Source of the DNA: Meiothermus ruber DSM 1279 | GTDB taxonomy: Bacteria > Deinococcota > Deinococci > Deinococcales > Thermaceae | Reading direction: 5' to 3' | Length of the DNA stretch: 64,000 bases | Assembly: GCF_000024425.1 (NCBI RefSeq) | Contig: NC_013946.1 | Location: 2,914,001 to 2,978,000 of the forward strand | Shown: piece by piece, positions 1-64,000 of the stretch | Position numbering within the stretch: position 1 is the stretch's first letter | Layout of the letters: each line of letters begins with the position of its first letter | The notes under the pieces: model-generated | What the model saw: only the letters and a program-made list of their open reading frames with translations | What the model was told of the DNA's origin: nothing | The model's database searches: none | Translations under genes and position numbers: made by a program

Positions 1-249
1 GAGCAGGCCGGCCTCGAGGTCAACCCCATCTTCTACACCGACAACCACGAGGTCACCAAGCGGCTGGTGCTCGAGGGGGCCGGGGTGGGCATTGTGTCGA
101 GCGTGGTGGTGCGGCCCAATGTGCGGGTGGGCAACCTGCGGGCCTTGCGCCTGAAGGGAATGGAACTGCGCCGGCTCTTCTGGCTGTTCTATCCCAAAGA
201 GCTGGGCAACCCTGCTGCCGAGGCGCTCAAGAACACGCTGCTCTCCTGA
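1..249 (+). CDS. LysR-family transcriptional regulator, C-terminal part (partial)
   Basis: The reading frame is open from the first base and ends at TGA 247-249, so the gene starts outside the window. The visible 82 residues look like the end of a LysR-type effector-binding domain: a VTKRLVLEGAGVGIVSS stretch, typical of the segment where these proteins present the last helix and strand of subdomain RD-I, followed by a basic strand-rich tail ending in ALKNTLLS. The DNA-binding helix-turn-helix is not in view, so neither effector nor targets can be named. It converges on the DUF3422 gene with an 11-bp gap. Confidence 0.7.
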   Translation, partial: EQAGLEVNPIFYTDNHEVTKRLVLEGAGVGIVSSVVVRPNVRVGNLRALRLKGMELRRLFWLFYPKELGNPAAEALKNTLLS

Positions 250-260
250 ACACGCCGGCC

Positions 261-1595
261 CTAGCCTTCGCGGTCTTGCTGGGAGGCCAGCCGCCGGTGA
301 ATCTGGCGGGTAAGCCACCAGACCGCGGCAATCACCCCAGGGATGGACAGCCCCGCCGCCAGCTCAGGGGAAAAGGGCAGGCCGGCCTCCTTTCCAGCTT
401 TGAAGAGGTAGTACAGCAAGCCCACCACATAGTAGGAGATGGCCGCAATCGAGAGGCCCTCCACGGTGCGCTGGAGCTGGTACTGCATCTCCTGGCCGCG
501 CTTGAGTTTGTGCAACAGCTCCTGGTTCTGGGTCTCGAGGGCAATATCCACGCGGGTGCGCAGCAAGGCCCCGGCCCGCTCGATGCGCTGGGAGAGGGCG
601 GCCAGGCGCTGGGCAGTGGACTCCACCGTGGCCATGGCCGGGCTGAAGCGGCGCTGCAAGAACTCGCCGATGGTCTGGATGCCGGGGATGGGGGTCTCGC
701 GCAGCTCGGCCAGGCGGGCCCTGACCAGGGCGTGGTAGGCCGCGCTGGCGCTAAAGCGGTAGCCATGCTCGGCCATGGCGTGCTCCACCCGGGCCGCCAG
801 GGCCTCGAGCTCGTCCAGTAAACCCGCGTCGGCCTGGTTGGTGTCGCGGATGCGGGCTGTCATCCGGGCCAGGGCCCGCTCCGACTCCAGCAACATGGGA
901 CGCAAAGCCCGGGCCAGCGGATAACCTAGCAGCGCCATCATGCGGTAAGCCTCCATCTCCAGAAGCCGGGCTGCAATGCGGCCCGCCCGGGTCTCGCTGG
1001 TGCCCGGTGGGGCCACCACCACCATATGCTCAAAACCATCCGGCCGCAGAAGGAAATCGGTCACGGCACAGCTATGGCTATTCCGGCCCATCATCGAGGC
1101 CACCACGCTGTGCACACCCAGCCAGGGGCAGGCCAGGGCCAGGGCCTCCTCCACCGCCCCGTGCAGCATGATCAGCTTGACCGCCGAGAGGGTGCGGCCA
1201 GGAATGCTGCGCAGCCAGCCTGCATCCACAATCAGGTGGCCCAGCAGATCGGCCTCGGGGCTGGCCTCGAGCGCAGGCAAGGGCTGGATCAGGGTATAGG
1301 TGCTGAACTCGGTGTGCCGCTCCCAGCGCAGCGAGCCCCCTGGCAGCCGCAGGCGCAGGTAGATGCCCGCAAGCTGGTCAAGCTCGAGCTCCCCCAACCC
1401 CGAAAGCCGGCGCAGGTGCTCGAGCTCCTCCTCGCGCGAAACCCCCTCGTGCCGCACCGCCACCTGCACCACCAGGGCCGGTAGGCGGATCTGGGGGATG
1501 GGCCGGGCGTGCAGTTCGTTGTGAAGCTCGTGGCGCAGAGGGTCGTCGGGCGGCAGCAGGCCCGCCTCACGCACCATCACCTCATCCTGCCCCAT
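261..1595 (-). CDS. DUF3422 family membrane-anchored protein
   Basis: A 444-residue protein. Its N-terminus carries the family hallmark DPLRHELHNELHARP, and the C-terminus has two hydrophobic segments (around ISYYVVGLLYYLF and LAAGLSIPGVIAAVWW) followed by a basic tail, fitting a protein anchored in the cytoplasmic membrane by a C-terminal hairpin. The middle is helical and charged. I chose ATG 1595 because GGAGGGGG lies just upstream and the family motif follows closely; an upstream extension would be low-complexity. Its start overlaps the 3' end of the small ORF 1582-1734, which suggests translational coupling. The biochemical role of DUF3422 is unknown. Confidence 0.8.
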   Translation of the reverse strand: MGQDEVMVREAGLLPPDDPLRHELHNELHARPIPQIRLPALVVQVAVRHEGVSREEELEHLRRLSGLGELELDQLAGIYLRLRLPGGSLRWERHTEFSTYTLIQPLPALEASPEADLLGHLIVDAGWLRSIPGRTLSAVKLIMLHGAVEEALALACPWLGVHSVVASMMGRNSHSCAVTDFLLRPDGFEHMVVVAPPGTSETRAGRIAARLLEMEAYRMMALLGYPLARALRPMLLESERALARMTARIRDTNQADAGLLDELEALAARVEHAMAEHGYRFSASAAYHALVRARLAELRETPIPGIQTIGEFLQRRFSPAMATVESTAQRLAALSQRIERAGALLRTRVDIALETQNQELLHKLKRGQEMQYQLQRTVEGLSIAAISYYVVGLLYYLFKAGKEAGLPFSPELAAGLSIPGVIAAVWWLTRQIHRRLASQQDREG

Positions 1596-1734
1596 ACAAA
1601 ACCCCCTCCATTGGCGGGGCGCGGCGGTGGGGGGCCTGGCGCGCCTGCACCTCAAAAAGCCTGGCCTGTACGGCAATCCACAGCCGGCTGGCTGCGGCGG
1701 TCTGGATCGCTATCGCTTGGAGGGTGCTGGCCAT
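1582..1734 (-). CDS. Small ORF (50 aa) overlapping the DUF3422 start
   Basis: ATG at 1734 is preceded by AAAGGAGACAC, a strong ribosome binding site, and the frame ends at TGA 1584-1582, 14 bp inside the DUF3422 gene. The peptide begins MASTLQAIAIQTAAASRLW and is an amphipathic Ala/Gln-rich helix in its first 33 residues, then Pro/Arg-rich. The promoter, ribosome site and stop/start overlap support real translation, either as a coupled leader or as a small partner of the DUF3422 protein. I do not recognise a family. Confidence 0.55.
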   Translation of the reverse strand: MASTLQAIAIQTAAASRLWIAVQARLFEVQARQAPHRRAPPMEGVLYGAG

Positions 1735-1766
1735 GTGTCTCCTTTCACAAGACGGGCCTCGAGGCC

Positions 1767-1796
1767 AGTTTAGACACGGCGAGCCAGAACCATCAA
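1767..1796 (-). promoter_or_regulatory. Promoter of the small ORF/DUF3422 operon
   Basis: On the minus strand TTGATG (1796-1791) and TAAACT (1772-1767) are separated by 18 bp. Transcription would start near 1760, leaving a roughly 25-base 5' leader that contains the AGGAGA ribosome site. Confidence 0.6.
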
Positions 1797-1901
1797 CCTC
1801 GTCTTTTGTTGTTTTGATAATAAAAACTTATACCTGCGCTCGGCTTCGGGGATCGGGGCATCCGCCACCTTAACGGTGATTTACCCTGGCTTTTGCTCCT
1901 G

Positions 1902-2972
1902 CTACGATCCCTTGGGCGGTCGCAAGGCCCCCAGACCGGCCCAGGCCCTAAAGGAGTAGAACATCACCCACAGCCAGAACACCCCCAACAGCCCGAGCAG
2001 CCCCCAGGCCAGCCCGCCCAGGAAGGCCGAGTCCAGGGCTCGAGCCAGCGCCAGCGTGGCCAGGGTAAAAGCCCCCAGGGGGAAGACAAACCCCCACCAG
2101 CCGGGGGCAAAGTGAAACTGCGCCCGGCGGCACGGCGCCAGCAGGGTATCCAGCAGCAGCAGCAGGCTAAAGGCCAGCCACCACAGGCCCAGCCCCCAGA
2201 CTGCCAGCCCGATCACCGGCCAGGCCGCCACCAGGCCCCCCGGGATGAGCCCGGCCTGCGCCCCGCCCTCGAGCCAGCGCCAGGGGGCCAGCACCAGCAG
2301 GCCCACCGGGGCCAGCCCGATGAAGACCAAGGGCAGGAAGTGGGGCTCGAGGCGGCCGTACCCATACAACCGCTGCAAAAAGCTCGGCAGCACGAACAAG
2401 AACAGAAAAAGCCCAATCCCCAGGAACAGGCCGCTCACCACCCAAAGCTCCTTTTGCCAGGCTTTGGGAAAACTGGAAAGCCAGAGCCCCCCGGCCATGG
2501 GCACCAGCAGGGCCGAGACCGGCGGGATAAACCAGGCCCCACTGGCGGCCTCGATGGGCAGCTTAAGCCGGGTGCTCACCCAGTAGACCACCAGCAGGCC
2601 CACCAGGAAAATCAGCGGCGTCCCCAGCAGAAAAAGCCCCTGGCCCAACGGCTGCGCCCAGGGCCCCAGGGGCAGGGCCCGGGTCGCCAGGCTCAGCACC
2701 AGAAGGGCAATAGGTAGCGTGGGGAGCATCTGGGACAACAGGGGATGCTGTAAATCGGCCAGGGCGGCCTGGGGATAGCGCAGGAGTTTGGCCAGGTAGA
2801 GCCCCAGCAAGCCTGCCATGAACAAGAGGGCCAGCCCATAAACCGGCAAGGCCAGCCCCACCAGGCCAAACTGGGCCAGGGCCAGGGCCAGCACCCCCGT
2901 GCCCATCACCGAGGCAAACCAGGCCGGGTTCAGGTAGCGCACGCTGGGCGCTGCTGGGATGGCCGCCTCCAC
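1902..2972 (-). CDS. TDT/SLAC1-TehA family transporter
   Basis: A 356-residue protein of about ten hydrophobic helices. The N-terminal LNPAWFASVMGTGVLALAL segment is the signature first helix of the TDT family, which includes TehA, SLAC1-type anion channels, Mae1 and the sulfite exporter Ssu1. The predicted start is GTG 2972, 9 bp after the stop of trxB, so the two genes almost certainly share an mRNA whose promoter carries a CsoR/CstR-type palindrome. Family members move small anions (dicarboxylates, chloride, sulfite). The pairing with thioredoxin reductase under a possible sulfur-responsive operator favours an oxyanion such as sulfite, but that substrate is inference. Confidence 0.75.
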   Translation of the reverse strand: MEAAIPAAPSVRYLNPAWFASVMGTGVLALALAQFGLVGLALPVYGLALLFMAGLLGLYLAKLLRYPQAALADLQHPLLSQMLPTLPIALLVLSLATRALPLGPWAQPLGQGLFLLGTPLIFLVGLLVVYWVSTRLKLPIEAASGAWFIPPVSALLVPMAGGLWLSSFPKAWQKELWVVSGLFLGIGLFLFLFVLPSFLQRLYGYGRLEPHFLPLVFIGLAPVGLLVLAPWRWLEGGAQAGLIPGGLVAAWPVIGLAVWGLGLWWLAFSLLLLLDTLLAPCRRAQFHFAPGWWGFVFPLGAFTLATLALARALDSAFLGGLAWGLLGLLGVFWLWVMFYSFRAWAGLGALRPPKGS

Positions 2973-2981
2973 AAGGGCCCC

Positions 2982-3920
2982 CTAGTGCACGGCGGCGTGT
3001 TCCTGCTCGGCCAGGTAGCGCTCGGCCATCATGGCCGCCCGGGTGCCGGCCCCCACGCTGGTGGAAAGCTGGCGGTAGATGGGGTCGGCCACATCCCCCG
3101 CTGCAAACAGCCCCGGAACCGAGGTGAAAATCTCGTCCCGCACCGCCACGTAGCCGTCGGGCCGGAGTTCCACCACCCCCTGCAAAAAGCCGGTGTTGGG
3201 CTCATGCCCGATGAAAACAAAGACCCCGTCGGTAGGGTGGTCGTAGACCTCGCCGCTCTTCAGGTTTCGGAGGCGCACCCCGGTCACGGTCTCCTCGCCC
3301 AGCACCTCCTCCACCACGGTATCCCAGATGAACTGCATCTTGGGGTGGGCCAGGGCCCGGGCCTGGGCGGTCTTGTTGGCCCGCAGGGTGTCGCGGCGGT
3401 GCACCAGGGTGACCTTGGAGGCAAACTTGGTGAGGAACAGACCCTCCTCCACCGCGGCGTCGCCCCCACCCACCACCACCACTTCCTTGCCCCGGTAAAA
3501 GAAGCCGTCACAGGTGGCGCAGGTGCTCACACCCCGGCCATAAAACTTCTCTTCGCCGGGTACGCCCAGTTTCTTGGGGTTGGCCCCGGTGGCGAGAATC
3601 ACGCTGCGGGCGCGGTAGTCCTGCTCGTAACCCCGCACCACGAAACCCTCCGGGGTTTTTTCCACGGCCTGGGCCTCGTCCATCACAATCTCGGCCCCAA
3701 AGCGTTTGGCCTGCTGCACCATGCGTTCGGATAGCTCGGCCCCGCTGATGGGCTCGGGGAAGCCGGGGTAGTTCTCCACCTCCTCGGTCTGGGCAATCTG
3801 GCCCCCCGGCAGGCCTTTTTCCAGGATGAGGGTTTTGAGGTTGGCCCGTCCGGTGTAGATGCCTGCGGTCAGCCCGGCGGGGCCGCCCCCGATAATCACC
3901 ACGTCGTAGAGTTGGCTCAT
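2982..3920 (-). CDS. trxB: Thioredoxin reductase (TrxR)
   Basis: A 312-residue low-molecular-weight flavoprotein reductase. It has the FAD-binding GGGPAG motif at residues 11-16, the redox-active CATC pair (Cys134, Cys137) and a second dinucleotide-binding GGGDAA motif for NADPH just after it; the usual GLFAAGDV motif is near the C-terminus. It passes electrons from NADPH to thioredoxin in the cytoplasm. I chose ATG 3920 because GAGGAG precedes it and the protein then starts as in the family. An in-frame ATG at 3957-3959, 5 bases after a TATACT box, could give a leaderless form with 13 extra residues. It is the first gene of an operon with the TDT transporter. Confidence 0.93.
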
Positions 3921-3964
3921 GATTGGTCTCCTCGCGCCAGCCCAAGGCCGGCCCTTCATGGGTC

Positions 3965-3991
3965 AGTATAGCATACCCCTGGGGGATATGC
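3965..3991 (-). promoter_or_regulatory. trxB promoter with CsoR/CstR-type operator O1
   Basis: The palindrome ATACCCCTGGGGGATAT (3973-3989, flanked by GC on both sides, so symmetry extends to 3971-3991) lies directly upstream of the minus-strand -10 box TATACT (3970-3965). It matches palindromes at 5005-5021 and 6019-6034. A repressor bound here would cover the -35/-10 spacer of trxB. It also lies about 35 bp upstream of the plus-strand -10 box (4024-4029) of the DUF2946 gene and could affect both. Confidence 0.7.
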
Positions 3992-4039
3992 GTCGTAGGA
4001 CGTTTGCCCTTCGGGGGCCCGGATATACTGATTCCAAGT

Positions 4040-4411
4040 ATGTGGGCGGCTCCGGCTCGAGTCCACCGCACCCTCTGGGTTTTCTTCCTGGCGGGGCTGG
4101 TGTTCCTGGTCTCGAGCCAGTACGCGCTGCGCGACCCGCGCAGCCAGGTGCTGCCGGTTAGCTTTCTAGCGGGCGCGGACATCTGCAGCCCGGGCTCAAC
4201 CCATCCCCAGCCCTCCCCCACCCACACCCACCAGCCCCACTGCCCCCTCTGCGTGAGCTCTGCATTTGCCATAGCATTAGCTGCGTTTTCGACGGAGGTG
4301 CGGCCGGACGTGCAGATAGCGCTGCCGCAAGCCGCGCCACCAGAGCCGGGGTACATGCGATATAGCTTTTGGAGGCACACCCCTTATCGGGGGCCTCCGC
4401 TGTGGGCCTAA
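4040..4411 (+). CDS. DUF2946-like metal-binding membrane-anchored protein
   Basis: A 123-residue protein with one N-terminal hydrophobic segment (residues 11-26, a membrane anchor or uncleaved signal), then Cys49 and a His-rich stretch ending in HCPLC at residues 67-71. An H-x-C-P-x-C cluster of this kind is the mark of the DUF2946 family, which is usually found beside copper or heavy-metal transport genes. ATG 4040 lies 10 bases after a TATACT box (4024-4029) with no ribosome site, suggesting a leaderless message. The PCuAC copper chaperone follows 86 bp downstream on the same strand. A role in periplasmic copper handling is inferred. Confidence 0.6.
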   Translation: MWAAPARVHRTLWVFFLAGLVFLVSSQYALRDPRSQVLPVSFLAGADICSPGSTHPQPSPTHTHQPHCPLCVSSAFAIALAAFSTEVRPDVQIALPQAAPPEPGYMRYSFWRHTPYRGPPLWA

Positions 4412-4497
4412 GGCGGGTAGCACAAACAAAACCCTCGAGGATGGACTTAAGCATCCGCGGCCCTAAGTTGTCTTTTTTTATCGAGCAGGAGTAACGT

Positions 4498-4926
4498 ATG
4501 CTACGCACAATACTGGTTTTGTTGAGTCTGGTAGGCCTGACGGGCTTGGCCCAAGCCGCCCTGAAAGCCGAAAATCCCTGGGTTCGTCTGGTGCCCGGTT
4601 CAGTAAGCGGGGCCTTCATGACCCTTGCCAACCCCAGCGACAAGGCCATTCGGGTGATCGCGGTCGAAAGCCCCATCGCCGGCAAGGTGGAAATTCACCA
4701 GACCACCATCGTTAAAGGGGCAGGGGGCACAGAGGTCATGCAGATGCGCCCCGTTCAGTTTCTGGAGATCCCGGCCAAGGGCAGGGTCGAGCTCAAACCC
4801 GGGGGTTATCACATCATGCTGATGATGCTTAAAGAACCCCTGCAGGAAGGCAAGATCGTTCGGATCACCCTGCGGCTCGAGGGGGGCGGCGCGCTGGTGG
4901 TGGAAGCCCCCGTCAAGGCGCAGTAA
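4498..4926 (+). CDS. PCu(A)C-family periplasmic copper chaperone
   Basis: A 142-residue protein with a cleavable signal peptide (cleavage near AQA-ALK, residue 20) and the PCuAC (DUF461) fold signature. The copper ligands expected for the H-x(n)-M-x21-H-x-M motif are visible as His67, Met83, His105 and Met107, with exactly 21 residues between Met83 and His105. These proteins hold Cu(I) in the periplasm and hand it to cytochrome oxidase CuA sites, often together with thioredoxin-like proteins; a membrane-TlpA fusion is the next large gene. The ribosome site GCAGGAG precedes ATG 4498. Confidence 0.9.
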   Translation: MLRTILVLLSLVGLTGLAQAALKAENPWVRLVPGSVSGAFMTLANPSDKAIRVIAVESPIAGKVEIHQTTIVKGAGGTEVMQMRPVQFLEIPAKGRVELKPGGYHIMLMMLKEPLQEGKIVRITLRLEGGGALVVEAPVKAQ

Positions 4927-4995
4927 TCCCAGCGTGTGTGCCATTCCTGTGCATTCCACTAAGGAATTTTGCCGAGCGTTGTACGTGCTTTACTT

Positions 4996-5024
4996 TTGCG
5001 CATTATATCCCCCTGGGGTATAAT
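4996..5024 (+). promoter_or_regulatory. Promoter with CsoR/CstR-type operator O2
   Basis: TTGCGC (4996-5001) and a perfect TATAAT (5019-5024) are 17 bp apart, and the palindrome ATATCCCCCTGGGGTAT (5005-5021) fills the spacer and overlaps the -10 box. Repressor occupancy would exclude RNA polymerase. It drives the small ORF and the membrane-TlpA gene. Confidence 0.75.
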
Positions 5025-5034
5025 GACCCTGGAT

Positions 5035-5169
5035 ATGACGCGCTTTATAAAGGTTGGGGTGGAGCGCCTGCACAGCGGGCTGGCCTGCCGTTTGCATGGG
5101 TTTTCACTATGCCGGGTAGCCCCCTGGGTCGCGCTGCTGGCGCTGGGATGGGTGGTGTATAGCCGATGA
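5035..5169 (+). CDS. Small membrane ORF (44 aa) upstream of the TlpA fusion
   Basis: Read from ATG 5035 (10 bases after the TATAAT box; ATG 5023 in the same frame is an alternative), the peptide begins MTRFIKVGVERLHSGLACRL and ends with a hydrophobic helix WVALLALGWVVYSR. Its TGA overlaps the next start codon as ATGA (5166-5169), the arrangement expected for translational coupling. It has two cysteines and a single membrane segment. I do not recognise a family; position alone suggests a small partner of the TlpA-like protein or a coupling leader. Confidence 0.5.
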   Translation: MTRFIKVGVERLHSGLACRLHGFSLCRVAPWVALLALGWVVYSR

Positions 5170-5978
5170 AACTCACCCCGGACGCTCTTTTGCTGGGCCC
5201 TTTGGCCCTGAGCTGGCCCAACCTGGCCCTGCTGGTGGGGATTCTGGCCTTTACCTGGCTGGCTGCCCGGCAGGGCCAGGAAGGCAAAGCCTGGTGGGTG
5301 CTGCTGGCCACGCTCCTGGCCGCCCGGATGGGCTATGCGGTGGCCCACCTCTCCACCTGGCCCAGCCTGGGGGCCGCCCTTCTGGGCATTGTGGACATCC
5401 GCAGCGGGGGCTGGAACTGGTGGGTGGGGCTTCCGGTGGGGGCCTTGGCCGCGATCTGGCTCTTGCGCCAAGAAAGCCCACGGCTCTTGGTGCCGGGCGG
5501 CGCGGCGCTGGCGCTGGCCTTGTTACCCCTGGGGGTGCAGTTTAGCCTGACCCGGCCTGTCCAGACCCCCACCCCGCCCGAGTATGCCAGCCGCGTGCTG
5601 CAGTACCTCGAGCCCGCCCAAACCCGCCCTCTGGAGGTGCGCTTTGCTGAACTCCCCAAGCCCATGCTGCTCAACTTCTGGGCCACCTGGTGCCCCCCCT
5701 GCCGGGCCGAGATGCCCCTTTTGGTGGAGTACCAGCAGAAGGGCTACCCCATCGTGCTGCTCAACACCGGCGAGGACGTGGGGGCCATCCAGGGCTTTCT
5801 GGCCCAGACCGGGCTATCGGCGCGGGTTTTCCTGGACAGCGCCGGCTTGCAACAGGCCTTCCAGGTAAGCGGGCTGCCCACCACCCTGTTGATTGGCGCC
5901 GATGGAAAGGTGCGGGCCCGCCACCTGGGGCCGGTGAACCGGGCCCAGCTCGAGCAGCTCTTGCGGCAGTTGGAGTAA
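5166..5978 (+). CDS. Membrane protein fused to a TlpA/ResA-type thioredoxin domain
   Basis: A 270-residue protein in two parts. Residues 1-125 form about four membrane helices, with an AARMGYAVAH segment reminiscent of prolipoprotein diacylglyceryl transferase-like proteins but too short to be that enzyme. Residues 150-270 form a thioredoxin fold with the active site WCPPC (Cys176, Cys179) and the cis-proline segment GLPTT. WCPPC places it with TlpA/ResA-type periplasmic disulfide reductases that keep CcmH, cytochrome c or CuA cysteines reduced. The membrane part could carry electrons across the membrane, as in DsbD/CcdA, but no conserved cysteine pair is visible there. Downstream lies the CsoR-family regulator. 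Confidence 0.75.
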   Translation: MKLTPDALLLGPLALSWPNLALLVGILAFTWLAARQGQEGKAWWVLLATLLAARMGYAVAHLSTWPSLGAALLGIVDIRSGGWNWWVGLPVGALAAIWLLRQESPRLLVPGGAALALALLPLGVQFSLTRPVQTPTPPEYASRVLQYLEPAQTRPLEVRFAELPKPMLLNFWATWCPPCRAEMPLLVEYQQKGYPIVLLNTGEDVGAIQGFLAQTGLSARVFLDSAGLQQAFQVSGLPTTLLIGADGKVRARHLGPVNRAQLEQLLRQLE

Positions 5979-5990
5979 AAACCCGGCAGG

Positions 5991-6034
5991 TTGGAAGAAG
6001 CGGGCCGCTTGGGGTACGATACCCCCTGGGGATA
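5991..6034 (+). promoter_or_regulatory. Autoregulated promoter of the CsoR-family gene, operator O3
   Basis: TTGGAA (5991-5996) and TACGAT (6015-6020) are 18 bp apart. The palindrome ATACCCCCTGGGGATA (6019-6034) overlaps the -10 box and runs to 4 bases before the start codon, so the repressor very likely controls its own gene. The message would have a leader of about 12 bases. Confidence 0.75.
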
Positions 6035-6038
6035 CACC

Positions 6039-6314
6039 ATGCGCACTGTCAAAAAACACGACCTCGAGGCCCGTACCCGCATCCTAAACCGGCTCAAGCG
6101 GCTGGAGGGACAGGTTCGAGGCTTGCAAAAGATGGTGGAAGAAGACCGCGACTGCCGCGAAATCTTAACGTTGCTGGCTGGCATCCGAAGCGCCCTGGAA
6201 GCCACCGGCGATCTCATCTTTGAAACCTACCTAGAGGAGTGCCGGGCCGATTTAGCCAAGGGCCAGGGGAACACCAAGGCCATCGTGGAGGCCGTGCGCC
6301 TTTTGCGCGGCTAG
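6039..6314 (+). CDS. CsoR/RcnR/FrmR/CstR-family repressor with a Cys-Tyr-Cys fingerprint
   Basis: A 91-residue all-helical repressor (DUF156), with the characteristic RLKRLEGQVRGLQKMVE helix at residues 18-34. In copper sensors such as M. tuberculosis CsoR the ligands are Cys36, His61 and Cys65. Aligned by spacing, this protein has Cys39, Tyr64 and Cys68: both cysteines are kept but the histidine is replaced. Two cysteines without the histidine is the pattern described for CstR, which senses persulfides by forming a Cys-Cys link. ATG 6039 follows operator O3 directly. It is predicted to repress the three O-site promoters in this cluster; whether it senses persulfide or copper is open. Confidence 0.85.
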   Translation: MRTVKKHDLEARTRILNRLKRLEGQVRGLQKMVEEDRDCREILTLLAGIRSALEATGDLIFETYLEECRADLAKGQGNTKAIVEAVRLLRG

Positions 6315-6348
6315 CTGGGCTTTGACCTCTGAGGAAGGTTGGCAGCGG

Positions 6349-8835
6349 TTATCGCAGGGGGTGGGCCCGGGCTTGAACGCTGTTGTGTCGGCGCAGCCAG
6401 GCCACAAAAAGCATGGCAAAAGCCCAGCTCAGCAAGAGCGCGGCCCCTACCAGGCCCCAGGCCGGCCAGGGCAGGGAGGTGAGTCCCAGCGCGGCCCGCA
6501 GGGGCTCCAGCGTCACGGTCAGGATCTGCAACCCGGCGCTTGCCAGAAGAATCAGCAGCAAAATAGGGTTGCCTGAGGGCCGGCTGGTGGTCAGGCGCGA
6601 GGGCTGGGCAAACAGCAACTGGGCCAGCGACTCGTAGAGAAAAAGCGCCGAGCGCACCGCCACCGGAGCTAACTGGTAGAGCGGGAGCAGGGCCAGCAAG
6701 GCCAGCCCCAGCCCGGCCTTGACCACCCCAGTACCCAGGATAAAGGTCAAAGAGAACCGATCCAGCAGGGGCTGGCGGGGGTCGTAGGGTGGACGACGCA
6801 TAACCTCGGGGTGCCGATCCAGGCTCAGCGCCAGGGCCGGCGGCCCATCGGCGATGATGTTGATCCAGAGCAGTTGCACCGCTGTGAGCGGCACCAGCAG
6901 CGCGCCGGTGGCATCGCGCAACCCCAGCAAAGCCGCCCCAATCACGCCCCCAGCCACCAGCAGCACCAAAGCCACGTTGGTGGAAAAGAGGAAGCGGATG
7001 AAGGAGCGGATGTTCTCGTAGATGTTACGCCCCTCTTCGACGGCGTTCACGATGGTGGCGAAGTTGTCGTCTAGGAGCACCAGATCGGCCACCTCGCGGC
7101 TCACATCGGAGCCGCGCTGTCCCATCGCCACCCCCACATCGGCCCGTTTGAGGGCTGGGGCATCGTTGATGCCATCCCCGGTCATGGCCACGATCTCACC
7201 CTGGGCCTTGAGCAGATTAACCAGGTGCAGCTTGTGCTCGGGGGAGACTCGAGCAAACACGTTGACCTCCCGCAGGGCCTGTTGCAGCTCCTCCGGGGTG
7301 TGGCCTTCGATATCTTCACCGGTCAGCACCCGCTGGCCCGGAATGCCGACCTGCTGTGCCACTGCGAGGGCGGTGGCCGGGTGGTCGCCGGTGATCATCA
7401 GCACCCGAATGCCCGCAGCCTGGGCGCGGCGGATGGCCTCGGGCACTTCGGGCCGGGGCGGATCCCAGAGCAGGGCCAGTCCGAGCCAGGTCAGACGATC
7501 TTCCCCTTCCCCTGGCCCCCAGGCAAAGGCCAGCAAGCGGTGGCCTTGGCGGGCGTAGGCCTCGATTTTCTCCTGCCACAAGGCCCGCTCGTGGGGCTCG
7601 AGCTGGCAGCGGGCCAGCAGCACCTCGGGCGCGCCCTTGAGATAGCTCACCGCCTGATCGGCCTCTTTCACCGTGACCCGCATGTACTTCCAGGCGCTAT
7701 CGAACGGGCGGCTGGACAGGCGGGGGTGCGCCTGGCGCAGGGCCTGCACATCCATTCCGGCTTTGCGAAGGTGCTCGAGCAGGGCCAGCTCGAGGGGGTC
7801 TCCCACCGGGCTGCCCGGCTCGGCGTCGGAGGCCAGCGCCATGGCCCGATGACCCCGCAACAGGTCGGGCAGGTCGGTGGCCCGCACCTCCATCTGGTTT
7901 TGGGTCAGGGTGCCGGTCTTGTCGGTGGCGATCACCGTGACCGAGCCCAGGGCTTCCACCGCCGAAAGCCGCCTTACCACGGCCTTGCGCCCCGCCATGC
8001 GCTCCACCCCCAGGGCCAGGGCCAGGGTCAGAACGGCGGGCAGGCCCTCCGGCACAGCCGCCACCGCCAGGGCCACGGTGAACAGGAAGGCCTTCGAGAA
8101 ATGGGCAGGGCCCTCTACCAGCAGGATGCCGAGCAGCAGCGCCAGGGCCAGCAGGCCCACCCAACGGGCAACCTGATGACCAAAAACATCCAGGCGTCGC
8201 TCGAGCGGGGTCTTTTCCATCCGGATACTGCCCAGCATCTGGGCCAGGCGGCCCATGGCGCTGTGGGAGCCGGTGCGGGTCAGCTCGATCCAGCCGGTGC
8301 CCCGCAGCGCCAGGGTTCCAGCCAACACCTCTTCCCCCGGGCCCTTGTCCACCGGCAGGCTTTCACCGGTCAGCACCGACTCGTCCACCATGAGCCCCTG
8401 GCCCTCCACCAGCAGACCATCGGCAGGGATGCGTTCCCCAGCCTCCAGCCGTACCAGATCGCCCGGCACCAACTGTTGGCTGGAAATGCGGGTCAGCACC
8501 CCCTCGCGCAACACCCAGACCTGCGGGGCAGCCAGGGCCCTGAGCCGGGCCAGGGCGTTCTCGGCCCGGCGCTCCTGCCAGACCCCCAGCCCCGCGTTGA
8601 AGAGCAGGATGGTCAGGATCGCCAGCGCCTCAAAGGGGGTTCCCTGGCGCCCTTCGTATAACCACAGGGCCAGCTCCACCAGCAGGGCGAAGAGCAGGAT
8701 ATAGATCAGGGGGCTTCTAAACTGTCGAAGAAAACGCCGCCAGAGAGGTTCTGGCGGCTGTTCGGGCAGGGCGTTGGGGCCATAGCGGGCCAATCGATCC
8801 GCCGCCTCCCGTTGGGAGAGCCCCGTGCGGTTCAT
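6349..8835 (-). CDS. P-type cation-transporting ATPase (P2 type, Ca2+-ATPase-like)
   Basis: An 828-residue complete P-type ATPase: N-terminal cation_ATPase_N domain, actuator loop with TGES at residues 156-159, PEGLP in M4 (residues 262-266), phosphorylation site DKTGT with Asp305, hinge TGDGINDAPALK, and six C-terminal helices. The PEGLP motif and the absence of heavy-metal CPx or N-terminal MxCxxC motifs place it in the P2 group (Ca2+, Na+ or Mn2+ pumps), not the copper/cadmium pumps. It follows a UspA gene with a TGATG stop/start overlap at 8835, so the pair is translationally coupled. It converges on the CsoR-family gene. Confidence 0.9.
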   Translation of the reverse strand: MNRTGLSQREAADRLARYGPNALPEQPPEPLWRRFLRQFRSPLIYILLFALLVELALWLYEGRQGTPFEALAILTILLFNAGLGVWQERRAENALARLRALAAPQVWVLREGVLTRISSQQLVPGDLVRLEAGERIPADGLLVEGQGLMVDESVLTGESLPVDKGPGEEVLAGTLALRGTGWIELTRTGSHSAMGRLAQMLGSIRMEKTPLERRLDVFGHQVARWVGLLALALLLGILLVEGPAHFSKAFLFTVALAVAAVPEGLPAVLTLALALGVERMAGRKAVVRRLSAVEALGSVTVIATDKTGTLTQNQMEVRATDLPDLLRGHRAMALASDAEPGSPVGDPLELALLEHLRKAGMDVQALRQAHPRLSSRPFDSAWKYMRVTVKEADQAVSYLKGAPEVLLARCQLEPHERALWQEKIEAYARQGHRLLAFAWGPGEGEDRLTWLGLALLWDPPRPEVPEAIRRAQAAGIRVLMITGDHPATALAVAQQVGIPGQRVLTGEDIEGHTPEELQQALREVNVFARVSPEHKLHLVNLLKAQGEIVAMTGDGINDAPALKRADVGVAMGQRGSDVSREVADLVLLDDNFATIVNAVEEGRNIYENIRSFIRFLFSTNVALVLLVAGGVIGAALLGLRDATGALLVPLTAVQLLWINIIADGPPALALSLDRHPEVMRRPPYDPRQPLLDRFSLTFILGTGVVKAGLGLALLALLPLYQLAPVAVRSALFLYESLAQLLFAQPSRLTTSRPSGNPILLLILLASAGLQILTVTLEPLRAALGLTSLPWPAWGLVGAALLLSWAFAMLFVAWLRRHNSVQARAHPLR

Positions 8836-9281
8836 CAGGCCCCCTCTCCGGGGTGGCGCACCACCAGCACCGGCTTGGGGCTGCGCTGCAATACCTTCTG
8901 CGTCACCGAGCCCAGCAAGAGCCGATCCAGCCCACTGCGTCCGTGGGTGCCCATCACCACCAGGTCGTGCGCGGCGGCCTCCTCCACAATTACCTGGGCG
9001 GCATTGCCCTGCTTGAGTTCGGCCCTGGCTGGAACCCCCAGGTACTGGGCGAAGCCCTCGGCCCGCTCGAGGGCCTGTTTGCCGGTTACCTCGAGGTCGC
9101 GGGTGAGATCGGGGTAGTAAGGGATGGTCTCGGGGCCAATCAGGATGCGCGGTATCACCGGCTCCACCACATACAGCAAGGTGGCCTCGGCCCCCAGGCT
9201 TTTGGCCAGCTCGAGGCCTGCTTTAACCGCGGTCTCGCTGGGGGCACTGCCGTCGGTGGGAATCAGAATGCGCTTGTACAT
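8835..9281 (-). CDS. Universal stress protein, single UspA domain
   Basis: A 148-residue UspA-fold protein starting MYKRILIPTDGS. It has the ATP-binding pattern G-x2-G-x9-G-S visible in the GTHGRSGLDRLLLGSV stretch, so it belongs to the nucleotide-binding subgroup. Its stop overlaps the start of the P-type ATPase gene (TGATG), and a tandem-domain Usp gene ends 14 bp upstream of its start. The three genes probably form one stress-related operon. Confidence 0.9.
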   Translation of the reverse strand: MYKRILIPTDGSAPSETAVKAGLELAKSLGAEATLLYVVEPVIPRILIGPETIPYYPDLTRDLEVTGKQALERAEGFAQYLGVPARAELKQGNAAQVIVEEAAAHDLVVMGTHGRSGLDRLLLGSVTQKVLQRSPKPVLVVRHPGEGA

Positions 9282-9295
9282 GGTTCCTCCTTGCG

Positions 9296-10273
9296 TTAGC
9301 GCTCCCCCGGCGGGGGGAGGTGTGGCTCGTCGGGCTGGGTCAGGGCGGCAGGGTTGCGCACCAATAAAATGGGCTGGCGGGCTTGCTGGGCCACATCCTC
9401 GGCCACGCTGCCCAGCAAAAACTTACGCAACCCGGTATGTCCGTGACTGCCCATCACGATCAGATCGGCTTGCTCCTCCTCGGCGACCTCGCGGATGCGC
9501 TCCCCAATCAGGCTCCGTCCCGCTTCCCGCAGCACGGTGTGTACCGCTGGGGCGTGGGTGCACTGCCTGGCCGCCTCGTTCAAGATAAGCTCGCCCTGCT
9601 CGTGCAGGCGGGCTTGCTCCTGGGCAAGCTGGGCCTGAAGCTGGGCCTGATCGGCGAACATCCAGGCCCGGCCTGCACTCAGGTATAGCTGGGTCAGATC
9701 GGGCACCACGTACACCACCCAGAGCTGGGCCTTGAGGGCCCCGGCCAGCGCATCGGCGTGCTGCAGGGCCAGTTCGCTATAGATGCTGCCGTCAAAGGCG
9801 ACCAGGATGCGCCTGAACAAGGTGGGCTCGAGCTCATCCCCTCGCACCAGCAGGAGCGGGGTGGGGGCCAGACGGGCCATCCGTTCGGCCACGCTGCCCA
9901 GCAAGACCCGGGGCAGCCCGGTGCGCCCATGGGTGCCCATCACCACCAGGTCGCAGCCATGGGCCACCCCCGCGTCCACCAGGGCTTCAGCTACCCCTGG
10001 ACGGCTTTCCGGCTGGGTGCTGGTGAGCTGGGTAAAGCAGGGCACCTGGGCCTGGCCGGCTTTACGCTCCCACTGCTCCAAAAGGGCTTTTCCCACGGTG
10101 CGGGCGCGCTCGAGGGCTTCCTGGTCATCGTGCAGCCCACGGTAGCGGTGCGGCTCTACAACGTGCACAAACACCGCCGTGGCCGATAGGCGCTTGGCCA
10201 GGGCCAGCCCCAAAGCCGCGGCGCGCTCGCTGGGAGGAGAGCCATCTACTGGGAGCAGCATGCATTTGTACAT
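9296..10273 (-). CDS. Universal stress protein with two UspA domains
   Basis: A 325-residue tandem Usp. The first domain (residues 1 to about 150) contains GTHGRTGLPRVLLGSV and the second (about 160-315) contains GSHGHTGLRKFLLGSV; both keep the G-x2-G-x9-G-S/T nucleotide-binding motif. ATG 10273 follows GGAGGTGA, which decides this start over an in-frame upstream codon. It is the first gene of the operon Usp-Usp-P-type ATPase. Confidence 0.9.
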   Translation of the reverse strand: MYKCMLLPVDGSPPSERAAALGLALAKRLSATAVFVHVVEPHRYRGLHDDQEALERARTVGKALLEQWERKAGQAQVPCFTQLTSTQPESRPGVAEALVDAGVAHGCDLVVMGTHGRTGLPRVLLGSVAERMARLAPTPLLLVRGDELEPTLFRRILVAFDGSIYSELALQHADALAGALKAQLWVVYVVPDLTQLYLSAGRAWMFADQAQLQAQLAQEQARLHEQGELILNEAARQCTHAPAVHTVLREAGRSLIGERIREVAEEEQADLIVMGSHGHTGLRKFLLGSVAEDVAQQARQPILLVRNPAALTQPDEPHLPPPGER

Positions 10274-10421
10274 CTTCACCTCCTGGGTTTGCCTGTAACA
10301 ACCAACCACCTACCGACGCCCTTACCATACTGTGCAAAAGAAGGCCTGGCTAGGGTTATCAGTCCCTTCCAATCTGGTAGAAGATCCCTTTTGGCGCAGA
10401 GCAAAAGCGCATAATACAGCC

Positions 10422-11054
<633 letters not shown>

Positions 11055-11094
11055 GGCAGCTTTTTACAACAAGGGTGTACAGGCGAAAAGCCCG

Positions 11095-11880
11095 CTACCA
11101 GTACAAGCCCATCCCCAGCTCATGTAAAGCCTGGTGACGGGCTTTGTAGTCAGGCATGATCTGCTCAACTAAGGCCCAGAAGCGGGGGCTATGGTTGAGC
11201 ACCTTGAGGTGGGCCATCTCATGCACCACAACATAATCCAGCACCCGCAGCGGCAGCATCACCAGTCGCCAGTTAAAGCGCAGCTCCCCTTTGGCATTAC
11301 AGCTTCCCCAGCGCTTTTTTTGGTTGCGGATCAGCACCTTGGGCATGGGCCAGCCAAGCAGGTCGGCGTAGTGTTGTACCCGGCGGGTTATCACCTCCTC
11401 AGCGCGCACCCTGTACCAGCGTTCCAGTATCTCACGCACCTCTTTGCTGGGCACGTTGGGGTCAGCGGCCTGCACAAGCAACAGGTTGCCCTTAAGGGCC
11501 ACCGCCGCTTGAGGTCTGGGCTTGGAGGGGCGGTCGAGGTTCTGTAAGACGGCCGAACCAGGCCCCCTGCCGTGGCCGGACGGTTTACCCTGCACTTGCA
11601 GGCTCACCCGACGGCCCAGGTATAAGAACTCCTCCCCGCTTACAAAGCGCTTGCGCGGCTCCAGGCGGCTCTTGAACTCGGCATATTTCTCGGCAATCCA
11701 GCGGGCCTTGGTGTTGACCAGGGCCACAACCTGTTCCAGGGGCATCCGCTCGGGGGCAGCCACCCGCACCCCTTGCATGTCGATGGTAATTCCCACCGTC
11801 CGGCGGCGGGCGCTGCGGCGGATGGTATAGCCAATCGTTCGGTTTTGGTAGTACAGGGTGGCTTTTTCTGTTTCTGGCAT
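11095..11880 (-). CDS. YgjP/SprT-like zinc metallopeptidase (DUF45/M48)
   Basis: A 261-residue protein with the zinc-binding HEMAH motif at residues 220-224 and a third ligand candidate His230 in LNHSPRFW. Upstream of it are WGSC (residues 191-194) and the basic RNQKKR stretch typical of YgjP-like proteins. The N-terminal half carries the RRSARRRTVGITI strand region. Family members are cytoplasmic zinc hydrolases of poorly known substrate. It lies downstream of glpD on the same strand, separated by a 155-bp AT-rich stretch with an inverted repeat. Confidence 0.8.
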   Translation of the reverse strand: MPETEKATLYYQNRTIGYTIRRSARRRTVGITIDMQGVRVAAPERMPLEQVVALVNTKARWIAEKYAEFKSRLEPRKRFVSGEEFLYLGRRVSLQVQGKPSGHGRGPGSAVLQNLDRPSKPRPQAAVALKGNLLLVQAADPNVPSKEVREILERWYRVRAEEVITRRVQHYADLLGWPMPKVLIRNQKKRWGSCNAKGELRFNWRLVMLPLRVLDYVVVHEMAHLKVLNHSPRFWALVEQIMPDYKARHQALHELGMGLYW

Positions 11881-11956
11881 CCGGGCTTAATGGTATCCAG
11901 AACGCGCAAATCAAATGGTGAGATGAGGGCTTGTGTTTTTGTTTATAAACATATTT

Positions 11957-11988
11957 GTATAATATTTTTGGTTTTCGACATATTATAC
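11957..11988. promoter_or_regulatory. AT-rich inverted repeat between glpD and the YgjP-like gene
   Basis: GTATAATAT (11957-11965) and ATATTATAC (11980-11988) are a perfect 9-bp inverted repeat around 14 bases. Each arm contains a TATAAT -10 box, so it could be a promoter, an operator or both. On the minus strand it lies about 100 bp upstream of the YgjP-like start. The surrounding sequence is far more AT-rich than the genome average. Confidence 0.45.
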
Positions 11989-12035
11989 CACCCGGTGTTC
12001 CACCCTGTTGCCAACCAGCCCGCCTTATAAAGCCC

Positions 12036-13634
12036 TTATATCGCCTCGAGAATCCGTGATTTGGCGTTTGCCAGCTCGAGCGCTGCCTTATCTGGGTTCC
12101 AGCCCAGTTCGCGGCCCATCAGCTCCACCACCCGGGGCACAGCGCCCAGCGCCGCCGAGGTGTCCAGGAAGGCCAGGCGGGTGCGGCGGGCCAGCACGTC
12201 CAGGGGAGTACAGGCCATCTCGTGGCGCACCGCGTAGATCACTTCGGCCTCGAGGTAGGGCCAGGCCACCGCCAGCCGATTCCCGTAACCCTCGGCCGCA
12301 AGCTGGGCCACCGCCTGGGCGCGGGCGCCATAGGCGCGGTGCAGGTGCTCGGCCACATCCTGGGAAAAACCCATCTGCTCGAGTTTTTTTGCTCCGTCGG
12401 CGCTGAAACCTTGCCCGCCCACCAGCGGCGTTTGCTCGGTGCGTGACTCGCCAGCGGCCAGCCCAAATTTCTTGACCGCGTAGTTCACCAGATCCAGCGC
12501 CATCTTACGGTAGGTGGTCCACTTGCCCCCGGTCAGGGTTAGGAGGCCCGAGGCGCTCTCCTGAATCAGGTGGTCGCGGGCCAGCCGGGCCGTGTCGGCT
12601 TCAGGACGGGCAATTAGCGGGCGCAGGCCCGACCAGCTCGCACGCACCGCCTCCCGTGGAATATCCCCCAGATAGGGCCGCACCTGTCGCAGCACATACC
12701 CGATTTCTTCTTCCGTCACCCTGGGGTGGTCTACCACCGTGGCGGGGTCGTCGGTGGTGCCCACCAGGGTGCCGCCCAGCCAGGGCAGCACAAACACCAC
12801 CCGCCCATCCTCGGTTTTGGGGATCAGCAAGCCGGTATCGGAGGGGCTATATTTTCTGTCCAGCACGATGTGAATCCCCGAACTGGCTTTGAGTAAAGGG
12901 GGGGCCTCGGGGTCGTCCAGGCGCCGGATATGGTCCGAAAAGGGGCCGGTGGCGTTGACGATCACCCGAGCAGAAACCTGGATTTCCTTTGCAGACAGGC
13001 GGTCTTTGACGGCGGCGCCCGATAGTCTGCCGTTTTGTTTGAGCAACCCGGTTACTTCTAGGTGGTTGAGCACCACCGCACCCTGCTGCACGGCGGTCAG
13101 GGCCAGCTCCACGTTGAAGCGGGCATCGTCGAACTGCCCGTCCTGGTAGGCCACCGAACCCTTGAGCCCCTCGGGGTTGACCAGGGGAAAGCGCTCCAGG
13201 GTTCCTTTGGCGCTGATGTACTGCGCGGGCTGTAGGCGCGCCCGGCCGGCCAGCAGGTCGTAGAGCTTCAGTCCGGTGTAGTAGTAGGGCACCTCCCACA
13301 CCCTGTACAACGGGGTCAGGAGCCAGAGGGGGCGGGCCAGGTGGGGGGCGTTCCTGAGCATGATGGCCCGTTCGTGCAGGGCGTCGCGCACCAGGTTGAG
13401 CTGTACTTTGTCAAAGGTTTTGATGGCAAGCTCGAGGTAGCGCACCCCCCCGTGAATCAGCTTGGTACTTCGGCTCGAGGTGCCCTCGGCAAAGTCGTAG
13501 CGTTCGACCAGGGCGGTTTTGAGGCCCCGGCTGGCCGCTTCCAGGGCCACCCCGGCCCCGGTGGCCCCACCCCCAATCACCAGCAGGTCGAAGGTTTCCG
13601 AGGCGAGTTTCTCCAGCAGTTGGGTGCGCTCCAT
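12036..13634 (-). CDS. glpD: Aerobic glycerol-3-phosphate dehydrogenase
   Basis: A 532-residue flavoenzyme that oxidises glycerol 3-phosphate to dihydroxyacetone phosphate and feeds electrons to quinone at the membrane. The N-terminal FAD motif LLVIGGGATGAGVALEAASRG is at residues 18-38, followed by SSRSTKLIHGGVRYLE, the ATGPFSDHIRRLD segment, and the TGGKWTTYRKMA signature near residue 370. The C-terminal DAO_C domain is complete. A TAGTCT box 9 bases upstream suggests a leaderless start. No glpK or glpF is adjacent. Confidence 0.93.
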   Translation of the reverse strand: MERTQLLEKLASETFDLLVIGGGATGAGVALEAASRGLKTALVERYDFAEGTSSRSTKLIHGGVRYLELAIKTFDKVQLNLVRDALHERAIMLRNAPHLARPLWLLTPLYRVWEVPYYYTGLKLYDLLAGRARLQPAQYISAKGTLERFPLVNPEGLKGSVAYQDGQFDDARFNVELALTAVQQGAVVLNHLEVTGLLKQNGRLSGAAVKDRLSAKEIQVSARVIVNATGPFSDHIRRLDDPEAPPLLKASSGIHIVLDRKYSPSDTGLLIPKTEDGRVVFVLPWLGGTLVGTTDDPATVVDHPRVTEEEIGYVLRQVRPYLGDIPREAVRASWSGLRPLIARPEADTARLARDHLIQESASGLLTLTGGKWTTYRKMALDLVNYAVKKFGLAAGESRTEQTPLVGGQGFSADGAKKLEQMGFSQDVAEHLHRAYGARAQAVAQLAAEGYGNRLAVAWPYLEAEVIYAVRHEMACTPLDVLARRTRLAFLDTSAALGAVPRVVELMGRELGWNPDKAALELANAKSRILEAI

Positions 13635-13693
13635 AGCACCACCAGACTAACCCAGACCCCGAAGGCTGGGCCAATGCTCGAAGGGGCACCCTC

Positions 13694-14686
13694 CTAACTA
13701 TCGGTCACCAATCGGGTATCGGCAAAAACCCGCCCGATCACCTCTTCGATGGCCGGCTCTCGCACTTCCAGGTCGTCTATGGGGAGTTCGTGCAGCATCC
13801 GGCTCACCCGGTTGACCAGGTCTTCCCGCCGCACCAGCAGCCGGGCCTCGAGCCCCTCCCAAGCCCGCACCTCACCGAACTGTTCCAGACGGTCTTTTTC
13901 GATGGGTTTTCCGAGCTGAATGTGCACCTCGCGGTAGGGGGCGAAGCGCTCGAGCAAACCCTCCAACCCCCCGTCGTAGATGAGCCGGCCCTGGTGAATC
14001 ATCAGCACCCGCTCGCACAGCGCGGTGATGTCGGCCATGTAGTGGCTAGTGAGCAGGATGGTGGCCCGGTAGCGCCGGTTGTACTCGAGCAAAAACTCCC
14101 GCACCGCCACCTGGGCGTTCACATCCAGCCCCAGCGTGGGCTCGTCCAGAAACAGAACCTGGGGCCGGTGCAAGAGCGCGGCCAGCAGCTCGGCCTTCAT
14201 GCGCTCGCCCAGGCTGAGCTTGCGCACCGGCTGGTTCAGCTTGCCCTCGAGCGCGAGCATCTCGCTTAGCTCGGCCACCCGCTTCTTAAACTCGCCCTCG
14301 GGAATCTCGTACACCGCGGCGTTGACCCGGAAGCTATCGGCCGCCGGCAGATCCCAGATCAGCTGCTGCTTGTTGCCCATCACCAGGGTAATCTTGCGCA
14401 AGAAGGCGTGCTCCCGTTTGAAGGGCTGGTGTCCGGCGACCTCGAGCCGCCCCGCGCTGGGGTAAATCAGGCCCGACAAAAGCTTGAGGGTGGTGGTTTT
14501 GCCGGCCCCGTTGGGCCCCAAAAAGCCCACCATCTCTCCCGGTTCAATCTGGAAGGAGACGTCTTTGACGGCTTCGACCTGCCGGTATCTGCGCTTGAGG
14601 AAGTGCCGGAGGGTGCCCACAAAACCAGGCTCTTTGAGGGCCACCGGATAGAACTTGGAGAGGTGTTCGGCCCGAATCTGGCTCAC
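13694..14686 (-). CDS. ABC-2 type transporter ATP-binding protein
   Basis: A 330-residue ATPase with Walker A GPNGAGKTT (about residues 54-62), signature LSLGERMKAE, Walker B VLFLDEPTLGLD and the H-loop LLTSHYMAD. The long segment before Walker A (LRHFLKRRYRQVEAVKDVSF) and the 90-residue C-terminal domain are typical of the NatA/DrrA group that pairs with ABC-2 permeases. No permease gene is next to it: glpD follows 59 bp downstream and an apparently non-coding stretch of 288 bp lies upstream. Its partner is therefore probably encoded elsewhere. Confidence 0.88.
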   Translation of the reverse strand: MSQIRAEHLSKFYPVALKEPGFVGTLRHFLKRRYRQVEAVKDVSFQIEPGEMVGFLGPNGAGKTTTLKLLSGLIYPSAGRLEVAGHQPFKREHAFLRKITLVMGNKQQLIWDLPAADSFRVNAAVYEIPEGEFKKRVAELSEMLALEGKLNQPVRKLSLGERMKAELLAALLHRPQVLFLDEPTLGLDVNAQVAVREFLLEYNRRYRATILLTSHYMADITALCERVLMIHQGRLIYDGGLEGLLERFAPYREVHIQLGKPIEKDRLEQFGEVRAWEGLEARLLVRREDLVNRVSRMLHELPIDDLEVREPAIEEVIGRVFADTRLVTDS

Positions 14687-14974
14687 CTGAAGCAGACTAC
14701 CATAGGAAAGCTGTCAAGAGGGAAACGACAAACACCGTGCAGCAGGCTATTGACGGATGCAAACAGACCACGCAGCGCGAGCTAGGCGGTTAGCTATAGC
14801 AGTTAGGGCAACCTTCCTAGGTTTGCCAGATTCCAGAAGGCGGGCGTAATAGGAAGCGTAAGGCTCCACACGGATGGCATTCAAGGCAGTATAGCGCGTT
14901 AGCAAAGTGCGAATTCAAGGTTTAATCCGCTGATAATGGCTGGGTGTAAGGTTGTGCATGAATGGGAGACCGCC
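14687..14974. other. Non-coding divergent region
   Basis: Divergent interval between the ABC ATPase gene and the phosphoribosyltransferase gene. I see no convincing ORF, RNA or strong repeat. It is less G+C-rich than the flanking genes, and presumably holds the two promoters. GGGAG at 14964-14968 is the likely ribosome site for the gene at 14975. Confidence 0.4.
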
Positions 14975-15646
14975 ATGAAACCCTTCAAAGACCGCAACCA
15001 GGCCGGTGCGCTGCTGGCTGAGCGGCTGGTGGCGCTGGGCTACGGCCGGCAGCCCAAGCTGCTGGTGTTTGGTTTACCTCGAGGGGGCGTGCCGGTGGCC
15101 TTTCAGGTGGCCCGACGGCTCGGCGCACCCCTGGATGTCTGGGTGGCGCGCAAGCTCGGCACCCCCGGCCACGAGGAGCTGGCCATGGGGGCCATCGCCT
15201 CGGGCGGGGGGCGGGTGCTCAACCAGGAGATTGTGGACAGTTTGCAGGTCTCGGCCGACACCCTGGCCGCCGTCGAGCAACAGCAGCAAGCCGAGCTACA
15301 GCGCCGCGAGCGACTGTACCGCGGCAACCGGCCTTTCCCCGACCTGAAGGGCAAAACCGTTCTGCTGGTGGACGATGGGCTGGCCACCGGGGCCACCATG
15401 AAGGCCGCCATCGCCGCAGCCCGACAACACCACCCCGCCCGGCTGGTGGTGGCCGTACCGGTGGCCCCGCCCGATACGGTGGCGGAAATCCAGGCGCTGG
15501 TAGACGAGGTGGTCTGCCTGGAAACCCCGGCCTTCTTTCAAGCGGTCGGCCTGTGGTACGAGTATTTTCCCCAGACCTCGGACGAGGAGGTGCTGGCCCT
15601 GCTGCAGGCCGCTTCGGCTAGGCCAGGCCCATCTGATGCAGGGTAA
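14975..15646 (+). CDS. Phosphoribosyltransferase-family protein
   Basis: A 223-residue type I phosphoribosyltransferase fold. The PRPP-binding motif VLLVDDGLATGATMKAA is at about residues 130-146, and an N-terminal LVFGLPRGGVPVAFQVA segment matches the family often annotated as phosphoribosyltransferase or putative predicted amidophosphoribosyl/hydrolase fusion. The substrate base cannot be told from sequence. ATG 14975 is chosen because the preceding residues are not family-like and GGGAG is suitably placed. Its 3' end overlaps the convergent prolyl oligopeptidase gene by 29 bp. Confidence 0.85.
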   Translation: MKPFKDRNQAGALLAERLVALGYGRQPKLLVFGLPRGGVPVAFQVARRLGAPLDVWVARKLGTPGHEELAMGAIASGGGRVLNQEIVDSLQVSADTLAAVEQQQQAELQRRERLYRGNRPFPDLKGKTVLLVDDGLATGATMKAAIAAARQHHPARLVVAVPVAPPDTVAEIQALVDEVVCLETPAFFQAVGLWYEYFPQTSDEEVLALLQAASARPGPSDAG

Positions 15647-17666
15647 AGGCGTAGATGTCGGCCTGCTCTTCGATCAGCATGCGGGTGGGCTTGCCCAGCC
15701 CATGCCCGGCCTTGGTCTGGATGCGAATGAGGATGGGGGCCGGGCCGCCCTGGGCCGCCTGCAGGGCCGCCGCGAACTTGAAGGAATGCGCGGGCACCAC
15801 CCGGTCGTCGTGGTCGGCGGTGGTGATCAGGGTGGCCGGGTAGTGGGTGCCGGGCTTCAGGTTGTGCAGGGGCGAGTAGGCCCGCAGGGAGCGGAAGTGC
15901 TCGGGGTTGTCGGGCGAGCCGTAATCCGAGACCCAGGCCCAGCCAATGGTGAACTTGTGGAAGCGCAGCATATCCAGCACCCCCACCGCCGGCAGCGCCA
16001 CCCCAAACAGCTCGGGGCGTTGGGTGAGGGCCGCCCCCACCAGCAGCCCCCCGTTGGAGCCCCCCTGAATGGCCAGCCGCTGAGGCTTTGTGTAGCCCTG
16101 GGCGATGAGCCACTCGGCGCAGGCGATAAAGTCGTCAAAGACGTTCTGCTTGCGCTCTAAAGTGCCGGCCCGGTACCAGTCTTCGCCGTACTCACCACCC
16201 CCGCGCAGGCAGGCCTGGGCAAACACCCCGCCCTGCTCGAGCCAGACCAGCCGCCCTGGGTTGAAGGCGGGGGTCATGGGGATGTTGAAGCCCCCATAGC
16301 CATACAGCAAGGTGGGGTTCTGTCCGTCGAGCTGGAGCCCTTTTTTGTGCACCAGGAACAGGGGTATGCGCGTACCATCCCGGCTGGGCACAAACACCTG
16401 GTGGGTCTCGTAAAGGCTGGGGTCGAACTGCAGGGGCGGCGTGAAAAGGGGCCGGGTCTGGCCGGTGGGCAGGTGGTGGTGGTAGAGGGTAAGGGGGTAC
16501 AAAAAAGAGGTGAAGCCGTAGAAGAGTTCAGGGTCGTCCTCCTCGCCCGCCACCAGCGGCACCATACCCAGCGTGGGCAGGGGCAGGCGGCCCCTGGGGC
16601 GCCCCTCGAGGTCCACCAGCTCCAGCCGGTGGCTGGCGTGGTGCAGGTAGCCCAGCACCAGCCCGTCCCCGGCGGGCTCGGCAAAGCTCAGGGTATCCTC
16701 GCCCTCGGGCACCAGGGTCTCCAGGGTCTCCAGCCCCCCCTGGGCCACATCCACCACCACCACCCGGCCCCGGGGGGCCTCCAGGTTGGTCTTGAAGTAG
16801 AAGCGGGAGCCCTGGTTGCGGATGAACTCAAACGAGGCCACAAACTCGCCCACCAGCTCAACAAAGGGCTCCTCCGAGCCATGGGGCCGGTAGAAAAACA
16901 GGTTCTCGCGGTGGGTGCCCCGCCACACGTGCAGGCACTCGTAGCGCCCGTCGTGGGTTACAAAGGCCTGAAAACCCCACTCCTTCTGGTCGGGCCGCTC
17001 GTAGACCAGCACGTCCTGCTGCTGGGGGGTGCCCAAGCGGTGCAGATAGACCTTCTGGAAGTAGTTGGCCCCGGTGTAGTCGGTGCCCTCGGCGGGTTCG
17101 TCGTAGCGGCTGTAGAGGAACCCGCTGCCATCGGGCAGCCAGGCTGCGCTGCTGAACTTGCTCCAGCGGATCTCGTCGGGCAGATCCTGGGCCGTTGCCA
17201 CCTCGCGCACCTTCCAGGTGAGCCAGTCCGAACCGCTTTTGCTCAGGGCGTAGGCCAGGTAGCGCCCATCCCGGCTGACGGCATAGTTGCTCAGGGCCAC
17301 CGTGCCGTCCTCAGAGAGGGTGTTGGGGTCGAGCAGCACCTGGGGGGCCGCCTCCAGGTGCTCCTGCACATACAGCACGTTCTGGTTCTGCAGACCGTCG
17401 TTGCGCAGGCTAAAGTAGCGGCCCCCGCGCTTGAAGAAGCTCACCACACGGGGGTAGTTCCAGAGCTCCTCGAGCCGCCGCCGGAGGGTCTCCCGCAAGG
17501 GAATCTGCTCGAGGTAGCCAAAAGTCAGGCGGTTCTGGGCCTCGATCCAGGCCCGGGTCTCGGGAGCCTGGGGATCCTCGAGGGGGCGGTAGGGGTCGGG
17601 AATCTGCACCCCGTGCAGCTCCTCGACCACCTTTGCGGTGGGGGCAGGGGGATACGAAAGTTTCAT
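15618..17666 (-). CDS. Prolyl oligopeptidase (S9A family)
   Basis: A 682-residue cytoplasmic serine peptidase cleaving after proline in short peptides. The N-terminal DPYRPLEDPQAPETRAWI stretch and the seven-bladed propeller region are typical. The catalytic domain shows Ser537 in GGSNGG, the Asp motif TADHDDRVVP and His655 in KAGHG. The start ATG 17666 lies 7 bases after a TATATT box (17679-17674), a leaderless arrangement; no signal peptide is present. The length fits the family. Confidence 0.95.
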   Translation of the reverse strand: MKLSYPPAPTAKVVEELHGVQIPDPYRPLEDPQAPETRAWIEAQNRLTFGYLEQIPLRETLRRRLEELWNYPRVVSFFKRGGRYFSLRNDGLQNQNVLYVQEHLEAAPQVLLDPNTLSEDGTVALSNYAVSRDGRYLAYALSKSGSDWLTWKVREVATAQDLPDEIRWSKFSSAAWLPDGSGFLYSRYDEPAEGTDYTGANYFQKVYLHRLGTPQQQDVLVYERPDQKEWGFQAFVTHDGRYECLHVWRGTHRENLFFYRPHGSEEPFVELVGEFVASFEFIRNQGSRFYFKTNLEAPRGRVVVVDVAQGGLETLETLVPEGEDTLSFAEPAGDGLVLGYLHHASHRLELVDLEGRPRGRLPLPTLGMVPLVAGEEDDPELFYGFTSFLYPLTLYHHHLPTGQTRPLFTPPLQFDPSLYETHQVFVPSRDGTRIPLFLVHKKGLQLDGQNPTLLYGYGGFNIPMTPAFNPGRLVWLEQGGVFAQACLRGGGEYGEDWYRAGTLERKQNVFDDFIACAEWLIAQGYTKPQRLAIQGGSNGGLLVGAALTQRPELFGVALPAVGVLDMLRFHKFTIGWAWVSDYGSPDNPEHFRSLRAYSPLHNLKPGTHYPATLITTADHDDRVVPAHSFKFAAALQAAQGGPAPILIRIQTKAGHGLGKPTRMLIEEQADIYAFTLHQMGLA

Positions 17667-17723
17667 CCTGCACAATATACAAGCCTCGAGGCGGCCCTGT
17701 CGCCAGACAAAAACCTGGGCCAG

Positions 17724-17866
17724 GTCATACGCATTTCGGTAGTATCGTTCACTTCGGCAAGCCTAAACGATACTACCGAAATGCTTTTCTACTCCCTTCG
17801 GTCGGCTTGAATCCTTCACCTCTGACTGCGTTCAACAGTGAAGGATTCAAGCGGAAACGGTATCAC
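17724..17866. mobile_element. MITE-like repeat, copy 1
   Basis: A 143-bp element nearly identical to 36128-36270. It folds into two hairpins: a 20-bp arm pair GCATTTCGGTAGTATCGTT / AACGATACTACCGAAATGC around a 16-base loop, then TTGAATCCTTCAC / GTGAAGGATTCAA. Its ends form a terminal inverted repeat of the type GTGATACSSNTTTCG. No ORF is inside, so it would be non-autonomous. It sits between the prolyl oligopeptidase promoter and the 3' end of the EamA gene and supplies that gene's stop codon. No clear target duplication is visible. Confidence 0.75.
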
Positions 17867-18729
17867 ACCTCTGGGGTTACCTGCTCAGGATAGGGCTTGG
17901 GGCTTCTTAGCTGGCTGATCAGGGTGGCCGCAACAATCAGACCAGCCCCAATCAGGCCCTGCAAGCCCAGCCGCTCACCCAGCAAAATATAGGCAAAAGC
18001 CGCCGCATACACGGGCTCGAGGGTAAAGATCACCGCTGCCTGGGGGGCTGGAACCCGCCGCTGCCCCAGGGCCTGCAACCAGATACACAGCGCCGAGGCC
18101 ACCAGGCCCAGGTACAGCAGCGAAAAGTAAGGGAAGTCGGCCGTGTTCCATACCGGCTTTTCCCACAGCATCCAAACCAGCGACAAAAGCGCAACGGTGA
18201 GCATCTGAATGCCCGTCAGCGGCAGGGTTGAGAACCGTCGGGCGAATAGCTCCAGACGCCAGATGTACAGGGCGTAGGCCAGGGCGGTTCCCAGCGTCCA
18301 GAGGTCGCCCGGGTTGGGCGGTGAGCCGTCGTAGGACAGGAGCCCCACCCCAGCCACCGCCAGCCCGGCCGCCAGCCAGATGGGCCAGCCCAGGCGCTGC
18401 CCCAGCAGCCCCAGCAGCATGGGCAGGGCCACCACATACAGTGTGGTGATGAAGGCGCTGCGACTGGCTGTGGTGTATTGCAGGCCCACAGTCTGGGTCA
18501 GGTAAGCCACAAAGAGCATCACACCGAGCTCGAGGCCCGCCCACCACAGCCGGGCATCACGCCGGAACAAAAACGGCAGGAAAACCAGCATGGCAATGAC
18601 AAAGCGCACAAAGTTGATCTGCCCCGGCCCCAGGGTTTGCAGGCCATCCTTCACCAGCACAAAGGTGCTGCCCCAGAACAGCGTAGCCAGGTTCAGGTAG
18701 AGGAGTCCCAACAACAGGTCTCGCCGCAC
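17863..18729 (-). CDS. EamA/DMT-family transporter
   Basis: A 288-residue protein with ten predicted helices in two EamA repeats, starting RRDLLLGLLYLNLATLFWGSTFV and with the second repeat around AVIFTLEPVYAAAFAYILLGERL. Members export metabolites such as amino acids or nucleobases; substrate unknown. GTG 18729 is chosen because TAGACT (18742-18737) lies 7 bases upstream, a leaderless start; an upstream ATG at 18783 would add an unlikely polar extension. The stop codon TGA lies inside the terminal repeat of the MITE-like element, so the natural C-terminus may have been replaced. Confidence 0.85.
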   Translation of the reverse strand: MRRDLLLGLLYLNLATLFWGSTFVLVKDGLQTLGPGQINFVRFVIAMLVFLPFLFRRDARLWWAGLELGVMLFVAYLTQTVGLQYTTASRSAFITTLYVVALPMLLGLLGQRLGWPIWLAAGLAVAGVGLLSYDGSPPNPGDLWTLGTALAYALYIWRLELFARRFSTLPLTGIQMLTVALLSLVWMLWEKPVWNTADFPYFSLLYLGLVASALCIWLQALGQRRVPAPQAAVIFTLEPVYAAAFAYILLGERLGLQGLIGAGLIVAATLISQLRSPKPYPEQVTPEV

Positions 18730-18813
18730 GAAGAAGAGTCTACCGGCTTCCCGCCCTTTTCGATGGCCTTGACCCCAGCCCAAAATGGCGCCACCCCTGC
18801 CCCAGGGCTATGT

Positions 18814-19254
18814 TCAAATCTCGAGCACCCCGTCTGCAAAGCGCTGGAGCCAGGGTTTACGTTGCGCCATCACGAGATTGGGCACCACCTGCACGGGTAC
18901 TTTGGCGCTGGCCAGTATGCTCCGAGCCACCAGCCCCAGCCCTTCTGGGGCTTGCTGCGCGGCATCCCGGCGACCGATCACAATCAGGTCGGCGCAGATC
19001 TGTTGGGCGGTTTGGGCCACCACCGCCCCGATGCTCTGGCCCTGGGCTTCGACCAGCAGTACCGTGGGCGGGTGGCGCGCCCCTTGGGCCATCCTGGTCA
19101 GGGTCTCGACGATCAAGGGCTCGGGGCGCTCGAGCACGTGCAAAAGCGTTATCTTGCAGCCCAGCCAGCGAGAAAGCTCCAGCGCATACCGGACAGCCGC
19201 CCGACTGCCCACCCCCAGCCCTGCCGGAACCAGAATGTGGCGCAGCACAAACAC
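18814..19254 (-). CDS. Universal stress protein family, divergent
   Basis: A 146-residue Usp fold starting FVLRHILVPAGLGVGSRAAV. The usual nucleotide-binding G-x2-G-x9-G-S/T loop is altered: the corresponding region reads IGRRDAAQQAPEGLGLVARSIL. It may therefore not bind ATP in the usual way. It is separated from the divergent BTAD regulator gene by 111 bp, which may hold both promoters. Confidence 0.75.
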   Translation of the reverse strand: MFVLRHILVPAGLGVGSRAAVRYALELSRWLGCKITLLHVLERPEPLIVETLTRMAQGARHPPTVLLVEAQGQSIGAVVAQTAQQICADLIVIGRRDAAQQAPEGLGLVARSILASAKVPVQVVPNLVMAQRKPWLQRFADGVLEI

Positions 19255-19365
19255 CTCCCCCTGGGCTTAGGTTGCCGCCAGGGCATTACCAGCCTGTTAC
19301 AGAGCACAGCCCCGCTACTCCTTTTGGCGGATGAAGCGGCGCTGGGAGTGGCGTACAATTAAGGC

Positions 19366-20172
19366 ATGAAAAGGATGTCGTACCGTTTGGAACAGGCTCC
19401 GCCTGGGCTTCAGGTACGCACCTTGGGCCGGGTGGAGGTTCTGGTCGCAGGCCGTCCTGCCATCTGGCACGCTCATACCGCCGAAGAACTCTTCTTTTAC
19501 CTGCTCTCGTATCCGGAGGGCAGGAGCAAGGCGGAGATCCTCGAGGCTCTGTGGGGCCTCGACCTCGACCCAGCGGCCAACAACCGCTTCCGGGTAACGC
19601 TCTTTCGGGTTCGTAGCGCCCTGCAAAACCCCACAGCCATCCAGGAAGACCACGGACGCTACCGCTTGAGCGACCCGATTTTGCAAAGCACCGATCTGTA
19701 TAACTTTTACCAGGCCCTGGCCGAAGGTCGGCGCGCAAGCTGCGATGCAGACCGCCTGGAAGCCTACCAAAAAGCCATCGCCCTGTACCAGGGCGATTAC
19801 CTGCCGGGGTTTGCCAACAACTGGGTCTCCCAGGCCCGCGAGGAACACAAAGCTGCCTATGTGCAGGCCCTGCTGGAGGTCGCCCTCATCTACCAAGACC
19901 ACTCCGATTGGGGCAAAGCCGCCCGGTACATCCAGCAAGCGCTCAAAAAAGACCCCTACCTGGGCGAGAACTACCACCAACGCCTGATGTGGTGCCTGGC
20001 CGCGGCGGGCGACCGCTATGGTGCTATTGAGCACTATCGCCGTTTCGTGAAATTCCTGCGCGAAGAGCTGGGGGACACCCCCATGCCCGAAACCCAGGCC
20101 CTGGCCGAGCGCATCAAGCGGAGGCAACCCCTCGAGCAGCACAGCCTGCTCCTGCAAGGACACGCAGCCTGA
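19366..20172 (+). CDS. BTAD-domain (SARP-like) transcriptional regulator
   Basis: A 268-residue protein. Residues 15-95 form an OmpR/SARP-like winged-helix DNA-binding domain (QVRTLGRVEVLVAGRP, then KAEILEALWG and NNRFRVTLFRVRSAL), and residues 105-260 form the helical TPR-like bacterial transcriptional activation domain with ALYQGDYLPGF and YHQRLMWCLAAAGDRYGAIEHYRRF. It lacks NB-ARC or other effector modules. ATG 19366 lies 6 bases after TACAAT (19354-19359). It precedes the VLRF1-like, Hsp20 and DUF4383 genes and may control this stress cluster. Confidence 0.85.
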   Translation: MKRMSYRLEQAPPGLQVRTLGRVEVLVAGRPAIWHAHTAEELFFYLLSYPEGRSKAEILEALWGLDLDPAANNRFRVTLFRVRSALQNPTAIQEDHGRYRLSDPILQSTDLYNFYQALAEGRRASCDADRLEAYQKAIALYQGDYLPGFANNWVSQAREEHKAAYVQALLEVALIYQDHSDWGKAARYIQQALKKDPYLGENYHQRLMWCLAAAGDRYGAIEHYRRFVKFLREELGDTPMPETQALAERIKRRQPLEQHSLLLQGHAA

Positions 20173-20249
20173 TTCAGCGCACAAGGCGCGCAGGCCAGCC
20201 GTAGTGGCTAGGTAATCGGTGGAAGGTTGAATCGGGCTAGGAGGTGGCT

Positions 20250-21386
20250 ATGCTAACGCAAGAGGTGACCCACTACATCCGTGATTTTGTAGCCCCAAGG
20301 GCTGCACCGGTATTGTCGCTGTACCTGGATGTGAACCCGGCCAACCCCGACAACCAGGGCAAGGCTTACCTGTTGCGGGCCCGCGAAGCCATTGCGGCCA
20401 CCCAGGCCCCGCCCGAGGTTGGCAAAAAGGTTTTGGAGGCGCTCGAACAGAGCCCGCCCCAGGCCCGTAGCCGGGTGGTCTTTGCCGCCCAGGGTTGGAT
20501 GGAGGCCTATGACCTACAAGTTGAGCTGCCCCTCGTTCAGGGCGCCGAAGCCCGCTGGGGCGAGCCCTACCTGACTCCTATTCTGTACATGCTTGACGAG
20601 TACGAGCGGGTGGGGGTGGTCTATATTGATAGCGAAAAATGGCGCATGTTCGAGGTGTTCCTGGGCGAGGTTGAGGAGCTGCCGGGGGCCTTCCGGGCGG
20701 TGGGGCCCCAGGAGTGGAAGCAGCTCACCCAGGACAGCCCGGGCCGTCGCTACGCGCAGGGCGGTGTCCATCGGGCGGCCGCCGACACCGACCGCTTCCA
20801 GCGCCGGCTCGAGGCCTGGACACACCGCTTCTACAAACGGCTGACCACGCTCCTGGAGCAGACCGTAAACGAGCGCAGCATCCAGCGGCTGGTGCTGATG
20901 GGGCCCAAAGCCGAGGTAGAGGTGTTCAAAGAACTGCTGCCCCGCCGGCTGCGTGAGCGGGTCGTTGCCACCCTCCCTTCCCTGCCGACCCCCAGCGCCC
21001 AGGCTGGCGAGGTGCTGAAGCGGGTACAGGAGGTGCTGGAACCCCTCGAGCGCGAGCGGGAAAACAAGCTCCTGGACGAGCTGGTCGAACGGGGGGTGGG
21101 CGGGCTGGATCAGACCCTCGAGCTCCTACAGCAGGGCGCGTTGTACCTGCTGGTAGCCCCCTGGAACCCCCAGGGCAGGGTCTACCGCGCCCCGGATGGC
21201 TGGGTTAGCAGCAACCCTGCGGCGGCCCAGGCGCACGGCGCCGATCAGCCCGAAGAAGTCGAGCTAAAGCGGGTGCTGCCCGAACTGGTCGCCGCCTATG
21301 GCACCCGGCTCGAGTTTGTGCGAGGGCCTGCCGAGGCGCGACTGCACAAGGAACTGGGCGGTCTGGCCGGACTCCCTCGCTGGTAA
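20250..21386 (+). CDS. VLRF1/baeRF-type archaeo-eukaryotic release factor homologue
   Basis: A 378-residue protein. PVLSLYLDVNPANPDNQGKAYLLRA at the N-terminus and the central segment VGVVYIDSEKWRMFEVFLGEVEEL are characteristic of bacterial aeRF1-like (baeRF/VLRF1) proteins, which resemble the middle and C-terminal domains of eukaryotic eRF1/Pelota. The DELVERGVGGLDQTLELLQQGALYLLV region matches the C-terminal domain. A GGQ loop is not evident, so classical peptide release is uncertain; a role in ribosome rescue or hibernation under stress is plausible. GGAGG (20239-20243) decides ATG 20250. Confidence 0.75.
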   Translation: MLTQEVTHYIRDFVAPRAAPVLSLYLDVNPANPDNQGKAYLLRAREAIAATQAPPEVGKKVLEALEQSPPQARSRVVFAAQGWMEAYDLQVELPLVQGAEARWGEPYLTPILYMLDEYERVGVVYIDSEKWRMFEVFLGEVEELPGAFRAVGPQEWKQLTQDSPGRRYAQGGVHRAAADTDRFQRRLEAWTHRFYKRLTTLLEQTVNERSIQRLVLMGPKAEVEVFKELLPRRLRERVVATLPSLPTPSAQAGEVLKRVQEVLEPLERERENKLLDELVERGVGGLDQTLELLQQGALYLLVAPWNPQGRVYRAPDGWVSSNPAAAQAHGADQPEEVELKRVLPELVAAYGTRLEFVRGPAEARLHKELGGLAGLPRW

Positions 21387-21611
21387 TGGTTTGGTAACAA
21401 CGGCCGTTTATCTTCAAGAAAGAGGGTGTCATGTAACCCAAGCGGCTATGGGCCCTCAAAGACACGCTCTCGAGCAGCGTCCGGCGGAGCCCATGCTCGG
21501 CGGTAAGCGCCTCTGGGTTTCGGGTTAGGTGGCAGCTCGGAATACCAGAGGATAGGCCCAGGTTCCAAGCTGGCGCGCAGCCACCCACGCCAAAAGACCG
21601 GAGGCATGTGT

Positions 21612-22061
21612 ATGCTGGCTCGTTTCGACCCCTGGCGCGAGATGGATCACATGCGGCGGGGAATCGAGCGCTTGTTTGACGAAAGCCCGTTCCGTCGTGA
21701 GTTTCCATTCCTCGACAAAGAAGCGGCAACCATGCCGCTCGACATCTACGAAGAAGGCAACAACATCGTGGTAAAAGCCTCGATTCCCGGCCTCAAACCC
21801 GAGGACATCAAGGTTGAAGTGCGCGGCGACGTCCTGCGCATCTACGGCGAGGCCAAGAAGGAGGAAGAAAAGAAAGAGCGCAACTACCACCTGCGTGAGC
21901 ACCGCTACACCCGCTTTGAGCGCTCGGTAACCTTGCCCAGCGAGGTGCTGACCGATCAAGCCGAGGCGGTGTTCGAGAACGGTGTGCTGACGCTCACCCT
22001 GCCCAAGAGCGAGACCACCCCCGCCAAAGCCATCCCCATCAAGACCCCTGCCAAGGTGTAA
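21612..22061 (+). CDS. Hsp20/alpha-crystallin small heat-shock protein
   Basis: A 149-residue ATP-independent chaperone. The alpha-crystallin domain spans about residues 40-135, with PLDIYEEGNNIVVKASIPGL, the DVLRIYGEAKKEEE strand and the conserved A-x-x-x-N-G-V-L motif (AVFENGVLTLTLPK). The tail has the I-P-I motif (KAIPIKT) used for oligomerisation. GGAGG (21600-21604) is best spaced for ATG 21612; ATG 21606 in frame is too close. The DUF4383 gene follows after 9 bp. Confidence 0.93.
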   Translation: MLARFDPWREMDHMRRGIERLFDESPFRREFPFLDKEAATMPLDIYEEGNNIVVKASIPGLKPEDIKVEVRGDVLRIYGEAKKEEEKKERNYHLREHRYTRFERSVTLPSEVLTDQAEAVFENGVLTLTLPKSETTPAKAIPIKTPAKV

Positions 22062-22070
22062 GGAGGACAT

Positions 22071-22427
22071 ATGACGGCGCAAAGAATTGACCTTTTCATG
22101 GGACTGGTGTTTGCCCTGCTGGCCGCCCTGGGTCTGTTTTTCGCGCCCAACGGCCTGATTCTGGGGTTTATTCCCAGCAACACCAGCCTGGCCATCGTCT
22201 ATCTGATTACCGCCGTAGCCCTGCTGTATGGCTACTTTACCGGCGACCGCCTGGCCCACATGATGGCCGCGGTGATCGGCCTGGTCTACGCCGCGCTGGC
22301 CCTCATTGGGTTCTTCAGCAGCAGCTTTTTGGGCCTGCCCACCGGCGGCTGGAATACCGTGGTCAACCTGATCGCTGCGGTGGTGCTGATCTACGACTGG
22401 CTGGGAACCCCCCGAACGGCCACTTGA
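22071..22427 (+). CDS. DUF4383 family membrane protein
   Basis: A 118-residue protein with four hydrophobic helices and the family-like layout of short polar loops (DRLAHMMAAVIGLVYAALALIGFF, then GGWNTVVNLIAAVVLIYDW). Its function is unknown. It follows hsp20 by 9 bp with an AAGGAGG ribosome site and precedes a strong terminator, so it is the last gene of the heat-shock transcription unit. Confidence 0.75.
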   Translation: MTAQRIDLFMGLVFALLAALGLFFAPNGLILGFIPSNTSLAIVYLITAVALLYGYFTGDRLAHMMAAVIGLVYAALALIGFFSSSFLGLPTGGWNTVVNLIAAVVLIYDWLGTPRTAT

Positions 22428-22445
22428 CCGGCCAGTCCTGCGTCC

Positions 22446-22480
22446 GAAACGGGGTGCAACCTCACCCCGTTTCCTTTGTA
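22446..22480 (+). terminator. Rho-independent terminator after the hsp20-DUF4383 unit
   Basis: GAAACGGGGTG (22446-22456) pairs with CACCCCGTTTC (22463-22473) around a 6-base loop, followed by CTTTGTAATT. It is an 11-bp stem with a weak T tract. Confidence 0.85.
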
Positions 22481-22494
22481 ATTATTTTATTCAG

Positions 22495-22525
22495 TATTGA
22501 CTAAACTTACAAAACTTTCTAAACT
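22495..22525 (+). promoter_or_regulatory. Promoter and possible operator of the GbsR-like operon
   Basis: TTGACT (22497-22502) is a good -35 box in an unusually AT-rich leader. Three AAACT-type words follow in quick succession (22503, 22512 and 22521), a spaced direct repeat that could be the binding site of the regulator encoded immediately downstream. Confidence 0.45.
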
Positions 22526-22531
22526 CGAGCC

Positions 22532-23014
22532 ATGTCCGATGCCCTGCACGATTTTGTCGAGGAGTTCGCCCTGGCCTACGAAGCTGCGGGGCTCCCGCGG
22601 ATAGCCGGGCGAATCCTGGGCTGGCTGATGGTCTGCGACCCCCCCGAACAGACCGCTGCTCAGCTGGTCGCCACCCTGGGTGTGAGTAAGGCCTCCATCA
22701 GCACCATGACCCGGCTGCTCACCCAGATGCACCTGATCGAAAAAGTGCCCAAGCGCGGGGCCCGGAGCGATTTTTACCGCGTGCGCCCCGGCATCTGGAC
22801 CGAGCGCGTCAAAAACGGCCTGGCCAGCCTGGTTACCTACAAAAAACTGGCCGAAAAGGGGCTGCAACTGATGGAAAATGCACCGCCGGAGCGAAGTGAG
22901 CGGCTTTTGGAGATGTACCAGATCTATAGCTTTTTCGAAGAGGAGCTGAAAGGCATGTTCGAGCGACTGGAGCAGCGCCGCAAGCATGGAAGCAAACCCA
23001 AGCCAGGCCGTTGA
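22532..23014 (+). CDS. GbsR/MarR-family transcriptional regulator
   Basis: A 160-residue winged-helix repressor of the GbsR branch of MarR regulators. HDFVEEFALAYEAAGLPRIAGRILGWLMVCDP forms the N-terminal dimer helix, SKASISTMTRLLTQMHLIEKVPKRGARSDFYRV is the recognition helix and wing, and the C-terminal helices follow. It is the first gene of a six-gene plus-strand operon encoding an ABC export system and probably represses it; the next start lies 15 bp downstream. The ligand is not predictable. Confidence 0.85.
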   Translation: MSDALHDFVEEFALAYEAAGLPRIAGRILGWLMVCDPPEQTAAQLVATLGVSKASISTMTRLLTQMHLIEKVPKRGARSDFYRVRPGIWTERVKNGLASLVTYKKLAEKGLQLMENAPPERSERLLEMYQIYSFFEEELKGMFERLEQRRKHGSKPKPGR

Positions 23015-23029
23015 ACCAAGGGGGTTTTG

Positions 23030-24265
23030 ATGACAGTCCAAACCCGCGTCGCCACAGCCTTGCCCCGGCTGGCCTGGCGCAACCTCTGGCGGCACCGGCG
23101 GCGCACCTGGCTGCTGGTGCTGGTGGTGGCCTATGCCACCATCACCACCATACTGTTCTGGGGGGTGCAGGACGGCTTTACCCAGTCGGTGCAGGTGGGC
23201 AACGCCCGCTTCCTGAGCGCACCGGCCCTCATCACCACCCCACAATACTTCGAAGACCCCGACCCCGAGCAGGGCCTGCCCAGCCTGGATTTTTTGCCCC
23301 GGGTGGAGGCCCAGCCCGGCGTCAAGGCCGCGGCCCCGCGCCTCGAGTTCCCCGCTTTGATTCGCTCGGCCTACACCGCCGATGCGGTGCGGGCTCGAGG
23401 GGTAGATCCCCTGCTCGAGGCCCGGGTGAGCAACCTACCCGGCGCCATTGCCCAGGGCCGCATGCTGGAGCAGCCTGGTGAGGTGGTGCTGGGACAGCAA
23501 CTGGCCGAGCGCTTGGACGCGCGGCTGGGGGAGCGGGTGGTGCTGGACACCTCGGCGCTGGCCGGGCCACAGGCCCTGGGGTTGCAGGTGGTGGGGCTGG
23601 TGAAATCGGGCATTGCTCCGGTAGACCGGGGCACAGTACTGGTGCATATCCAGGACGCCCGGGTGCTCACCGGCCTGCAAACCGCCACCGGGGTAGCCCT
23701 GGACGTAACCCGGGGCCAGGAGGCCCGGATTGCCGAGGCTTTGCAACCGGTGCTGCCGGAGAACCTGCGGGCCTACGACCTGACCCAGTTGCTGGGCGGG
23801 CTCTCCTCGGCCATTGGCACCAAACAGAGCTCCACCTTTTTGATTGGGATGATTTTCTCGCTGTTTGCTGCCCTGGCCGTGACCAGCACGGTGCTGGTGA
23901 GCGTGCTCGAGCGCACCCGCGAGTTCGGCATGATGGGGGCCATCGGCATGACCCCTCCGCGCCTGGCGGCCATGGTCACGCTCGAGACGGTGTTTGCCAC
24001 CAGCCTGGGCTGGGCTTTAGGGCTGGTGTTGGGCTATGCGCTCAATTACTGGATGGCCACTCAGAACGTGCTGGGGCCTGTTTTTGCCAGCTATGGGGCG
24101 GCCTGGGAGATTTTGGGCACCGGCAGCGAAATCTACACCGCCCAGAGCCCCCTGTATGCGCTGTACGCAGCCCTGACCATTGCCCTGGCCGCGCTTTTCT
24201 CGATTCTGATTCCGGCCCGGCGGGTGCTGGCCCTCAACCCCGCCGAGGCTATGCGAACGGAGTAA
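23030..24265 (+). CDS. FtsX/LolC-E-type ABC permease 1
   Basis: A 411-residue MacB/LolCE-type permease. One membrane helix near the N-terminus (LVLVVAYATITTILFWGV) is followed by a large periplasmic MacB_PCD-like domain, then three helices of the FtsX domain including the conserved ERTREFGMMGAIGMTPPRLAAMV loop, which contacts the ATPase. ATG 23030 is preferred over TTG 23027. It is similar in layout and in its first residues (AWRNLWRHRRRT) to permease 2 at 25024, so the pair probably forms a heterodimer like LolCE. Confidence 0.85.
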   Translation: MTVQTRVATALPRLAWRNLWRHRRRTWLLVLVVAYATITTILFWGVQDGFTQSVQVGNARFLSAPALITTPQYFEDPDPEQGLPSLDFLPRVEAQPGVKAAAPRLEFPALIRSAYTADAVRARGVDPLLEARVSNLPGAIAQGRMLEQPGEVVLGQQLAERLDARLGERVVLDTSALAGPQALGLQVVGLVKSGIAPVDRGTVLVHIQDARVLTGLQTATGVALDVTRGQEARIAEALQPVLPENLRAYDLTQLLGGLSSAIGTKQSSTFLIGMIFSLFAALAVTSTVLVSVLERTREFGMMGAIGMTPPRLAAMVTLETVFATSLGWALGLVLGYALNYWMATQNVLGPVFASYGAAWEILGTGSEIYTAQSPLYALYAALTIALAALFSILIPARRVLALNPAEAMRTE

Positions 24266-24279
24266 ACCGGAGGCCCTGG

Positions 24280-25011
24280 ATGAACCTACGATTTTTGTTG
24301 CTTCTATGTTTGCTCGGGCTGGGGCCAAGCAACGCTGCCACCGACCCCCAGACCGTGCTCAAGGCCGTGGTGGACAACCAGCGGGGGGGCAGTCTGCGGG
24401 CCACCCTCATCCTGAGCATCACCCGCCCGGAGCGCCAGACCCAGTTGGTGCTCGAGGTAGCCTCGGACGGCAACGAGCGGGCCATCACCTGGGTCAAAGC
24501 CCCACCCAGGGAGGCCGGGCAGGCTTTTTTGCGGGTGGGGGACAACATTCAGTTGTACAACCCCACCCTCAAGCGGGTTCTGCGGCTGCCCCCCAGCGGG
24601 CGCAGCGATAGCTTTTTGGGCTCCGACCTTTCCTACAGCGACCTGGCCGGGCGCGACCTCGAGCAAGACTTCACCCCCAAAGTCGAGGCGGAGAGCGAGA
24701 GCGAGATCACCCTGGAGCTTCTCCCCAGGCCCCAGGCCCCTACCCCCTACGGCAAGCTGGTGTTGCGGGCCAGCAAACCGGGCTTTGCCCCGCGCGAGGT
24801 GATCTACTACGACCAGCGCGGCCAGGCGGTGCGCAAAATAACCTTTGCCCAGTGGGTTCAGGCCGGGGGGCGCAGCTTCCCCACCCAGGTCACGGTGGAG
24901 GATCTGCTACGTCCGGGGCACCGCACCCAGGTGGTCTACAGCAACTATCGGTTTGGCGTGCCCATCCCCGAGGGCTGTTTTACGGTGCGGGCGCTCGAGG
25001 CCGGCTGTTAG
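24280..25011 (+). CDS. LolA-like outer membrane lipoprotein-sorting protein
   Basis: A 243-residue exported protein with an N-terminal signal (hydrophobic LLLLCLLGLG, cleavage near SNA-ATD). The body reads as the open beta-barrel of the LolA/LppX superfamily: repeating strands such as LRATLILSITRPERQTQLVLEVAS, GDNIQLYNPTLKRVLRLPP, and the SDLAGRDLEQDF segment typical of proteins annotated as outer membrane lipoprotein-sorting. It lies between the two permease genes with 12-14 bp gaps. A periplasmic carrier for a hydrophobic cargo is inferred. Confidence 0.8.
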   Translation: MNLRFLLLLCLLGLGPSNAATDPQTVLKAVVDNQRGGSLRATLILSITRPERQTQLVLEVASDGNERAITWVKAPPREAGQAFLRVGDNIQLYNPTLKRVLRLPPSGRSDSFLGSDLSYSDLAGRDLEQDFTPKVEAESESEITLELLPRPQAPTPYGKLVLRASKPGFAPREVIYYDQRGQAVRKITFAQWVQAGGRSFPTQVTVEDLLRPGHRTQVVYSNYRFGVPIPEGCFTVRALEAGC

Positions 25012-25023
25012 AGCGAGGGGGTT

Positions 25024-26256
25024 ATGTTCAATCTCCTGAGTCTTTCCTGGCGCAACCTCTGGCGGCACCGCAGCCGCAGCCTGATGACGGCCGGCGCGGT
25101 GGGGCTGGCGGTGTTTTTCACCCTGGTTTACCTGAGCTTTCTGGGGGCCATGGAAAACGGCATCTACAACAACCTCACGGCCTCGGTGGGGCATCTGCAG
25201 GTGCGGGTGGAGGGCTACCGGGACAAGCGCGAGTTCCGCGACCTGCTGATCCCAGACGCCGCCGGGGTGGAGGCCCAGCTGGCACAGAAAACCCAGGCCG
25301 CCAGGGTCATCGCCCTCGAGGTTCCCGCCCTGATCGCCGGCGAGACCCGCTCGAGGGGGGCCCTGCTCCTGGGCGACCAGCGCCCGCCCGAGCTGCGCCA
25401 GCGCTTTATCCAGCAGCATCTGGTGGAAGGGGCGCTACCGGCAGTGGGCGACCTCGAGGGCATCGCCCTGGGGCAGGCCCTGGCCAAAGCCCTCAAGCTG
25501 CGGCTGGGCGACCCGGTCTACGTGTACGCCCCCGGCACCCTTGGACGGGGGGCGGCGGCCTACCGGCTGGTGGGGCTGCTGCGCTTCCCCGACCCGGCTG
25601 TTGAGGCCCGCAGCGCCTACCTCTCCCTGGCGGCGGCCCAGGAGCTGGCCGCGCCGGGCAGCGCCACCCGCATCGAGCTGCACTTTCCTTTCACCCGCTA
25701 CGCCCAGGATGCCCAGCTTGGGCCCATCCAGGCCCAACTGGCCCAGCAACTGGGGCCGGGCCTGCGCCTGGAAAGCTGGAAGGAGGCCAGCCCGGCCATT
25801 GCCCAGATCTTCGACCTGCTAACCCCTTTGGTTCTGATTTTCGCCGCGCTGTTTTTCGGGCTGGCGGGGCTGCTGGTGCTCAACACCATCTACCTGAGCC
25901 TGCTCGAGCGCACCCGTGAGCTGGGTGTGATTGTGGCGCTGGGGGCCGGGCCGGCCCAGGTTACGCGGATGGTGGTGCTGGAAAGCCTGCTTTTGTGCTC
26001 AAGCGGCGCTCTGGTGGGCGGGGGACTGGGCCTGCTGCTGATTGCCGCCCTCTCGGGCGGGTTCTCGCTCGAGGCCCTCTACGGCGAGGTGGGTGGGGCC
26101 TTTGGCCTGCCCGAGACGGTCTATTTGAGCCTCCGGGCCTGGGACATCCCCATCACCCTGGGCTTTGCCCTGGCTACCGGCCTGCTGGCGGCCTGGTGGC
26201 CGGCCAGGGTTGCGGCCAGCCTGGAACCGGTGGAAGCCATGCGCTTTACCGCTTAG
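25024..26256 (+). CDS. FtsX/LolC-E-type ABC permease 2
   Basis: A 410-residue permease with the same design as permease 1: N-terminal helix after SWRNLWRHRSRS, a large extracytoplasmic domain, then three C-terminal helices with LLERTRELGVIVALGAGPAQVTRMVVLE, the FtsX coupling loop. The two permeases share about the same length and the same end motif, PARxLxxxPxEAMRxx, which indicates an old duplication. The ATPase gene starts 11 bp after its stop. Confidence 0.85.
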   Translation: MFNLLSLSWRNLWRHRSRSLMTAGAVGLAVFFTLVYLSFLGAMENGIYNNLTASVGHLQVRVEGYRDKREFRDLLIPDAAGVEAQLAQKTQAARVIALEVPALIAGETRSRGALLLGDQRPPELRQRFIQQHLVEGALPAVGDLEGIALGQALAKALKLRLGDPVYVYAPGTLGRGAAAYRLVGLLRFPDPAVEARSAYLSLAAAQELAAPGSATRIELHFPFTRYAQDAQLGPIQAQLAQQLGPGLRLESWKEASPAIAQIFDLLTPLVLIFAALFFGLAGLLVLNTIYLSLLERTRELGVIVALGAGPAQVTRMVVLESLLLCSSGALVGGGLGLLLIAALSGGFSLEALYGEVGGAFGLPETVYLSLRAWDIPITLGFALATGLLAAWWPARVAASLEPVEAMRFTA

Positions 26257-26267
26257 AGAGGTGGGAG

Positions 26268-26942
26268 ATGAAGCCTGTTTTGCAGGTCAAGGAGCTAACC
26301 AAAATCTACAAGGTGGACACTGTAGAGACGCCCGCCCTGCGGGGGGTCAACCTGGAGATACAGCCGGGCGAGTTTACCGCCCTGGCCGGGCCTTCGGGCA
26401 GCGGCAAGAGCACCCTGTTGCACCTGATGGGGGGCCTGGACAGGCCCACCGCGGGCGAGGTCTGGCTGGATGGCATGCGCATAGACGGCTTCTCCAAAGC
26501 CCGGCTGGCCCACCTGCGGCTGTGGAACCTGGGCTTCGTGTTTCAGGCCTACAACCTGATTCCGGTGCTGACGGCGCTGGAGAACGCGGCCTTTGTGCTC
26601 GAGCTGCGCGGTGAGCCCAGGGAGGCCCGCGAGGAAAAGGCCCTGCGTGCGCTAGAGACCCTGGGCATGAAAGACTTTGCCCATCGCCGGCCCAACCAGC
26701 TTTCCGGGGGGCAGCAGCAGCGCGTGGCGGTGGCCCGCGCCCTGGCCGCCCAGCCCAAAATCATCCTGGCCGACGAGCCCACCGCCAACCTCGACTCCAA
26801 AACCGGCCTGGCCCTGATCGAGCACCTGCGCACCCTCAACCGCGCGCAGGGCATCACCTTTGTCTTCAGCACCCACGACCCCCGGCTCCTGGAGCGGGTA
26901 GACCGGATTGTGCGGCTCGAGGATGGGCAGATTGCGGCCTAG
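26268..26942 (+). CDS. LolD/MacB-type ABC ATP-binding protein
   Basis: A 224-residue ATPase with Walker A GPSGSGKST (residues 39-47), Q-loop FVFQAYNLIPVLTALEN, signature LSGGQQQRVAVARAL, Walker B IILADEPTANLD and H-loop VFSTHDPRLL. The FxAYNLIP wording and size match LolD-type ATPases that energise FtsX permeases for mechanotransmission rather than classical transport. ATG 26268 has GAGGTGGGAG upstream and overlaps nothing. Its last 20 bases overlap the start of the outer-membrane protein gene. Confidence 0.93.
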   Translation: MKPVLQVKELTKIYKVDTVETPALRGVNLEIQPGEFTALAGPSGSGKSTLLHLMGGLDRPTAGEVWLDGMRIDGFSKARLAHLRLWNLGFVFQAYNLIPVLTALENAAFVLELRGEPREAREEKALRALETLGMKDFAHRRPNQLSGGQQQRVAVARALAAQPKIILADEPTANLDSKTGLALIEHLRTLNRAQGITFVFSTHDPRLLERVDRIVRLEDGQIAA

Positions 26943-27870
26943 CCATGCGTGGTTGCTGGGGCTGTGGCTGGCCTGCGGCTGCCAGCCCGGGCTGGCCCAG
27001 AACCTGGAGACCCGGCTTGAGCTCCGCTTCAGCACCGCTTTGGTCTTCAGCCACCTGCCGCCGAGCGCAAGCTGGGGCCTGGGGGCCCACCTCGAGGCCC
27101 GCTACGACCTGCAACCGTTGCGCTTTCAACTGGTGCTCGATCCGGGGGTGAACCTTTCCCGCGCGGTGACCGCCGAGGCCGGCCTCACCGAGCTGTACGC
27201 GCTCTACCGCCAGGGCGAACTGGATGTGAGCGCGGGCCTCGAGCGGCTACCCCTCGAGGTCGCCCGCCTGAGCCTGCCCTATGGCCTCGAGCCCCTCAGC
27301 CCGCTGGGCAACCGCCAGGGCCGCTGGGGGGCCCGGGTTAGCTGGAACCCCGAGGCCAGCCGGCTGCGCCTGGCGGTGCTGGAAGAGGCGGGCCGGTGGC
27401 TGCCGGTGCTCAGCCTGCGGCAGGAGTTCGGCGACTTCGAGCTCGAGGCCCACGCCCTTTACCCCGCCCGCTGGGTGCTGGGCCTGGGCGGCAGCGGCAC
27501 CGTGGCGGAGGTAGTGATCTACGGGGAGGGCTGGCTTTTGCTCGAGCCCCTCGAGGCCCGCTACGCGCTGGGCCTGAGCGGCAGCCTGGGCGAGGGGGTG
27601 TGGACGCTCGAGGGCGGCTACGCCGGTCTTTTGCCGCTACAGCCCGCCGGCTACTTCCTGGCCGGGCAGGTGCTGCTTCCGCAAGAGGAGGCTAGCTGGG
27701 TTCTCCAGGCCCATCTCCGGCTCGACGACCCCGCACGCTGGCTTTTGAGTATGCGCTATACCCTGGGCCAGCCCGACCTCGAGCTGAGCACCGGGCTCAG
27801 CGCCCAGGGGGGCCCCACGCCCACCCTCAGCCTGAGCCTGTGGCTGCGGGCTTTTCCCCAGCTCTGGTAA
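26923..27870 (+). CDS. Predicted outer-membrane beta-barrel protein
   Basis: A 315-residue exported protein: signal peptide (about 25 residues, HAWLLGLWLACGCQPGLAQ) and then a chain of amphipathic strands of alternating hydrophobic residues (GLGAHLEARYDLQPLRFQLVL, VWTLEGGYAGLLPLQPAGYFLAGQVLL), ending in a C-terminal aromatic residue (QLW), the usual close of outer-membrane barrels. CGC near the signal end leaves a lipoprotein reading possible. The start overlaps the ATPase gene by 20 bp, so it belongs to the Lol-like operon as possible acceptor or cargo. I recognise no named family. Confidence 0.6.
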   Translation: MGRLRPSHAWLLGLWLACGCQPGLAQNLETRLELRFSTALVFSHLPPSASWGLGAHLEARYDLQPLRFQLVLDPGVNLSRAVTAEAGLTELYALYRQGELDVSAGLERLPLEVARLSLPYGLEPLSPLGNRQGRWGARVSWNPEASRLRLAVLEEAGRWLPVLSLRQEFGDFELEAHALYPARWVLGLGGSGTVAEVVIYGEGWLLLEPLEARYALGLSGSLGEGVWTLEGGYAGLLPLQPAGYFLAGQVLLPQEEASWVLQAHLRLDDPARWLLSMRYTLGQPDLELSTGLSAQGGPTPTLSLSLWLRAFPQLW

Positions 27871-27880
27871 CCTGTCTCCC

Positions 27881-28540
27881 ATGAGTCGGGTTCTGGTCAC
27901 GTTCCTGCGTCATGGCCGCTCCCTGAGCGACGACCTGCGGGTGCACGAAGGCCGCTACGACGCCCCCCTTACCGAGGTGGGCCGGGCCCAGGCCCAGCAG
28001 CGCCTGGAGGAGTTTCGCGCCAAGCAGTTCCACTTCGATCGCATCATCTCCAGCCCCCTCCAGCGGGCCCGCGCCGTGGCAGAGCTGATGAGCGAAGGGC
28101 TGGGGGTGCCGCTGGAGCTGGACCCCGACTGGATGGAGCAGGACAACGGCAAAATTGCCGGTCTCCCCTACGAGGAAGCCGAACAGCGCTTCCCTAGGCC
28201 CCTTTTTCGCAGCCCTTACGAAAAGCCATACGATGGCAGCGGGGAAAGCGAGTGGGAAACCTATACCCGCGCCGCCAGAGCGGTTCAGAACCTGGTGAAC
28301 CGGGGTGCGGGCTCGTACCTGGTGGTGGCTCATGGGAAAATCCTCAACTGTGCGCTGTGGGCCATTTTTGGCCTTTCCCCCAGCAACGGTACGCCCAGCC
28401 TCAGGTTCTCTTTCGCCGACCTGGGCTATGCGGTGCTGGAGTACCGGCCAGACCGGCATACCTGGCATTTAGACAGGTTCGAGATGGGCTTTAATTCCCT
28501 AGCGAACCCGCTCGAGGTAGCGCCACCCCAGCCCGGCTAA
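27881..28540 (+). CDS. Histidine phosphatase superfamily protein
   Basis: A 219-residue phosphoglycerate mutase-like phosphatase. The phosphohistidine motif LRHGRS is at residues 9-14 (His11), with the second Arg in SSPLQRARAVAE, Glu in LDPDWMEQDNGKIAG and the second catalytic His in YLVVAHGKIL. Substrate not predictable (sugar phosphates, nucleotides or cobalamin intermediates in this family). Its last 42 bp overlap the convergent glycosidase gene. Confidence 0.88.
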   Translation: MSRVLVTFLRHGRSLSDDLRVHEGRYDAPLTEVGRAQAQQRLEEFRAKQFHFDRIISSPLQRARAVAELMSEGLGVPLELDPDWMEQDNGKIAGLPYEEAEQRFPRPLFRSPYEKPYDGSGESEWETYTRAARAVQNLVNRGAGSYLVVAHGKILNCALWAIFGLSPSNGTPSLRFSFADLGYAVLEYRPDRHTWHLDRFEMGFNSLANPLEVAPPQPG

Positions 28541-30646
28541 AAGCACCTGCCCCTGGTAGACCCGCCCCTCCACCGCATCGCGCCACTGGCCGGGGGGCAG
28601 GGGCAGCGAAGCGGCCTCGAGGCCGTTGTTGAAGGCCGCCAGCACCTCGCCCACCCCCGGCTCCCCCCGCAAAAAGGCCAGGCGCGTGCCCTCACCCAGG
28701 TAGGTGCGGAAAAGCGGGCTCTGGAAGGCTTTGAGCTGGCCCTTGAGGCGGCCCAGCAAGCGGTAGTGCTCGAGTACATCGGCGCGGCACCTCTCCCACT
28801 GCAACGGGTAGCGGTACAGCTCGTTGACGGGCCACACCCCGCGCTCGCCGGTAAAACCGCACTCCTCACCCTGGAAGATCACCGAGGCCCCCGGCAGGGC
28901 ATAGAGCATGGCCGAGGCCAGCCGCAGCCGGGCCAGGGCTTCCGGGCCGGGGGTGTCGCGCAAACCACCCCCGCCCAGGTCGGTCAGGACGCGGGGGGTG
29001 TCGTGGGAACCGATCAGGTTGAAGCCCATGGCGGCCACCGCCTCGGGGTAGGCGGCGTAGACCCGGGCCAGCTCGCCCAGCACGCGCGCCCCGCTCTGCA
29101 AAGGGCCTCCCTTCGCAAACCCCAGAATACCCCCCATGGCCGGGGGCGAGCCCCCGCGCCCCAGGGTGTAGTTCATCAGCGAGTCGAACTGGTCGCCCTG
29201 CAGATACTGCGGGCGCAGATCCCAGACCTCGCCCACCAGGTACACCTCGGGCTTCAGGGCCTTGAGTTCGGCCCGCCATCTCTGCACAAACTCGGTGGAG
29301 ATCTCGTTGGCCACATCCACCCGAATCCCGTCGAAGCCGAAGTTGAGCCAGAACCTGGAGACCCGGATCAGGTAGTCCTGCACCTCGGGGTTGGCGGTGT
29401 TGAGCTTGGGCAGGCTGCCCAGGTCGGCCCAGCCCACATAGGCGCGGCCATCGCCGGGGGTGAAGGGCCACCGGCGGATGAAGTACCAGTCCCAGTAGCG
29501 CGATTCGGGCCCTTTCCTCACCACATCCTGAAAGGCCCAGTGCCCCAGGCCGGTGTGGTTGGGTACAAAGTCGAAGATAACCCGGATGCCCTGGCGCCGG
29601 GCCTCGGCCAGCAGGCGCTTGAGCAGGGCGTTGTCGCCAAACTTGGGCGAGACCCGCACGTAGTCGTGGGTGTCGTAGCCGTGGGCCGAGCCCGAATCGA
29701 AAAGGGGGTTGAAGTAGATCAGGTTCACCCCCAGCGCGCGCAGGTGCGGCAGGCGCTCCAGCACCCCGGCCAGGTCGCCGCCGTAGTACTGCTGGCAGCA
29801 GTGGTAGTCGCCGGGCGGGTCGCTCCAGCGCGAGAGGTAGGGGGGCCGGCCGCTCCAGGTCTGGTCGAAACGGGCCTGGGTGGCCTCCAGGGCCCGGCGG
29901 TCGTTGCGGGGGTCGCCGTTCCAGAAGCGCTCGGGGAAGATCTGATACCCCACCCGCCCCGCCACCCAGTCCACCGCCCGGAAAACCCGGGCCGGCACCT
30001 CGAAGGGGCCAAAGGTGTGTTCCTGGCCGTCTTTGTCCACCACCTCAATGCGGTACTGCCGGAGCGTGGACAGCAGGGCCACCCGCCAGGTTTCTCCCTC
30101 GGGCGCGCTCAGCTGCAGGGTAAAGGGGTGGTCGCGGTCGGCCCGCAGCACCGCCGAGCGGATGCTACCCGCCGGCACCTGGAAGCGCACCGACAGGCGG
30201 CCCGCCGCCTGCGAGACGAAGCGCGGCTGGCTGGGGTCGTGCTCGAAGGCCAGCCCGCCGCTATCGGTGGGCGCATCGGCCACCCGCCCCACCTCCCGCA
30301 GCGCGTTTTTCCCGCCCTGGCCGTCGTCGGTGCAGCCTTCAGCCTCGGCGTCCACCTGCGGGGTACCGAAGGTCTCGTCCTCGCACATGTTTTTGGGCCA
30401 CTGCCCGTTGATGAAGAACTTGTACTGGATGGGACCCGGCGGCAGCTCCACCGTGACCTGCCAGACCCCGTCCTCGGTTTTCTGCATGGGCAGCTCGGCC
30501 CAGTTGTTGAAGCTACCGCGCAGGCTCACCGAGCGCACCTCGAGGCCGTAGGGGGGGTCGTAGGTGAAGGTGACGGGAACTCTCTGCTGGGCCCAGGAGA
30601 AGCCCAGAAGCAGCAGCCACAGTAAAGCCCACTTACGTCCTTGCAT
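28499..30646 (-). CDS. Secreted GH13 alpha-amylase family glycosidase
   Basis: A 715-residue exported enzyme: signal peptide (residues 1-19, ending SWA-QQR), a CBM48/AMPK-type glycogen-binding domain (about 22-85, RGSFNNWAELPM), a linker domain (about 140-220), then a GH13 barrel. Conserved regions are DFVPNHTG (359-366), GIRVDVANE with nucleophile Asp444, GEVWD with acid Glu473, and GSHDTP with Asp549. The N-terminal module and gene length suggest neopullulanase/maltogenic-type action on alpha-glucans outside the cytoplasm. The gene is monocistronic and convergent with the phosphatase gene. Confidence 0.9.
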   Translation of the reverse strand: MQGRKWALLWLLLLGFSWAQQRVPVTFTYDPPYGLEVRSVSLRGSFNNWAELPMQKTEDGVWQVTVELPPGPIQYKFFINGQWPKNMCEDETFGTPQVDAEAEGCTDDGQGGKNALREVGRVADAPTDSGGLAFEHDPSQPRFVSQAAGRLSVRFQVPAGSIRSAVLRADRDHPFTLQLSAPEGETWRVALLSTLRQYRIEVVDKDGQEHTFGPFEVPARVFRAVDWVAGRVGYQIFPERFWNGDPRNDRRALEATQARFDQTWSGRPPYLSRWSDPPGDYHCCQQYYGGDLAGVLERLPHLRALGVNLIYFNPLFDSGSAHGYDTHDYVRVSPKFGDNALLKRLLAEARRQGIRVIFDFVPNHTGLGHWAFQDVVRKGPESRYWDWYFIRRWPFTPGDGRAYVGWADLGSLPKLNTANPEVQDYLIRVSRFWLNFGFDGIRVDVANEISTEFVQRWRAELKALKPEVYLVGEVWDLRPQYLQGDQFDSLMNYTLGRGGSPPAMGGILGFAKGGPLQSGARVLGELARVYAAYPEAVAAMGFNLIGSHDTPRVLTDLGGGGLRDTPGPEALARLRLASAMLYALPGASVIFQGEECGFTGERGVWPVNELYRYPLQWERCRADVLEHYRLLGRLKGQLKAFQSPLFRTYLGEGTRLAFLRGEPGVGEVLAAFNNGLEAASLPLPPGQWRDAVEGRVYQGQVLLAGLGWRYLERVR

Positions 30647-30728
30647 CGTCTACCTCTAAACCAGTCCCTCGTCACTCCAGCCTACAAGACGTTTCTGGGC
30701 TCGAGGGCTTCTTGATACAATCCAGAAT

Positions 30729-30938
30729 GTGAGGGGGAGCGTTTCCCATGACCGCGCAGAGGAAACCCTGCAGGCCAAGGCCCGCTGGTTCCGCTCCCTG
30801 ACGCTCGAGGAGCGGATGGATTACCTGGTGATGATGACCGATCTCATCCTGCAAAATAATCCCAGCGCGCTTGCGAAGGCGGCCAAGGACGATGCTGCAT
30901 CTCCTCAAAAACGTATTCGCGTCGTTGAACGCCCATGA
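30729..30938 (+). CDS. Small companion protein of a nucleotidyltransferase
   Basis: Sixty-nine residues from GTG 30729, which lies 7 bases after a TACAAT box (30716-30721), a leaderless start. The sequence AKARWFRSLTLEERMDYLVMMTDLILQNNP resembles small helical proteins often encoded immediately before a solitary nucleotidyltransferase-fold gene. It overlaps the start of the broken nucleotidyltransferase by 47 bp. Function unknown; possibly an antitoxin-like or regulatory partner. Confidence 0.5.
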   Translation: MRGSVSHDRAEETLQAKARWFRSLTLEERMDYLVMMTDLILQNNPSALAKAAKDDAASPQKRIRVVERP

Positions 30939-31329
30939 CGTCAGGTATGTGGTCATCGGTGGTATCGCCGCAGTTTTGTATGGCGTTCCCAGGGCCACTT
31001 TCGACCTCGGCCTACTAATAGAGGCAACGCCGGAAAATGCAGCAAAACTGCTAGATGCCCTATATGAGGCTGGAATTGCTTCTGCTGCCCGGAAGAAATA
31101 CTGAGCAACGACATCACCGTTTTCAAAGACCGCATCCGCATTGACGTGCAGACCCACACACCGGGCCTGCACTTCGATACCGCCTGGGAGCGCAAAACCA
31201 CCATGGCCTACCAGGGCCAAAGTTTTTACGTGGCATCGCTCGACGATCTGGTCACTTCTAAAAATTGCTGCCGGGCGACCTAAAGACCTCGAGGACGTTC
31301 AGGCCCTGCAGTCGGACGAAGAGGCGTAG
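30892..31329 (+). pseudogene. Broken nucleotidyltransferase-fold (DUF6036-like) gene
   Basis: Three pieces of one protein lie in alternating frames: MLHLLKNVFASLNAHDVRYVVIGG (from ATG 30892 to stop 31104), then SNDITVFKDRIRIDVQ to LDDLVTSK in the next frame (about 31098-31262), then AAGRPKDLEDVQALQ back in the first frame to 31329. The first switch is near 31090-31101; the second lies in a run of five A residues at 31259-31263, where four A would restore the frame. The catalytic-type motif reads FDLGLL where relatives have an Asp in place of Gly. Two compensating shifts and a lost Asp point to decay, although sequencing error at the A run is possible. Confidence 0.65.
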
Positions 31330-32173
31330 CACCGGTCTGCGGCCTGAGCACCATCCACACCACCCCCGCCAGCACCAGCCCGGCCCCCAGGTAGCCCAGC
31401 AGGCTGAAGCGCTCGCCCCACCACAGCCAGGCTGTCAGGGCCGCCACCACCGGCTCGATGGTCGCCACCACCGAGGCCCGGGTGGCCTCCAGGCGCCGGA
31501 GGCCGGCAAAATAAAGCGTGACCGCGAAAAAAGTCGAGGCCACGGTCAGGAAGGCGATGGCCGTCCAGGCTTCGGCGTTTTTGGGCGCAAAGTGCACAAA
31601 CGGCAGCAACCCCAGCGCCCCCACCGGCAGCGCGTACAAAAACACCGTGGGGGTGCTGTATTTGTTCAGGTAGAGCTTGCCAAACAGGTAGTGGGTGGCA
31701 TAGGTCAGGGCCGAGAGCAGGCCCCAGAACACCGCCGCCGGCGTAACCCTGACCCCGCCCCCTTGCAGGCTGACCAGGGCTACGCCCAATAGGGTCAGGC
31801 CCACCGCCCCCACCTTGTGGGCGTCCATGGGCTCGCGCAAAAACAGCCAGGAGAGCAGGGCCACGATGGCCGGGGCTGTATAGAGCAGCACCGCGGCCAG
31901 GGCCGCCCCGCCGCTTCCGATGGCGAGCTGGTAAGACCCGTAGAAAAGCGAGATGCCCACCAGCCCAAAGCCCAGCACCGCCCCGGCGTCGGCGCGCTCG
32001 AGGCGAACTTTTTGTATCAGCACCGCCTGCGACCCAAAAAGCACCGCGCCCAGGGCAGCCCGCCAGAAGGCCACCTCGAGGGGGCTCACCCCCTGCTCGA
32101 AGGCCCAGCGCGAGACCACCCCCAGAAGCCCCCACAAGCAGGCGGCGGCCAGCACGTAGAGATAGCCAATCAC
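31280..32173 (-). CDS. EamA/DMT-family transporter
   Basis: A 297-residue protein with ten helices in two EamA repeats (MIGYLYVLAAACLWGLLGVVSRW at the start; TRASVVATIEPVVAALTAWLWWGE in the second repeat). It is a predicted drug/metabolite exporter of unknown substrate. A polar tail of about 15 residues follows the last helix, and its 3' end overlaps the tail of the broken nucleotidyltransferase by 50 bp. The small membrane-protein gene upstream ends 3 bp before its start, so the two are cotranscribed. Confidence 0.87.
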   Translation of the reverse strand: MIGYLYVLAAACLWGLLGVVSRWAFEQGVSPLEVAFWRAALGAVLFGSQAVLIQKVRLERADAGAVLGFGLVGISLFYGSYQLAIGSGGAALAAVLLYTAPAIVALLSWLFLREPMDAHKVGAVGLTLLGVALVSLQGGGVRVTPAAVFWGLLSALTYATHYLFGKLYLNKYSTPTVFLYALPVGALGLLPFVHFAPKNAEAWTAIAFLTVASTFFAVTLYFAGLRRLEATRASVVATIEPVVAALTAWLWWGERFSLLGYLGAGLVLAGVVWMVLRPQTGATPLRPTAGPERPRGL

Positions 32174-32176
32174 GGC

Positions 32177-32431
32177 TTATTCAACCGCGTGGTTGCGGCG
32201 ACGGGCCATCCAGCTCCAGACCAGACCCAGACCCAAGAACAGGCCCGAGCCAAACACCACCAGATAGGTAATCCAGAGGCGGGGGTTCACGTTGTAAAAG
32301 TCGCGGCTGCGCTGGGCCGTAAGGGCCACCAGGTAGTCGCGAATGGTGATGAAATTCATCGTGGCCAGGATAATCGCCACAACCAGTAGAATCAGCCCCA
32401 AGACCAAAGAGATGCGCCCCAAAACGCTCAT
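32177..32431 (-). CDS. Small two-helix membrane protein
   Basis: Eighty-four residues with hydrophobic helices at about 8-26 and 52-72 and a basic tail ARRRNH. I recognise no family. ATG 32431 lies 6 bases after TAGACT (32443-32438), a leaderless start. It is divergent from glyA, and the two -10 boxes are only about 30 bp apart; it is first in an operon with the EamA transporter. Confidence 0.6.
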   Translation of the reverse strand: MSVLGRISLVLGLILLVVAIILATMNFITIRDYLVALTAQRSRDFYNVNPRLWITYLVVFGSGLFLGLGLVWSWMARRRNHAVE

Positions 32432-32483
32432 AACACCAGTCTACCGGATTTAGCGGGCGTTTTGATATTGCTATACTTGGGGC

Positions 32484-33712
<1,229 letters not shown>

Positions 33713-33716
<4 letters not shown>

Positions 33717-34396
33717 TGAAAGCCGTACTCGAAGGCCTTGTCGCCCTGCTCGCCGTGCACCTGGGCGTTGAAGGAGATAATCACCCGGTCGCGCTCGCCG
33801 TCGTAGGGCATGGCCTTGTGCAGTAGCCAGCTTGGGAAGACCACCAGCACCCCTTCCTCGGGGGTTACGTCGAAGGTGGACTGCTGGAGGTAGGCGTTGC
33901 CCATGTCCATGTGGGCCCCGCCCAGCAGGTTGAGGTGCTGGGCGTAAAAGCGGGTAATGCCGTTGAGCGCCCCCAGCACCGGGTGCTGCCGCCGCTGCTG
34001 GACAGGGTCGAGCTGCAGGTAGTAAACCCCCGACCACGAGCAGTTGCCGTGGTTGTGGATGTCGTGGAAGCCGTAGCGGTTTTGAATCTGGAACCAGGCC
34101 CCCACGATCTCCATACGCAGGTTTTTGACCCCGGCCTGCTGCCAGATGGCCCCATTCAGGGTGCGGGCAATTTCGAAGACCGCGTCGGAGATAAAGCCAA
34201 ACAAAGCCTGCAAGGCCGGGTGGTTGTAGCGCACCAGGATGTCGTCCGAGCTGCTGTAGACGGTTCCCTGCAAGCCCTGCGCACCCAGTTCGCGGTAGAA
34301 GAGGCGGAGGAGTTCCGGGTTCACCGCTGCGGCCTCCTCAAACCTACGAACCAGGATGGGTGTGGGCCAGAGCATCTGCACCGGGGATGTGTTCAT
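33713..34396 (-). CDS. Putative 2OG-Fe(II) oxygenase
   Basis: A 227-residue protein resembling the uncharacterised 2-oxoglutarate/Fe(II) oxygenase family known as TIGR02466. The jelly-roll iron site is visible as [18 protein letters not shown] (first His and neighbouring Asn/Asp) and the distal [24 protein letters not shown], with the second His and the Arg that binds 2-oxoglutarate. Substrate unknown. Downstream it overlaps glyA by 4 bp; upstream a small membrane-protein gene lies 19 bp away. Confidence 0.75.
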
Positions 34397-34415
34397 AAAG
34401 ACACCTCACCCCAAT

Positions 34416-34658
34416 CTAAGGCCTGAGGCTCAGCAGGTACAAAAGCACCACCAGCCCAAGCTGCAGCCCCACCAGCAAGCCCAGCCAGCGGCCATGCCCC
34501 ACCCATACCGCCACCCAGGCCAGGAACATCAGGGCGATCAGGGCCCACTGGGCCAGGTTCTGTACCCGGTAGCCGAGCGAGAAAAGGTAGGCGGTAAAGT
34601 AGACCAGGAAACCCGTCCAAAAGAGCAGGCCCAGGGTTTGCAGGGCTTTGGTGAGCAT
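34416..34658 (-). CDS. Small three-helix membrane protein
   Basis: Eighty residues, almost entirely hydrophobic, with about three membrane segments (LGLLFWTGFLVYFTAYLF; ALIALMFLAWVAVWVG; LLVGLQLGLVVLLYLL). I recognise no family. It is followed after 19 bp by the 2OG-Fe(II) oxygenase gene on the same strand and is divergent from the aminotransferase gene. Confidence 0.55.
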   Translation of the reverse strand: MLTKALQTLGLLFWTGFLVYFTAYLFSLGYRVQNLAQWALIALMFLAWVAVWVGHGRWLGLLVGLQLGLVVLLYLLSLRP

Positions 34659-34730
34659 GGCGCAATTCTACACGGGGTACACAAGGCCTGTCTGGGGGTT
34701 TAGACTTTAGGAAGCGTCTGGAGGAAGCCT

Positions 34731-36035
34731 ATGACCCAAACCCCATCCAAAAACCAAGCCCTCATCGAGCGGCGGCACAAAATTGTCCCCCGCGGCGTCT
34801 CGCAGGTGCACCCCATCGTGGTGGCCCGCGCCGAGGGCGGCAAAATCTGGGATGTGGACGGCAACGAGTACCTGGACTGGTTTGGCGGCATCGGGGTGCT
34901 GAACGTGGGGCACAACCACCCCAGGGTGGTGGAAGCGGTGGAAAAGCAACTGCGCCGCTACCTGCATACCTGCTTTCCTGGAGCAGCCTACGAGCCCTAC
35001 ATCGAGCTGGCCGAGCGGCTGGCGGCCACCGCGCCCATCTCCGGTGACAAGAAAGCCTTCTTTCTGAATACCGGCGTGGAGGCCACCGAGAACGCCATCA
35101 AGATTGCCCGCTCCTTTACCAACCGGCCCGGCGTGATCGCCTTCCGTGGTAGCTTCCACGGGCGCACCCTGATGGGCATGACCCTGACCGGCAAATCCAA
35201 CCCCTACCGCCAGAACTTTGGCCCCTTCGCCCCCGAGGTCTACCACGCCCCCTACCCCAACGAGTACCACGGGATCGACACCCGCAAAGCCCTGGACGGC
35301 CTGCACGAGGTCTTCGATACCCAGATTCAGCCCGAGCGGGTGGCCGCGGTCATCATCGAGCCGCAGCTGGGCGAAGGCGGTTTTGTACCAGCCCCCAAGC
35401 CCTTCCTCAAGGCCCTGCGGAGCCTGACCCAGAAGCACGGCATCGTCTTCATTGACGACGAAGTACAGACCGGCATCGGCCGTACCGGCAAATTCTGGGC
35501 CATCGAGCACGCCGAGGTGGAGCCCGACCTGATCTGCTTCGCCAAGAGCATCGGCGGCGGGCTGCCCATCGGGGGGGTGCTGGGCAAGGCCGAGATTATG
35601 GACGCACCCGCGGTGGGCGGGCTGGGCAGCACCTTTGGGGGCAACCCCCTGGCCTGCGCCGCCGCGCTGGCCGTGCTGGACATCTTCGAGCAGGAAAACC
35701 TGCTGGAAAAAGCCCAGAAGCTGGGCGAGCTATTGCACGAGGGCTTCCGCAAAATTCAGGCCCGCTTCCCCCAGGCAGTGGGTGATGTGCGCGGCCTGGG
35801 GCCCATGATCGCCATGGAGCTGGTCAAGGATCCCAGCAGCAAGAGCCCCGACCCGCAGCTCACCAACCGGCTGCTCGAGGTCGCCCGCGAAAAGGGCCTG
35901 CTTCTGTTCAAGGCCGGGATGCACGCCAACGTGATCCGCTGCCTGGTGCCCCTGGTGGTGAGTGAGGCCGAGGCCCGCAAGGGCCTGGAGATTCTGGAGG
36001 CCAGCCTCGAGCAGGCCCTGAACGAAGCCAGATAA
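34731..36035 (+). CDS. Class III aminotransferase (4-aminobutyrate type), copy 1
   Basis: A 434-residue PLP enzyme. The fold type I class III signature is complete: GVEATENAIKIARSFTNR, the Asp of FIDDEVQTGIGRTGKFWA that binds the pyridine nitrogen, and the PLP Lys in LICFAKSIGGGLPIGG. It is closest in wording to GabT-like enzymes acting on omega-amino acids (GABA, 5-aminovalerate, polyamine-derived amines). GGAGGAAG precedes ATG 34731. The potABCD polyamine transporter 3 kb downstream and a second class III enzyme at 46852 fit a polyamine/GABA catabolism role. Confidence 0.88.
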   Translation: MTQTPSKNQALIERRHKIVPRGVSQVHPIVVARAEGGKIWDVDGNEYLDWFGGIGVLNVGHNHPRVVEAVEKQLRRYLHTCFPGAAYEPYIELAERLAATAPISGDKKAFFLNTGVEATENAIKIARSFTNRPGVIAFRGSFHGRTLMGMTLTGKSNPYRQNFGPFAPEVYHAPYPNEYHGIDTRKALDGLHEVFDTQIQPERVAAVIIEPQLGEGGFVPAPKPFLKALRSLTQKHGIVFIDDEVQTGIGRTGKFWAIEHAEVEPDLICFAKSIGGGLPIGGVLGKAEIMDAPAVGGLGSTFGGNPLACAAALAVLDIFEQENLLEKAQKLGELLHEGFRKIQARFPQAVGDVRGLGPMIAMELVKDPSSKSPDPQLTNRLLEVAREKGLLLFKAGMHANVIRCLVPLVVSEAEARKGLEILEASLEQALNEAR

Positions 36036-36074
36036 TTCTAGTCGCAGAAACAGGTTATCGCACTCTTCACAGCC

Positions 36075-36098
36075 GTTGCCTCCCGGACGGGAGGCAAC
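36075..36098 (+). terminator. Hairpin downstream of aminotransferase copy 1
   Basis: GTTGCCTCCC pairs with GGGAGGCAAC around a 4-base loop about 40 bp after the stop codon. There is no T tract, so it may end transcription poorly or only protect the 3' end. Confidence 0.5.
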
Positions 36099-36127
36099 TG
36101 TGCTGTGCAGGACTTAGCAATCAAGCT

Positions 36128-36270
36128 GTGATACGCATTTCGGCAGTATCGTTCACTTCGGCAAGCCTAAACGATACTACCGAAATGCTTTTCTACTCCC
36201 TTCGGTCGGCTTGAATCCTTCACCTCTGACTGCGTCCAACGGTGAAGGATTCAAGCGAAAACGGTATGAG
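36128..36270. mobile_element. MITE-like repeat, copy 2
   Basis: A 143-bp element matching 17724-17866 with only a few differences. The left end reads GTGATACGCATTTCG and the right end CGAAAACGGTATGAG, giving a terminal inverted repeat with three central mismatches. The two internal hairpins are the same as in copy 1. It lies in the gap between the aminotransferase gene and the convergent lipoprotein gene at 36306, at the edge of the accessory region. Confidence 0.75.
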
Positions 36271-36305
36271 TGGCTCAATGTTTGTGAAGAGCGCTCTATA
36301 CGGCG

Positions 36306-36869
36306 TCAAGGCCCGAGATCGGGGAAGCCATACTGCAAAACCCGCAGTTTGCTGGGAGCATCGGAGTCTTCCAGAATTACAAACACCCAATCGAAAGAGT
36401 TGCTAGCATACTCCAAAAGGGGAGCATTGCCGCACTGCAACTTGAGGAAAGGAAGCCTATTACTGTTATAACGGGGCATATACGTAAATCGGTAGAAACC
36501 CCTCCACTCTTCTTGCGGCGGCAGCGGGAGGTCGAGAACTTCCTCCCGCAAGGGGCTGGTGGCAGGCCGGTTCATCTGGAACCGAACCGCCGAATAGCCT
36601 CCCTCAACTCTTGGGTCAGGCTCCCATTCAGCAGGAACCTCCTCTTCGTTGTGCTCCCGGTAGTTTCCCGGATTGAACAAAAGGATGCGAGAAAAAAGGT
36701 AACCATTATCCCCCGGCGCCACACGCACCTCGATCTGGATGCCCTCCGGGCACAGGGTCGGGTTTTCCGGAAAGTAGAACAGAACTGGTGCAATTGGTGC
36801 GGGAGCAGGGAATGGACAGCCGGAGAGCAGCGGCAGGAGTACCAGTAGGGCTAATTTGAGCAATCTCAT
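36306..36869 (-). CDS. Hypothetical lipoprotein
   Basis: A 187-residue protein with a basic start (MRLLKLALLVLLPLLSGC) and a lipobox LLSGC, so Cys18 is the likely lipidated residue. A Pro/Ala linker follows (PFPAPAPIAPV), then a globular domain with FYRFTYMPRYNSNRLPFLKL. I recognise no family. It is the last gene in a minus-strand set after the papain-like ORF (9-bp gap), so the three genes 38691 to 36306 look cotranscribed. The G+C is lower than in neighbouring housekeeping genes. Confidence 0.65.
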   Translation of the reverse strand: MRLLKLALLVLLPLLSGCPFPAPAPIAPVLFYFPENPTLCPEGIQIEVRVAPGDNGYLFSRILLFNPGNYREHNEEEVPAEWEPDPRVEGGYSAVRFQMNRPATSPLREEVLDLPLPPQEEWRGFYRFTYMPRYNSNRLPFLKLQCGNAPLLEYASNSFDWVFVILEDSDAPSKLRVLQYGFPDLGP

Positions 36870-36878
36870 ATACTCACC

Positions 36879-38036
36879 TCAGTCACGCGGCCCGTCCCCA
36901 GGAGGTGGGGTTGGGTTATCGCCAGGGTTAGAAGCTGTTGGGTTGTAAAGCCGATAGGCCGCAAAGGACATATCGTAGTAGTCGCTCAGAAAAACAACGT
37001 TGCTGTTATTCCAGTAATCCACATCACCGGTGCGGGCGTGGTATGGGAGGTCGGTTCTATTACTGATATTGACAACGGCATAGTTCGCCGACCAGTCCCA
37101 GTACTCCAGAATTTTGAACTTTTTGGCCAGCGCAAAGTGGCCGTTTCCGAAGCGAACGCCGTTCACAATAAGCGGAATTGAGTTATCGGTCTGATAGCCC
37201 ACAATGGCCGGCATCTCACTGCCCTGAGGTGCGCCAATAGAGGCCTTGAGGATACCATTCACCCCCCAGGTAGCCTGTGACCAGGACACAAAATTCAGAA
37301 TTGGCGGCAGGATTATAGAAAGGCTGAGAAAGTCAATGTCCCGCGACCACACCCCGGTCAGTCGCTCGGGCCAGTTGTTGTCGGCCAGCCAAGCATTTCC
37401 TCCGTTAAGTAGTCCTGAAAAGCTGGTGCTGGTCTGACCTGCAAAGTGCGAGGAGCCCATTTTCTCCGGCAGCCAGGCCGCATATACATCCCGTGTAACT
37501 CCATTGATGTATTTTTCACCCACTCGAATCGGCCAAAAGACCATCTGCATGAATTTTTCTTGCTCGGATTTGGTTGCGGCACTACTTACCGTTACTGTAG
37601 CCCCGTGTGGGGTTAGGTTGTTGTTTGGAAGGCGAATCTCACGGCTGTTCCCAAGTTTGCCCGCGGCCCTGCTCCAGTCCAACAAGCGGGCCACCGACAT
37701 GGCCCCACAGCCCACAAGGTATTGTCCACCCGCATACTGGTCACCCGTGATCAGGCCCCGGGAAACTGGGCTGGGGTAGTCGTAGTCACCCCACACGCCC
37801 GTCCCTTGCTGGCTGGGCGCGGCCAGCGGGTTGCTGTAGTTCTGGTTTGGATTTTCCCGCCAACCAATATACGAACTTATCCACTGGTAGTTTCCGAAGT
37901 CGAGATCCCTAAGTAAATTCAGCTCACCTTCTACGACCCTAACAGTACATGACCATAAAAACCAGCTCACGCATTCGTTTCTGGTTGTGACCTGGCTACT
38001 AACGCCGTCTTTGAAAAACTGGCTACCAATGTGCAT
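36879..38036 (-). CDS. Papain-like (C10/C39-like) cysteine peptidase domain, no signal peptide; possibly split gene
   Basis: A 385-residue ORF from ATG 38036, 7 bases after the stop of the lipoprotein ORF upstream. Two motifs suggest a papain-like fold: VGCGAMSVARLLDW with Cys110 at the head of a helix, and GNGHFALAKKF with His300, followed by YWDWSANYAVVNIS. The order Cys, long insert, His and the GCG-A-LL wording recall C39_2 or C10 (streptopain) peptidases. The C-terminus is Pro/Asp-rich. It has no signal peptide, while the preceding lipoprotein ORF has one and looks like a propeptide; the frame stays open back to 38291, so one gene split by a frameshift is a real possibility. Confidence 0.5.
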   Translation of the reverse strand: MHIGSQFFKDGVSSQVTTRNECVSWFLWSCTVRVVEGELNLLRDLDFGNYQWISSYIGWRENPNQNYSNPLAAPSQQGTGVWGDYDYPSPVSRGLITGDQYAGGQYLVGCGAMSVARLLDWSRAAGKLGNSREIRLPNNNLTPHGATVTVSSAATKSEQEKFMQMVFWPIRVGEKYINGVTRDVYAAWLPEKMGSSHFAGQTSTSFSGLLNGGNAWLADNNWPERLTGVWSRDIDFLSLSIILPPILNFVSWSQATWGVNGILKASIGAPQGSEMPAIVGYQTDNSIPLIVNGVRFGNGHFALAKKFKILEYWDWSANYAVVNISNRTDLPYHARTGDVDYWNNSNVVFLSDYYDMSFAAYRLYNPTASNPGDNPTPPPGDGPRD

Positions 38037-38043
38037 GGCAGGG

Positions 38044-38691
38044 TCATTGGTCGCACTCGAGGTCGTAGGCCAGGGCACGCCGTTGGGTGACTCGTCCAAT
38101 AGTCGCTTCCAGCGTTTCGCCATTTCTCTTTGGAATATCCCCTTGCTCAACGCTGCTGGCAATCGCCGCAAAATTCTTTTTAATTGCGTCGGTTTCACTC
38201 GCGGAGAGGCGGTTTCCTTTAGCGTCCAACCATTCCTGGCCCCTGACCGCATACAGGCCATTCCCGTACTTAACCAACCGGCACTCACCACAGGTTTGAT
38301 GAACAGATTTGAAGACCTCGACTGGAAAAAGGCTGCTATGGAAGGTTCGATTGGTTGCAGCGCCGGTCAAGTAAACCAAACTGTCATTTTTTGCGTTGCT
38401 TACAGATTGCCAAAAGCTGCTGGGGCGCTCACCGTCCACTATCAAATTGGCCCAGAAAGCCGGACGCATAAGCGGATCATGAATAAGGGTAGACACAATC
38501 CATTTGTTCTGAACAGTTTGGGGGGTCAAATTTAGATCGTCTTTCGAAGCATTTACAGCGAGTGCTTGCCCGATGTATGCCGGAACCGCTTCATAGGTCA
38601 AAGTATCCTGTACACAGCTTGCTTGTTGAGACCCACACGCCACCAGCAACAAAACTAGCCCAACGACCAACGACCAAAAGACGAAACACAC
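38044..38691 (-). CDS. Lipoprotein (possible propeptide part of the papain-like protein)
   Basis: A 215-residue ORF from GTG 38691 with the signal FWSLVVGLVLLLVACG, so it is a lipoprotein (Cys in LVAC). The body contains FWQSVSNAKNDSLVYL, CGECRLVKYGNGLY and an SASETDAIKKNFAAIASSVEQG helix; no family is recognised. Its first bases, ribosome site and signal sequence are in a 95-bp block repeated at 44590-44684 before another lipoprotein gene. The stop is 7 bases before the papain-like ORF, whose frame overlaps its end, so they are either coupled genes or one broken gene. Confidence 0.6.
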   Translation of the reverse strand: MCFVFWSLVVGLVLLLVACGSQQASCVQDTLTYEAVPAYIGQALAVNASKDDLNLTPQTVQNKWIVSTLIHDPLMRPAFWANLIVDGERPSSFWQSVSNAKNDSLVYLTGAATNRTFHSSLFPVEVFKSVHQTCGECRLVKYGNGLYAVRGQEWLDAKGNRLSASETDAIKKNFAAIASSVEQGDIPKRNGETLEATIGRVTQRRALAYDLECDQ

Positions 38692-38730
38692 ATGGCTGAA
38701 TGCACCTCCATAGTCCAGGCTACATTTTGG
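38636..38730 (-). repeat. Duplicated lipoprotein leader, copy 1
   Basis: A 95-bp block matching 44590-44684 with nine differences and no gaps. It covers the promoter-proximal leader, a GGAGG ribosome site (38709-38705) and the first codons of the lipoprotein signal. Both copies also encode, in another frame, a 12-codon mini-ORF ending FGRWSLG and a stop (here 38693-38655). Confidence 0.8.
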
Positions 38731-38745
38731 GGTAGCCAGAATCAT

Positions 38746-39012
38746 CGTAGGTTAGTGCTTTGAGTTGAGTCAATAGCAAATATTTTATTTACATTAAGTA
38801 CAAATTTATTGCTCCCTAGTCCAAGCCGTAATGCAGTACTACGGTCATTAGTGCCAGACGCTCTCTGACACTGCTACGACAGCATCCTTTACTCTTCCTG
38901 GGCTTTCCCCAAGGTTGGTGGCTTCTGCCCTCAGATGTCTGGCCTCGGCAACTGCACACATAACCCAAACGGTTCAAAAGCCCAGCCTCTTTTGGTACGC
39001 TATGCGCCAACC
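38746..39012. other. AT-rich divergent spacer before potA
   Basis: A 267-bp stretch between the divergent lipoprotein and potA genes. The left part (38765-38815) is strongly AT-rich. AGTGCCAG (about 38850) and CTGACACT form an 8-base inverted repeat with one mismatch around ACGCTCT. It probably holds both promoters. No ORF is convincing. Confidence 0.4.
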
Positions 39013-40068
39013 ATGACCGCCACCATACGGCCCCCGGCCACGGGGGAGTCCCTTTCCATACAGAACGTGGTCAAAAAATTCGGCGACTTTACCGCGCTGG
39101 GCGGGGTGAGCCTCGAGGTGCCTGCGGGCCAGTTCTTCACCCTTTTGGGGCCCTCGGGCTGCGGCAAAACCACCCTGCTGCGGATTATCGCCGGCCTCGA
39201 GGTGCCCACCGAGGGCCGGGTGGTGCTGATGGGCCAGGATCTCACCCCCCTCCCGGCCAACCGGCGCCCGGTCAACACCGTGTTTCAGAGCTACGCCCTG
39301 TTCCCGCACCTTACCGTGCGGGAAAACATCGCCTTTGGCCTCAAGAGCCGCCGCATGGACAGGCTCGAGGTGGAACGGCGGGTAAGGTACGGGCTGGAGA
39401 TGCTCCAGCTCGAGCCCTTCGCCGAGCGGCTGCCGCACCAGCTCTCGGGGGGGCAGCGTCAGCGGGTGGCCCTGGCCCGGGCCCTGGTCAACGAACCGCA
39501 GGTGCTCCTGCTGGACGAGCCCATGAGTGCCCTCGACGCCAAACTCAGGGCCGAGGTGCAGGTGCAGCTCCGGCGGCTCCAGCAGCAGTTGGGCCTGACC
39601 TTTATCCTGGTCACCCACGACCAGGACGAGGCCATGGCGGTCTCGGATCGCATCGCCCTCATGCGGATGGGCCACCTCGAGCAGGTCGGTACCCCCGACG
39701 AGGTCTACGAGCGGCCCCGCACCCGCTACGCCGCCGAGTTCCTGGGGGCGGCCAACCTGATCCAGGGCAAGCGGCTCCCCATGGGCTTCGAGGCCCCCTT
39801 TGGCAAGCTGGCCCTGGGCCAGACCCCACCCTGGGACGAGGGCTATGTGGCCATCCGGCCCGAACGGGTGCGGCTATCCGAGGTAGAACCCCGGCAGAAC
39901 GGCCTCCGGGTGCGGGTGCGCGAGGCGGTCTACCGCGGGGCTTATCAGGAAGCCTGGCTCGAGCCCTGCGATATCCGGGTGCGCACCGCCCCCCACCCCA
40001 CCCTGCAGGCCGGGCAGGAACTCTGGGCCGAGCTACCTGTAGATGCCTTGGTGGTGCTGGATGAATAG
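39013..40068 (+). CDS. potA: Spermidine/putrescine ABC transporter ATP-binding protein
   Basis: A 351-residue ATPase of the CUT/PotA group: Walker A GPSGCGKTT, Q-loop TVFQSYALFPHLTVREN, signature LSGGQRQRVALARAL, Walker B VLLLDEPMSALD, H-loop LVTHDQDEAMAVSDR, then a C-terminal TOBE domain (YVAIRPERVRLSEVE). It energises uptake through PotBC with PotD as binding protein. ATG 39013 gives a family-like start; the next gene, potB, begins 8 bp before its stop. The upstream spacer is shared with a divergent lipoprotein gene. Confidence 0.93.
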   Translation: MTATIRPPATGESLSIQNVVKKFGDFTALGGVSLEVPAGQFFTLLGPSGCGKTTLLRIIAGLEVPTEGRVVLMGQDLTPLPANRRPVNTVFQSYALFPHLTVRENIAFGLKSRRMDRLEVERRVRYGLEMLQLEPFAERLPHQLSGGQRQRVALARALVNEPQVLLLDEPMSALDAKLRAEVQVQLRRLQQQLGLTFILVTHDQDEAMAVSDRIALMRMGHLEQVGTPDEVYERPRTRYAAEFLGAANLIQGKRLPMGFEAPFGKLALGQTPPWDEGYVAIRPERVRLSEVEPRQNGLRVRVREAVYRGAYQEAWLEPCDIRVRTAPHPTLQAGQELWAELPVDALVVLDE

Positions 40069-40966
40069 GCGCATGGTCTGGTTCGGCGAGCTGACCACCC
40101 CGGCCCAGCTCTACCGCCGGGGGCTGTGGTTCTTGCTGCCCGCCGCCATCTGGATTCTGGGCTTGCTGGTAATTCCGGGCCTCTCGCTGGTGGCCCTCTC
40201 CTTTGCCGAGCGGGGGCCGTACGGCGAGGTGGTCTGGAACTTCAGCCTGGAAAACTACCGCCGCCTTCTGGGCTATGGCATCTTCGGCTGGAGCCCCGAC
40301 ACCATCCTGATTCTGCTGCGAAGCCTCTGGGTGGCCTTGGTGACCACCCTTATCTGCATCGTGCTGGCCTACCCCCTGGCCTTCTTCATTGCCAGCCGCC
40401 CCCCCCGCACCCGCTATCTCTGGCTGGCCCTGGTCATCATCCCCTTCTGGACCAACCTGGTCATCCGCACCTACGCCTGGCAGATGCTCCTGGCCCCCGA
40501 TTTTCCCTTCGCCAAACTGGCCCAGGCCCTGGGCCTGCTGGCCCCCGACAGCGGCCTCTACCCCAGCCCACTGGCGGTTTATATTGGCATGATTACGGCT
40601 TTTTTACCCTTTGTGGTGATGCCGCTCTTCTCCAGCGTGGAGCGGCTGGACTGGAGCCTGGTGGAGGCCGCCCAGGACCTCTACGCCAGCCGCATCCGCA
40701 CCTTCTTCCAGGCCATCTGGCCCCAGACCCTGCCGGGCCTCACGGTGGGCATCATCCTGACCTTTATCCCGGCCATGGGCATGTTCGTGATCCCCGACCT
40801 GCTGGGCGGGGCCAAGTACCTGCTGGTGGGCAACCTGATCCAGCAGCAGTTTTACGCCAGCCGCGACTGGCCCTATGGGGCCGCGGTCAGCCTGGGCCTG
40901 ATGGTCATGACCCTGATTGGGCTGGCCATCTACCGCCGCCGGGGAAAGGACGTGGACCTGGTATGA
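40061..40966 (+). CDS. potB: Spermidine/putrescine ABC transporter permease PotB
   Basis: A 301-residue inner-membrane permease with six helices and the binding-protein-dependent transport (EAA) loop VEAAQDLYASRIRTFFQAIWPQTLPG, which docks on PotA. FWTNLVIRTYAWQMLL is typical of PotB. ATG 40061 overlaps the potA stop by 8 bp. The next gene, potC, follows after a 58-bp gap. Confidence 0.93.
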   Translation: MNRRMVWFGELTTPAQLYRRGLWFLLPAAIWILGLLVIPGLSLVALSFAERGPYGEVVWNFSLENYRRLLGYGIFGWSPDTILILLRSLWVALVTTLICIVLAYPLAFFIASRPPRTRYLWLALVIIPFWTNLVIRTYAWQMLLAPDFPFAKLAQALGLLAPDSGLYPSPLAVYIGMITAFLPFVVMPLFSSVERLDWSLVEAAQDLYASRIRTFFQAIWPQTLPGLTVGIILTFIPAMGMFVIPDLLGGAKYLLVGNLIQQQFYASRDWPYGAAVSLGLMVMTLIGLAIYRRRGKDVDLV

Positions 40967-41024
40967 CCCCGGCGCGCGCCGCACCCCCAAACCGACCTGG
41001 CTTGCAAAGGCACGGGAGGGCTTC

Positions 41025-41810
41025 ATGCGCCTGAACCCCCTCATCAGCAGCGCGGCCCTGGCCACCCTGGCCTTTCTGTACCTGCCCATGCTGGCGGTGG
41101 CGGTGCTCTCGTTTAACAAAACCCGCTACGGCCTGCAGTGGTCGGGCTTTACCTGGGACTGGTATGCGCGGCTCTTCAGCAACCCGGACATCCTCGAGGC
41201 CGCCCGCAACACCTTCGTGCTGGCGCTGGTCTCTACCCTCATCGCCACGGTGCTGGGCACGCTTTTTGCCATCGCCCTGGAGCGCTACCCCTGGCCCCGG
41301 CGCAGCCAGGGCTTCCTGGAGAACCTGCTCTACCTGCCGGTGGTCACCCCCGACATCATCTTCGCGGTGGCCCTGGTGGTGGCCTTTGGGGCCTTCCGGG
41401 CGGTCTCGAGCCTCTTCGAGCCCGGCCTCTTCACCATGGTGCTGGGCCACGTCACCTTCCAGATTGCTTTTGTGGCCCTCACGGTGCGCAGCCGCCTCAA
41501 AAGCCTGGGCCACGAGCTCGACGAGGCCGCCCGCGACCTCTACGCCAGCTACGGCTACTACGTGCGCCGCGTCCTGCTGCCCCTGCTCACCCCTGGCATC
41601 GTGGCCGGGGCCATGCTGGCCTTCACCCTCTCCCTCGACGACTTCGTGATTAGCTTCTTCACCGCCGGCCCCACCTCGCAAACCCTGCCCCTGCTCATCT
41701 ACGCCTCGGTGCGGCGGGGCGTCACCCCCGAGATTCACGCCCTCTCCACCCTGATTTTCCTGGTTACGGTGCTCCTGGTGCTGGCCTCCGAGCGCCTTAC
41801 ACGGCGCTGA
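41025..41810 (+). CDS. potC: Spermidine/putrescine ABC transporter permease PotC
   Basis: A 261-residue permease with six helices, partner of PotB. The EAA loop reads DEAARDLYASYGYYVRRVLLPLLTPG, and SFNKTRYGLQWSGFTWDWYARLF and SLDDFVISFFTAG are PotC hallmarks. GGGAGG lies just before ATG 41025, which decides the start over the in-frame upstream region. potD follows after 35 bp. Confidence 0.93.
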   Translation: MRLNPLISSAALATLAFLYLPMLAVAVLSFNKTRYGLQWSGFTWDWYARLFSNPDILEAARNTFVLALVSTLIATVLGTLFAIALERYPWPRRSQGFLENLLYLPVVTPDIIFAVALVVAFGAFRAVSSLFEPGLFTMVLGHVTFQIAFVALTVRSRLKSLGHELDEAARDLYASYGYYVRRVLLPLLTPGIVAGAMLAFTLSLDDFVISFFTAGPTSQTLPLLIYASVRRGVTPEIHALSTLIFLVTVLLVLASERLTRR

Positions 41811-41845
41811 AAACTACGGTAAACTAGCGCCAACCGGGAGGAAGC

Positions 41846-42871
41846 ATGAAACGCCTGTTTGCCCTCTGCCTGCTGGCTCTGTCCTTGGCCCTAGCCCAGC
41901 CCCGCGAGATGCGGCTTTTTATCTGGTCGGAGTACATGGACCCGGCCATCATCAAAGCTTTTGAGCAAAAGTTCAACCTGCGGGTGCGCATTGACCTCTA
42001 CGAGTCCAACGAGGACATGCTGGCCAAGCTCCAGGCCGGGGGGGTCTCGCAGTACGACGTCATCGTACCGGGCGACTACATCATCCCCACCCTGATCCAG
42101 CTCAAGCTGATCCAGCCTCTCGACAAGAGCAAAATCCCCAACCTGAAAAACCTCGACCCCAAGTTTGCCAACCCGCCCTTCGACCCCGGCAACCGCTACA
42201 GCGCGGCCTACCAGTGGGGCATGTCGGGCATCATGTACCGCAAAGACCGCGTCCCCACCCCCACCAGTTGGGGCGTGATTCTGGGGCCCGGGGCCGATAA
42301 GCCCTTTGTGCTGATGGACTCCATCCGCGAGATGCTGGGGGCGGCGCTGCGCTTCCAGGGCAAGTCCATCAACACCCGGAACCCCGCCGAGGTGCGGGCC
42401 GCCGGCCAGGTGCTTCTCTCTGCCAAGAAAAACCCCCGCTTCCTGGGCTTTGAAGGCGGCGTGGGGGCCAAGAACCGCCTGGTCGCCGGTACGGCCACCT
42501 ACGCGGTGGTCTACAACGGCGACGCCCTCAAGGCCGCCGACGAGAACAAGAACGTGGGCTTTGTGGTGCCCAGGGAAGGGGCCGCGTTATTCCTGGACAA
42601 CATGGCCATCCCCGCCCGTGCCTCCAACCCCGAGGCCGCCCACCAGTTCATCAACTTTATTCTGGACGCCAAAATTGGGGCCCAACTCTCCAACTACAAC
42701 CGCTACGCCACCCCCAACAAGGCCGCCCTGCCCTTCATCAACCCCGCAGACCGCAAGAACCCGGCCATCTACCCCGATGCCGCCACCATGCAGAAGCTCG
42801 AGTTCGTGCTCGACCTGGGCAAAGACACCCGCCTCTACGATGAGGTCTGGACGGCCGTCAAGAGCCGGTGA
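41846..42871 (+). CDS. potD: Spermidine/putrescine-binding periplasmic protein
   Basis: A 341-residue solute-binding protein with a signal peptide (MKRLFALCLLALSLALAQ). LFIWSEYMDPAIIKAFEQKF, YDVIVPGDYIIPTLI and the aromatic YQWGMSGIMYRKD segment line the polyamine site in this family. No lipobox is seen, so it should be free in the periplasm. GGGAGGA precedes ATG 41846. It closes the potABCD operon; a lipoprotein locus lies convergently downstream. Confidence 0.93.
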   Translation: MKRLFALCLLALSLALAQPREMRLFIWSEYMDPAIIKAFEQKFNLRVRIDLYESNEDMLAKLQAGGVSQYDVIVPGDYIIPTLIQLKLIQPLDKSKIPNLKNLDPKFANPPFDPGNRYSAAYQWGMSGIMYRKDRVPTPTSWGVILGPGADKPFVLMDSIREMLGAALRFQGKSINTRNPAEVRAAGQVLLSAKKNPRFLGFEGGVGAKNRLVAGTATYAVVYNGDALKAADENKNVGFVVPREGAALFLDNMAIPARASNPEAAHQFINFILDAKIGAQLSNYNRYATPNKAALPFINPADRKNPAIYPDAATMQKLEFVLDLGKDTRLYDEVWTAVKSR

Positions 42872-42927
42872 AACCCGCTCCCTGACCAAGGGGCTCGCTC
42901 ACCGTTAGACCTGCACCATCGGAGCCC

Positions 42928-43956
42928 CTACCGGGTGGGTTGTCCTCCCCTGAAGACGGATTCATCCATCACTTCCGGGGGGTCGAAGACCAGCTCGAGC
43001 ATCTCCGACCGAACCATGGTTTTGCTTCCCACCACCCCACGGTAGTAGAGTAGCAACCCCGATTCCATATCTATCGCCAGCTCATAGTAATCGCACACCA
43101 GCCACCAGTCGTCCGGCGCACCCCACCAGTCCACCCAGAGCATCTCATCCTGTTCCTCAATGGTGCGGGGCACACCCCGAACCAGCACCGCAGGCCGACC
43201 CAGGTGGCTACACTCTCCAAGAACCTCGAGCTTCAAATCCAGGGCCAAGGGCCTCAGATAGTGGTGCTCGTTGACAATGGTCAGGTTAGGGTGTCGGGCC
43301 CGCACATTTACCGGGTCGCAGTAAAAGGCATCCACCCCGTCCTTGCTCTCACAGCGGCTAAGATTCTTGAGATTTACAGCACTCTGAGGCAACGTATATA
43401 CCACATCAAGAACAGGTTGGAGTATGCGATCCACTGCCTCTCGAGTACGCTCATCCCATGCGGCTGTTTCTTCTCCAGTGCCCGGTCGCGTTCCCCCTGA
43501 CCTAATCGCCGCCAGTAGCTTCTCTATTTCAGATAATTTTGCTTCTAGAATAAGCTCTTCCCTGCGTTTATGAACTTCCTTCTTCCTCGGATAGCCCTGC
43601 TCATCAAAATACCTTTGCAGATCTTTGTAGAATGCCTCGTCTATATCGCGTTGTAAACCTGGGTCATAGGTTGCATACGACCGGGATTTTGTCCGGTAGC
43701 CCACCTTTGGCTTCCACCAGAACTGGCTCTCTATCACAAGATTACCTTGTGGCTTAAGAAAAAACTCGAGCTTCCCAACCCCCTCTTCTGCCCGGTACGG
43801 CGTGATCTTGTCGTGATCCCTGGGCAGCCGGGCCTTGGTAACCGCCCACAGGCCCACGTCCTGCTCCCAGCGAATCTTGTAGTACACACCGCTGGCTCTG
43901 TTGAGCGGAGGGGTGATCATCCGGAGGAGCACGTCCTGAAGCGTGAACTTGGTCAT
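42928..43956 (-). CDS. Hypothetical protein, 342 aa
   Basis: A mostly soluble protein of unknown family with no signal peptide. Its centre is charged and helical (VHKRREELILEAKLSEIEKLLAAIRSG), and its C-terminal half is rich in Trp and acidic residues (DEMLWVDWWGAPDDWWLVCDYYELAIDMESG). Two Cys-containing stretches, NLSRCESKDGVDAFYCD and LGECSHLG, may be structural. The gene starts 5 bp after the lipoprotein gene at 43962 ends, so the two are cotranscribed. The last 12 codons and 3' flank recur as a fragment at 44938, so a second copy once existed. Confidence 0.6.
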   Translation of the reverse strand: MTKFTLQDVLLRMITPPLNRASGVYYKIRWEQDVGLWAVTKARLPRDHDKITPYRAEEGVGKLEFFLKPQGNLVIESQFWWKPKVGYRTKSRSYATYDPGLQRDIDEAFYKDLQRYFDEQGYPRKKEVHKRREELILEAKLSEIEKLLAAIRSGGTRPGTGEETAAWDERTREAVDRILQPVLDVVYTLPQSAVNLKNLSRCESKDGVDAFYCDPVNVRARHPNLTIVNEHHYLRPLALDLKLEVLGECSHLGRPAVLVRGVPRTIEEQDEMLWVDWWGAPDDWWLVCDYYELAIDMESGLLLYYRGVVGSKTMVRSEMLELVFDPPEVMDESVFRGGQPTR

Positions 43957-43961
43957 CGTAT

Positions 43962-44624
43962 TTATCTGGACTGATTGCCTAGCGTAGAAATCGAATCATC
44001 TGGTGGTGGATCTACAGGTGGGGGGCTTGGCGGTTCAGACACCTTCTCGCAGCTGTCAACTTTGAGTGTCGTAAAGTTTTCCGGATAAATAGGTATGGGC
44101 CAATTGAATATTTTTGGCGCCTTTCGGTATACATATCCGACAGCAAGGTATCTAGAGCGGGGTATGCAATTCGCAAAAACATAGGCCGTTGAGCGACTCC
44201 AAGTAGCAATCTGTTCTCCTCCTGAGATGTTACCCGGTCGTATATGTTCCGTCTCAGCAACCTTTACCCACTGGTTGAAGATTCTGGGCGGATTATCAAT
44301 CCTATACAGCTGCAAAACTAAACGATACTGCATCCCCGGCACTGGCGGTGTGGTTACACACGAACCCCCAGCCTTGGCTTTGATAACGGTATTCGAGTCA
44401 ATTGTTGTTATGTGAGGATGATCCAATTTCAACTCAGAACAATCCGTTCTAGCGCGAACAACTTGTTGGGTTTCCACCTGGTCTTCAACATTGAGCAGAA
44501 TCTCCTCTCCAATAAGAGAGCCGGCGCCTTCATCAACCACTATCCTGCTGTCTTCGTGATTGGAATCAGGTGCGGAATCATTTCTTCCGCACGCCGCCAG
44601 CAACAGAACTAGCCCAACGACCAA
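43962..44624 (-). CDS. Hypothetical lipoprotein with Pro-rich tail
   Basis: A 220-residue protein beginning, from TTG 44624, VVGLVLLLAACG; the lipobox LAAC marks Cys12 as the lipidation site. Stops in frame just upstream rule out a longer N-terminus, so the usual basic start is missing. The body has Cys-containing strands (TDCSELKLDHPHITTI, GSCVTTPPVPGMQYRLVLQLYRI) and ends in a Pro/Asp-rich tail. Only its leader and signal (95-bp block) match the lipoprotein at 38044; the mature parts look unrelated. Confidence 0.6.
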   Translation of the reverse strand: MVVGLVLLLAACGRNDSAPDSNHEDSRIVVDEGAGSLIGEEILLNVEDQVETQQVVRARTDCSELKLDHPHITTIDSNTVIKAKAGGSCVTTPPVPGMQYRLVLQLYRIDNPPRIFNQWVKVAETEHIRPGNISGGEQIATWSRSTAYVFANCIPRSRYLAVGYVYRKAPKIFNWPIPIYPENFTTLKVDSCEKVSEPPSPPPVDPPPDDSISTLGNQSR

Positions 44625-44684
44625 CGACCAAAAAATAAATCACGCATAGCTGAATACACCTCCATAGTCCAGGCTACATTTTGG
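44590..44684 (-). repeat. Duplicated lipoprotein leader, copy 2
   Basis: The counterpart of 38636-38730, with nine differences in 95 bp. It contains the same GGAGG (44663-44659), the same out-of-frame 12-codon mini-ORF ending FGRWSLG (44647-44609) and the same signal-peptide codons. A TGA at the start of the lipoprotein frame forces a TTG start in this copy. Confidence 0.8.
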
Positions 44685-44937
44685 CAGCCTGGTTTAGTTT
44701 AGGTCGGAGCGGTGTTTTTTGGCAATCTACTAAGCACTAAATATACTTGGTTTATTTTGTAATGAACCCCTTGACTTTTGTTTGAGACAGTGCAGTTTCA
44801 GAAAATGACCTGAGCCCTCCACGGTTGTTCAACGGGCAAGTCTGCCCTGACGGGGCTTGCAGGTTTGAGAGAGGGTGGTTTGTGGGCAGTTGGGTTCCCA
44901 ACACCCTCCCGAGCTTCGTCCCGAACCATCAGAGCCC
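44685..44937. other. Non-coding stretch between lipoprotein leader and gene remnants
   Basis: An AT-rich left part (to about 44800) that must hold the lipoprotein promoter on the minus strand, then G+C-richer sequence. I see no credible ORF in it. Confidence 0.35.
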
Positions 44938-44983
44938 CTACCGGGTGGGTTGTCCTCCCCTAAACGAAGACTCCTTCTCGTCG
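44938..44983 (-). pseudogene. 3' fragment of a paralogue of the gene at 42928
   Basis: On the minus strand this encodes NDEKESSFRGGQPTR and a stop. The end matches the C-terminus of the 42928-43956 protein (ESVFRGGQPTR), and the identity continues into the 3' flank (44926-44962 against 42914-42950). Everything upstream is replaced by the toxin remnant, so this is the tail of a lost gene copy. Confidence 0.65.
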
Positions 44984-45055
44984 TTACACCCTCGAGCCCG
45001 CAGGCAAACACACCAGGCCCTCGTCTCGTGCAGCCTGCCGCAGCCGCTCATCGTA
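44984..45055 (-). pseudogene. C-terminal remnant of a PIN-domain (VapC-like) toxin
   Basis: From 45055 the minus strand reads YDERLRQAARDEGLVCLPAG then SRV and TAA at 44984. This is the usual end of PIN-domain toxins, a TYD-x2-L-x2-AA helix plus final strand. The N-terminal catalytic part is missing: it abuts directly, in another frame, the tail of the antitoxin gene, consistent with an internal deletion that removed most of the toxin. Confidence 0.55.
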
Positions 45056-45317
45056 GGCAGTAGAGCACAGCCACGCTTTTCCCTTTGGCCTTTGCAACGG
45101 GTTTGCGGGCTCTGAGCTTGCGGCCAGACCAGGCCAGAAGACCCAGTTCGGACAGGCTCTTCTAGGCTTCCCTGGGTTCCTCTGGCATGAGAAGCAGACG
45201 GGCTACGGGGTGTCCTCGATCGGTAATCTCGAGAGCGGCACCCTCCGCAACTTCGCGCAGGTAACGGCTTAGATGGGCTTTTAGAACTCGGATGCCCACC
45301 GTTTTAGTGCGGGACAT
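45048..45317 (-). pseudogene. Phd/YefM-type antitoxin gene interrupted by a stop codon
   Basis: ATG 45317 opens MSRTKTVGIRVLKAHLSRYL followed by REVAEGAALEITDRGHPVARLLL, a clear Phd/YefM (prevent-host-death) DNA-binding domain. A TAG at 45164-45162 stops the frame after 51 residues, but it continues as KSLSELGLLAWSGRKLRARK to 45048, the toxin-binding tail expected for intact relatives. The shortened protein might still bind DNA. It is linked to the toxin remnant 44984-45055. Confidence 0.65.
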
Positions 45318-45417
45318 GGCCCTCTGCATGAGCCATAATATTCAGTAAAGTAACCACAATGACCGGCATCGGCGATGTTTGCAAAAAGCCCTCTACATCC
45401 TCGTAAAATCAGGGTCA

Positions 45418-46689
45418 GTGGCGCTCGAGGACACCCACCAACGCCTGCAATCGCTGCTCAAAGACCCCCTGCGCGCCCTGCCCAGCTTGCAGGTGGCGGT
45501 GATCCGGGCCGGGGAGGTGGTCTATGCCCGGTCGTTTGGCTACCGCTACCTTGACCCCGACCCCGGCCAGTGCCTACCCGTCAACAACCAGACCCGCTTC
45601 CGGGTGGCCTCCATCTCCAAGCTGGTGGTGGCGCTGGGGGCCATGCGGCTGGTGGAGCAGGGGAAGCTCGACCTCGAGGCCGATGTAAGCCAGTACCTGG
45701 GCTTTCCCCTGCGCAACCCGGCGTTTCCGCAGGCGCCCATCCGGGTTTGGCACCTGCTCTCGCACACCTCCTCGTTGCGCGACGGCTCGTGCTACGCCAT
45801 TCCCAGCCCCTACACGCTTCAGGACTTTTTTCATCCCCAGGGGCGTTTTTTTGAGGCCGGGGCCCACTTCGACCCGGCCCACCCGCCCGGCAGTTACGCC
45901 TGCTATGCCAACCTCAACACCGGCGTGCTGGGCACCCTGCTGGAGTGCGTGTCGGGCCAGCGCTTCGACCTGTTCATGGAGAACGAGGTGCTGCGCCCGC
46001 TGGGCCTGGGGGGTGGGTTCAACCTGAGCCGCTTCACCCCGGAAGCTATGGGCAACCTAGCGGTGCTCTACCGCAAGCAAACCGGCGGGGTGTGGAACCC
46101 GGCTGGCCCCTGGGTGGCCCAGGTGGACGACCACCGCGGGGTGGTTCCGGCCGGCCCCCTCGTCCCCGATCCCAGCCGGCCCGACGGGGGGTTTGTCACC
46201 GTGGATTTGCGCACCTACCGGCCTGGCACCAACGCCACCTTCTTCTCGCCGCAAGGGGGCTTGCGGGCCTCGGCCCTCGAGCTGGCCCGGATAGCCCAGC
46301 TTTTTTTGCACCGAGGCCGGGTGGGGGGCGTACAGTGGCTCGAGCCAAAGACGCTCGAGCAGATGTGCGCACCCCAGTGGACCTACAACGGCCACAACGG
46401 CGACACCCTGGAAGGCCAGGCCCTAAGCTGGGGGCTGGGGGTCTGGCGTTTTACCAACCAGCCGGGCCAGGACTGCCCGGTGCAGGGCCACCCCCGGCCC
46501 TGGTTCGGCCACTTAGGCGATGCCTATGGCCTTCTGAGCGGCCTGCTGTTCGACCCGGAGGCCGCTCACGCGCTGGTGTACATCCTGGGGGGCCAGGGCT
46601 GTGACCCCGCTCAGCACAGGGGCCTTTACTCGGCCTACACCCGCTGGGAGGAGCAGGTTCTAAGTGCGCTGTACGGTCTGCTAAGCTAG
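45418..46689 (+). CDS. Beta-lactamase-related serine hydrolase (class C fold)
   Basis: A 423-residue serine hydrolase. The S-x-x-K active site is Ser65-Lys68 in RVASISKLV, the Y-x-N motif appears in YACYANLNTG, and a late GHLGDAYG stands in for the KTG/HxG strand. WHLLSHTSSL matches esterase/D-aminopeptidase-type members. No signal peptide is seen, so a cytoplasmic esterase or peptidase is more likely than a beta-lactamase. GTG 45418 is chosen because TAAAAT (45404-45409) lies 8 bases upstream; TTG 45379 is an alternative. Confidence 0.8.
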   Translation: MALEDTHQRLQSLLKDPLRALPSLQVAVIRAGEVVYARSFGYRYLDPDPGQCLPVNNQTRFRVASISKLVVALGAMRLVEQGKLDLEADVSQYLGFPLRNPAFPQAPIRVWHLLSHTSSLRDGSCYAIPSPYTLQDFFHPQGRFFEAGAHFDPAHPPGSYACYANLNTGVLGTLLECVSGQRFDLFMENEVLRPLGLGGGFNLSRFTPEAMGNLAVLYRKQTGGVWNPAGPWVAQVDDHRGVVPAGPLVPDPSRPDGGFVTVDLRTYRPGTNATFFSPQGGLRASALELARIAQLFLHRGRVGGVQWLEPKTLEQMCAPQWTYNGHNGDTLEGQALSWGLGVWRFTNQPGQDCPVQGHPRPWFGHLGDAYGLLSGLLFDPEAAHALVYILGGQGCDPAQHRGLYSAYTRWEEQVLSALYGLLS

Positions 46690-46851
46690 AGGCAAATGGA
46701 TGTGCAAAAGGCGTGCATCCCGCCCCCCGCAGGCCTGGCGAGCCCCGGTCTCTTTCGGTAGGCTTTGCTTCGACAAGCTCAGCAACCATGCTTCGACCCC
46801 TTCGACCAGGGCAGGGGTCGGCCCAGCGACTAGCAACTACTAGAGGAATCT
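46690..46851. other. Spacer with REP-like word and hairpin
   Basis: It contains GCTTCGACAAGCTCAGCAAC (46767-46786), a word seen in dispersed repeats of many bacteria, and the 7-bp inverted repeat CGACCCC (46794-46800) / GGGGTCG (46814-46820), which may end transcription of the serine hydrolase gene. Confidence 0.35.
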
Positions 46852-48204
46852 ATGGCGTATATCCAGCTCAAAACCCCCATCCCTGGCCCCAAAAGCCAGG
46901 AACTCCAGGCCCGCCGGGCCGCCGCCGTCTCGAGCGCGCTGGCCCAGGCCAACCCCATCGCGGTTAAGAAAGCCCACGGCGCGCTGGTGGAAGACGTGGA
47001 CGGCAACACCCTCATCGACCTGGCCGGCGGCATTGGGGCGCTGGCCGTGGGGCACACCCCCCAGAGCGTGGTGGAGGCCCTCAAAGCCCAGGCCGACGAG
47101 CTCTTGCACATGTGCAGCATCGTAGCCAACTACGAGCCTTATGTGGCGGTCTGCGAGGCCCTGAACCGCCTGACCCCCGGCGACTTCCCCAAAAAGACCC
47201 TTCTGGCCAACGGCGGGGCCGAGGCGGTGGAAAACGCCGTGAAGTTTGCCCGCCGCTATACCGGACGCCCTGGGATTATCGTCTTCGAGGGGGCCTACCA
47301 CGGGCGCACCAACCTGACCATGGCCATGACCAGCAAATGGGGCCTGTTCAAGAAGGGTTTTGGCCCCTTTGCCCCCGAGGTCTACCGGCTGCCGGTGCCC
47401 AACCTCTACCGCACACCGCCGGGCATGACCCCCGAGGCGTACCTGGACTGGGCCTGCTGGAACCTGGAAAACGCCCTTACCGCGCACATCGACCCCTCGG
47501 CCCTGGCGGCCATCGTGATCGAGCCGGTGATAGGCGAGGGGGGCTTTATCCCGGTGCCGCACAAGTTTTTACGCAAGATTCGCGAGGTCTGCGACCAGAC
47601 CGGGGCGGTGATGATCGCCGATGAGATTCAGTCGGGCTCGGGCCGCACCGGAAGGCTCTGGGCCATCGAGCACAGCGGGGTGGTGCCCGACCTGCTGATC
47701 AGCGCCAAGAGCCTGGGGGCCGGTATGCCCATCAGCGCCGTCACAGGCCGGGCCGAGATTTTAGACAGCCCCCACGTGGGCGGGGTGGGCAGCACCTACG
47801 GCGGCAACCCGCTGGCCTGTGTGGCCGCGCTCAAGGCCATCGAGATTCTGGAGTCGCCGGGCTTCCTCGAGCAGGCCCAACACATCGAGCGGATCATCCG
47901 CGAGACCTTCGCGCCCTTGCAAAAAGAAATCCCGGTGCTGGGCGACGTGCGCGGGCTGGGGGCCATGATGGCGCTCGAGTTCGTCAAAGACCCCACAACC
48001 AAAGAACCCTGGCAGGAGTTCGCCATGCAGACCATCCAACTGGCCTCCCGCCGCGGGGTGATTCTGATCCGGGCCGGGCTCTACACCAACTGCATCCGCT
48101 TCCTGCCCGCCCTCGACATCCCCGAGGCCATGCTGCGCGAGGCCCTGGGGGTGGTGGCGGGGGCCATCCGCGAGACCTACCAGACCCTGGCGGTGGGGGC
48201 CTGA
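46852..48204 (+). CDS. Class III aminotransferase (4-aminobutyrate type), copy 2
   Basis: A 450-residue PLP aminotransferase. GGAEAVENAVKFARRYTGRPG, the pyridine-binding Asp in MIADEIQSGSGRTGRLWA and the PLP Lys in LLISAKSLGAGMPISA are all present. The wording is closer to classical GabT than copy 1 at 34731. The threonine dehydratase-like gene starts 8 bp after its stop and a GNAT gene follows, so a small amino-acid operon is likely. Confidence 0.88.
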   Translation: MAYIQLKTPIPGPKSQELQARRAAAVSSALAQANPIAVKKAHGALVEDVDGNTLIDLAGGIGALAVGHTPQSVVEALKAQADELLHMCSIVANYEPYVAVCEALNRLTPGDFPKKTLLANGGAEAVENAVKFARRYTGRPGIIVFEGAYHGRTNLTMAMTSKWGLFKKGFGPFAPEVYRLPVPNLYRTPPGMTPEAYLDWACWNLENALTAHIDPSALAAIVIEPVIGEGGFIPVPHKFLRKIREVCDQTGAVMIADEIQSGSGRTGRLWAIEHSGVVPDLLISAKSLGAGMPISAVTGRAEILDSPHVGGVGSTYGGNPLACVAALKAIEILESPGFLEQAQHIERIIRETFAPLQKEIPVLGDVRGLGAMMALEFVKDPTTKEPWQEFAMQTIQLASRRGVILIRAGLYTNCIRFLPALDIPEAMLREALGVVAGAIRETYQTLAVGA

Positions 48205-48211
48205 GCCCAGC

Positions 48212-49168
48212 ATGAACTGGCCCCTGACCATCCGGCAGGCCCACGCCCGCCTACGGCCCCACGTGCGCGAGACGCCGCTGGAGCTTTCGCTGGCCCTTTC
48301 CCAGGCTACCGGGGCCGAGGTCTACTTGAAGCTGGAAAACCTCCAGCACACCGGAAGCTTCAAGGTGCGGGGGGCCCTGAACAAGCTGCTACAGCTATCC
48401 CCCCAGCAGCTGCAACAGGGCGTGGTAACGGCCAGCAGCGGCAACCATGGGGCGGGGGTGGCCTTTGGCCTGGCCAAGCTGGGCGCGCGGGGCCTGGTCT
48501 TCGTGCCGCAGGGGGCCAGCCCCACCAAGCTCGAGGCCATCCGGCGCTATGGTGCAGCGGTGCGGGTCTACGGGCAGAGCGGCGACGACACCGAAGCCTA
48601 CGCCCGGAGCTACGCCGCCCAGCACGGCCTGACCTACATCTCGCCCTACAACGACCCCCAGGTGATCGCCGGGCAGGGCAGCATCGGGCTGGAAATCGCC
48701 CAGCAGCTACCCCAGCCCCCCCAGGCCGTTTTCGTGACGGTGGGGGGCGGGGGGATGATCTCCGGCATCGCCGCGTACCTTAAGTCGCTCAGCCCAGCAA
48801 CCCAGATAATCGGCTGCCAGCCGGCAAACGACGCGGCCATGTGGGCCTCGGTGCAGGCGGGGCGAATCGTGCGCCTCGAGGCCCAGCCCACCCTCTCGGA
48901 CGGCAGCGCGGGGGGCCTCGAGGCCAACACCATCACCTTCGAGCTGTGCCGCACCCTGGTGGACGACTGGGTTACGGTGAGCGAGGAAGAGATCAGGGCC
49001 GCCATGCGGCTTTTCATCGAGACCCAGCACCAGCTTCTGGAAGGGGCCGCCGGTGTGGCCCTGGCCGCTTTGCTCAAACAGGCTGCGCGCTACCGGGGGC
49101 AGCGGGTGGTGGTGGTGATCTGCGGGGCCAACATCGGGCTATCGGCCCTGCAAGCGGTGCTGTGTTAG
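48212..49168 (+). CDS. Threonine/serine dehydratase-like PLP enzyme
   Basis: A 318-residue fold type II PLP enzyme. Lys51 in TGSFKVRGA forms the Schiff base, SSGNHGAGVA holds the substrate carboxylate, and VGGGGMISG binds the phosphate. It lacks the C-terminal ACT regulatory domain of biosynthetic IlvA, so it resembles catabolic threonine dehydratase, serine racemase or threo-hydroxyaspartate dehydratase. It follows the aminotransferase by 7 bp. Confidence 0.85.
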   Translation: MNWPLTIRQAHARLRPHVRETPLELSLALSQATGAEVYLKLENLQHTGSFKVRGALNKLLQLSPQQLQQGVVTASSGNHGAGVAFGLAKLGARGLVFVPQGASPTKLEAIRRYGAAVRVYGQSGDDTEAYARSYAAQHGLTYISPYNDPQVIAGQGSIGLEIAQQLPQPPQAVFVTVGGGGMISGIAAYLKSLSPATQIIGCQPANDAAMWASVQAGRIVRLEAQPTLSDGSAGGLEANTITFELCRTLVDDWVTVSEEEIRAAMRLFIETQHQLLEGAAGVALAALLKQAARYRGQRVVVVICGANIGLSALQAVLC

Positions 49169-49224
49169 TTGCGCGGGAGCAACAGACACAGTATTTTGAC
49201 GAAAAAGACGCAGGTAAATCGCCG

Positions 49225-49881
49225 ATGACCGAACTCCTCCAAAGCCCCGACAAACGCTTTGCCGTGGTGCAGTCCGAGCCCTGGATGGCCGAGGCCCTCG
49301 AGGCCATCCAGCAGGCATCTTTCCCGTCACTGGCCAAAAACCAGCTCATTACTGCCGAGCATTACCGGGCCCACATGCAGGTCTTCCCCGAAGGCCAGCA
49401 CGCCGTAATCGAGCGCGAGACCGGCCGGGTGGTGGCCTGCTCCACCGACCTCTGCACCCAGGTCGACTTTAGCCACTTCCAGCACCGCTACCTCGAGGCC
49501 GTGGGCGGCAACTGGCTCACCACCCACAACCCCAGCGGCGACTGGCTCTACGGCGCCGACATCGGCGTGCACCCCGAGTACCGCGGCCTGGGCCTCTCCA
49601 CCCTGCTCTACACCGCCCGGCAAAACCTGGTGCGCCGCCTGGGCCTCAAGGGCCATGTGGCCGGGGCCATGCCCAAGGGCTACGCCCCCTTCCAGCGCGA
49701 CCTGGCCATAGAACAGTACGTGCAAAAGGTGGTGCGCGGCGAGATGTTCGACCCGGTGCTCTCGGTACAGCTCAAGCGAGGCTACTCTGTGTGGGGCATT
49801 ATTCCCGATTACCTCGACGACCCCAGTTGCGGCAACTACGGGGTGTTTATCGTGTGGCGGAATCCGGAGCGCTTGCTTTAG
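49225..49881 (+). CDS. GNAT-family N-acetyltransferase
   Basis: A 218-residue acyltransferase. The acetyl-CoA-binding segment reads LYGADIGVHPEYRGLGLSTLLYTARQNLVRRLG (V-x-P-x-x-R-G-x-G-x-S). KNQLITAEHYRAHMQVFPEGQ precedes it and a C-terminal GYSVWGIIPDYLDDPSCGNYGV follows, as in large single-domain GNAT enzymes near amino-acid genes. The substrate is unknown. ATG 49225 is about 55 bp after the dehydratase stop. Confidence 0.8.
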   Translation: MTELLQSPDKRFAVVQSEPWMAEALEAIQQASFPSLAKNQLITAEHYRAHMQVFPEGQHAVIERETGRVVACSTDLCTQVDFSHFQHRYLEAVGGNWLTTHNPSGDWLYGADIGVHPEYRGLGLSTLLYTARQNLVRRLGLKGHVAGAMPKGYAPFQRDLAIEQYVQKVVRGEMFDPVLSVQLKRGYSVWGIIPDYLDDPSCGNYGVFIVWRNPERLL

Positions 49882-49956
49882 CGCCTGGCTCGAGGCCTTC
49901 TCAGGATCGCCACCCGCCACCGGAAGCCGCGCCGCTTATCGCACGGCTGGGTTGGG

Positions 49957-52005
<2,049 letters not shown>

Positions 52006-52124
52006 TCATGCCATCATCTGAGGCACAAAGGGCTTTTAAGCGTGCGTGACGGGTTTATATATTTTACTTCCCGTGCCAGCGGCCCGTGCAGATTCCGATA
52101 AAGACAAAAAGCCCCCGGCCCACT
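52006..52124. other. Spacer downstream of the 52125 gene and upstream of gyrB
   Basis: It contains an AT-rich segment (TTTATATATTTTACTT at about 52051) and, after the stop of the 52125 gene on the minus strand, a G-rich run followed by five T. I see no strong terminator hairpin and no ORF. Confidence 0.3.
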
Positions 52125-53042
52125 TTAGCGTTTAACCGAACCCACCGCGCGGATGGCGTACTCGCTCGAGCCCGTGCTCAGGCGCAGGCGTTTGCCCAAT
52201 TCGCGCCACCAGATATAGGCGGGGCTGTCCAGGCGTTTGATGTGCTCGAGGGCGGCCTCCTTACGCCAGGTCTTCAGGCGCAGCAAAAACAGGTTGAGGA
52301 ACAGGTCGCGGTACTCGGCGCTGGCCCGCTCCATGTGAAAGTGAAAGCGCACCCCACGGTGTTGCGAGAAAGAGATGATGATGGGCACGCCTTCGGGGCC
52401 TTCTACCGGGATTTCCACGGTGCTGTCGGGCAGGGTGGAGGCGGTGAACTCGTACTCTTCCTGAATCATGCCAAGCTCGAGCAAAATGAGGGCAAACGCC
52501 CGCATCTCGAGGCCGTTAATCTCGCGGTAGATGCGATCGATAAGGTCGAAGGTGGGGCTGTAGTGAAACTGTTCGCCCTCCTGTGCAGCCCACCACATGG
52601 CGTACTGGCCCTTGGGAGCGCTCAGGGAAGCCTGGATAAAAAGCCGGTCGCGGTAGGTCACGGGCTCCAGGGTTTCGGGGTAAATGGACAGCAGGTCGTC
52701 GGTGCTGTAGTAGATGGGGCGGATGCGCCCCCAGCGCTGGGCCAGCTCCTGCACCGCCACGTAATGGGCGGCGGCTTTTTCGTCGGCCACGGGGTAAAAG
52801 AAGAGGTCATATTCACCGTCTTCGGCCCGCACCCGCAACGGGATCTCCAGAACCCCTTCCCGGGTCAGGCGCAGCACATCGGCTTCCAGCACCTGGATCC
52901 CCGACTTGCGGAACAGGGTCTCGATGGTGGTGGCAAAGATCAGGCGGTTGGCTGCCCTGACCTCAGGGGCATTGCTGTTGATCAGACCCTCGAGGCGAAC
53001 CTTGGGCCAGTGGGCTGGTGCATTGGTATAAAGCTCGTGCAT
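52125..53042 (-). CDS. Conserved hypothetical protein, 305 aa
   Basis: A soluble acidic protein without signal peptide or membrane helices, beginning MHELYTNAPAHWPKVRLEGL. It has mixed alpha/beta composition (VLEADVLRLTREGVLEIPLRV, IYYSTDDLLSIYPETLEPV, RFHFHMERASAEYRDLFLNLFLLRLKTW). I recognise no domain. Its position upstream of gyrB on the same strand, separated by an independent promoter, gives no firm clue. GTG 53048 two codons earlier is an alternative start. Confidence 0.65.
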   Translation of the reverse strand: MHELYTNAPAHWPKVRLEGLINSNAPEVRAANRLIFATTIETLFRKSGIQVLEADVLRLTREGVLEIPLRVRAEDGEYDLFFYPVADEKAAAHYVAVQELAQRWGRIRPIYYSTDDLLSIYPETLEPVTYRDRLFIQASLSAPKGQYAMWWAAQEGEQFHYSPTFDLIDRIYREINGLEMRAFALILLELGMIQEEYEFTASTLPDSTVEIPVEGPEGVPIIISFSQHRGVRFHFHMERASAEYRDLFLNLFLLRLKTWRKEAALEHIKRLDSPAYIWWRELGKRLRLSTGSSEYAIRAVGSVKR

Positions 53043-53201
53043 GATCACAACCAGGAAAAAGCATCCCCTAACCTAAGCCAAAGTTTAGCCCCCTTCGAGC
53101 TAAAGCCCTGTGACATTTAAGGGCCGCGCTGTTACCGACAAAAACCCCTGGGTAAGGGGCGTCGCAGTTAGCGCGCACGGGGTGGCTGCACAATAAAAGC
53201 C

Positions 53202-54830
53202 ATGCCCAGAGGGGTTCGAGTGTGTGCGGCCCTGGTTTGGCTGGCTGCAGGGCTGGTAGTGTGGTGGGTGATGAGCCAGGCTGCCGAAAAACGTCTGAAC
53301 CCCAACAAGCGCGACTGGGAGAGCTTTGTGGCCCGCCAGGTGGCCGAGCAGACCGCCCCTTCTAGCTACCCGTTGCAGCGCAAGCTGGACTTTACCCCCT
53401 TTGAAGGAGCTTTGGATCGGCTCGAGGCGGGAACCCTCGAGCGCCTGCAAACCCTTACCCAGCGGGCCACCATCGCCGAGCTACAGGCCCTGATGCAGGC
53501 CGGGCAGCTCACTTCCGAAGAGCTGACGCTTTTCTATCTGTGGCGCATCCGCCGCTACAACGACCAGCTCCGCGCCTATCTGGAGCTGAACCCCGAGGCG
53601 CTCGAGGAGGCTCGAGCCCGCGACCAGGAACGCCAGCAAGGGCAGGTGCGCGGCTTGCTGCACGGCATCCCCATCGCTCTGAAGGACAACATCTCTACCC
53701 GAGGCCCCTTGCACACCACCGCCGGGGCCGCGGTGCTGGCCCAGCACATCGCCGACCAGGACGCATTTATTGTGCAGAAGCTGCGGGCCGCCGGGGTAGT
53801 TATTCTGGGCAAGAACAACCTCTCGGAGTGGGCCAATTTCATGACCAGTCAGTCGGTCAACGGCTACAGCACGCTGGGCGGCCATACCCGCAACCCCTAC
53901 GGGCCGTTTGATGTGGGCGGAAGCAGCAGTGGGACAGCGGTGGCCGTGGCGGCCAACCTGGCCGTGGCCGGCATTGGCACCGAGACCTCGGGCTCGCTCG
54001 TCTACCCCGCCGCCCAGAACAGCCTTTTCACCCTCAAGCCCACCCTGGGCCTGGTCAGCCGCGACCGCATCATCCCCATCACCGCCGCCCAGGACACCGC
54101 CGGCCCCATGACCAAAAAGGCCTCCGACCTGGCGGTCTTGATGTCGGTGCTCACCGGGTACGACCCCGGCGACCCCCAGACTCAGGTCGCCCAGGGTTTC
54201 ACCTTTCCCGCCGTACCCCCCTCCCCGCCGGCCGCGCTGCGGGTGGGCTGGGTGCAGCACATCCAGCGCAGGGGCGACCAGGAAGCCCTGGAGCAGGTCG
54301 CACAGGCCCTGCAAAGCCTGGGGGCCGAGGTGGTGCCGGTGCCCTTCCCTGAGGGTTCCATCGAGATGATGCCGGTGCTGCACGCCGGTATGCGGCGCGA
54401 CCTGGCCCACTACCTAAAGACCACCGGGGCTGCAATTAGGGGCTTGCAGGACGTGATCGAGTACAACCGCCAGCACCCCGAGGCCATGCGCTACGGGCAG
54501 GACTTGCTCGAGGCCTCCCTCAACCACCCCCTATCCGACGCCGAGTACGAGGCCCTGGTGCAAAAAAATCGCCAACAGGGCCGCGAGAGGCTGCTCGAGC
54601 TGATGCAGGCCCACCGGGTGGATGTGCTGCTAGCCATCAGCAACAGCCTGAGCCTGCTCACCTCCACCTCGGGCTTTCCGGTGGTGAATTTTCCGGCGGG
54701 TTACCGTGAAAGCGGCGAGCCGGTGGGGGCCTCGCTGGTGGGGCGGCCCCTGCAAGACCCCCTGCTGATCGGGCTGGCCCAGGCGGCTGCAGAACGGCTG
54801 GGCATCCACCGGCCCCCCATCCTTCAGTAA
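53202..54830 (+). CDS. Amidase-signature family hydrolase, membrane-anchored
   Basis: A 542-residue amidase. The Ser-cisSer-Lys triad is visible: Lys161 in GIPIALKDNIS, the GGSSSG loop (residues 239-244) with the cis-Ser, and nucleophile Ser265 in GTETSGSLVYPA. Residues 8-24 are hydrophobic (AALVWLAAGLVVWWVM) after a basic start, so the protein is exported and probably anchored in the membrane with its catalytic domain outside. GatA is unlikely since the protein is exported; peptide amidase-type specificity is possible. The next gene begins 12 bp after its stop. Confidence 0.87.
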   Translation: MPRGVRVCAALVWLAAGLVVWWVMSQAAEKRLNPNKRDWESFVARQVAEQTAPSSYPLQRKLDFTPFEGALDRLEAGTLERLQTLTQRATIAELQALMQAGQLTSEELTLFYLWRIRRYNDQLRAYLELNPEALEEARARDQERQQGQVRGLLHGIPIALKDNISTRGPLHTTAGAAVLAQHIADQDAFIVQKLRAAGVVILGKNNLSEWANFMTSQSVNGYSTLGGHTRNPYGPFDVGGSSSGTAVAVAANLAVAGIGTETSGSLVYPAAQNSLFTLKPTLGLVSRDRIIPITAAQDTAGPMTKKASDLAVLMSVLTGYDPGDPQTQVAQGFTFPAVPPSPPAALRVGWVQHIQRRGDQEALEQVAQALQSLGAEVVPVPFPEGSIEMMPVLHAGMRRDLAHYLKTTGAAIRGLQDVIEYNRQHPEAMRYGQDLLEASLNHPLSDAEYEALVQKNRQQGRERLLELMQAHRVDVLLAISNSLSLLTSTSGFPVVNFPAGYRESGEPVGASLVGRPLQDPLLIGLAQAAAERLGIHRPPILQ

Positions 54831-54842
54831 ACTTTGCCTGGC

Positions 54843-55262
54843 ATGGACACCCCCCTTCCGGTCTACATCATCGGGCTGCGCGGCCTGCTTAACCTGATTG
54901 TGCTGCTCTTAATCGGGGTTTCGTTTTTGTGGAACCTACCGCTGCTGGTGCGCGAGCCCCATGCCCGGCAGTTGCGCTTTTTTAAGTTTGTGGCGGGCTT
55001 TGCGGTGGCGGCGGTGGTGGTCGAGCTTTTGGTACGCACGCTGTTTATGGGCGGCGTGAGCTGGCTGCACGCCGTCTACGGCCTGCTGGCTGCCAGCATT
55101 CTGTGGTTTGTAAGCGGCCTCGAGCCCGGGGGCTGGTTCCGCAAAAGCCTGGAAAAGCCCCCCGAGCAGGTAGGGCCGTACTTCTTCTGGGCCAGCCTGG
55201 TCTGCTTGCTGCTGTGGTGGCGCTTTATCGAGACCGGGATCGCTCGGGTTCCAACCCAGTAG
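54843..55262 (+). CDS. Small four-helix membrane protein
   Basis: A 139-residue protein with about four hydrophobic segments (GLRGLLNLIVLLLIGVSFLW, FFKFVAGFAVAAVVVELLV, AVYGLLAASILWFVSG, YFFWASLVCLLLWWRFIE). I recognise no family. It follows the amidase by 12 bp; TAAACT (54828-54833) lies 9 bases before ATG 54843, so it may also have its own leaderless message. It overlaps the convergent LpxB-related gene by 38 bp. Confidence 0.6.
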   Translation: MDTPLPVYIIGLRGLLNLIVLLLIGVSFLWNLPLLVREPHARQLRFFKFVAGFAVAAVVVELLVRTLFMGGVSWLHAVYGLLAASILWFVSGLEPGGWFRKSLEKPPEQVGPYFFWASLVCLLLWWRFIETGIARVPTQ

Positions 55263-56403
55263 CCTGCAGGTGCTGGTGCAGGTGCTGGTGCAGATCCAGG
55301 GCAATCCGCGCGGCGGCGCCGGGCTCGCCCATGGCGGCTTTCCCGGCTGCTCGAGCCCGCTCCAGCAGGGTTTCGGAGGAAAGGAAGGCCCGCACACCCC
55401 GCACTACGGCCTCGGGGCTGGGCTCGGTGAGCATTAAGGCGTCCCCCAGCAAGCGTTTTTGCGTCTGGGCGAACCCAGGGGTGTACTGCGGCCCCGGCGT
55501 TGGGAAGCCCACCAGCGGCACCCCGTAGCCCGCAGCCTGCTCAGCCGCCGTTCCGCTGGTGGAGAGGGCCAGCCTCGAGCCCCGCAAGGCCGCACCGAAG
55601 GCCCGCTGCGCCAGGTACACCACAGTTCCATCGGGGTGGCTGAGCCGGTGGGTGACGCCCTCGCTCCGACCGGTGGCCTCGAGCCGGTAGTCTTTCAGCT
55701 CCAGCCTGTCCAGGGGCAGGCCCGCCCAGGCCACCACGGGCGTTAGGGCGGTATCGCGCAGCCGGCGGCAGGCCTCGAGCATGACCGGCAGGCTCCAGTA
55801 GGCGTCCTGGCGCGAGCCCGGCAGCAGCAGCAGATACGGTGGGGGAAGCTCGAGCGACCCCTCGTCCAGGGCATCCAGCATGGGGTTGCCCAGGTAGCAG
55901 GCCTGGGGAAGGCCTCGAGCCCGCAGCCAGGCCGCCCCTTCCGGCTCGCGGGGATACACCCTGACCGCCTGGCGCATCAGCAGGCGCTCGGTCACGCTGT
56001 AGGGGCGCCCCCCCACCCGCAGCGAGGAGCGGCACTGCATCAAAAACAGCGGGCGGCCCCCAAACACCACCCCCACCCCCAGGGCGTACACATCCCCCAC
56101 CGCCAGCGTAGCCTGGGCCCCCCGGGCCGCCGCCTGCACCGCCTGGTACTGGGCCCGGCTCATGGAAAACCAGCCAGCCCGGAGATCGGCCCAGAGCGCC
56201 GCCGCACCTTGCAGGGCAAACCCCCCCGAGGGCAGCTCCCGACAGGGCCCCAGCGTGGGGATACCGGCCCGCCGGTAGGCCTGGCCCTGGCCCACCAGCG
56301 GCACCGCCTGCAGCGCGTAGCCCAGCGCCTGCAAGGCCCCGCCCAGGGTAGCTCCGATGATGTCCTCGCCGTGCCCGTTGGATATCAGCAGTATCTGTTT
56401 CAT
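55225..56403 (-). CDS. LpxB-related glycosyltransferase (lipid-A-disaccharide synthase-related)
   Basis: A 392-residue GT-B fold protein starting MKQILLISNGHGEDIIGATLG, with GNPMLD, LLLPGSRQDAYWSLPVMLEA and SGTAAEQAAGYGVPLVGF, the UDP-sugar-binding pattern of LpxB relatives. It fits the family TIGR03492, found in organisms such as cyanobacteria and Thermaceae that do not make standard lipid A, so the true product is unclear. The C-terminus contains LHQHLHQHLQ, encoded by two tandem 12-bp repeats (55267-55290). Its start overlaps the trpD stop as ATGA. Confidence 0.8.
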   Translation of the reverse strand: MKQILLISNGHGEDIIGATLGGALQALGYALQAVPLVGQGQAYRRAGIPTLGPCRELPSGGFALQGAAALWADLRAGWFSMSRAQYQAVQAAARGAQATLAVGDVYALGVGVVFGGRPLFLMQCRSSLRVGGRPYSVTERLLMRQAVRVYPREPEGAAWLRARGLPQACYLGNPMLDALDEGSLELPPPYLLLLPGSRQDAYWSLPVMLEACRRLRDTALTPVVAWAGLPLDRLELKDYRLEATGRSEGVTHRLSHPDGTVVYLAQRAFGAALRGSRLALSTSGTAAEQAAGYGVPLVGFPTPGPQYTPGFAQTQKRLLGDALMLTEPSPEAVVRGVRAFLSSETLLERARAAGKAAMGEPGAAARIALDLHQHLHQHLQATGLEPERSRSR

Positions 56404-57425
56404 GCCTGGGTAAAGTGAACCAGGCGCTCGAGCACCGCCAGCCCGGCCCCTTCGTCCAGGAGTTGCTGGGCCAGCCGCACCCCCTCGGCCACCCCCTCCA
56501 CCCGGCCCGCCAGGTAAAAGGCCGCTCCCGCGTTCAGCGCCACCGCATCGCGCTTGGGCCCCCGCTGCTGGCCGCTTAGAATGGCCCGCGCCTCCGCCGC
56601 GTTCTCGGCGGCGGTTCCCCCGCCAATCGCCGCGTAGGGGGCAGGCTCCAGGCCCACCTCTTCAGGCTGGAGGCGGTAGGTGCGGATCTGGCCGTCCCTA
56701 AGCTCGGCCACCAGGTTGTCGCCCAGGGCCAGCTCGTCGATGGCCTCGAGGCCCTCCCCACGCGCCATCTGGCCGTGCACCACCAGCGCCCGGCTGCTGC
56801 CCAGGTCGCGCAACACCTGGGCAAATGGCTCCACCAGGGCCGGGCTGCTCACCCCCACCAGGTTCAGGCTGGCAAAGGCAGGGTTGGTGAGGGGGCCCAG
56901 CAGGTTGAAGACGGTGCGCACCCCCAGCTCGGCCCGCACCGGGGCCACATAGCGCATGGCCGGGTGGTGGTTGCGGGCGAACAAAAAGCCCAGGCCCACC
57001 GTCTCGATGGCCTCAGCCACCTTTTCAGCGGGGATGTCGATCCGGATACCCAGCGCCTCGATCAGGTCGAAGGAGCCCGACTTGGAAGAGGCCGCCCGGT
57101 TGCCGTGCTTGGCCACCGCCACCCCGCCCGCGGCCACCACAAAGCAGGTGGTGGTGGAGATGTTGAAGGCCTCCGGGGCCACCCCCCCGGTGCCCACGAT
57201 GTCCAGCAGGGGCTGGCGGCGGGTCTCCACCCGCACCGCGGCCTCGCGCATACCGGCTGCAAAACCAGCGATCTCCTCGGGGGTCTCGCCCCGGGTGCGC
57301 AGGGCCATCAGCACCCCGGCGGTCTGCACCGGGGTCAGATCGCCGGCCATAATCCGGCGCATCAGGGCATGGGCCTCAGCCCTGGATAAAGGCTCGGCCA
57401 GAAGGGCTTTCTTGAGTTCGTCCAC
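56400..57425 (-). CDS. trpD: Anthranilate phosphoribosyltransferase
   Basis: A 341-residue enzyme adding phosphoribose from PRPP to anthranilate, the second step of tryptophan synthesis. GTGG at the head of DIVGTGGVAPEAFNIST, the KHGNRAASSKSGSFD stretch and the HNAMRYVAPVR-like segment (HHPAMRYVAPVR) are the substrate-binding motifs. The start is GTG 57425, after GGGGAGGA. It lies 17 bp after a glycosyltransferase gene, not beside trpG, so the trp genes are split here by inserted genes. Confidence 0.95.
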   Translation of the reverse strand: MDELKKALLAEPLSRAEAHALMRRIMAGDLTPVQTAGVLMALRTRGETPEEIAGFAAGMREAAVRVETRRQPLLDIVGTGGVAPEAFNISTTTCFVVAAGGVAVAKHGNRAASSKSGSFDLIEALGIRIDIPAEKVAEAIETVGLGFLFARNHHPAMRYVAPVRAELGVRTVFNLLGPLTNPAFASLNLVGVSSPALVEPFAQVLRDLGSSRALVVHGQMARGEGLEAIDELALGDNLVAELRDGQIRTYRLQPEEVGLEPAPYAAIGGGTAAENAAEARAILSGQQRGPKRDAVALNAGAAFYLAGRVEGVAEGVRLAQQLLDEGAGLAVLERLVHFTQA

Positions 57426-57442
57426 GGTTCCTCCCCAAAAGT

Positions 57443-58297
57443 TTACACACTCGGCAGGCGCCAACCCCGCCAGAGGCCCCGCCCGAGGGCCCCCACCTTG
57501 TCGAAGCGGCCCCGCAGGCTGTACTCCAGCAGCCAGAACAGGCCATACCCGGCCACCGCCAGCAGGGGCCAGGGGGCGTGCTTGCGAAAGAGCCGGACGT
57601 TGTAGGCAGCAAAGTATTCGTCGGAGCGCAGGCTGCCCGACCAGGAACTGCCCCCTTTGTGCAGCACCCGCGCCCCCTCGGCCACCGCCAGCCGGAACCC
57701 CGCGCGGGTCAGGCGCAGGCCGTAGTCGCAGTCCTCGCCGTACATGAAAAACCCCTCGTCCAGCAGGCCCACCCGTTCCAGGGCGGCCCGGCGGATGAGC
57801 AGGCTGGCCCCGCTGATGTAGTTCAAACGCCCGGCCTGGCGCGGATGGGTTAGCAGGCGGATCAGGCCCCAGGGGAGCACCACCTGGCCCCCGCCCCAGG
57901 CCTGTACTTGCTGGGGGTTGTCCATCTCGTAGAGCACCGCGCCCACCGCCCCAATCCGGGTGTCCTGCTCGGCCCGCTCCACCATGGCGGCGAGCGCACC
58001 CGCCTCGGGCAGGGTGTCGGGGTTGAGCAGCCAGACGTAGTCGGCCCCCGCGGCCAGGGCCCGGCGGATGCCGGCGTTGTTACCCCCGGCAAAACCCAGG
58101 TTGCGCCCCAGCTCCACCAACTCGAGGTGCGGAAAGGCCGCGCGCAGCCGGGCCACCCCGTCGTTCTGGGAGGCGTTGTCCAGCACCAGCACCCGGTAGT
58201 TGGGGTAACGGAGCCCCTCCAGCGCCCGCAAACAGGCCAGGGTGTCAGGCCAGGCGTTGTAGTTGACGATCAGGATGTACACCAGGGGCGCGCTCAT
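57443..58297 (-). CDS. Family 2 glycosyltransferase A
   Basis: A 284-residue GT2 enzyme close to rhamnosyltransferase-type proteins. The GT-A fold begins YILIVNYNAWPDTLACLRAL, the metal-binding DxD-like motif appears in WLLNPDTLPE, and FFMYGEDCDYGLRL carries the catalytic-base ED. A C-terminal amphipathic or membrane-associated segment follows (LLAVAGYGLFWLLEY). ATG 58297 overlaps the stop of glycosyltransferase B (ATGA). Confidence 0.87.
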   Translation of the reverse strand: MSAPLVYILIVNYNAWPDTLACLRALEGLRYPNYRVLVLDNASQNDGVARLRAAFPHLELVELGRNLGFAGGNNAGIRRALAAGADYVWLLNPDTLPEAGALAAMVERAEQDTRIGAVGAVLYEMDNPQQVQAWGGGQVVLPWGLIRLLTHPRQAGRLNYISGASLLIRRAALERVGLLDEGFFMYGEDCDYGLRLTRAGFRLAVAEGARVLHKGGSSWSGSLRSDEYFAAYNVRLFRKHAPWPLLAVAGYGLFWLLEYSLRGRFDKVGALGRGLWRGWRLPSV

Positions 58298-59181
58298 GCC
58301 GTGGCCCCTTCCAGCAGCCCCTGGGTGTAGGCGGCCTCGAGCACAAAGCGGTAGCACGCAAAGGCCCCCGCCCCCCCCTCCCAGTCGCGCACCCGCAAGA
58401 GCCGCTCGGCCCTGGCCCAGGGGTAGGCCCAGCGCTTGTAAGCCCGCGCCAGGGGGTGTACGCCCGTCCAGAGGGCCACCAGGGGGTGCGGGTGCAGCCG
58501 GTAAAACTGCCAGGCCATCCGCCCCAGGCTCCGCGACTTGGCGACCATAACGTCCAGGCTGACCCGATCCTCGTGGGCCGCGCGGGCCCCCAGGGCCAGG
58601 CGGGGCCGCACCCCCTTGCGCCAGAGCCGCCAGCCCAGCTCGTGATCTTCCCAGCCATAGCCCCGCATGGGTGCAAAAGCCTCGGCCTGCTCGAGCGGCA
58701 AAGAAAGACTGGCGAACCAGAAGCCGCCCCAGCCCAGCAACGCCCCATCGGCCCGGCCCCGCACCCCCGACTCGGCCCTTGCACGCCAGAAGCGTATAAA
58801 AGAATCCTGTCCCAGCGATTCCGGTATATAGGTATAACTCACCCCCGCCGCTCGAGGATAGCGCTGGTGCAAATTAAGATGAGCCTGTAAAAAACCCGCC
58901 TCGGGCACCACATCGTCATCGTTGAACAGCACATACTGGCCTCGAGCCTGAAGCAGCCCTGCATTGCGTGCATAGGCCATCCCCGCGTTGGGTTGGCGCA
59001 AAACCCGCAGGCGGGGGTCACGGAACCCGGCCAGCACCTCCGGCGTCGCATCGCTCGAGCCGTCGTCCACCACGATCAGCTCGAGCGCAACCCCTTCCTG
59101 GGCTAAAAAAGCCTGCACCGTGCGGGCCAGCAGTTCGGCCCGGTTGTAGGTGGGAATCACGACGCTGAAGGTGGGTTCCAT
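58294..59181 (-). CDS. Family 2 glycosyltransferase B
   Basis: A 295-residue GT2 enzyme: FSVVIPTYNRAELLARTVQAF, the nucleotide-binding VVDDGSSDAT, the DxD motif in LFNDDDVVPE, and RGYGWEDHELGWRLWRKGV with the acidic catalytic pair. Its start lies inside the end of glycosyltransferase C (25-bp overlap), and its stop overlaps the start of A, so the three glycosyltransferases are tightly coupled. Confidence 0.88.
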   Translation of the reverse strand: MEPTFSVVIPTYNRAELLARTVQAFLAQEGVALELIVVDDGSSDATPEVLAGFRDPRLRVLRQPNAGMAYARNAGLLQARGQYVLFNDDDVVPEAGFLQAHLNLHQRYPRAAGVSYTYIPESLGQDSFIRFWRARAESGVRGRADGALLGWGGFWFASLSLPLEQAEAFAPMRGYGWEDHELGWRLWRKGVRPRLALGARAAHEDRVSLDVMVAKSRSLGRMAWQFYRLHPHPLVALWTGVHPLARAYKRWAYPWARAERLLRVRDWEGGAGAFACYRFVLEAAYTQGLLEGATA

Positions 59182-59975
59182 GCCTCCGAAGCCCCCCAGG
59201 CATACGCCAGCTCGTAGTCGCCCCGCGCCCCCAGCAGGCCCTTGAAGGAGGGGAGCAGGGCCAGCTTCAGGCTCACCAGCACCGGGTGCACCCCCAGGGC
59301 CCAGGCGATGCGGGGGTCGTGGTGTTTCTGCCAGACCCGCACGTGGGCCGCCCCCGCCTGCCGGGCTTTCTCGATGGCCTGGCCCTGGTAGTCGAAAGCC
59401 TCATGCACGGCCAGCGCCTCCCGCACGAACACCAGCCGCGCCCCAGCCCGCATCAGGCGGTAGCCCAGGTCGGGGTCTTCGCCGCCGTAGCCGCTGAAGG
59501 CGGGGTCGTAGCCGCCCACCTCCTCAAACAGGGCCCTGGGCAGCGAGGTGTTGTTGCCGGTGATGTTCCACCAGAAGGCCCGGGGGCCCTTCAGCTCCGC
59601 CGCCCCCGTACCCCGCAGCGCGGGGGGCAGCTCGAGCCGCCCCACCGCCACCGTGCGGGGCCGGGTGTGCGCTTTCTGATGGGCCTCGATCCAGCCCGGC
59701 TGGGGTATCACGTCGTCGTCGGAAAAAAGCAGGATATCGCCCCGGGCCATCCCGGCCCCCCGGTTGCGGGCGTTGGCCGCGCCGAGGCCCGGCGTGATCT
59801 CAAGAAAGTGGAACGCAAAGGGCGGTTTGTACTGCTGTAGGAATTCCAGGGTATCGTCGGTGCAGCCATCGGCCACCACGATCACCTCAAACGCGCCCGG
59901 TTGGTTTTCCAGAGCGCGCAGCTTCTTCGCCAGCACTTCGCGGCGGTTGTGGGTGGGTACAATTACCGAGATCAT
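59157..59975 (-). CDS. Family 2 glycosyltransferase C
   Basis: A 272-residue GT2 enzyme beginning MISVIVPTHNRREVLAKKL, with VVADGCTDDT, the DxD motif in LLFSDDDVIPQ and YGGEDPDLGYRLMRAGA. It resembles glycosyltransferase B in layout, so the two probably arose by duplication. Its ATG overlaps the stop of the VapC-type toxin gene (ATGA), which means the toxin-antitoxin pair and the glycosyltransferases can share one mRNA. Confidence 0.88.
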   Translation of the reverse strand: MISVIVPTHNRREVLAKKLRALENQPGAFEVIVVADGCTDDTLEFLQQYKPPFAFHFLEITPGLGAANARNRGAGMARGDILLFSDDDVIPQPGWIEAHQKAHTRPRTVAVGRLELPPALRGTGAAELKGPRAFWWNITGNNTSLPRALFEEVGGYDPAFSGYGGEDPDLGYRLMRAGARLVFVREALAVHEAFDYQGQAIEKARQAGAAHVRVWQKHHDPRIAWALGVHPVLVSLKLALLPSFKGLLGARGDYELAYAWGASEAWNPPSAS

Positions 59976-60364
59976 GCCTGCTCCCAGTCGTCCAGTCGTA
60001 ATCCCGCTATACGGGCAAACTCACGCTGGTTGCGCGTGACCAGCACCAGGTCGTGGGCTTTGGCAATGGCCGCAATCCACAGGTCGTTGGGGCCAATCAG
60101 CGCACCCTGGCGCTCGAGGTCGGCCCGAATCATCCCGTATACCCCTGCCACCAGCGCATCCACTCCGAAGCAGGGTATTTCGTTGCGGATGATCTCCACC
60201 CGCCTGAGGTTGGCCTCCACCCGCTGGCTTTTGCGGGCCCCGTAGTACAGCTCCCCCAGGCTGATGCTGCTGATGAAAATTTGGGGCTCAGCCTGTATGC
60301 GCGCGACCAAAGGCGGCACCCCCTTCAGGTAACCGATCCAGACGTTGGTGTCCAGCAGATACAT
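59972..60364 (-). CDS. VapC-type PIN-domain ribonuclease toxin
   Basis: A 130-residue PIN protein with the acidic Mg2+ site complete: Asp5 (LLDTNVWIG), Glu38 (SLGELYYG) and Asp94 (GPNDLWIAA), plus the final LVLVTRNQREFARI strand. It is therefore expected to be an active RNase, unlike the remnant at 44984. ATG 60364 overlaps the antitoxin stop as TGATG. Downstream it overlaps glycosyltransferase C. Confidence 0.88.
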   Translation of the reverse strand: MYLLDTNVWIGYLKGVPPLVARIQAEPQIFISSISLGELYYGARKSQRVEANLRRVEIIRNEIPCFGVDALVAGVYGMIRADLERQGALIGPNDLWIAAIAKAHDLVLVTRNQREFARIAGLRLDDWEQA

Positions 60365-60582
60365 CACAGCCCTTCCCGTTCCTCGAACGGCCCCTGCGGG
60401 GGGCGCTCGAGGTCGCCCTCCCAGCTTCCCGCCAGGGCCAGGAAAGCCGCCGAGCGTCGCGGTACAACCTGCGACTCGATCATCTCGCGCAACAGCTCGG
60501 AGAGCTTCATACCCCGGGCCTTGGCCCTCTGCTCGAGGATGCGGTAGGTCGCTTCTTTTAGATAGGTCTGCACCTGCGGCAT
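60364..60582 (-). CDS. Ribbon-helix-helix-type antitoxin (VapB-like)
   Basis: A 72-residue protein with the RHH-like start MPQVQTYLKEATYRILEQRA and the helix GMKLSELLREMIESQVV, then a tail rich in Pro and acidic residues (ERPPQGPFEEREGL) expected to wrap the toxin. ATG 60582 directly follows the inverted repeat at 60583-60605, so the complex probably represses its own promoter. It forms a TGATG overlap with the toxin gene. Confidence 0.75.
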   Translation of the reverse strand: MPQVQTYLKEATYRILEQRAKARGMKLSELLREMIESQVVPRRSAAFLALAGSWEGDLERPPQGPFEEREGL

Positions 60583-60605
60583 GTAAATAGTGTATGTATA
60601 TTTAC
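60583..60605 (-). promoter_or_regulatory. Autoregulatory operator of the VapBC-type pair
   Basis: GTAAATA (60583-60589) and TATTTAC (60599-60605) are a perfect 7-bp inverted repeat around 9 bases, in the only strongly AT-rich stretch nearby. It touches the antitoxin start codon and lies in the 31-bp gap after trpG, so it is also where this pair could gain a promoter separate from trp. Confidence 0.6.
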
Positions 60606-60613
60606 TATACAAC

Positions 60614-61189
60614 TCAAGCCATCGCCAGGAAATTCGCCAGCATCTGCTTGCCCCCCTCGGTCAAAACCGATTCCGGGTGAAACTGCACCCCGTGGGTGGG
60701 GTAGCGGCGGTGGCGCAGCCCCATCACCGTGCGGCCCCCGGCCTCGTCGTACCAGGCGTTGGCCTCCAGTTCGTCGGGCAGGTCTTCCACCACCAACGAG
60801 TGGTAGCGGGTGGCCGTCAGGGGGGTGGGCAGGCCGGCAAACACCCCGCTGCCGTCGTGCAGGATGGGGCTGGTCTTGCCGTGCACAATCACCCGGTGCC
60901 GCCGCACCGCAGCCCCAAAGGCCTCGCCAATGCTCTGGTGGCCCAGGCAGACCCCCAGGATGGGGTATCGGGGCGCGTAGCGCTGGATGAGCGGCACCGA
61001 GAGGCCGGCCTCCTTGGGCGTGCAGGGGCCGGGGCTCACCACAATGCCGTCGGGGTCAAGGTCGGCCACATCCTGCAAGCTAAAGCGGTCGTTGCGCCAA
61101 ACGGTTACCTGGGCGCCCAGTTCGCCCAGGTACTGCACCAGGTTGTAGGTAAAGGAGTCGTAGTTGTCAATCATCAGAATTCGCTTCAC
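60614..61189 (-). CDS. trpG: Anthranilate synthase glutamine amidotransferase subunit
   Basis: A 191-residue class I glutamine amidotransferase supplying ammonia to TrpE (and perhaps to PabB, as PabA). The triad is Cys81 in GVCLGHQ, His171 and Glu173 in VQFHPES; it starts MKRILMIDNYDSFTYNLVQYL. GTG 61189 overlaps the stop of the chorismate mutase gene (GTGA). The toxin-antitoxin pair follows 31 bp downstream. Confidence 0.93.
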   Translation of the reverse strand: MKRILMIDNYDSFTYNLVQYLGELGAQVTVWRNDRFSLQDVADLDPDGIVVSPGPCTPKEAGLSVPLIQRYAPRYPILGVCLGHQSIGEAFGAAVRRHRVIVHGKTSPILHDGSGVFAGLPTPLTATRYHSLVVEDLPDELEANAWYDEAGGRTVMGLRHRRYPTHGVQFHPESVLTEGGKQMLANFLAMA

Positions 61190-61458
61190 AGTCCTGCCTC
61201 CCGCTTTTCCATGGCCGCAAACTCCCCCAGGATGGCGCGGTAGATGCGCTCGGCCACATTGGGCGATAAGCCCTGGTGCTCGGCCATATAGCGCACGTGC
61301 TGGATGATCTGTTCCTGCCGGTCTTTTGACTCAAGAGGCACCGGGCTTTGCCCTAGCCGGGCCGCTTCTTTAGCCAGCCGCGCCCGCTGGGCCAGCAGTA
61401 CCACAATCCGGGCGTCAATGGCGTTAATTTGCAGGCGAATGTCCTCGAGGCTTCCCAT
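61186..61458 (-). CDS. Chorismate mutase, AroQ class
   Basis: A 90-residue all-helical enzyme converting chorismate to prephenate for Phe/Tyr. EDIRLQINAIDARIVVLLAQRARLA is the first AroQ helix with its substrate Arg, followed by SKDRQEQIIQHV and AERIYRAILGEFAAME. GGAGGGG precedes ATG 61458. Its place between trpE and trpG puts the competing chorismate branch in the same attenuated operon. Confidence 0.88.
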   Translation of the reverse strand: MGSLEDIRLQINAIDARIVVLLAQRARLAKEAARLGQSPVPLESKDRQEQIIQHVRYMAEHQGLSPNVAERIYRAILGEFAAMEKREAGL

Positions 61459-61514
61459 CTCAACCCCTCCTTTGCGCGCGGCTTCCCACCGCCGCCCAAC
61501 CCCGCCTTCCACGC

Positions 61515-62930
61515 TCACAACCCCTCCTCGGCCAGCCGCACCGCCTTGACCATGGCCTGGGCCTTGTTCAAGCACTCCTGGTACTCGGCCATCGGATTGG
61601 AGTCGTAGACCACCCCCGCCCCCGCCTGGATGTGCATCTGCCCACCAGCCACCACGATGGTTCGCAGGGTCAGGGCCATGTCCATGTGCCCGTCGTAGGC
61701 CACATAGCCAAAAGCCCCCCCGTACGCGCCCCGACGGGCGGGCTCGAGCTCCTCGATAATCTCCATGGCCCGGATCTTGGGGGCCCCCGAGACGGTGCCC
61801 ATCGGCAAGACCGCGGCCAGGGCGTCGAGCGGGGTTTTGTCCTCGCAGAGCTCGCCCTCCACGGTCGAGACGATGTGCATCACGTGCGAGTAGTTCTCCA
61901 CCTTCATAAGTTCGCGGGGCCGCACGCTGCCATAGCGGCAGACCCGGCCCAGGTCGTTGCGCGAAAGGTCCACCAGCATCACGTGCTCGGCCCGCTCCTT
62001 TTCGTCGGACAGCAGCTCTTCGGCCAGGGCCTGGTCTTCAGCAGCATCCCGGCCCCGCCGGCGGGTTCCGGCGATGGGGCGGGTCACCACCCGCTGCCCA
62101 TCGGAGCGCAGCAGGCTCTCGGGGCTGCTCGAGACCAGGGTCACCTCGCCCAGTTCCAGGTAGCCCATGTAGGGGCTGGGGTTCACCGAGCGCAGGGCGC
62201 GGTAGACAGCAAAGGGGTGCACCTGCAGGGGGGCCGAGATGCGCAGCGAGGGCACCACCTGGAAGATGTCGCCGGCCCGGATGTACTCGAGCGCTTTCTC
62301 CACCATCTGCTCGTACTCAGCCTGGGTAACGTTCTGGCTGAACTCCACCCGCCGCCCGGCCCGTTCGCCCGGCACCCCCGGCAGCGGCCCGCTGAGCTTC
62401 TTCTCGGCCCAGGCGATGCGCTCCAGGGCCTGGGCCCGCTCGTCCTCCAGGGCCGGGGCCACGATGTGGAGCTGCTGCTTGAACTGGTCAAATACAATCA
62501 GGACTTCCGGCTCGATAAACAGCAGGTCGGGAATGCCCAGCAGGTCGGGCTTCTGGTTGGGCAGGCGCTCGTAGTAGCGGATGAGGTCGTAGGCCGCGTA
62601 GCCCACCGCACCGCCCCAGAACAGGGGCAGGTCGGGGTCGGGCTGGATGGGCCGGTGGATGGCCTGGTAGAGGGTGCGCAGGGGATCCTGGGTCGCCAGC
62701 GGCCGGCCATTCAGGGTAAAAACCCCCTCCTTCAGCCGCCAGATGTGGCGGGCCCCCACCCCCACAAAGCTCCAGCGGGCCCAGGCCTTGCCCCCCTCCA
62801 CCGACTCCAGCAAAAAGCTGGGACTGGCCTTCTCCGAGAGCTTCAGGTAGGCCGTGACGGGGGTCTCGAGGTCGGCCAGCAGGGTTTTCTTGACCGGGAT
62901 GGTGGGCTTGGTTAGGTGTGCAATGGGCAT
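61515..62930 (-). CDS. trpE: Anthranilate synthase component I
   Basis: A 471-residue chorismate-using enzyme, the first committed step to tryptophan. The N-terminal domain carries LLES at residues 40-43, the tryptophan feedback-inhibition motif. The catalytic domain shows PIAGTRRRG, the LSDEKERAEHVMLVDLSRNDLGRV chorismate/Mg site, and AGAGVVYDSNPMAEYQE. AGGAGAGC precedes ATG 62930. It is preceded by a Trp-rich leader peptide and an attenuator, and followed by the AroQ gene after 56 bp. Confidence 0.95.
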   Translation of the reverse strand: MPIAHLTKPTIPVKKTLLADLETPVTAYLKLSEKASPSFLLESVEGGKAWARWSFVGVGARHIWRLKEGVFTLNGRPLATQDPLRTLYQAIHRPIQPDPDLPLFWGGAVGYAAYDLIRYYERLPNQKPDLLGIPDLLFIEPEVLIVFDQFKQQLHIVAPALEDERAQALERIAWAEKKLSGPLPGVPGERAGRRVEFSQNVTQAEYEQMVEKALEYIRAGDIFQVVPSLRISAPLQVHPFAVYRALRSVNPSPYMGYLELGEVTLVSSSPESLLRSDGQRVVTRPIAGTRRRGRDAAEDQALAEELLSDEKERAEHVMLVDLSRNDLGRVCRYGSVRPRELMKVENYSHVMHIVSTVEGELCEDKTPLDALAAVLPMGTVSGAPKIRAMEIIEELEPARRGAYGGAFGYVAYDGHMDMALTLRTIVVAGGQMHIQAGAGVVYDSNPMAEYQECLNKAQAMVKAVRLAEEGL

Positions 62931-62949
62931 CTGCTCTCCTTTAGCAATA

Positions 62950-62979
62950 AAAAAATCCCCCTGAGGAAAGCCCCAGGGG
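62950..62979 (-). terminator. trp attenuator hairpin
   Basis: On the minus strand CCCCTG (62979-62974) and CAGGGG (62963-62958) pair around a 10-base interval that can add further GG/CC pairs, followed by ATTTTTTTATTG, a perfect T tract. It lies between the leader peptide stop (63003) and the trpE ribosome site. An upstream stem GGTAGC/GTTACC (around GGTC) overlaps the first arm and could act as antiterminator. Confidence 0.85.
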
Positions 62980-63002
62980 TAACGACCGCTACCGTCCCAG
63001 GG

Positions 63003-63047
63003 CTATCCGGGCCACCACCAACCCTTGACGAGCGCGATCGGTACCAT
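63003..63047 (-). CDS. trpL: trp operon leader peptide with three tandem Trp codons
   Basis: ATG 63047, preceded by GGAGGC at 63056-63051, encodes MVPIALVKGWWWPG and stops at TAG 63005-63003. Three consecutive TGG codons in 14, just before a T-tract hairpin and trpE, are the hallmark of attenuation by ribosome stalling when charged tRNA-Trp is scarce. The peptide is too short for routine gene callers. Confidence 0.9.
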   Translation of the reverse strand: MVPIALVKGWWWPG

Positions 63048-63128
63048 CTGGCCTCCAGTCTGCGCTATGGGCGGCCAGAATGCAAGTGGTTCTGTACGCC
63101 GGCCCCACAAAACGATAGGCTAAGGCCG

Positions 63129-63926
63129 ATGCGCTGGCTTACCTTCGATTTTGACGGCACCCTGGCGGACTGGCCTTTTCGCCGCCTGATGCGGCCCCAC
63201 ATGGAGGCTTTGCTAGCAGAGCCTACCATCCGCCAGGCCCTGCGGAGGGAGTACCTGCGCCGCCTGGCCCAGGGCGACCCCACCAAGGTGTACGACTGGG
63301 GCGATATTCACCGGGCTGTGCGGGAGCAACTGGGACTTCCGCCGGTCTTCCCCAACATTGCCCAGGTGCTCGCCGAGGCGAAGCTGCCGCCAGGGCTGCT
63401 TTATCCCGATGTGCCGGCAGGTCTGGCCGCCCTGCGCGCCCAGGGTTATCGGATTGCGGTGGCCACCAACGGCCTGGCCAGGTATCAGCAGGTGTTGGTA
63501 GACAGGCTCAACATCACCTACGACCGGCTACTGGCCCCGGATATCTCGCAGGCCCTCAAGCCCGACCCGGCTTTCTGGAACCCCCTGCGCCGCGAATCGG
63601 TGGAAAAAATTGTGCACGTGGGCGATCTGCTCAGCCAGGACATCTGGGGGGCCAACGCCGCCGGCCTGGGAGCGGTCTGGATCTGGCGCACCATGCCCCA
63701 GGACTGGCGCGAAACCCCGGTGCTCGAGCGCACCCAGCGGCCTGACCTCGCCAGCGTCATCGCCGCCAGGGTAGAAAGCGAGTTAGAAGAGCACGGCCTA
63801 GTGGTTCCGGTTCGCCCCCCCACCCCACCCCAGCCCGACCACATCGTGGCCGACCTGGAAGAACTGCAGATCGTACTGAACAGCGCATCAACCACCCCCT
63901 CCCCTTCGCAGCTTTGCAGCGGGTAG
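63129..63926 (+). CDS. HAD-superfamily hydrolase
   Basis: A 265-residue HAD phosphatase-like protein. Motif I is FDFDGTLADW (nucleophile Asp near residue 7), motif II is VATNG, motif III is the Lys in LKPDP, and motif IV is HVGDLLSQDIWGANAAG. A helical cap lies between I and II. The C-terminal 50 residues are Pro-rich and then acidic (PPTPPQPDHIVADLEELQIVL). It is divergent from the trp leader, and its stop codon forms part of the -10 box of the next gene. Substrate unknown. Confidence 0.85.
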   Translation: MRWLTFDFDGTLADWPFRRLMRPHMEALLAEPTIRQALRREYLRRLAQGDPTKVYDWGDIHRAVREQLGLPPVFPNIAQVLAEAKLPPGLLYPDVPAGLAALRAQGYRIAVATNGLARYQQVLVDRLNITYDRLLAPDISQALKPDPAFWNPLRRESVEKIVHVGDLLSQDIWGANAAGLGAVWIWRTMPQDWRETPVLERTQRPDLASVIAARVESELEEHGLVVPVRPPTPPQPDHIVADLEELQIVLNSASTTPSPSQLCSG

Positions 63927-63934
63927 AATCCAGC

Positions 63935-64000
63935 ATGGTTTTTACCCTCACCCGCTACCCCATAATCCAGGCCCCCATGGCCGGTGGGGCCACCACGCCC
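63935..64000 (+). CDS. Nitronate monooxygenase-like flavoprotein, N-terminus (partial)
   Basis: Only 22 codons are in the window, from ATG 63935: MVFTLTRYPIIQAPMAGGAT and TP. The PIIQAPMAGG start is characteristic of nitronate monooxygenase/2-nitropropane dioxygenase-type FMN proteins. TAGAAT (63924-63929), partly made of the upstream stop codon, lies 5 bases before ATG, a leaderless start. The rest of the gene lies beyond the window. Confidence 0.75.
   Translation, partial: MVFTLTRYPIIQAPMAGGATTP

Follow-up and report, generated by a model that had tools for sequence, protein, structure and literature searches.

Two neighbouring ORFs on the reverse strand of Meiothermus ruber DSM 1279 DNA raise the question of whether they are two genes or a single interrupted one, and of how translation of their product starts. 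They lie in a stretch of 64,000 nucleotides (hereafter the window, meaning the stretch at its full length); positions are counted from its first letter and all window features given below are on the reverse strand. The upstream ORF (38044..38691) codes for a lipobox (LLLVAC) and an N-terminal domain of about 200 amino acids. The downstream ORF (36879..38036) codes for a domain with Cys110 (in GCG; 37709-37707) and His300 (in GHF; 37139-37137). A preliminary description of this DNA had proposed that a frameshift split the gene of a secreted cysteine peptidase or, alternatively, that two proteins are made separately from coupled starts. The geometry on which it relied is correct: the TGA of the lipoprotein frame ends at 38044, seven bases follow, and the ATG of the second ORF stands at 38036; the second frame is open upstream to a GTG at 38291 (36879-38291) and, from stop to stop, as far as 38366. 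The two residues are also where it had placed them, and both are invariant in the 15 rows of alignment A5, always Cys then His (these rows are chosen copies, not all copies found). The end of the lipoprotein frame stands as well, but not its start at 38691. That frame is open from an ATG at 38745 with an in-frame GTG at 38691, and the ribosome binding sequence best serves an ATG at 38693 that is out of frame (see below).

The genome of a sister organism (G001; copy L040, 87% identical; G, C and L codes are our working labels for genomes, contigs and loci of relatives) bears directly on the first question. A single open frame of 632 codons spans both parts there, and the two halves in the window match it at 85% over 176 amino acids and 82% over 439 amino acids. 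The overlap of the two frames in M. ruber is thus not a chance event, because the halves align with a single continuous protein. Within the segment 38120..38133 the window has one base more than the intact sister copy. The two ORFs are one lipoprotein gene, composed of an export signal, an N-terminal domain and a C-terminal domain with the invariant Cys and His, and its M. ruber copy is broken by a one-base frameshift. The split is in itself an ordinary broken gene, as the preliminary description had guessed, and the start region with its repeat tract is the more important feature of the locus.

Leader and repeat tract in the window

The gene is preceded by a compact leader. Its shared promoter, identified by regex match, has a −35 box TTGACT (38768..38773) and a −10 box TACGAT (38744..38749). 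A regex search for TTGNNN/TANNNT boxes succeeded in 16 of 19 leaders; in both G007 leaders the match is placed differently. Just 3′ of the −10 box, at the expected mRNA 5′ end, lies an inverted repeat GGCTAC...GTAGCC (38718..38737), read from the sequence without pairing data, which is aligned in 14 of the 19 leaders (alignment A7) with variants in other Meiothermus. A Shine-Dalgarno sequence GGAGGTG (38703..38709) follows; it is present, exactly or as a one-base variant, in all 17 resolved leaders that have the heptanucleotide repeat described below. The ATG that it serves best (38691..38693) is offset by +2 from the frame of the lipoprotein body. The GTG at 38691 begins two bases after the start of this ATG, is in frame with the body and has a 5-base match to the same Shine-Dalgarno sequence, so that a weaker start of the lipoprotein at this codon appears possible.

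Sixteen nucleotides after the first base of the ATG begins a heptanucleotide array, (TTGGTCG)2 followed by TTGG (38660..38677), located inside the codons of the signal peptide; with two units (n = 2) the ATG register is off. No chance match to this 18-mer is expected in shuffled window sequence (0.00), and it occurs at three places in the whole M. ruber genome, all of them lipoprotein leaders; two are in the window and the third is at genome position 133996-134013. L039 has a less exact 14-nt match on its other strand, which the 18-nt count excludes. The lipobox Cys, in the body frame, is invariant in the eight full-length rows of alignment A1, which were picked for being in one frame and are therefore biased as a count; a signal peptide and a lipobox Cys, by which bacterial lipoproteins are recognized, are thus both present. 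The lipobox Cys is lost in the deletion copy G011. A run of T close to the array, a conceivable site of ribosomal slippage, is not conserved and was discarded for that reason.

Six kilobases away, a second leader identical in spacing and register precedes an unrelated lipoprotein gene. It comprises promoter boxes TTGCCA/TAAACT found by regex match (44696..44725), an inverted repeat read from the sequence (44671..44690), a Shine-Dalgarno sequence with its ATG (44645..44663, the ATG at 44647-44645 and its register off) and the array (TTGGTCG)2 plus TTGG (44614..44631); there is no in-frame GTG beside this ATG. The inverted repeats of the two leaders (38718-38737 and 44671-44690) perhaps form a stem-loop at the mRNA 5′ end. 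Behind the second leader are encoded a 220 amino acid lipoprotein (type B; 43962..44624) and a 342 amino acid partner (42928..43956) in which no signal peptide was seen. Of 111 Deinococcota genomes, 6 contain the type B partner, and every one belongs to this genus; no family match to it rose above the cut-off. Two type B alleles with n = 2 and n = 7 are separated by a dS of only 0.053 (dN/dS 0.46), which indicates that the tract changes fast. In G013 (L046:1380-1560) the type B body is 95% identical to that of the window (44600-44730) and has a different upstream promoter region, resembling that of an M. ruber locus at 134 kb.

Register of the start codon across relatives

The same order of Shine-Dalgarno sequence, ATG, 16 nucleotides, (TTGGTCG)n and lipobox is found in 17 resolved Meiothermus leaders, with n ranging from 1 to 7. 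Promoter boxes, inverted repeat, Shine-Dalgarno sequence and ATG are common to most Meiothermus leaders, the two of G007 differing upstream; leaders and bodies seem, to judge by their combinations, to recombine at the shared leader. Other tracts occupy the equivalent site in other genomes: (GGAA)n in three lipoprotein genes of G070 and (TC)n in G059, G060 and G061. Three unrelated repeat units are therefore present at one position. Unit numbers are often low. Among the 17 heptamer leaders, n equals 2 in seven (the three M. ruber leaders included) and 1 in two more, and the (TC) tracts have four or five units, (TC)5 in G061 and (TC)4 in G060.

The tracts are nearly exclusive to these genes. Among 18 genomes of the genus, 10 have heptamer arrays of at least two units, at 19 places in total, of which 18 are at these lipoproteins; the lone exception is on contig C201 of G007 (L042) and has no lipoprotein leader. 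A reversed heptamer pattern is not a valid control for this search, as reversal gives the same repeat shifted. (GGAA)4 occurs in one of seven genomes searched (G070), at three places, each directly after a lipoprotein ATG. TTCTCTCTCTCT was found once in G059 and twice in G061, always at lipoprotein leaders (one of them bodiless at a contig end), and is absent from G060, whose tract is shorter.

The register of the ATG served by the Shine-Dalgarno sequence was determined for the 23 leaders with both tract and body resolved (17 heptamer, three (GGAA)n and three (TC)n). Left out were leaders whose contig ends in or just after the tract (G015 C100:3296, C101 and C188; G061 C102) and G017 (L084), whose leader is decayed; G091, a partial match without a visible lipobox, enters no count. 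Draft contigs stop in or just after tracts at L049:1-68, L050:1330-1399 and L048:3245-3298 (G015) and at L127:1-60 (G061), as would fit repeated leaders or long arrays breaking the assembly. The ATG is in frame with the body in one leader, at +1 in nine and at +2 in 13, that is, out of frame in 22 of 23. The single in-frame leader (G014c, n = 6, MRFSSFGCWLLVAGCWLLVAGLGLLITACG) is the only one that qualifies as an on-allele. Compared with an expectation of one third in frame, the shortfall has P = 0.0011 for the 23 leaders, P = 0.0096 for the 17 heptamer leaders alone and P = 0.027 when each of the 14 genomes contributes a single locus. These values are optimistic and only a guide because the leaders are related and not independent. 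In all five tract-free relatives (L113, L114, L123, L124, L125), first picked by reading, an in-frame ATG precedes the lipobox (5/5; Fisher p = 6e-5). Under a rule that demands a Shine-Dalgarno match of at least 4 bases four of the five stand, L123 lacking the match, and L113 has an additional, farther ATG out of frame with a 4-base match. G027 retains a leader remnant without ATG.

The bodies behind the out-of-frame leaders appear to be under purifying selection. Six body pairs from M. ruber, G008, G014 and G016 have dN/dS values of 0.06-0.15, which are only rough as dS exceeds 1 in all six; for the pair with G027 the ratio could not be estimated. A repeat lying between start codon and functional part, and differing in unit number between close alleles so that the register shifts, has two of the marks of a contingency locus, and these leaders conform to both. 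We consider it likely that the members of Thermales that carry a tract possess a repeat-switched two-gene surface system working by slipped-strand phase variation, whose gene happens to be broken in the window. DNA slippage, or recombination between leaders, would add or remove repeat units between start codon and lipobox, which would move the ATG served by the ribosome into register with the body or out of it, and one register in three would make the full signal peptide. A minority of cells would then display the protein. That slippage is the agent, that living cells switch expression on and off and that the protein is displayed at the surface is inferred, there being no read-level or within-strain data. 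With less assurance, only a little above an even chance, we favour the broader proposal of a phase-variable surface system that is off by default and distributed across Thermales, consisting of a new Cys/His lipoprotein family and a constant small lipoprotein partner, perhaps with an inhibitor or immunity role. Separate lineages would have recruited 7-mer, 4-mer and 2-mer repeats at the equivalent codons, and in Meiothermus and G070, where unrelated lipoproteins also stand behind the repeat leader, a small switchable regulon of free-living thermophiles would result.

Several observations count against switching. Among the heptamer leaders register +2 is commoner than +1 (11 versus 5 of 17), an excess that simple slippage does not predict, and the nine of 17 with one or two units should slip rarely. 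These points are the strength of the main alternative, in which no switching occurs, the repeat is merely a piece of the signal peptide, and translation of the body begins internally (at a TTG of the array, or at GTG 38691 in the window) or by stop-and-restart after the peptide begun at the ATG. An in-frame TTG is present inside the array of most heptamer leaders, and in the most frequent register, +2, the ATG peptide stops at the array end near such a codon; four leaders (that at 38.7 kb in the window, G016, G012a and G013) have an in-frame GTG 2-4 nt 3′ of the ATG; and the selection on the bodies would be accounted for. However, in G014b (564 amino acids, intact), G070 C108 and G061 the stretch of body frame from the last in-frame stop to the lipobox is free of ATG, GTG and TTG; internal starts can therefore not account for the leaders in general, and restart at TTG as the universal start is rejected since these three leaders lack it. 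Moreover, the array TTG has no ribosome-site match of at least 4 bases in the window leaders at 38.7 and 44.6 kb or in L039, registers +1 and 0 also occur, and different tracts stand at the equivalent place in other genera. We regard translation without switching as unlikely; a leaky alternative start still stands as the chief competitor of phase variation because of the +2 excess, the short tracts, the in-frame GTGs and the absence of reads.

Broken and intact copies of the large protein gene

Profile searches and reading of the loci gave 20 near-complete copies of the large protein gene, of which 13 are in one frame and seven are split. Full-length homologues in related genomes, which the preliminary description had proposed to look for, are thus available: eight one-frame copies belong to the genus (the sister G001 and seven further ones: G008, G016, G000 at 134 kb, G007 C212, G012a, G014b and G015 C100) and five lie outside it (G027, G059, G070 C225, G087 and G094). 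The split copies are those of the window, G007 C115, G045, G050, G060, G070 C108 and G108, so that within the genus eight copies are continuous and two split. A search with the second ORF alone found relatives in four of 18 genomes of the genus, M. ruber included. The splits fall at different profile positions (about 134-140, 181-187, 199-250, 357-412, about 402, and 435), and orthologues are accordingly not consistently encoded as two genes, the outcome that would have refuted the split-gene reading of the preliminary description. Breakage of this gene is, by the positions of these putative lesions, common and separate.

The count of 20 omits the deletions G011, G012b and G014d, the remnant G003, the partial match G091, pieces at contig ends (G015, G061) and a truncated copy on plasmid pTT8. 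At L044:3469-4103, L045:5321-5774 and L083:1822-2860 large deletions have joined the leader to the middle of a body directly or after a short N-terminal stretch; the leader or array is perhaps a deletion end point in some of them. A profile built from 11 members detects the large protein family in 21 of 111 Deinococcota genomes. A tblastn search with the M. ruber paralogue hit four plasmid records from Thermus, each 9.3 kb long, of which two are pTT8. In pTT8 of Thermus thermophilus HB8 (L133:2264-3954) the homologue is truncated and frame-broken while the partner gene is open; both are annotated as hypothetical. No family member was matched in phages and viral contigs. A scan of genome contigs seeded on the lipobox, which is the only coverage of other phyla, returned three loci, and absence from those phyla is not demonstrated by it.

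The break in M. ruber looks recent, since both halves keep a dN/dS of about 0.15 relative to L040 (0.149 and 0.161). The retained constraint would also be expected if the frame change were a sequencing error in the assembly, and the change sits in a short single-base run. That run is, however, only three bases long, and the genome was determined with Sanger and 454 reads and polished with Illumina data, with an error rate below 1 in 100,000 as stated in the genome report (PMC3035268). An error of this kind is improbable.

Of the two marks of a pseudogene, an intact orthologue together with a disabling change is present (L040 is intact, the window copy is not), and relaxed selection is not seen, although a break that was recent would not yet reveal it. 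Decay could also be invoked for the whole family, the out-of-frame starts and the internal breaks being no more than loss in Thermales. The seven of 20 near-complete copies that are split, the truncated pTT8 copy, the large deletions in G011, G012b and G014d, the remnant in G003 and the G027 leader without ATG are all in its favour. Against it, eight Meiothermus bodies of 551-612 amino acids have no stop, the six body pairs keep their low dN/dS even if dS is saturated, and decay would not place three kinds of repeat at one site and leave them nearly absent elsewhere in the genome. We give ordinary pseudogenization of the family little credence as a substitute for phase variation.

A programmed frameshift at 38133-38120, or the pair of coupled genes that the preliminary description offered as its alternative, is close to ruled out: the parts of G070 C108 do change frame near the profile position of the window (about 181-187, the only two split sites near each other), but the G070 DNA has no evident sequence in common with the window there, a conserved site of frame change is lacking given that the eight one-frame Meiothermus copies, that of the sister genome among them, read through it, and no Shine-Dalgarno sequence was seen before ATG 38036.

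Protein identity, known systems and significance

The unit is completed by a small lipoprotein of 187 amino acids (36306..36869), which starts at an in-frame ATG of its own and is free of repeat tracts over its initial 90 nt. A scripted search found a small lipoprotein gene downstream of the large one in 21 of 23 entries, which, after removal of three that duplicate other loci, amounts to 18 of 20 distinct loci; in L044 and L118 the partner overlaps or lies in the next stretch, and in G070 C108 the partner also changes frame. The partners belong to one family, which is divergent in sequence and has Cys positions in common. No repeat tract was present in the first 90 nt of 17 of the 18 partner genes tested, the exception being that of G059, with three GGT-type triplets. 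In G014b the large protein belongs with the M. ruber paralogue (71% identity), but its partner (L047:4770-5339) is closest to partners of the window type (58-59%; compare window:36306-36869); the large protein gene and the partner gene are therefore exchangeable.

Scans against Pfam, NCBIfam and PADLOC gave no usable match for the large protein or the partner, and PDB profile searches gave none for the Cys/His domain. AlphaFold models reached a pLDDT of 39 for the Cys/His ORF, with only three relatives in the alignment, and 61 for the partner; Foldseek at E ≤ 0.001 returned nothing for either, the former model being poor. The domain resembles clan CA peptidases (papain-like, C39- or C10-like) in its order of Cys then His and, as far as the poor model can be trusted, in a GCG before a predicted helix and a His at a predicted strand. 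No Pfam, NCBIfam or PDB profile match links it to them, and no fold match either, though the model is too poor to judge the fold by. The terms "papain-like peptidase" and "propeptide", given to the two parts by the preliminary description, thus remain unproven, and cysteine-peptidase chemistry, like an inhibitor or immunity role of the partner, is inferred without activity data.

The closest known arrangement is that of the Neisseria Opa proteins, whose signal-peptide codons contain a (CTCTT)n tract. Both systems have the repeat in the region coding for the signal peptide, several loci per genome and a register set by n modulo 3. Opa is, however, an outer-membrane barrel, whereas here an unrelated lipoprotein and its partner are found with other repeat units in a free-living thermophile of another phylum, and switching has not yet been observed. 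Haemophilus influenzae has tetranucleotide contingency loci, and the heptanucleotide tract of its hmw1A gene is located in the promoter. Those loci are alike in having multi-base repeats that slip and alter surface proteins; the hmw1A promoter tract contrasts with the position between ATG and lipobox found here. Heptanucleotide repeats of H. influenzae HMW1A have been described (PMC8262952). A literature search on phase variation in Meiothermus, Thermales and Oceanithermus found no description of such a system, most subscription papers being outside its scope. We probably deal with a known mechanism, a repeat-switched surface system, in a lineage and protein family for which no report was found.

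Repeat-based phase variation is known mostly from host-adapted bacteria, and immune evasion is its usual explanation. If our reading is true, a switched surface family in free-living hot-spring bacteria would point to another pressure, such as phages, competitors or predators. A caution also follows for these loci: what is predicted there as a TTG start or a "split gene" may be an off-allele and not a true start or an error.

Follow-up and report, generated by a model that had tools for sequence, protein, structure and literature searches.

A putative ribosome-mediated tryptophan attenuator before trpE in Meiothermus ruber, with counterparts across the Thermaceae

The trpE leader of Meiothermus ruber is very probably a ribosome-mediated transcription attenuator of the trp type, a putative assignment that we make from sequence comparison. 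Its parts, their order, three alternative pairings of the leader RNA and the linkage of the whole to trpE are established by sequence, folding and covariation. The leader is read from the minus strand of the window, the whole 64,000-nucleotide stretch of DNA analysed here, which belongs to a genome of a single contig (3,097,457 bases). As the first-pass annotation of this DNA had described, an open reading frame with three TGG codons, a GGAGG motif and a hairpin followed by seven Ts all stand in this strand before trpE (Table 1). The leader open reading frame carries consecutive regulatory codons, a terminator precedes the first structural gene, an antiterminator shares a strand with that terminator, a protector pairing (1:2) includes the Trp codons, and the downstream genes (trpE, then trpG and trpD) make the amino acid that would be sensed. 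The nearest gene upstream of the leader is in divergent orientation, and the terminator can therefore act only on trpE transcripts.

Table 1. Features of the trpE leader and of the genes behind it, in window positions.
Feature	Position	Strand	Remarks
Promoter element TTGCAT	63085-63080	-	Predicted; followed by a 17-nt spacer
-10 promoter element CAGACT	63062-63057	-	Predicted; spacing kept in Meiothermus, Calidithermus and others
Probable discriminator GGAGGCCAG	63056-63048	-	Contains GGAGG (63056-63052)
Predicted transcript start	~63050-63047	-	From promoter spacing
Leader open reading frame MVPIALVKGWWWPG, then stop	63047-63003	-	14 codons, ATG to TAG; stop TAG at 63005-63003
Three tandem TGG codons of the leader	63020-63012	-	Codons 10-12; Trp codons kept across genera
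Segment 1, leader codons pairing with segment 2 (protector 1:2)	63012..63040	-	Folding; cognate-pair test
Segment 2	62983..63005	-	Folding; covariation
AGCCCTGGG, portion of segment 2	63004-62996	-	Antiterminator partner of segment 3
Antiterminator inner stem GGTAGC/GTTACC	62993-62988 / 62983-62978	-	Small hairpin
Segment 3, CCCCTGGGGCT	62969..62979	-	Common to antiterminator 2:3 and terminator 3:4; folding, covariation
Terminator hairpin CCCCTGGGG-CTTT-CCTCAGGGG (segments 3 and 4)	62979-62958	-	Sequence, folding, covariation
Terminator arms CCCCTGGGGC and CCTCAGGGG	62979-62970 and 62966-62958	-	
Seven Ts of the intrinsic terminator	62955-62949	-	Whole terminator 62979-62949
AAAGGAGAGCAG		-	After the seven Ts, directly before the trpE ATG
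trpE, anthranilate synthase component I	61515..62930	-	Pfam Anth_synt_I_N and Chorismate_bind; ATG at 62930
aroQ-type chorismate mutase	61186..61458	-	Pfam CM_2, 7e-16
trpG	60614..61189	-	Pfam GATase; 4-nt overlap with aroQ
trpD	56400..57419	-	Pfam; adjoins trpG in Thermus

Could this be a chance open reading frame that happens to stand beside an ordinary terminator and has no part in regulation? TGGTGGTGG is indeed frequent in this GC-rich genome, where it occurs at 571 sites, and the evidence therefore lies in the combination of parts and in their conservation. When both strands of the window were scanned for a short open reading frame that has tandem TGG codons close to its stop and is followed, no more than 75 nucleotides further on, by a GC hairpin and a run of Ts, this site was the sole match, and the same scan of 60 Markov-shuffled windows gave zero matches. 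The arrangement moreover accompanies trpE in many genera and shows covariation, and the probability of a chance origin is negligible.

We sampled 111 genomes of the order, from families including the Thermaceae and those designated f2 to f5 (the Deinococcaceae were not among them), and found TrpE in 48 of 50 genomes of the Thermaceae and, for the remaining families, in most of those sampled. Upstream of trpE in the Thermaceae and in the sister family f4 there is a leader peptide that ends in WW(W)PG-stop or something close to it, with a terminator behind it; among the carriers are M. taiwanensis, M. hypogaeus, M. luteus, M. granaticius, M. rufus, Calidithermus and many species of Thermus. Wherever trpE was detected in the Thermaceae and f4, Trp codons, a terminator and an antiterminator lie ahead of it, and the Trp codons are tandem (WW or WWW, the latter in M. 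ruber) in all genomes except one, a Thermus (G026, leader L033) whose leader MNLTSLRPWPG has a single Trp codon and keeps the hairpins. Comparison of the Trp codons among relatives had been set beforehand as a refuting test of the first-pass annotation, and the codons proved to be conserved. Of the 64 genomes in these two families, 61 gave one strong match each (E at most 4.2e-10), directly before trpE, to a covariance model built from 27 leaders; these are 49 of the 50 Thermaceae and 12 of the 14 f4 members. The three genomes with no match also had no detectable trpE. In M. ruber the best score was 82 bits and the next 23. Second matches to the model, in genomes resembling T. scotoductus at 1e-5 and in G011, G046 and G107, were inspected and judged to be chance or unrelated. 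Two Thermus leaders (L046 and L047, from G028 and G029) stand far upstream of TrpE matches that begin 66-101 residues in; they are at the expected distance from the true trpE start, which points to frameshifts either in trpE itself or in the assemblies.

Beyond these two families, f2 and f3 have Trp leaders of a more distant kind before trpE, and no leader was seen in the 27 trpE upstream regions read from family f5, probably the Trueperaceae, so that the leader is not universal in the phylum sample. In one genome of family f2 a further open reading frame with WWW (L204, G052:C566, ~1485-1604, minus strand; MSNAVQYWWWPRLRW...), with a terminator-like hairpin and T run, stands just before a gene that reads as tryptophanyl-tRNA synthetase, and a Trp leader may control trpS as well in that genome. 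A GC-rich terminator-like hairpin was also seen in a family f5 genome, just before a gene that reads as aspartyl-tRNA synthetase (L208, G107:C6:31301-31379).

RNA folding predicts the mutually exclusive hairpins that had been proposed as a check on the attenuator, and they covary. The whole leader folds to 1:2 plus the terminator 3:4 at -47.0 kcal/mol (4 of 200 shuffles were equally good), and an RNA that starts at the Trp codons, mimicking a segment 1 that a stalled ribosome holds, folds to the antiterminator 2:3 over the GGUAGC/GUUACC stem. The terminator has a folding energy of -17.5 kcal/mol (z -2.9). Because segment 2 begins within the leader stop codon, it would be covered by a ribosome that has reached the stop; one standing at the first Trp codon should, given a ribosome footprint of the usual size, leave it free, and the geometry of the leader, as modelled, is that of classical attenuation.

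All three pairings (1:2, 2:3 and 3:4) are supported by covariation across the Thermaceae and family f4. In the antiterminator 97.2% of cells pair, with two-sided changes in four of the eight pairs, and its score of 0.302 compares with at most 0.159 in slid controls and was reached by none of 500 shuffles. In the terminator, counted on curated segments, 94.7% of cells are paired and five pairs show two-sided changes, a result that none of 2000 shuffles reached; one segment 4 letter of leader L057 was entered wrongly in this count, at an end pair that does not pair with either letter. Cognate 1:2 pairs were more stable than swapped ones, with 0 of 20000 permutations doing as well overall and, within genera, 19 (Meiothermus) and 106 (Thermus) of 20,000, though the controls for both the covariation and the swap test do not fully remove relatedness. 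M. granaticius carries a triple change, G to A in segment 3 and C to T in its partners in both segment 2 and segment 4, as expected if segment 3 pairs with each partner in turn. In some Meiothermus the antiterminator is also followed by a short T run. With these parts conserved before trpE in the Thermaceae and f4 and with hairpins that covary, the reading of the locus as a Trp attenuator is supported.

From this arrangement we infer a leaderless start, ribosome stalling and tryptophan-dependent read-through, in the following scheme. Transcription would begin no more than a few bases from the leader ATG, and a ribosome would load on the probably leaderless AUG and translate behind the RNA polymerase. 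When charged tRNA-Trp is scarce, the ribosome would stall at UGG codons 10-12 and disrupt 1:2; segment 2, thus freed, would pair with segment 3, and the polymerase would enter trpE-aroQ-trpG and, further downstream, trpD. When charged tRNA-Trp is ample, the ribosome would reach the UAG and cover segment 2, so that 3:4 would form and terminate transcription. A leader that is not translated would adopt 1:2 and 3:4 and would terminate as well.

Most leaders of Thermus and Meiothermus share, with striking constancy, the peptide end Trp-Trp-Pro-Gly-stop, as they would if the nascent peptide did the sensing in the manner of TnaC, with WWWPG binding tryptophan or arresting in the ribosome tunnel rather than the ribosome stalling at hungry codons. 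We considered the constant Pro-Gly as the sign of an arrest peptide and rejected it on account of variants that alter the peptide and yet keep segment 2: the leaders ending WWWP-stop (L008), PRKP-stop (g2), PR-stop (L018) and RPG-stop (G049) differ in peptide and retain the RNA, which places the constraint on the RNA and the codons and not on a peptide that arrests the ribosome. Elsewhere the peptide is free except for the 1:2 pairing, and induction by tryptophan would make no sense for a biosynthetic operon; peptide sensing is therefore very unlikely here. Still less likely is that another tryptophan regulator acts and that the leader open reading frame is incidental. T-box, TRAP and TrpR are the remaining well-known trp controls, but neither TRAP (PF02081) nor TrpR (PF01371) had a match in the M. 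ruber genome, control genomes being positive, and in Rfam 15 neither a T-box nor a trp leader family matched this locus at E values up to 5, and none did so at gathering scores in the relatives. The conserved Trp codons and alternative hairpins likewise speak against an incidental leader.

Translation of the leader probably begins at the first bases of the transcript. Among 55 non-redundant leaders, 53 have a YANNNT hexamer 5-10 nt ahead of the leader start, and a Shine-Dalgarno match of at least five nucleotides occurs at 5 of the 55 leader starts versus 40 of the 55 trpE starts, the latter count being somewhat generous as the best of several possible starts was taken; the leaderless reading draws on this hexamer near the start together with the few Shine-Dalgarno matches. 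The -10 hexamer lies 6-9 nt from the leader start in most genera. The Calidithermus promoter reads TTGCAC-17-TACACT, and in Thermus TATCCT-6 nt-ATG stands upstream of the leader, a six-nucleotide spacing at which the transcript is predicted to start with the A of the ATG and which leaves no room for a ribosome site. In Meiothermus, where the ATG is nine nucleotides from the -10 hexamer, the 5' untranslated stretch should be 0-3 bases long. TA-like signals roughly 10 bp ahead of the start have been taken to mark leaderless genes, and some 40% of Deinococcus-Thermus genes are predicted to be leaderless (PMC3160421).

The first-pass annotation had taken the GGAGG of M. ruber for a ribosome site, and it is conceivable that the leader open reading frame is translated from a leadered RNA with GGAGG as its Shine-Dalgarno site, attenuation being otherwise unchanged; purine-rich variants of the motif do occur in several Meiothermus species. 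We hold this to be unlikely in view of the short distance from the -10 hexamer in most genera, the tight spacing in Thermus, the rarity of Shine-Dalgarno matches at leader starts and the predicted abundance of leaderless genes in the phylum. The claim of a ribosome site is probably wrong: the GGAGG lies between the conserved -10 hexamer and the ATG and so is probably untranscribed, a promoter discriminator rather than a ribosome site.

How far the attenuator would reach depends on the genes behind it, which run in the order trpE, aroQ, trpG, vapBC, three glycosyltransferases, trpD and one gene more; some neighbours overlap, and the widest gap is about 56 nt. No terminator-like site was found at the junctions between genes from trpE as far as trpD, and in Thermus the order is trpE-trpG-trpD, which places trpD in the common core of the cluster. 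The extension of read-through beyond trpG that had been suggested stands in part: the glycosyltransferases and trpD plausibly depend on it, whereas vapBC is probably independent of the attenuator and under its own promoter, since it is missing in one relative and has a promoter-like sequence of its own. That sequence, TTGAGT-17-TACACT-6-ATG (60582-60615), is of the leaderless type and overlaps an inverted repeat, GTAAATA..TATTTAC, which is probably an operator. The vapBC pair is found in M. ruber and in one further genome (G005) and is missing in M. taiwanensis. The three glycosyltransferases between trpG and trpD (55225-59975) are of family 2; other Meiothermus have them in the same order as M. 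ruber, and related ones stand at the same place in Calidithermus and in one f4 genome, not in Thermus. The gene after trpD overlaps it by 4 nt and has no Pfam match.

The covariation, which goes beyond mere resemblance, shows the putative codon-stalling trp attenuator to be a stable, lineage-wide trait of the Thermaceae and neighbouring families. It is very probably a deeply conserved example of a known mechanism in a bacterial branch where trp attenuation is little documented, and a search of the literature outside subscription papers turned up no study, comparative or experimental, of trpE leaders from this phylum. A 1988 report of the T. thermophilus trpE sequence reportedly mentioned an attenuator-like structure. 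Since Rfam 15 fails to recognise the leader, it merits an RNA family of its own. If the leaderless start is right, the leader, of about 100 nt, would offer a natural system in a thermophile for studying how a ribosome that loads at the first base keeps up with the polymerase.

With E. coli trpL the M. ruber leader shares tandem Trp codons, the pairings 1:2, 2:3 and 3:4 and a terminator before trpE. The E. coli leader carries a Shine-Dalgarno site in its 5' untranslated region and is controlled by TrpR as well; in M. ruber, by contrast, TrpR was not detected, and the Rfam trp leader family was not matched. The view that ribosome-stalling attenuation is best known from Proteobacteria needs the rider that it is not confined there, since PMC4833913 cites experimental support for ribosome-mediated trp attenuation in Streptomyces venezuelae and Corynebacterium glutamicum, and for the aroA-tyrA operon of T. 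thermophilus a computed attenuator has been tabulated from the Merino database (PMC1173090). The actinobacterial systems, which we liken to ours by description, belong to another phylum than M. ruber. Sinorhizobium meliloti trpLE(G), with its products peTrpL and rnTrpL, is of another phylum too and differs in sequence, and a trans role is known in S. meliloti and none here. A speculative extension, to which we give little credence, would have the trp attenuator of the Thermaceae and their sister families ancestrally leaderless, ribosome loading being set at the very 5' end and without a Shine-Dalgarno site, and its terminated RNA or peptide, by further speculation, acting in trans after the manner of rnTrpL and peTrpL in Sinorhizobium. 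A 14-residue Trp leader peptide is common to both systems, and in S. meliloti, where trpE(G) is attenuated, the trpL RNA begins at its ATG and so is leaderless (PMC7298713), as is predicted for M. ruber.
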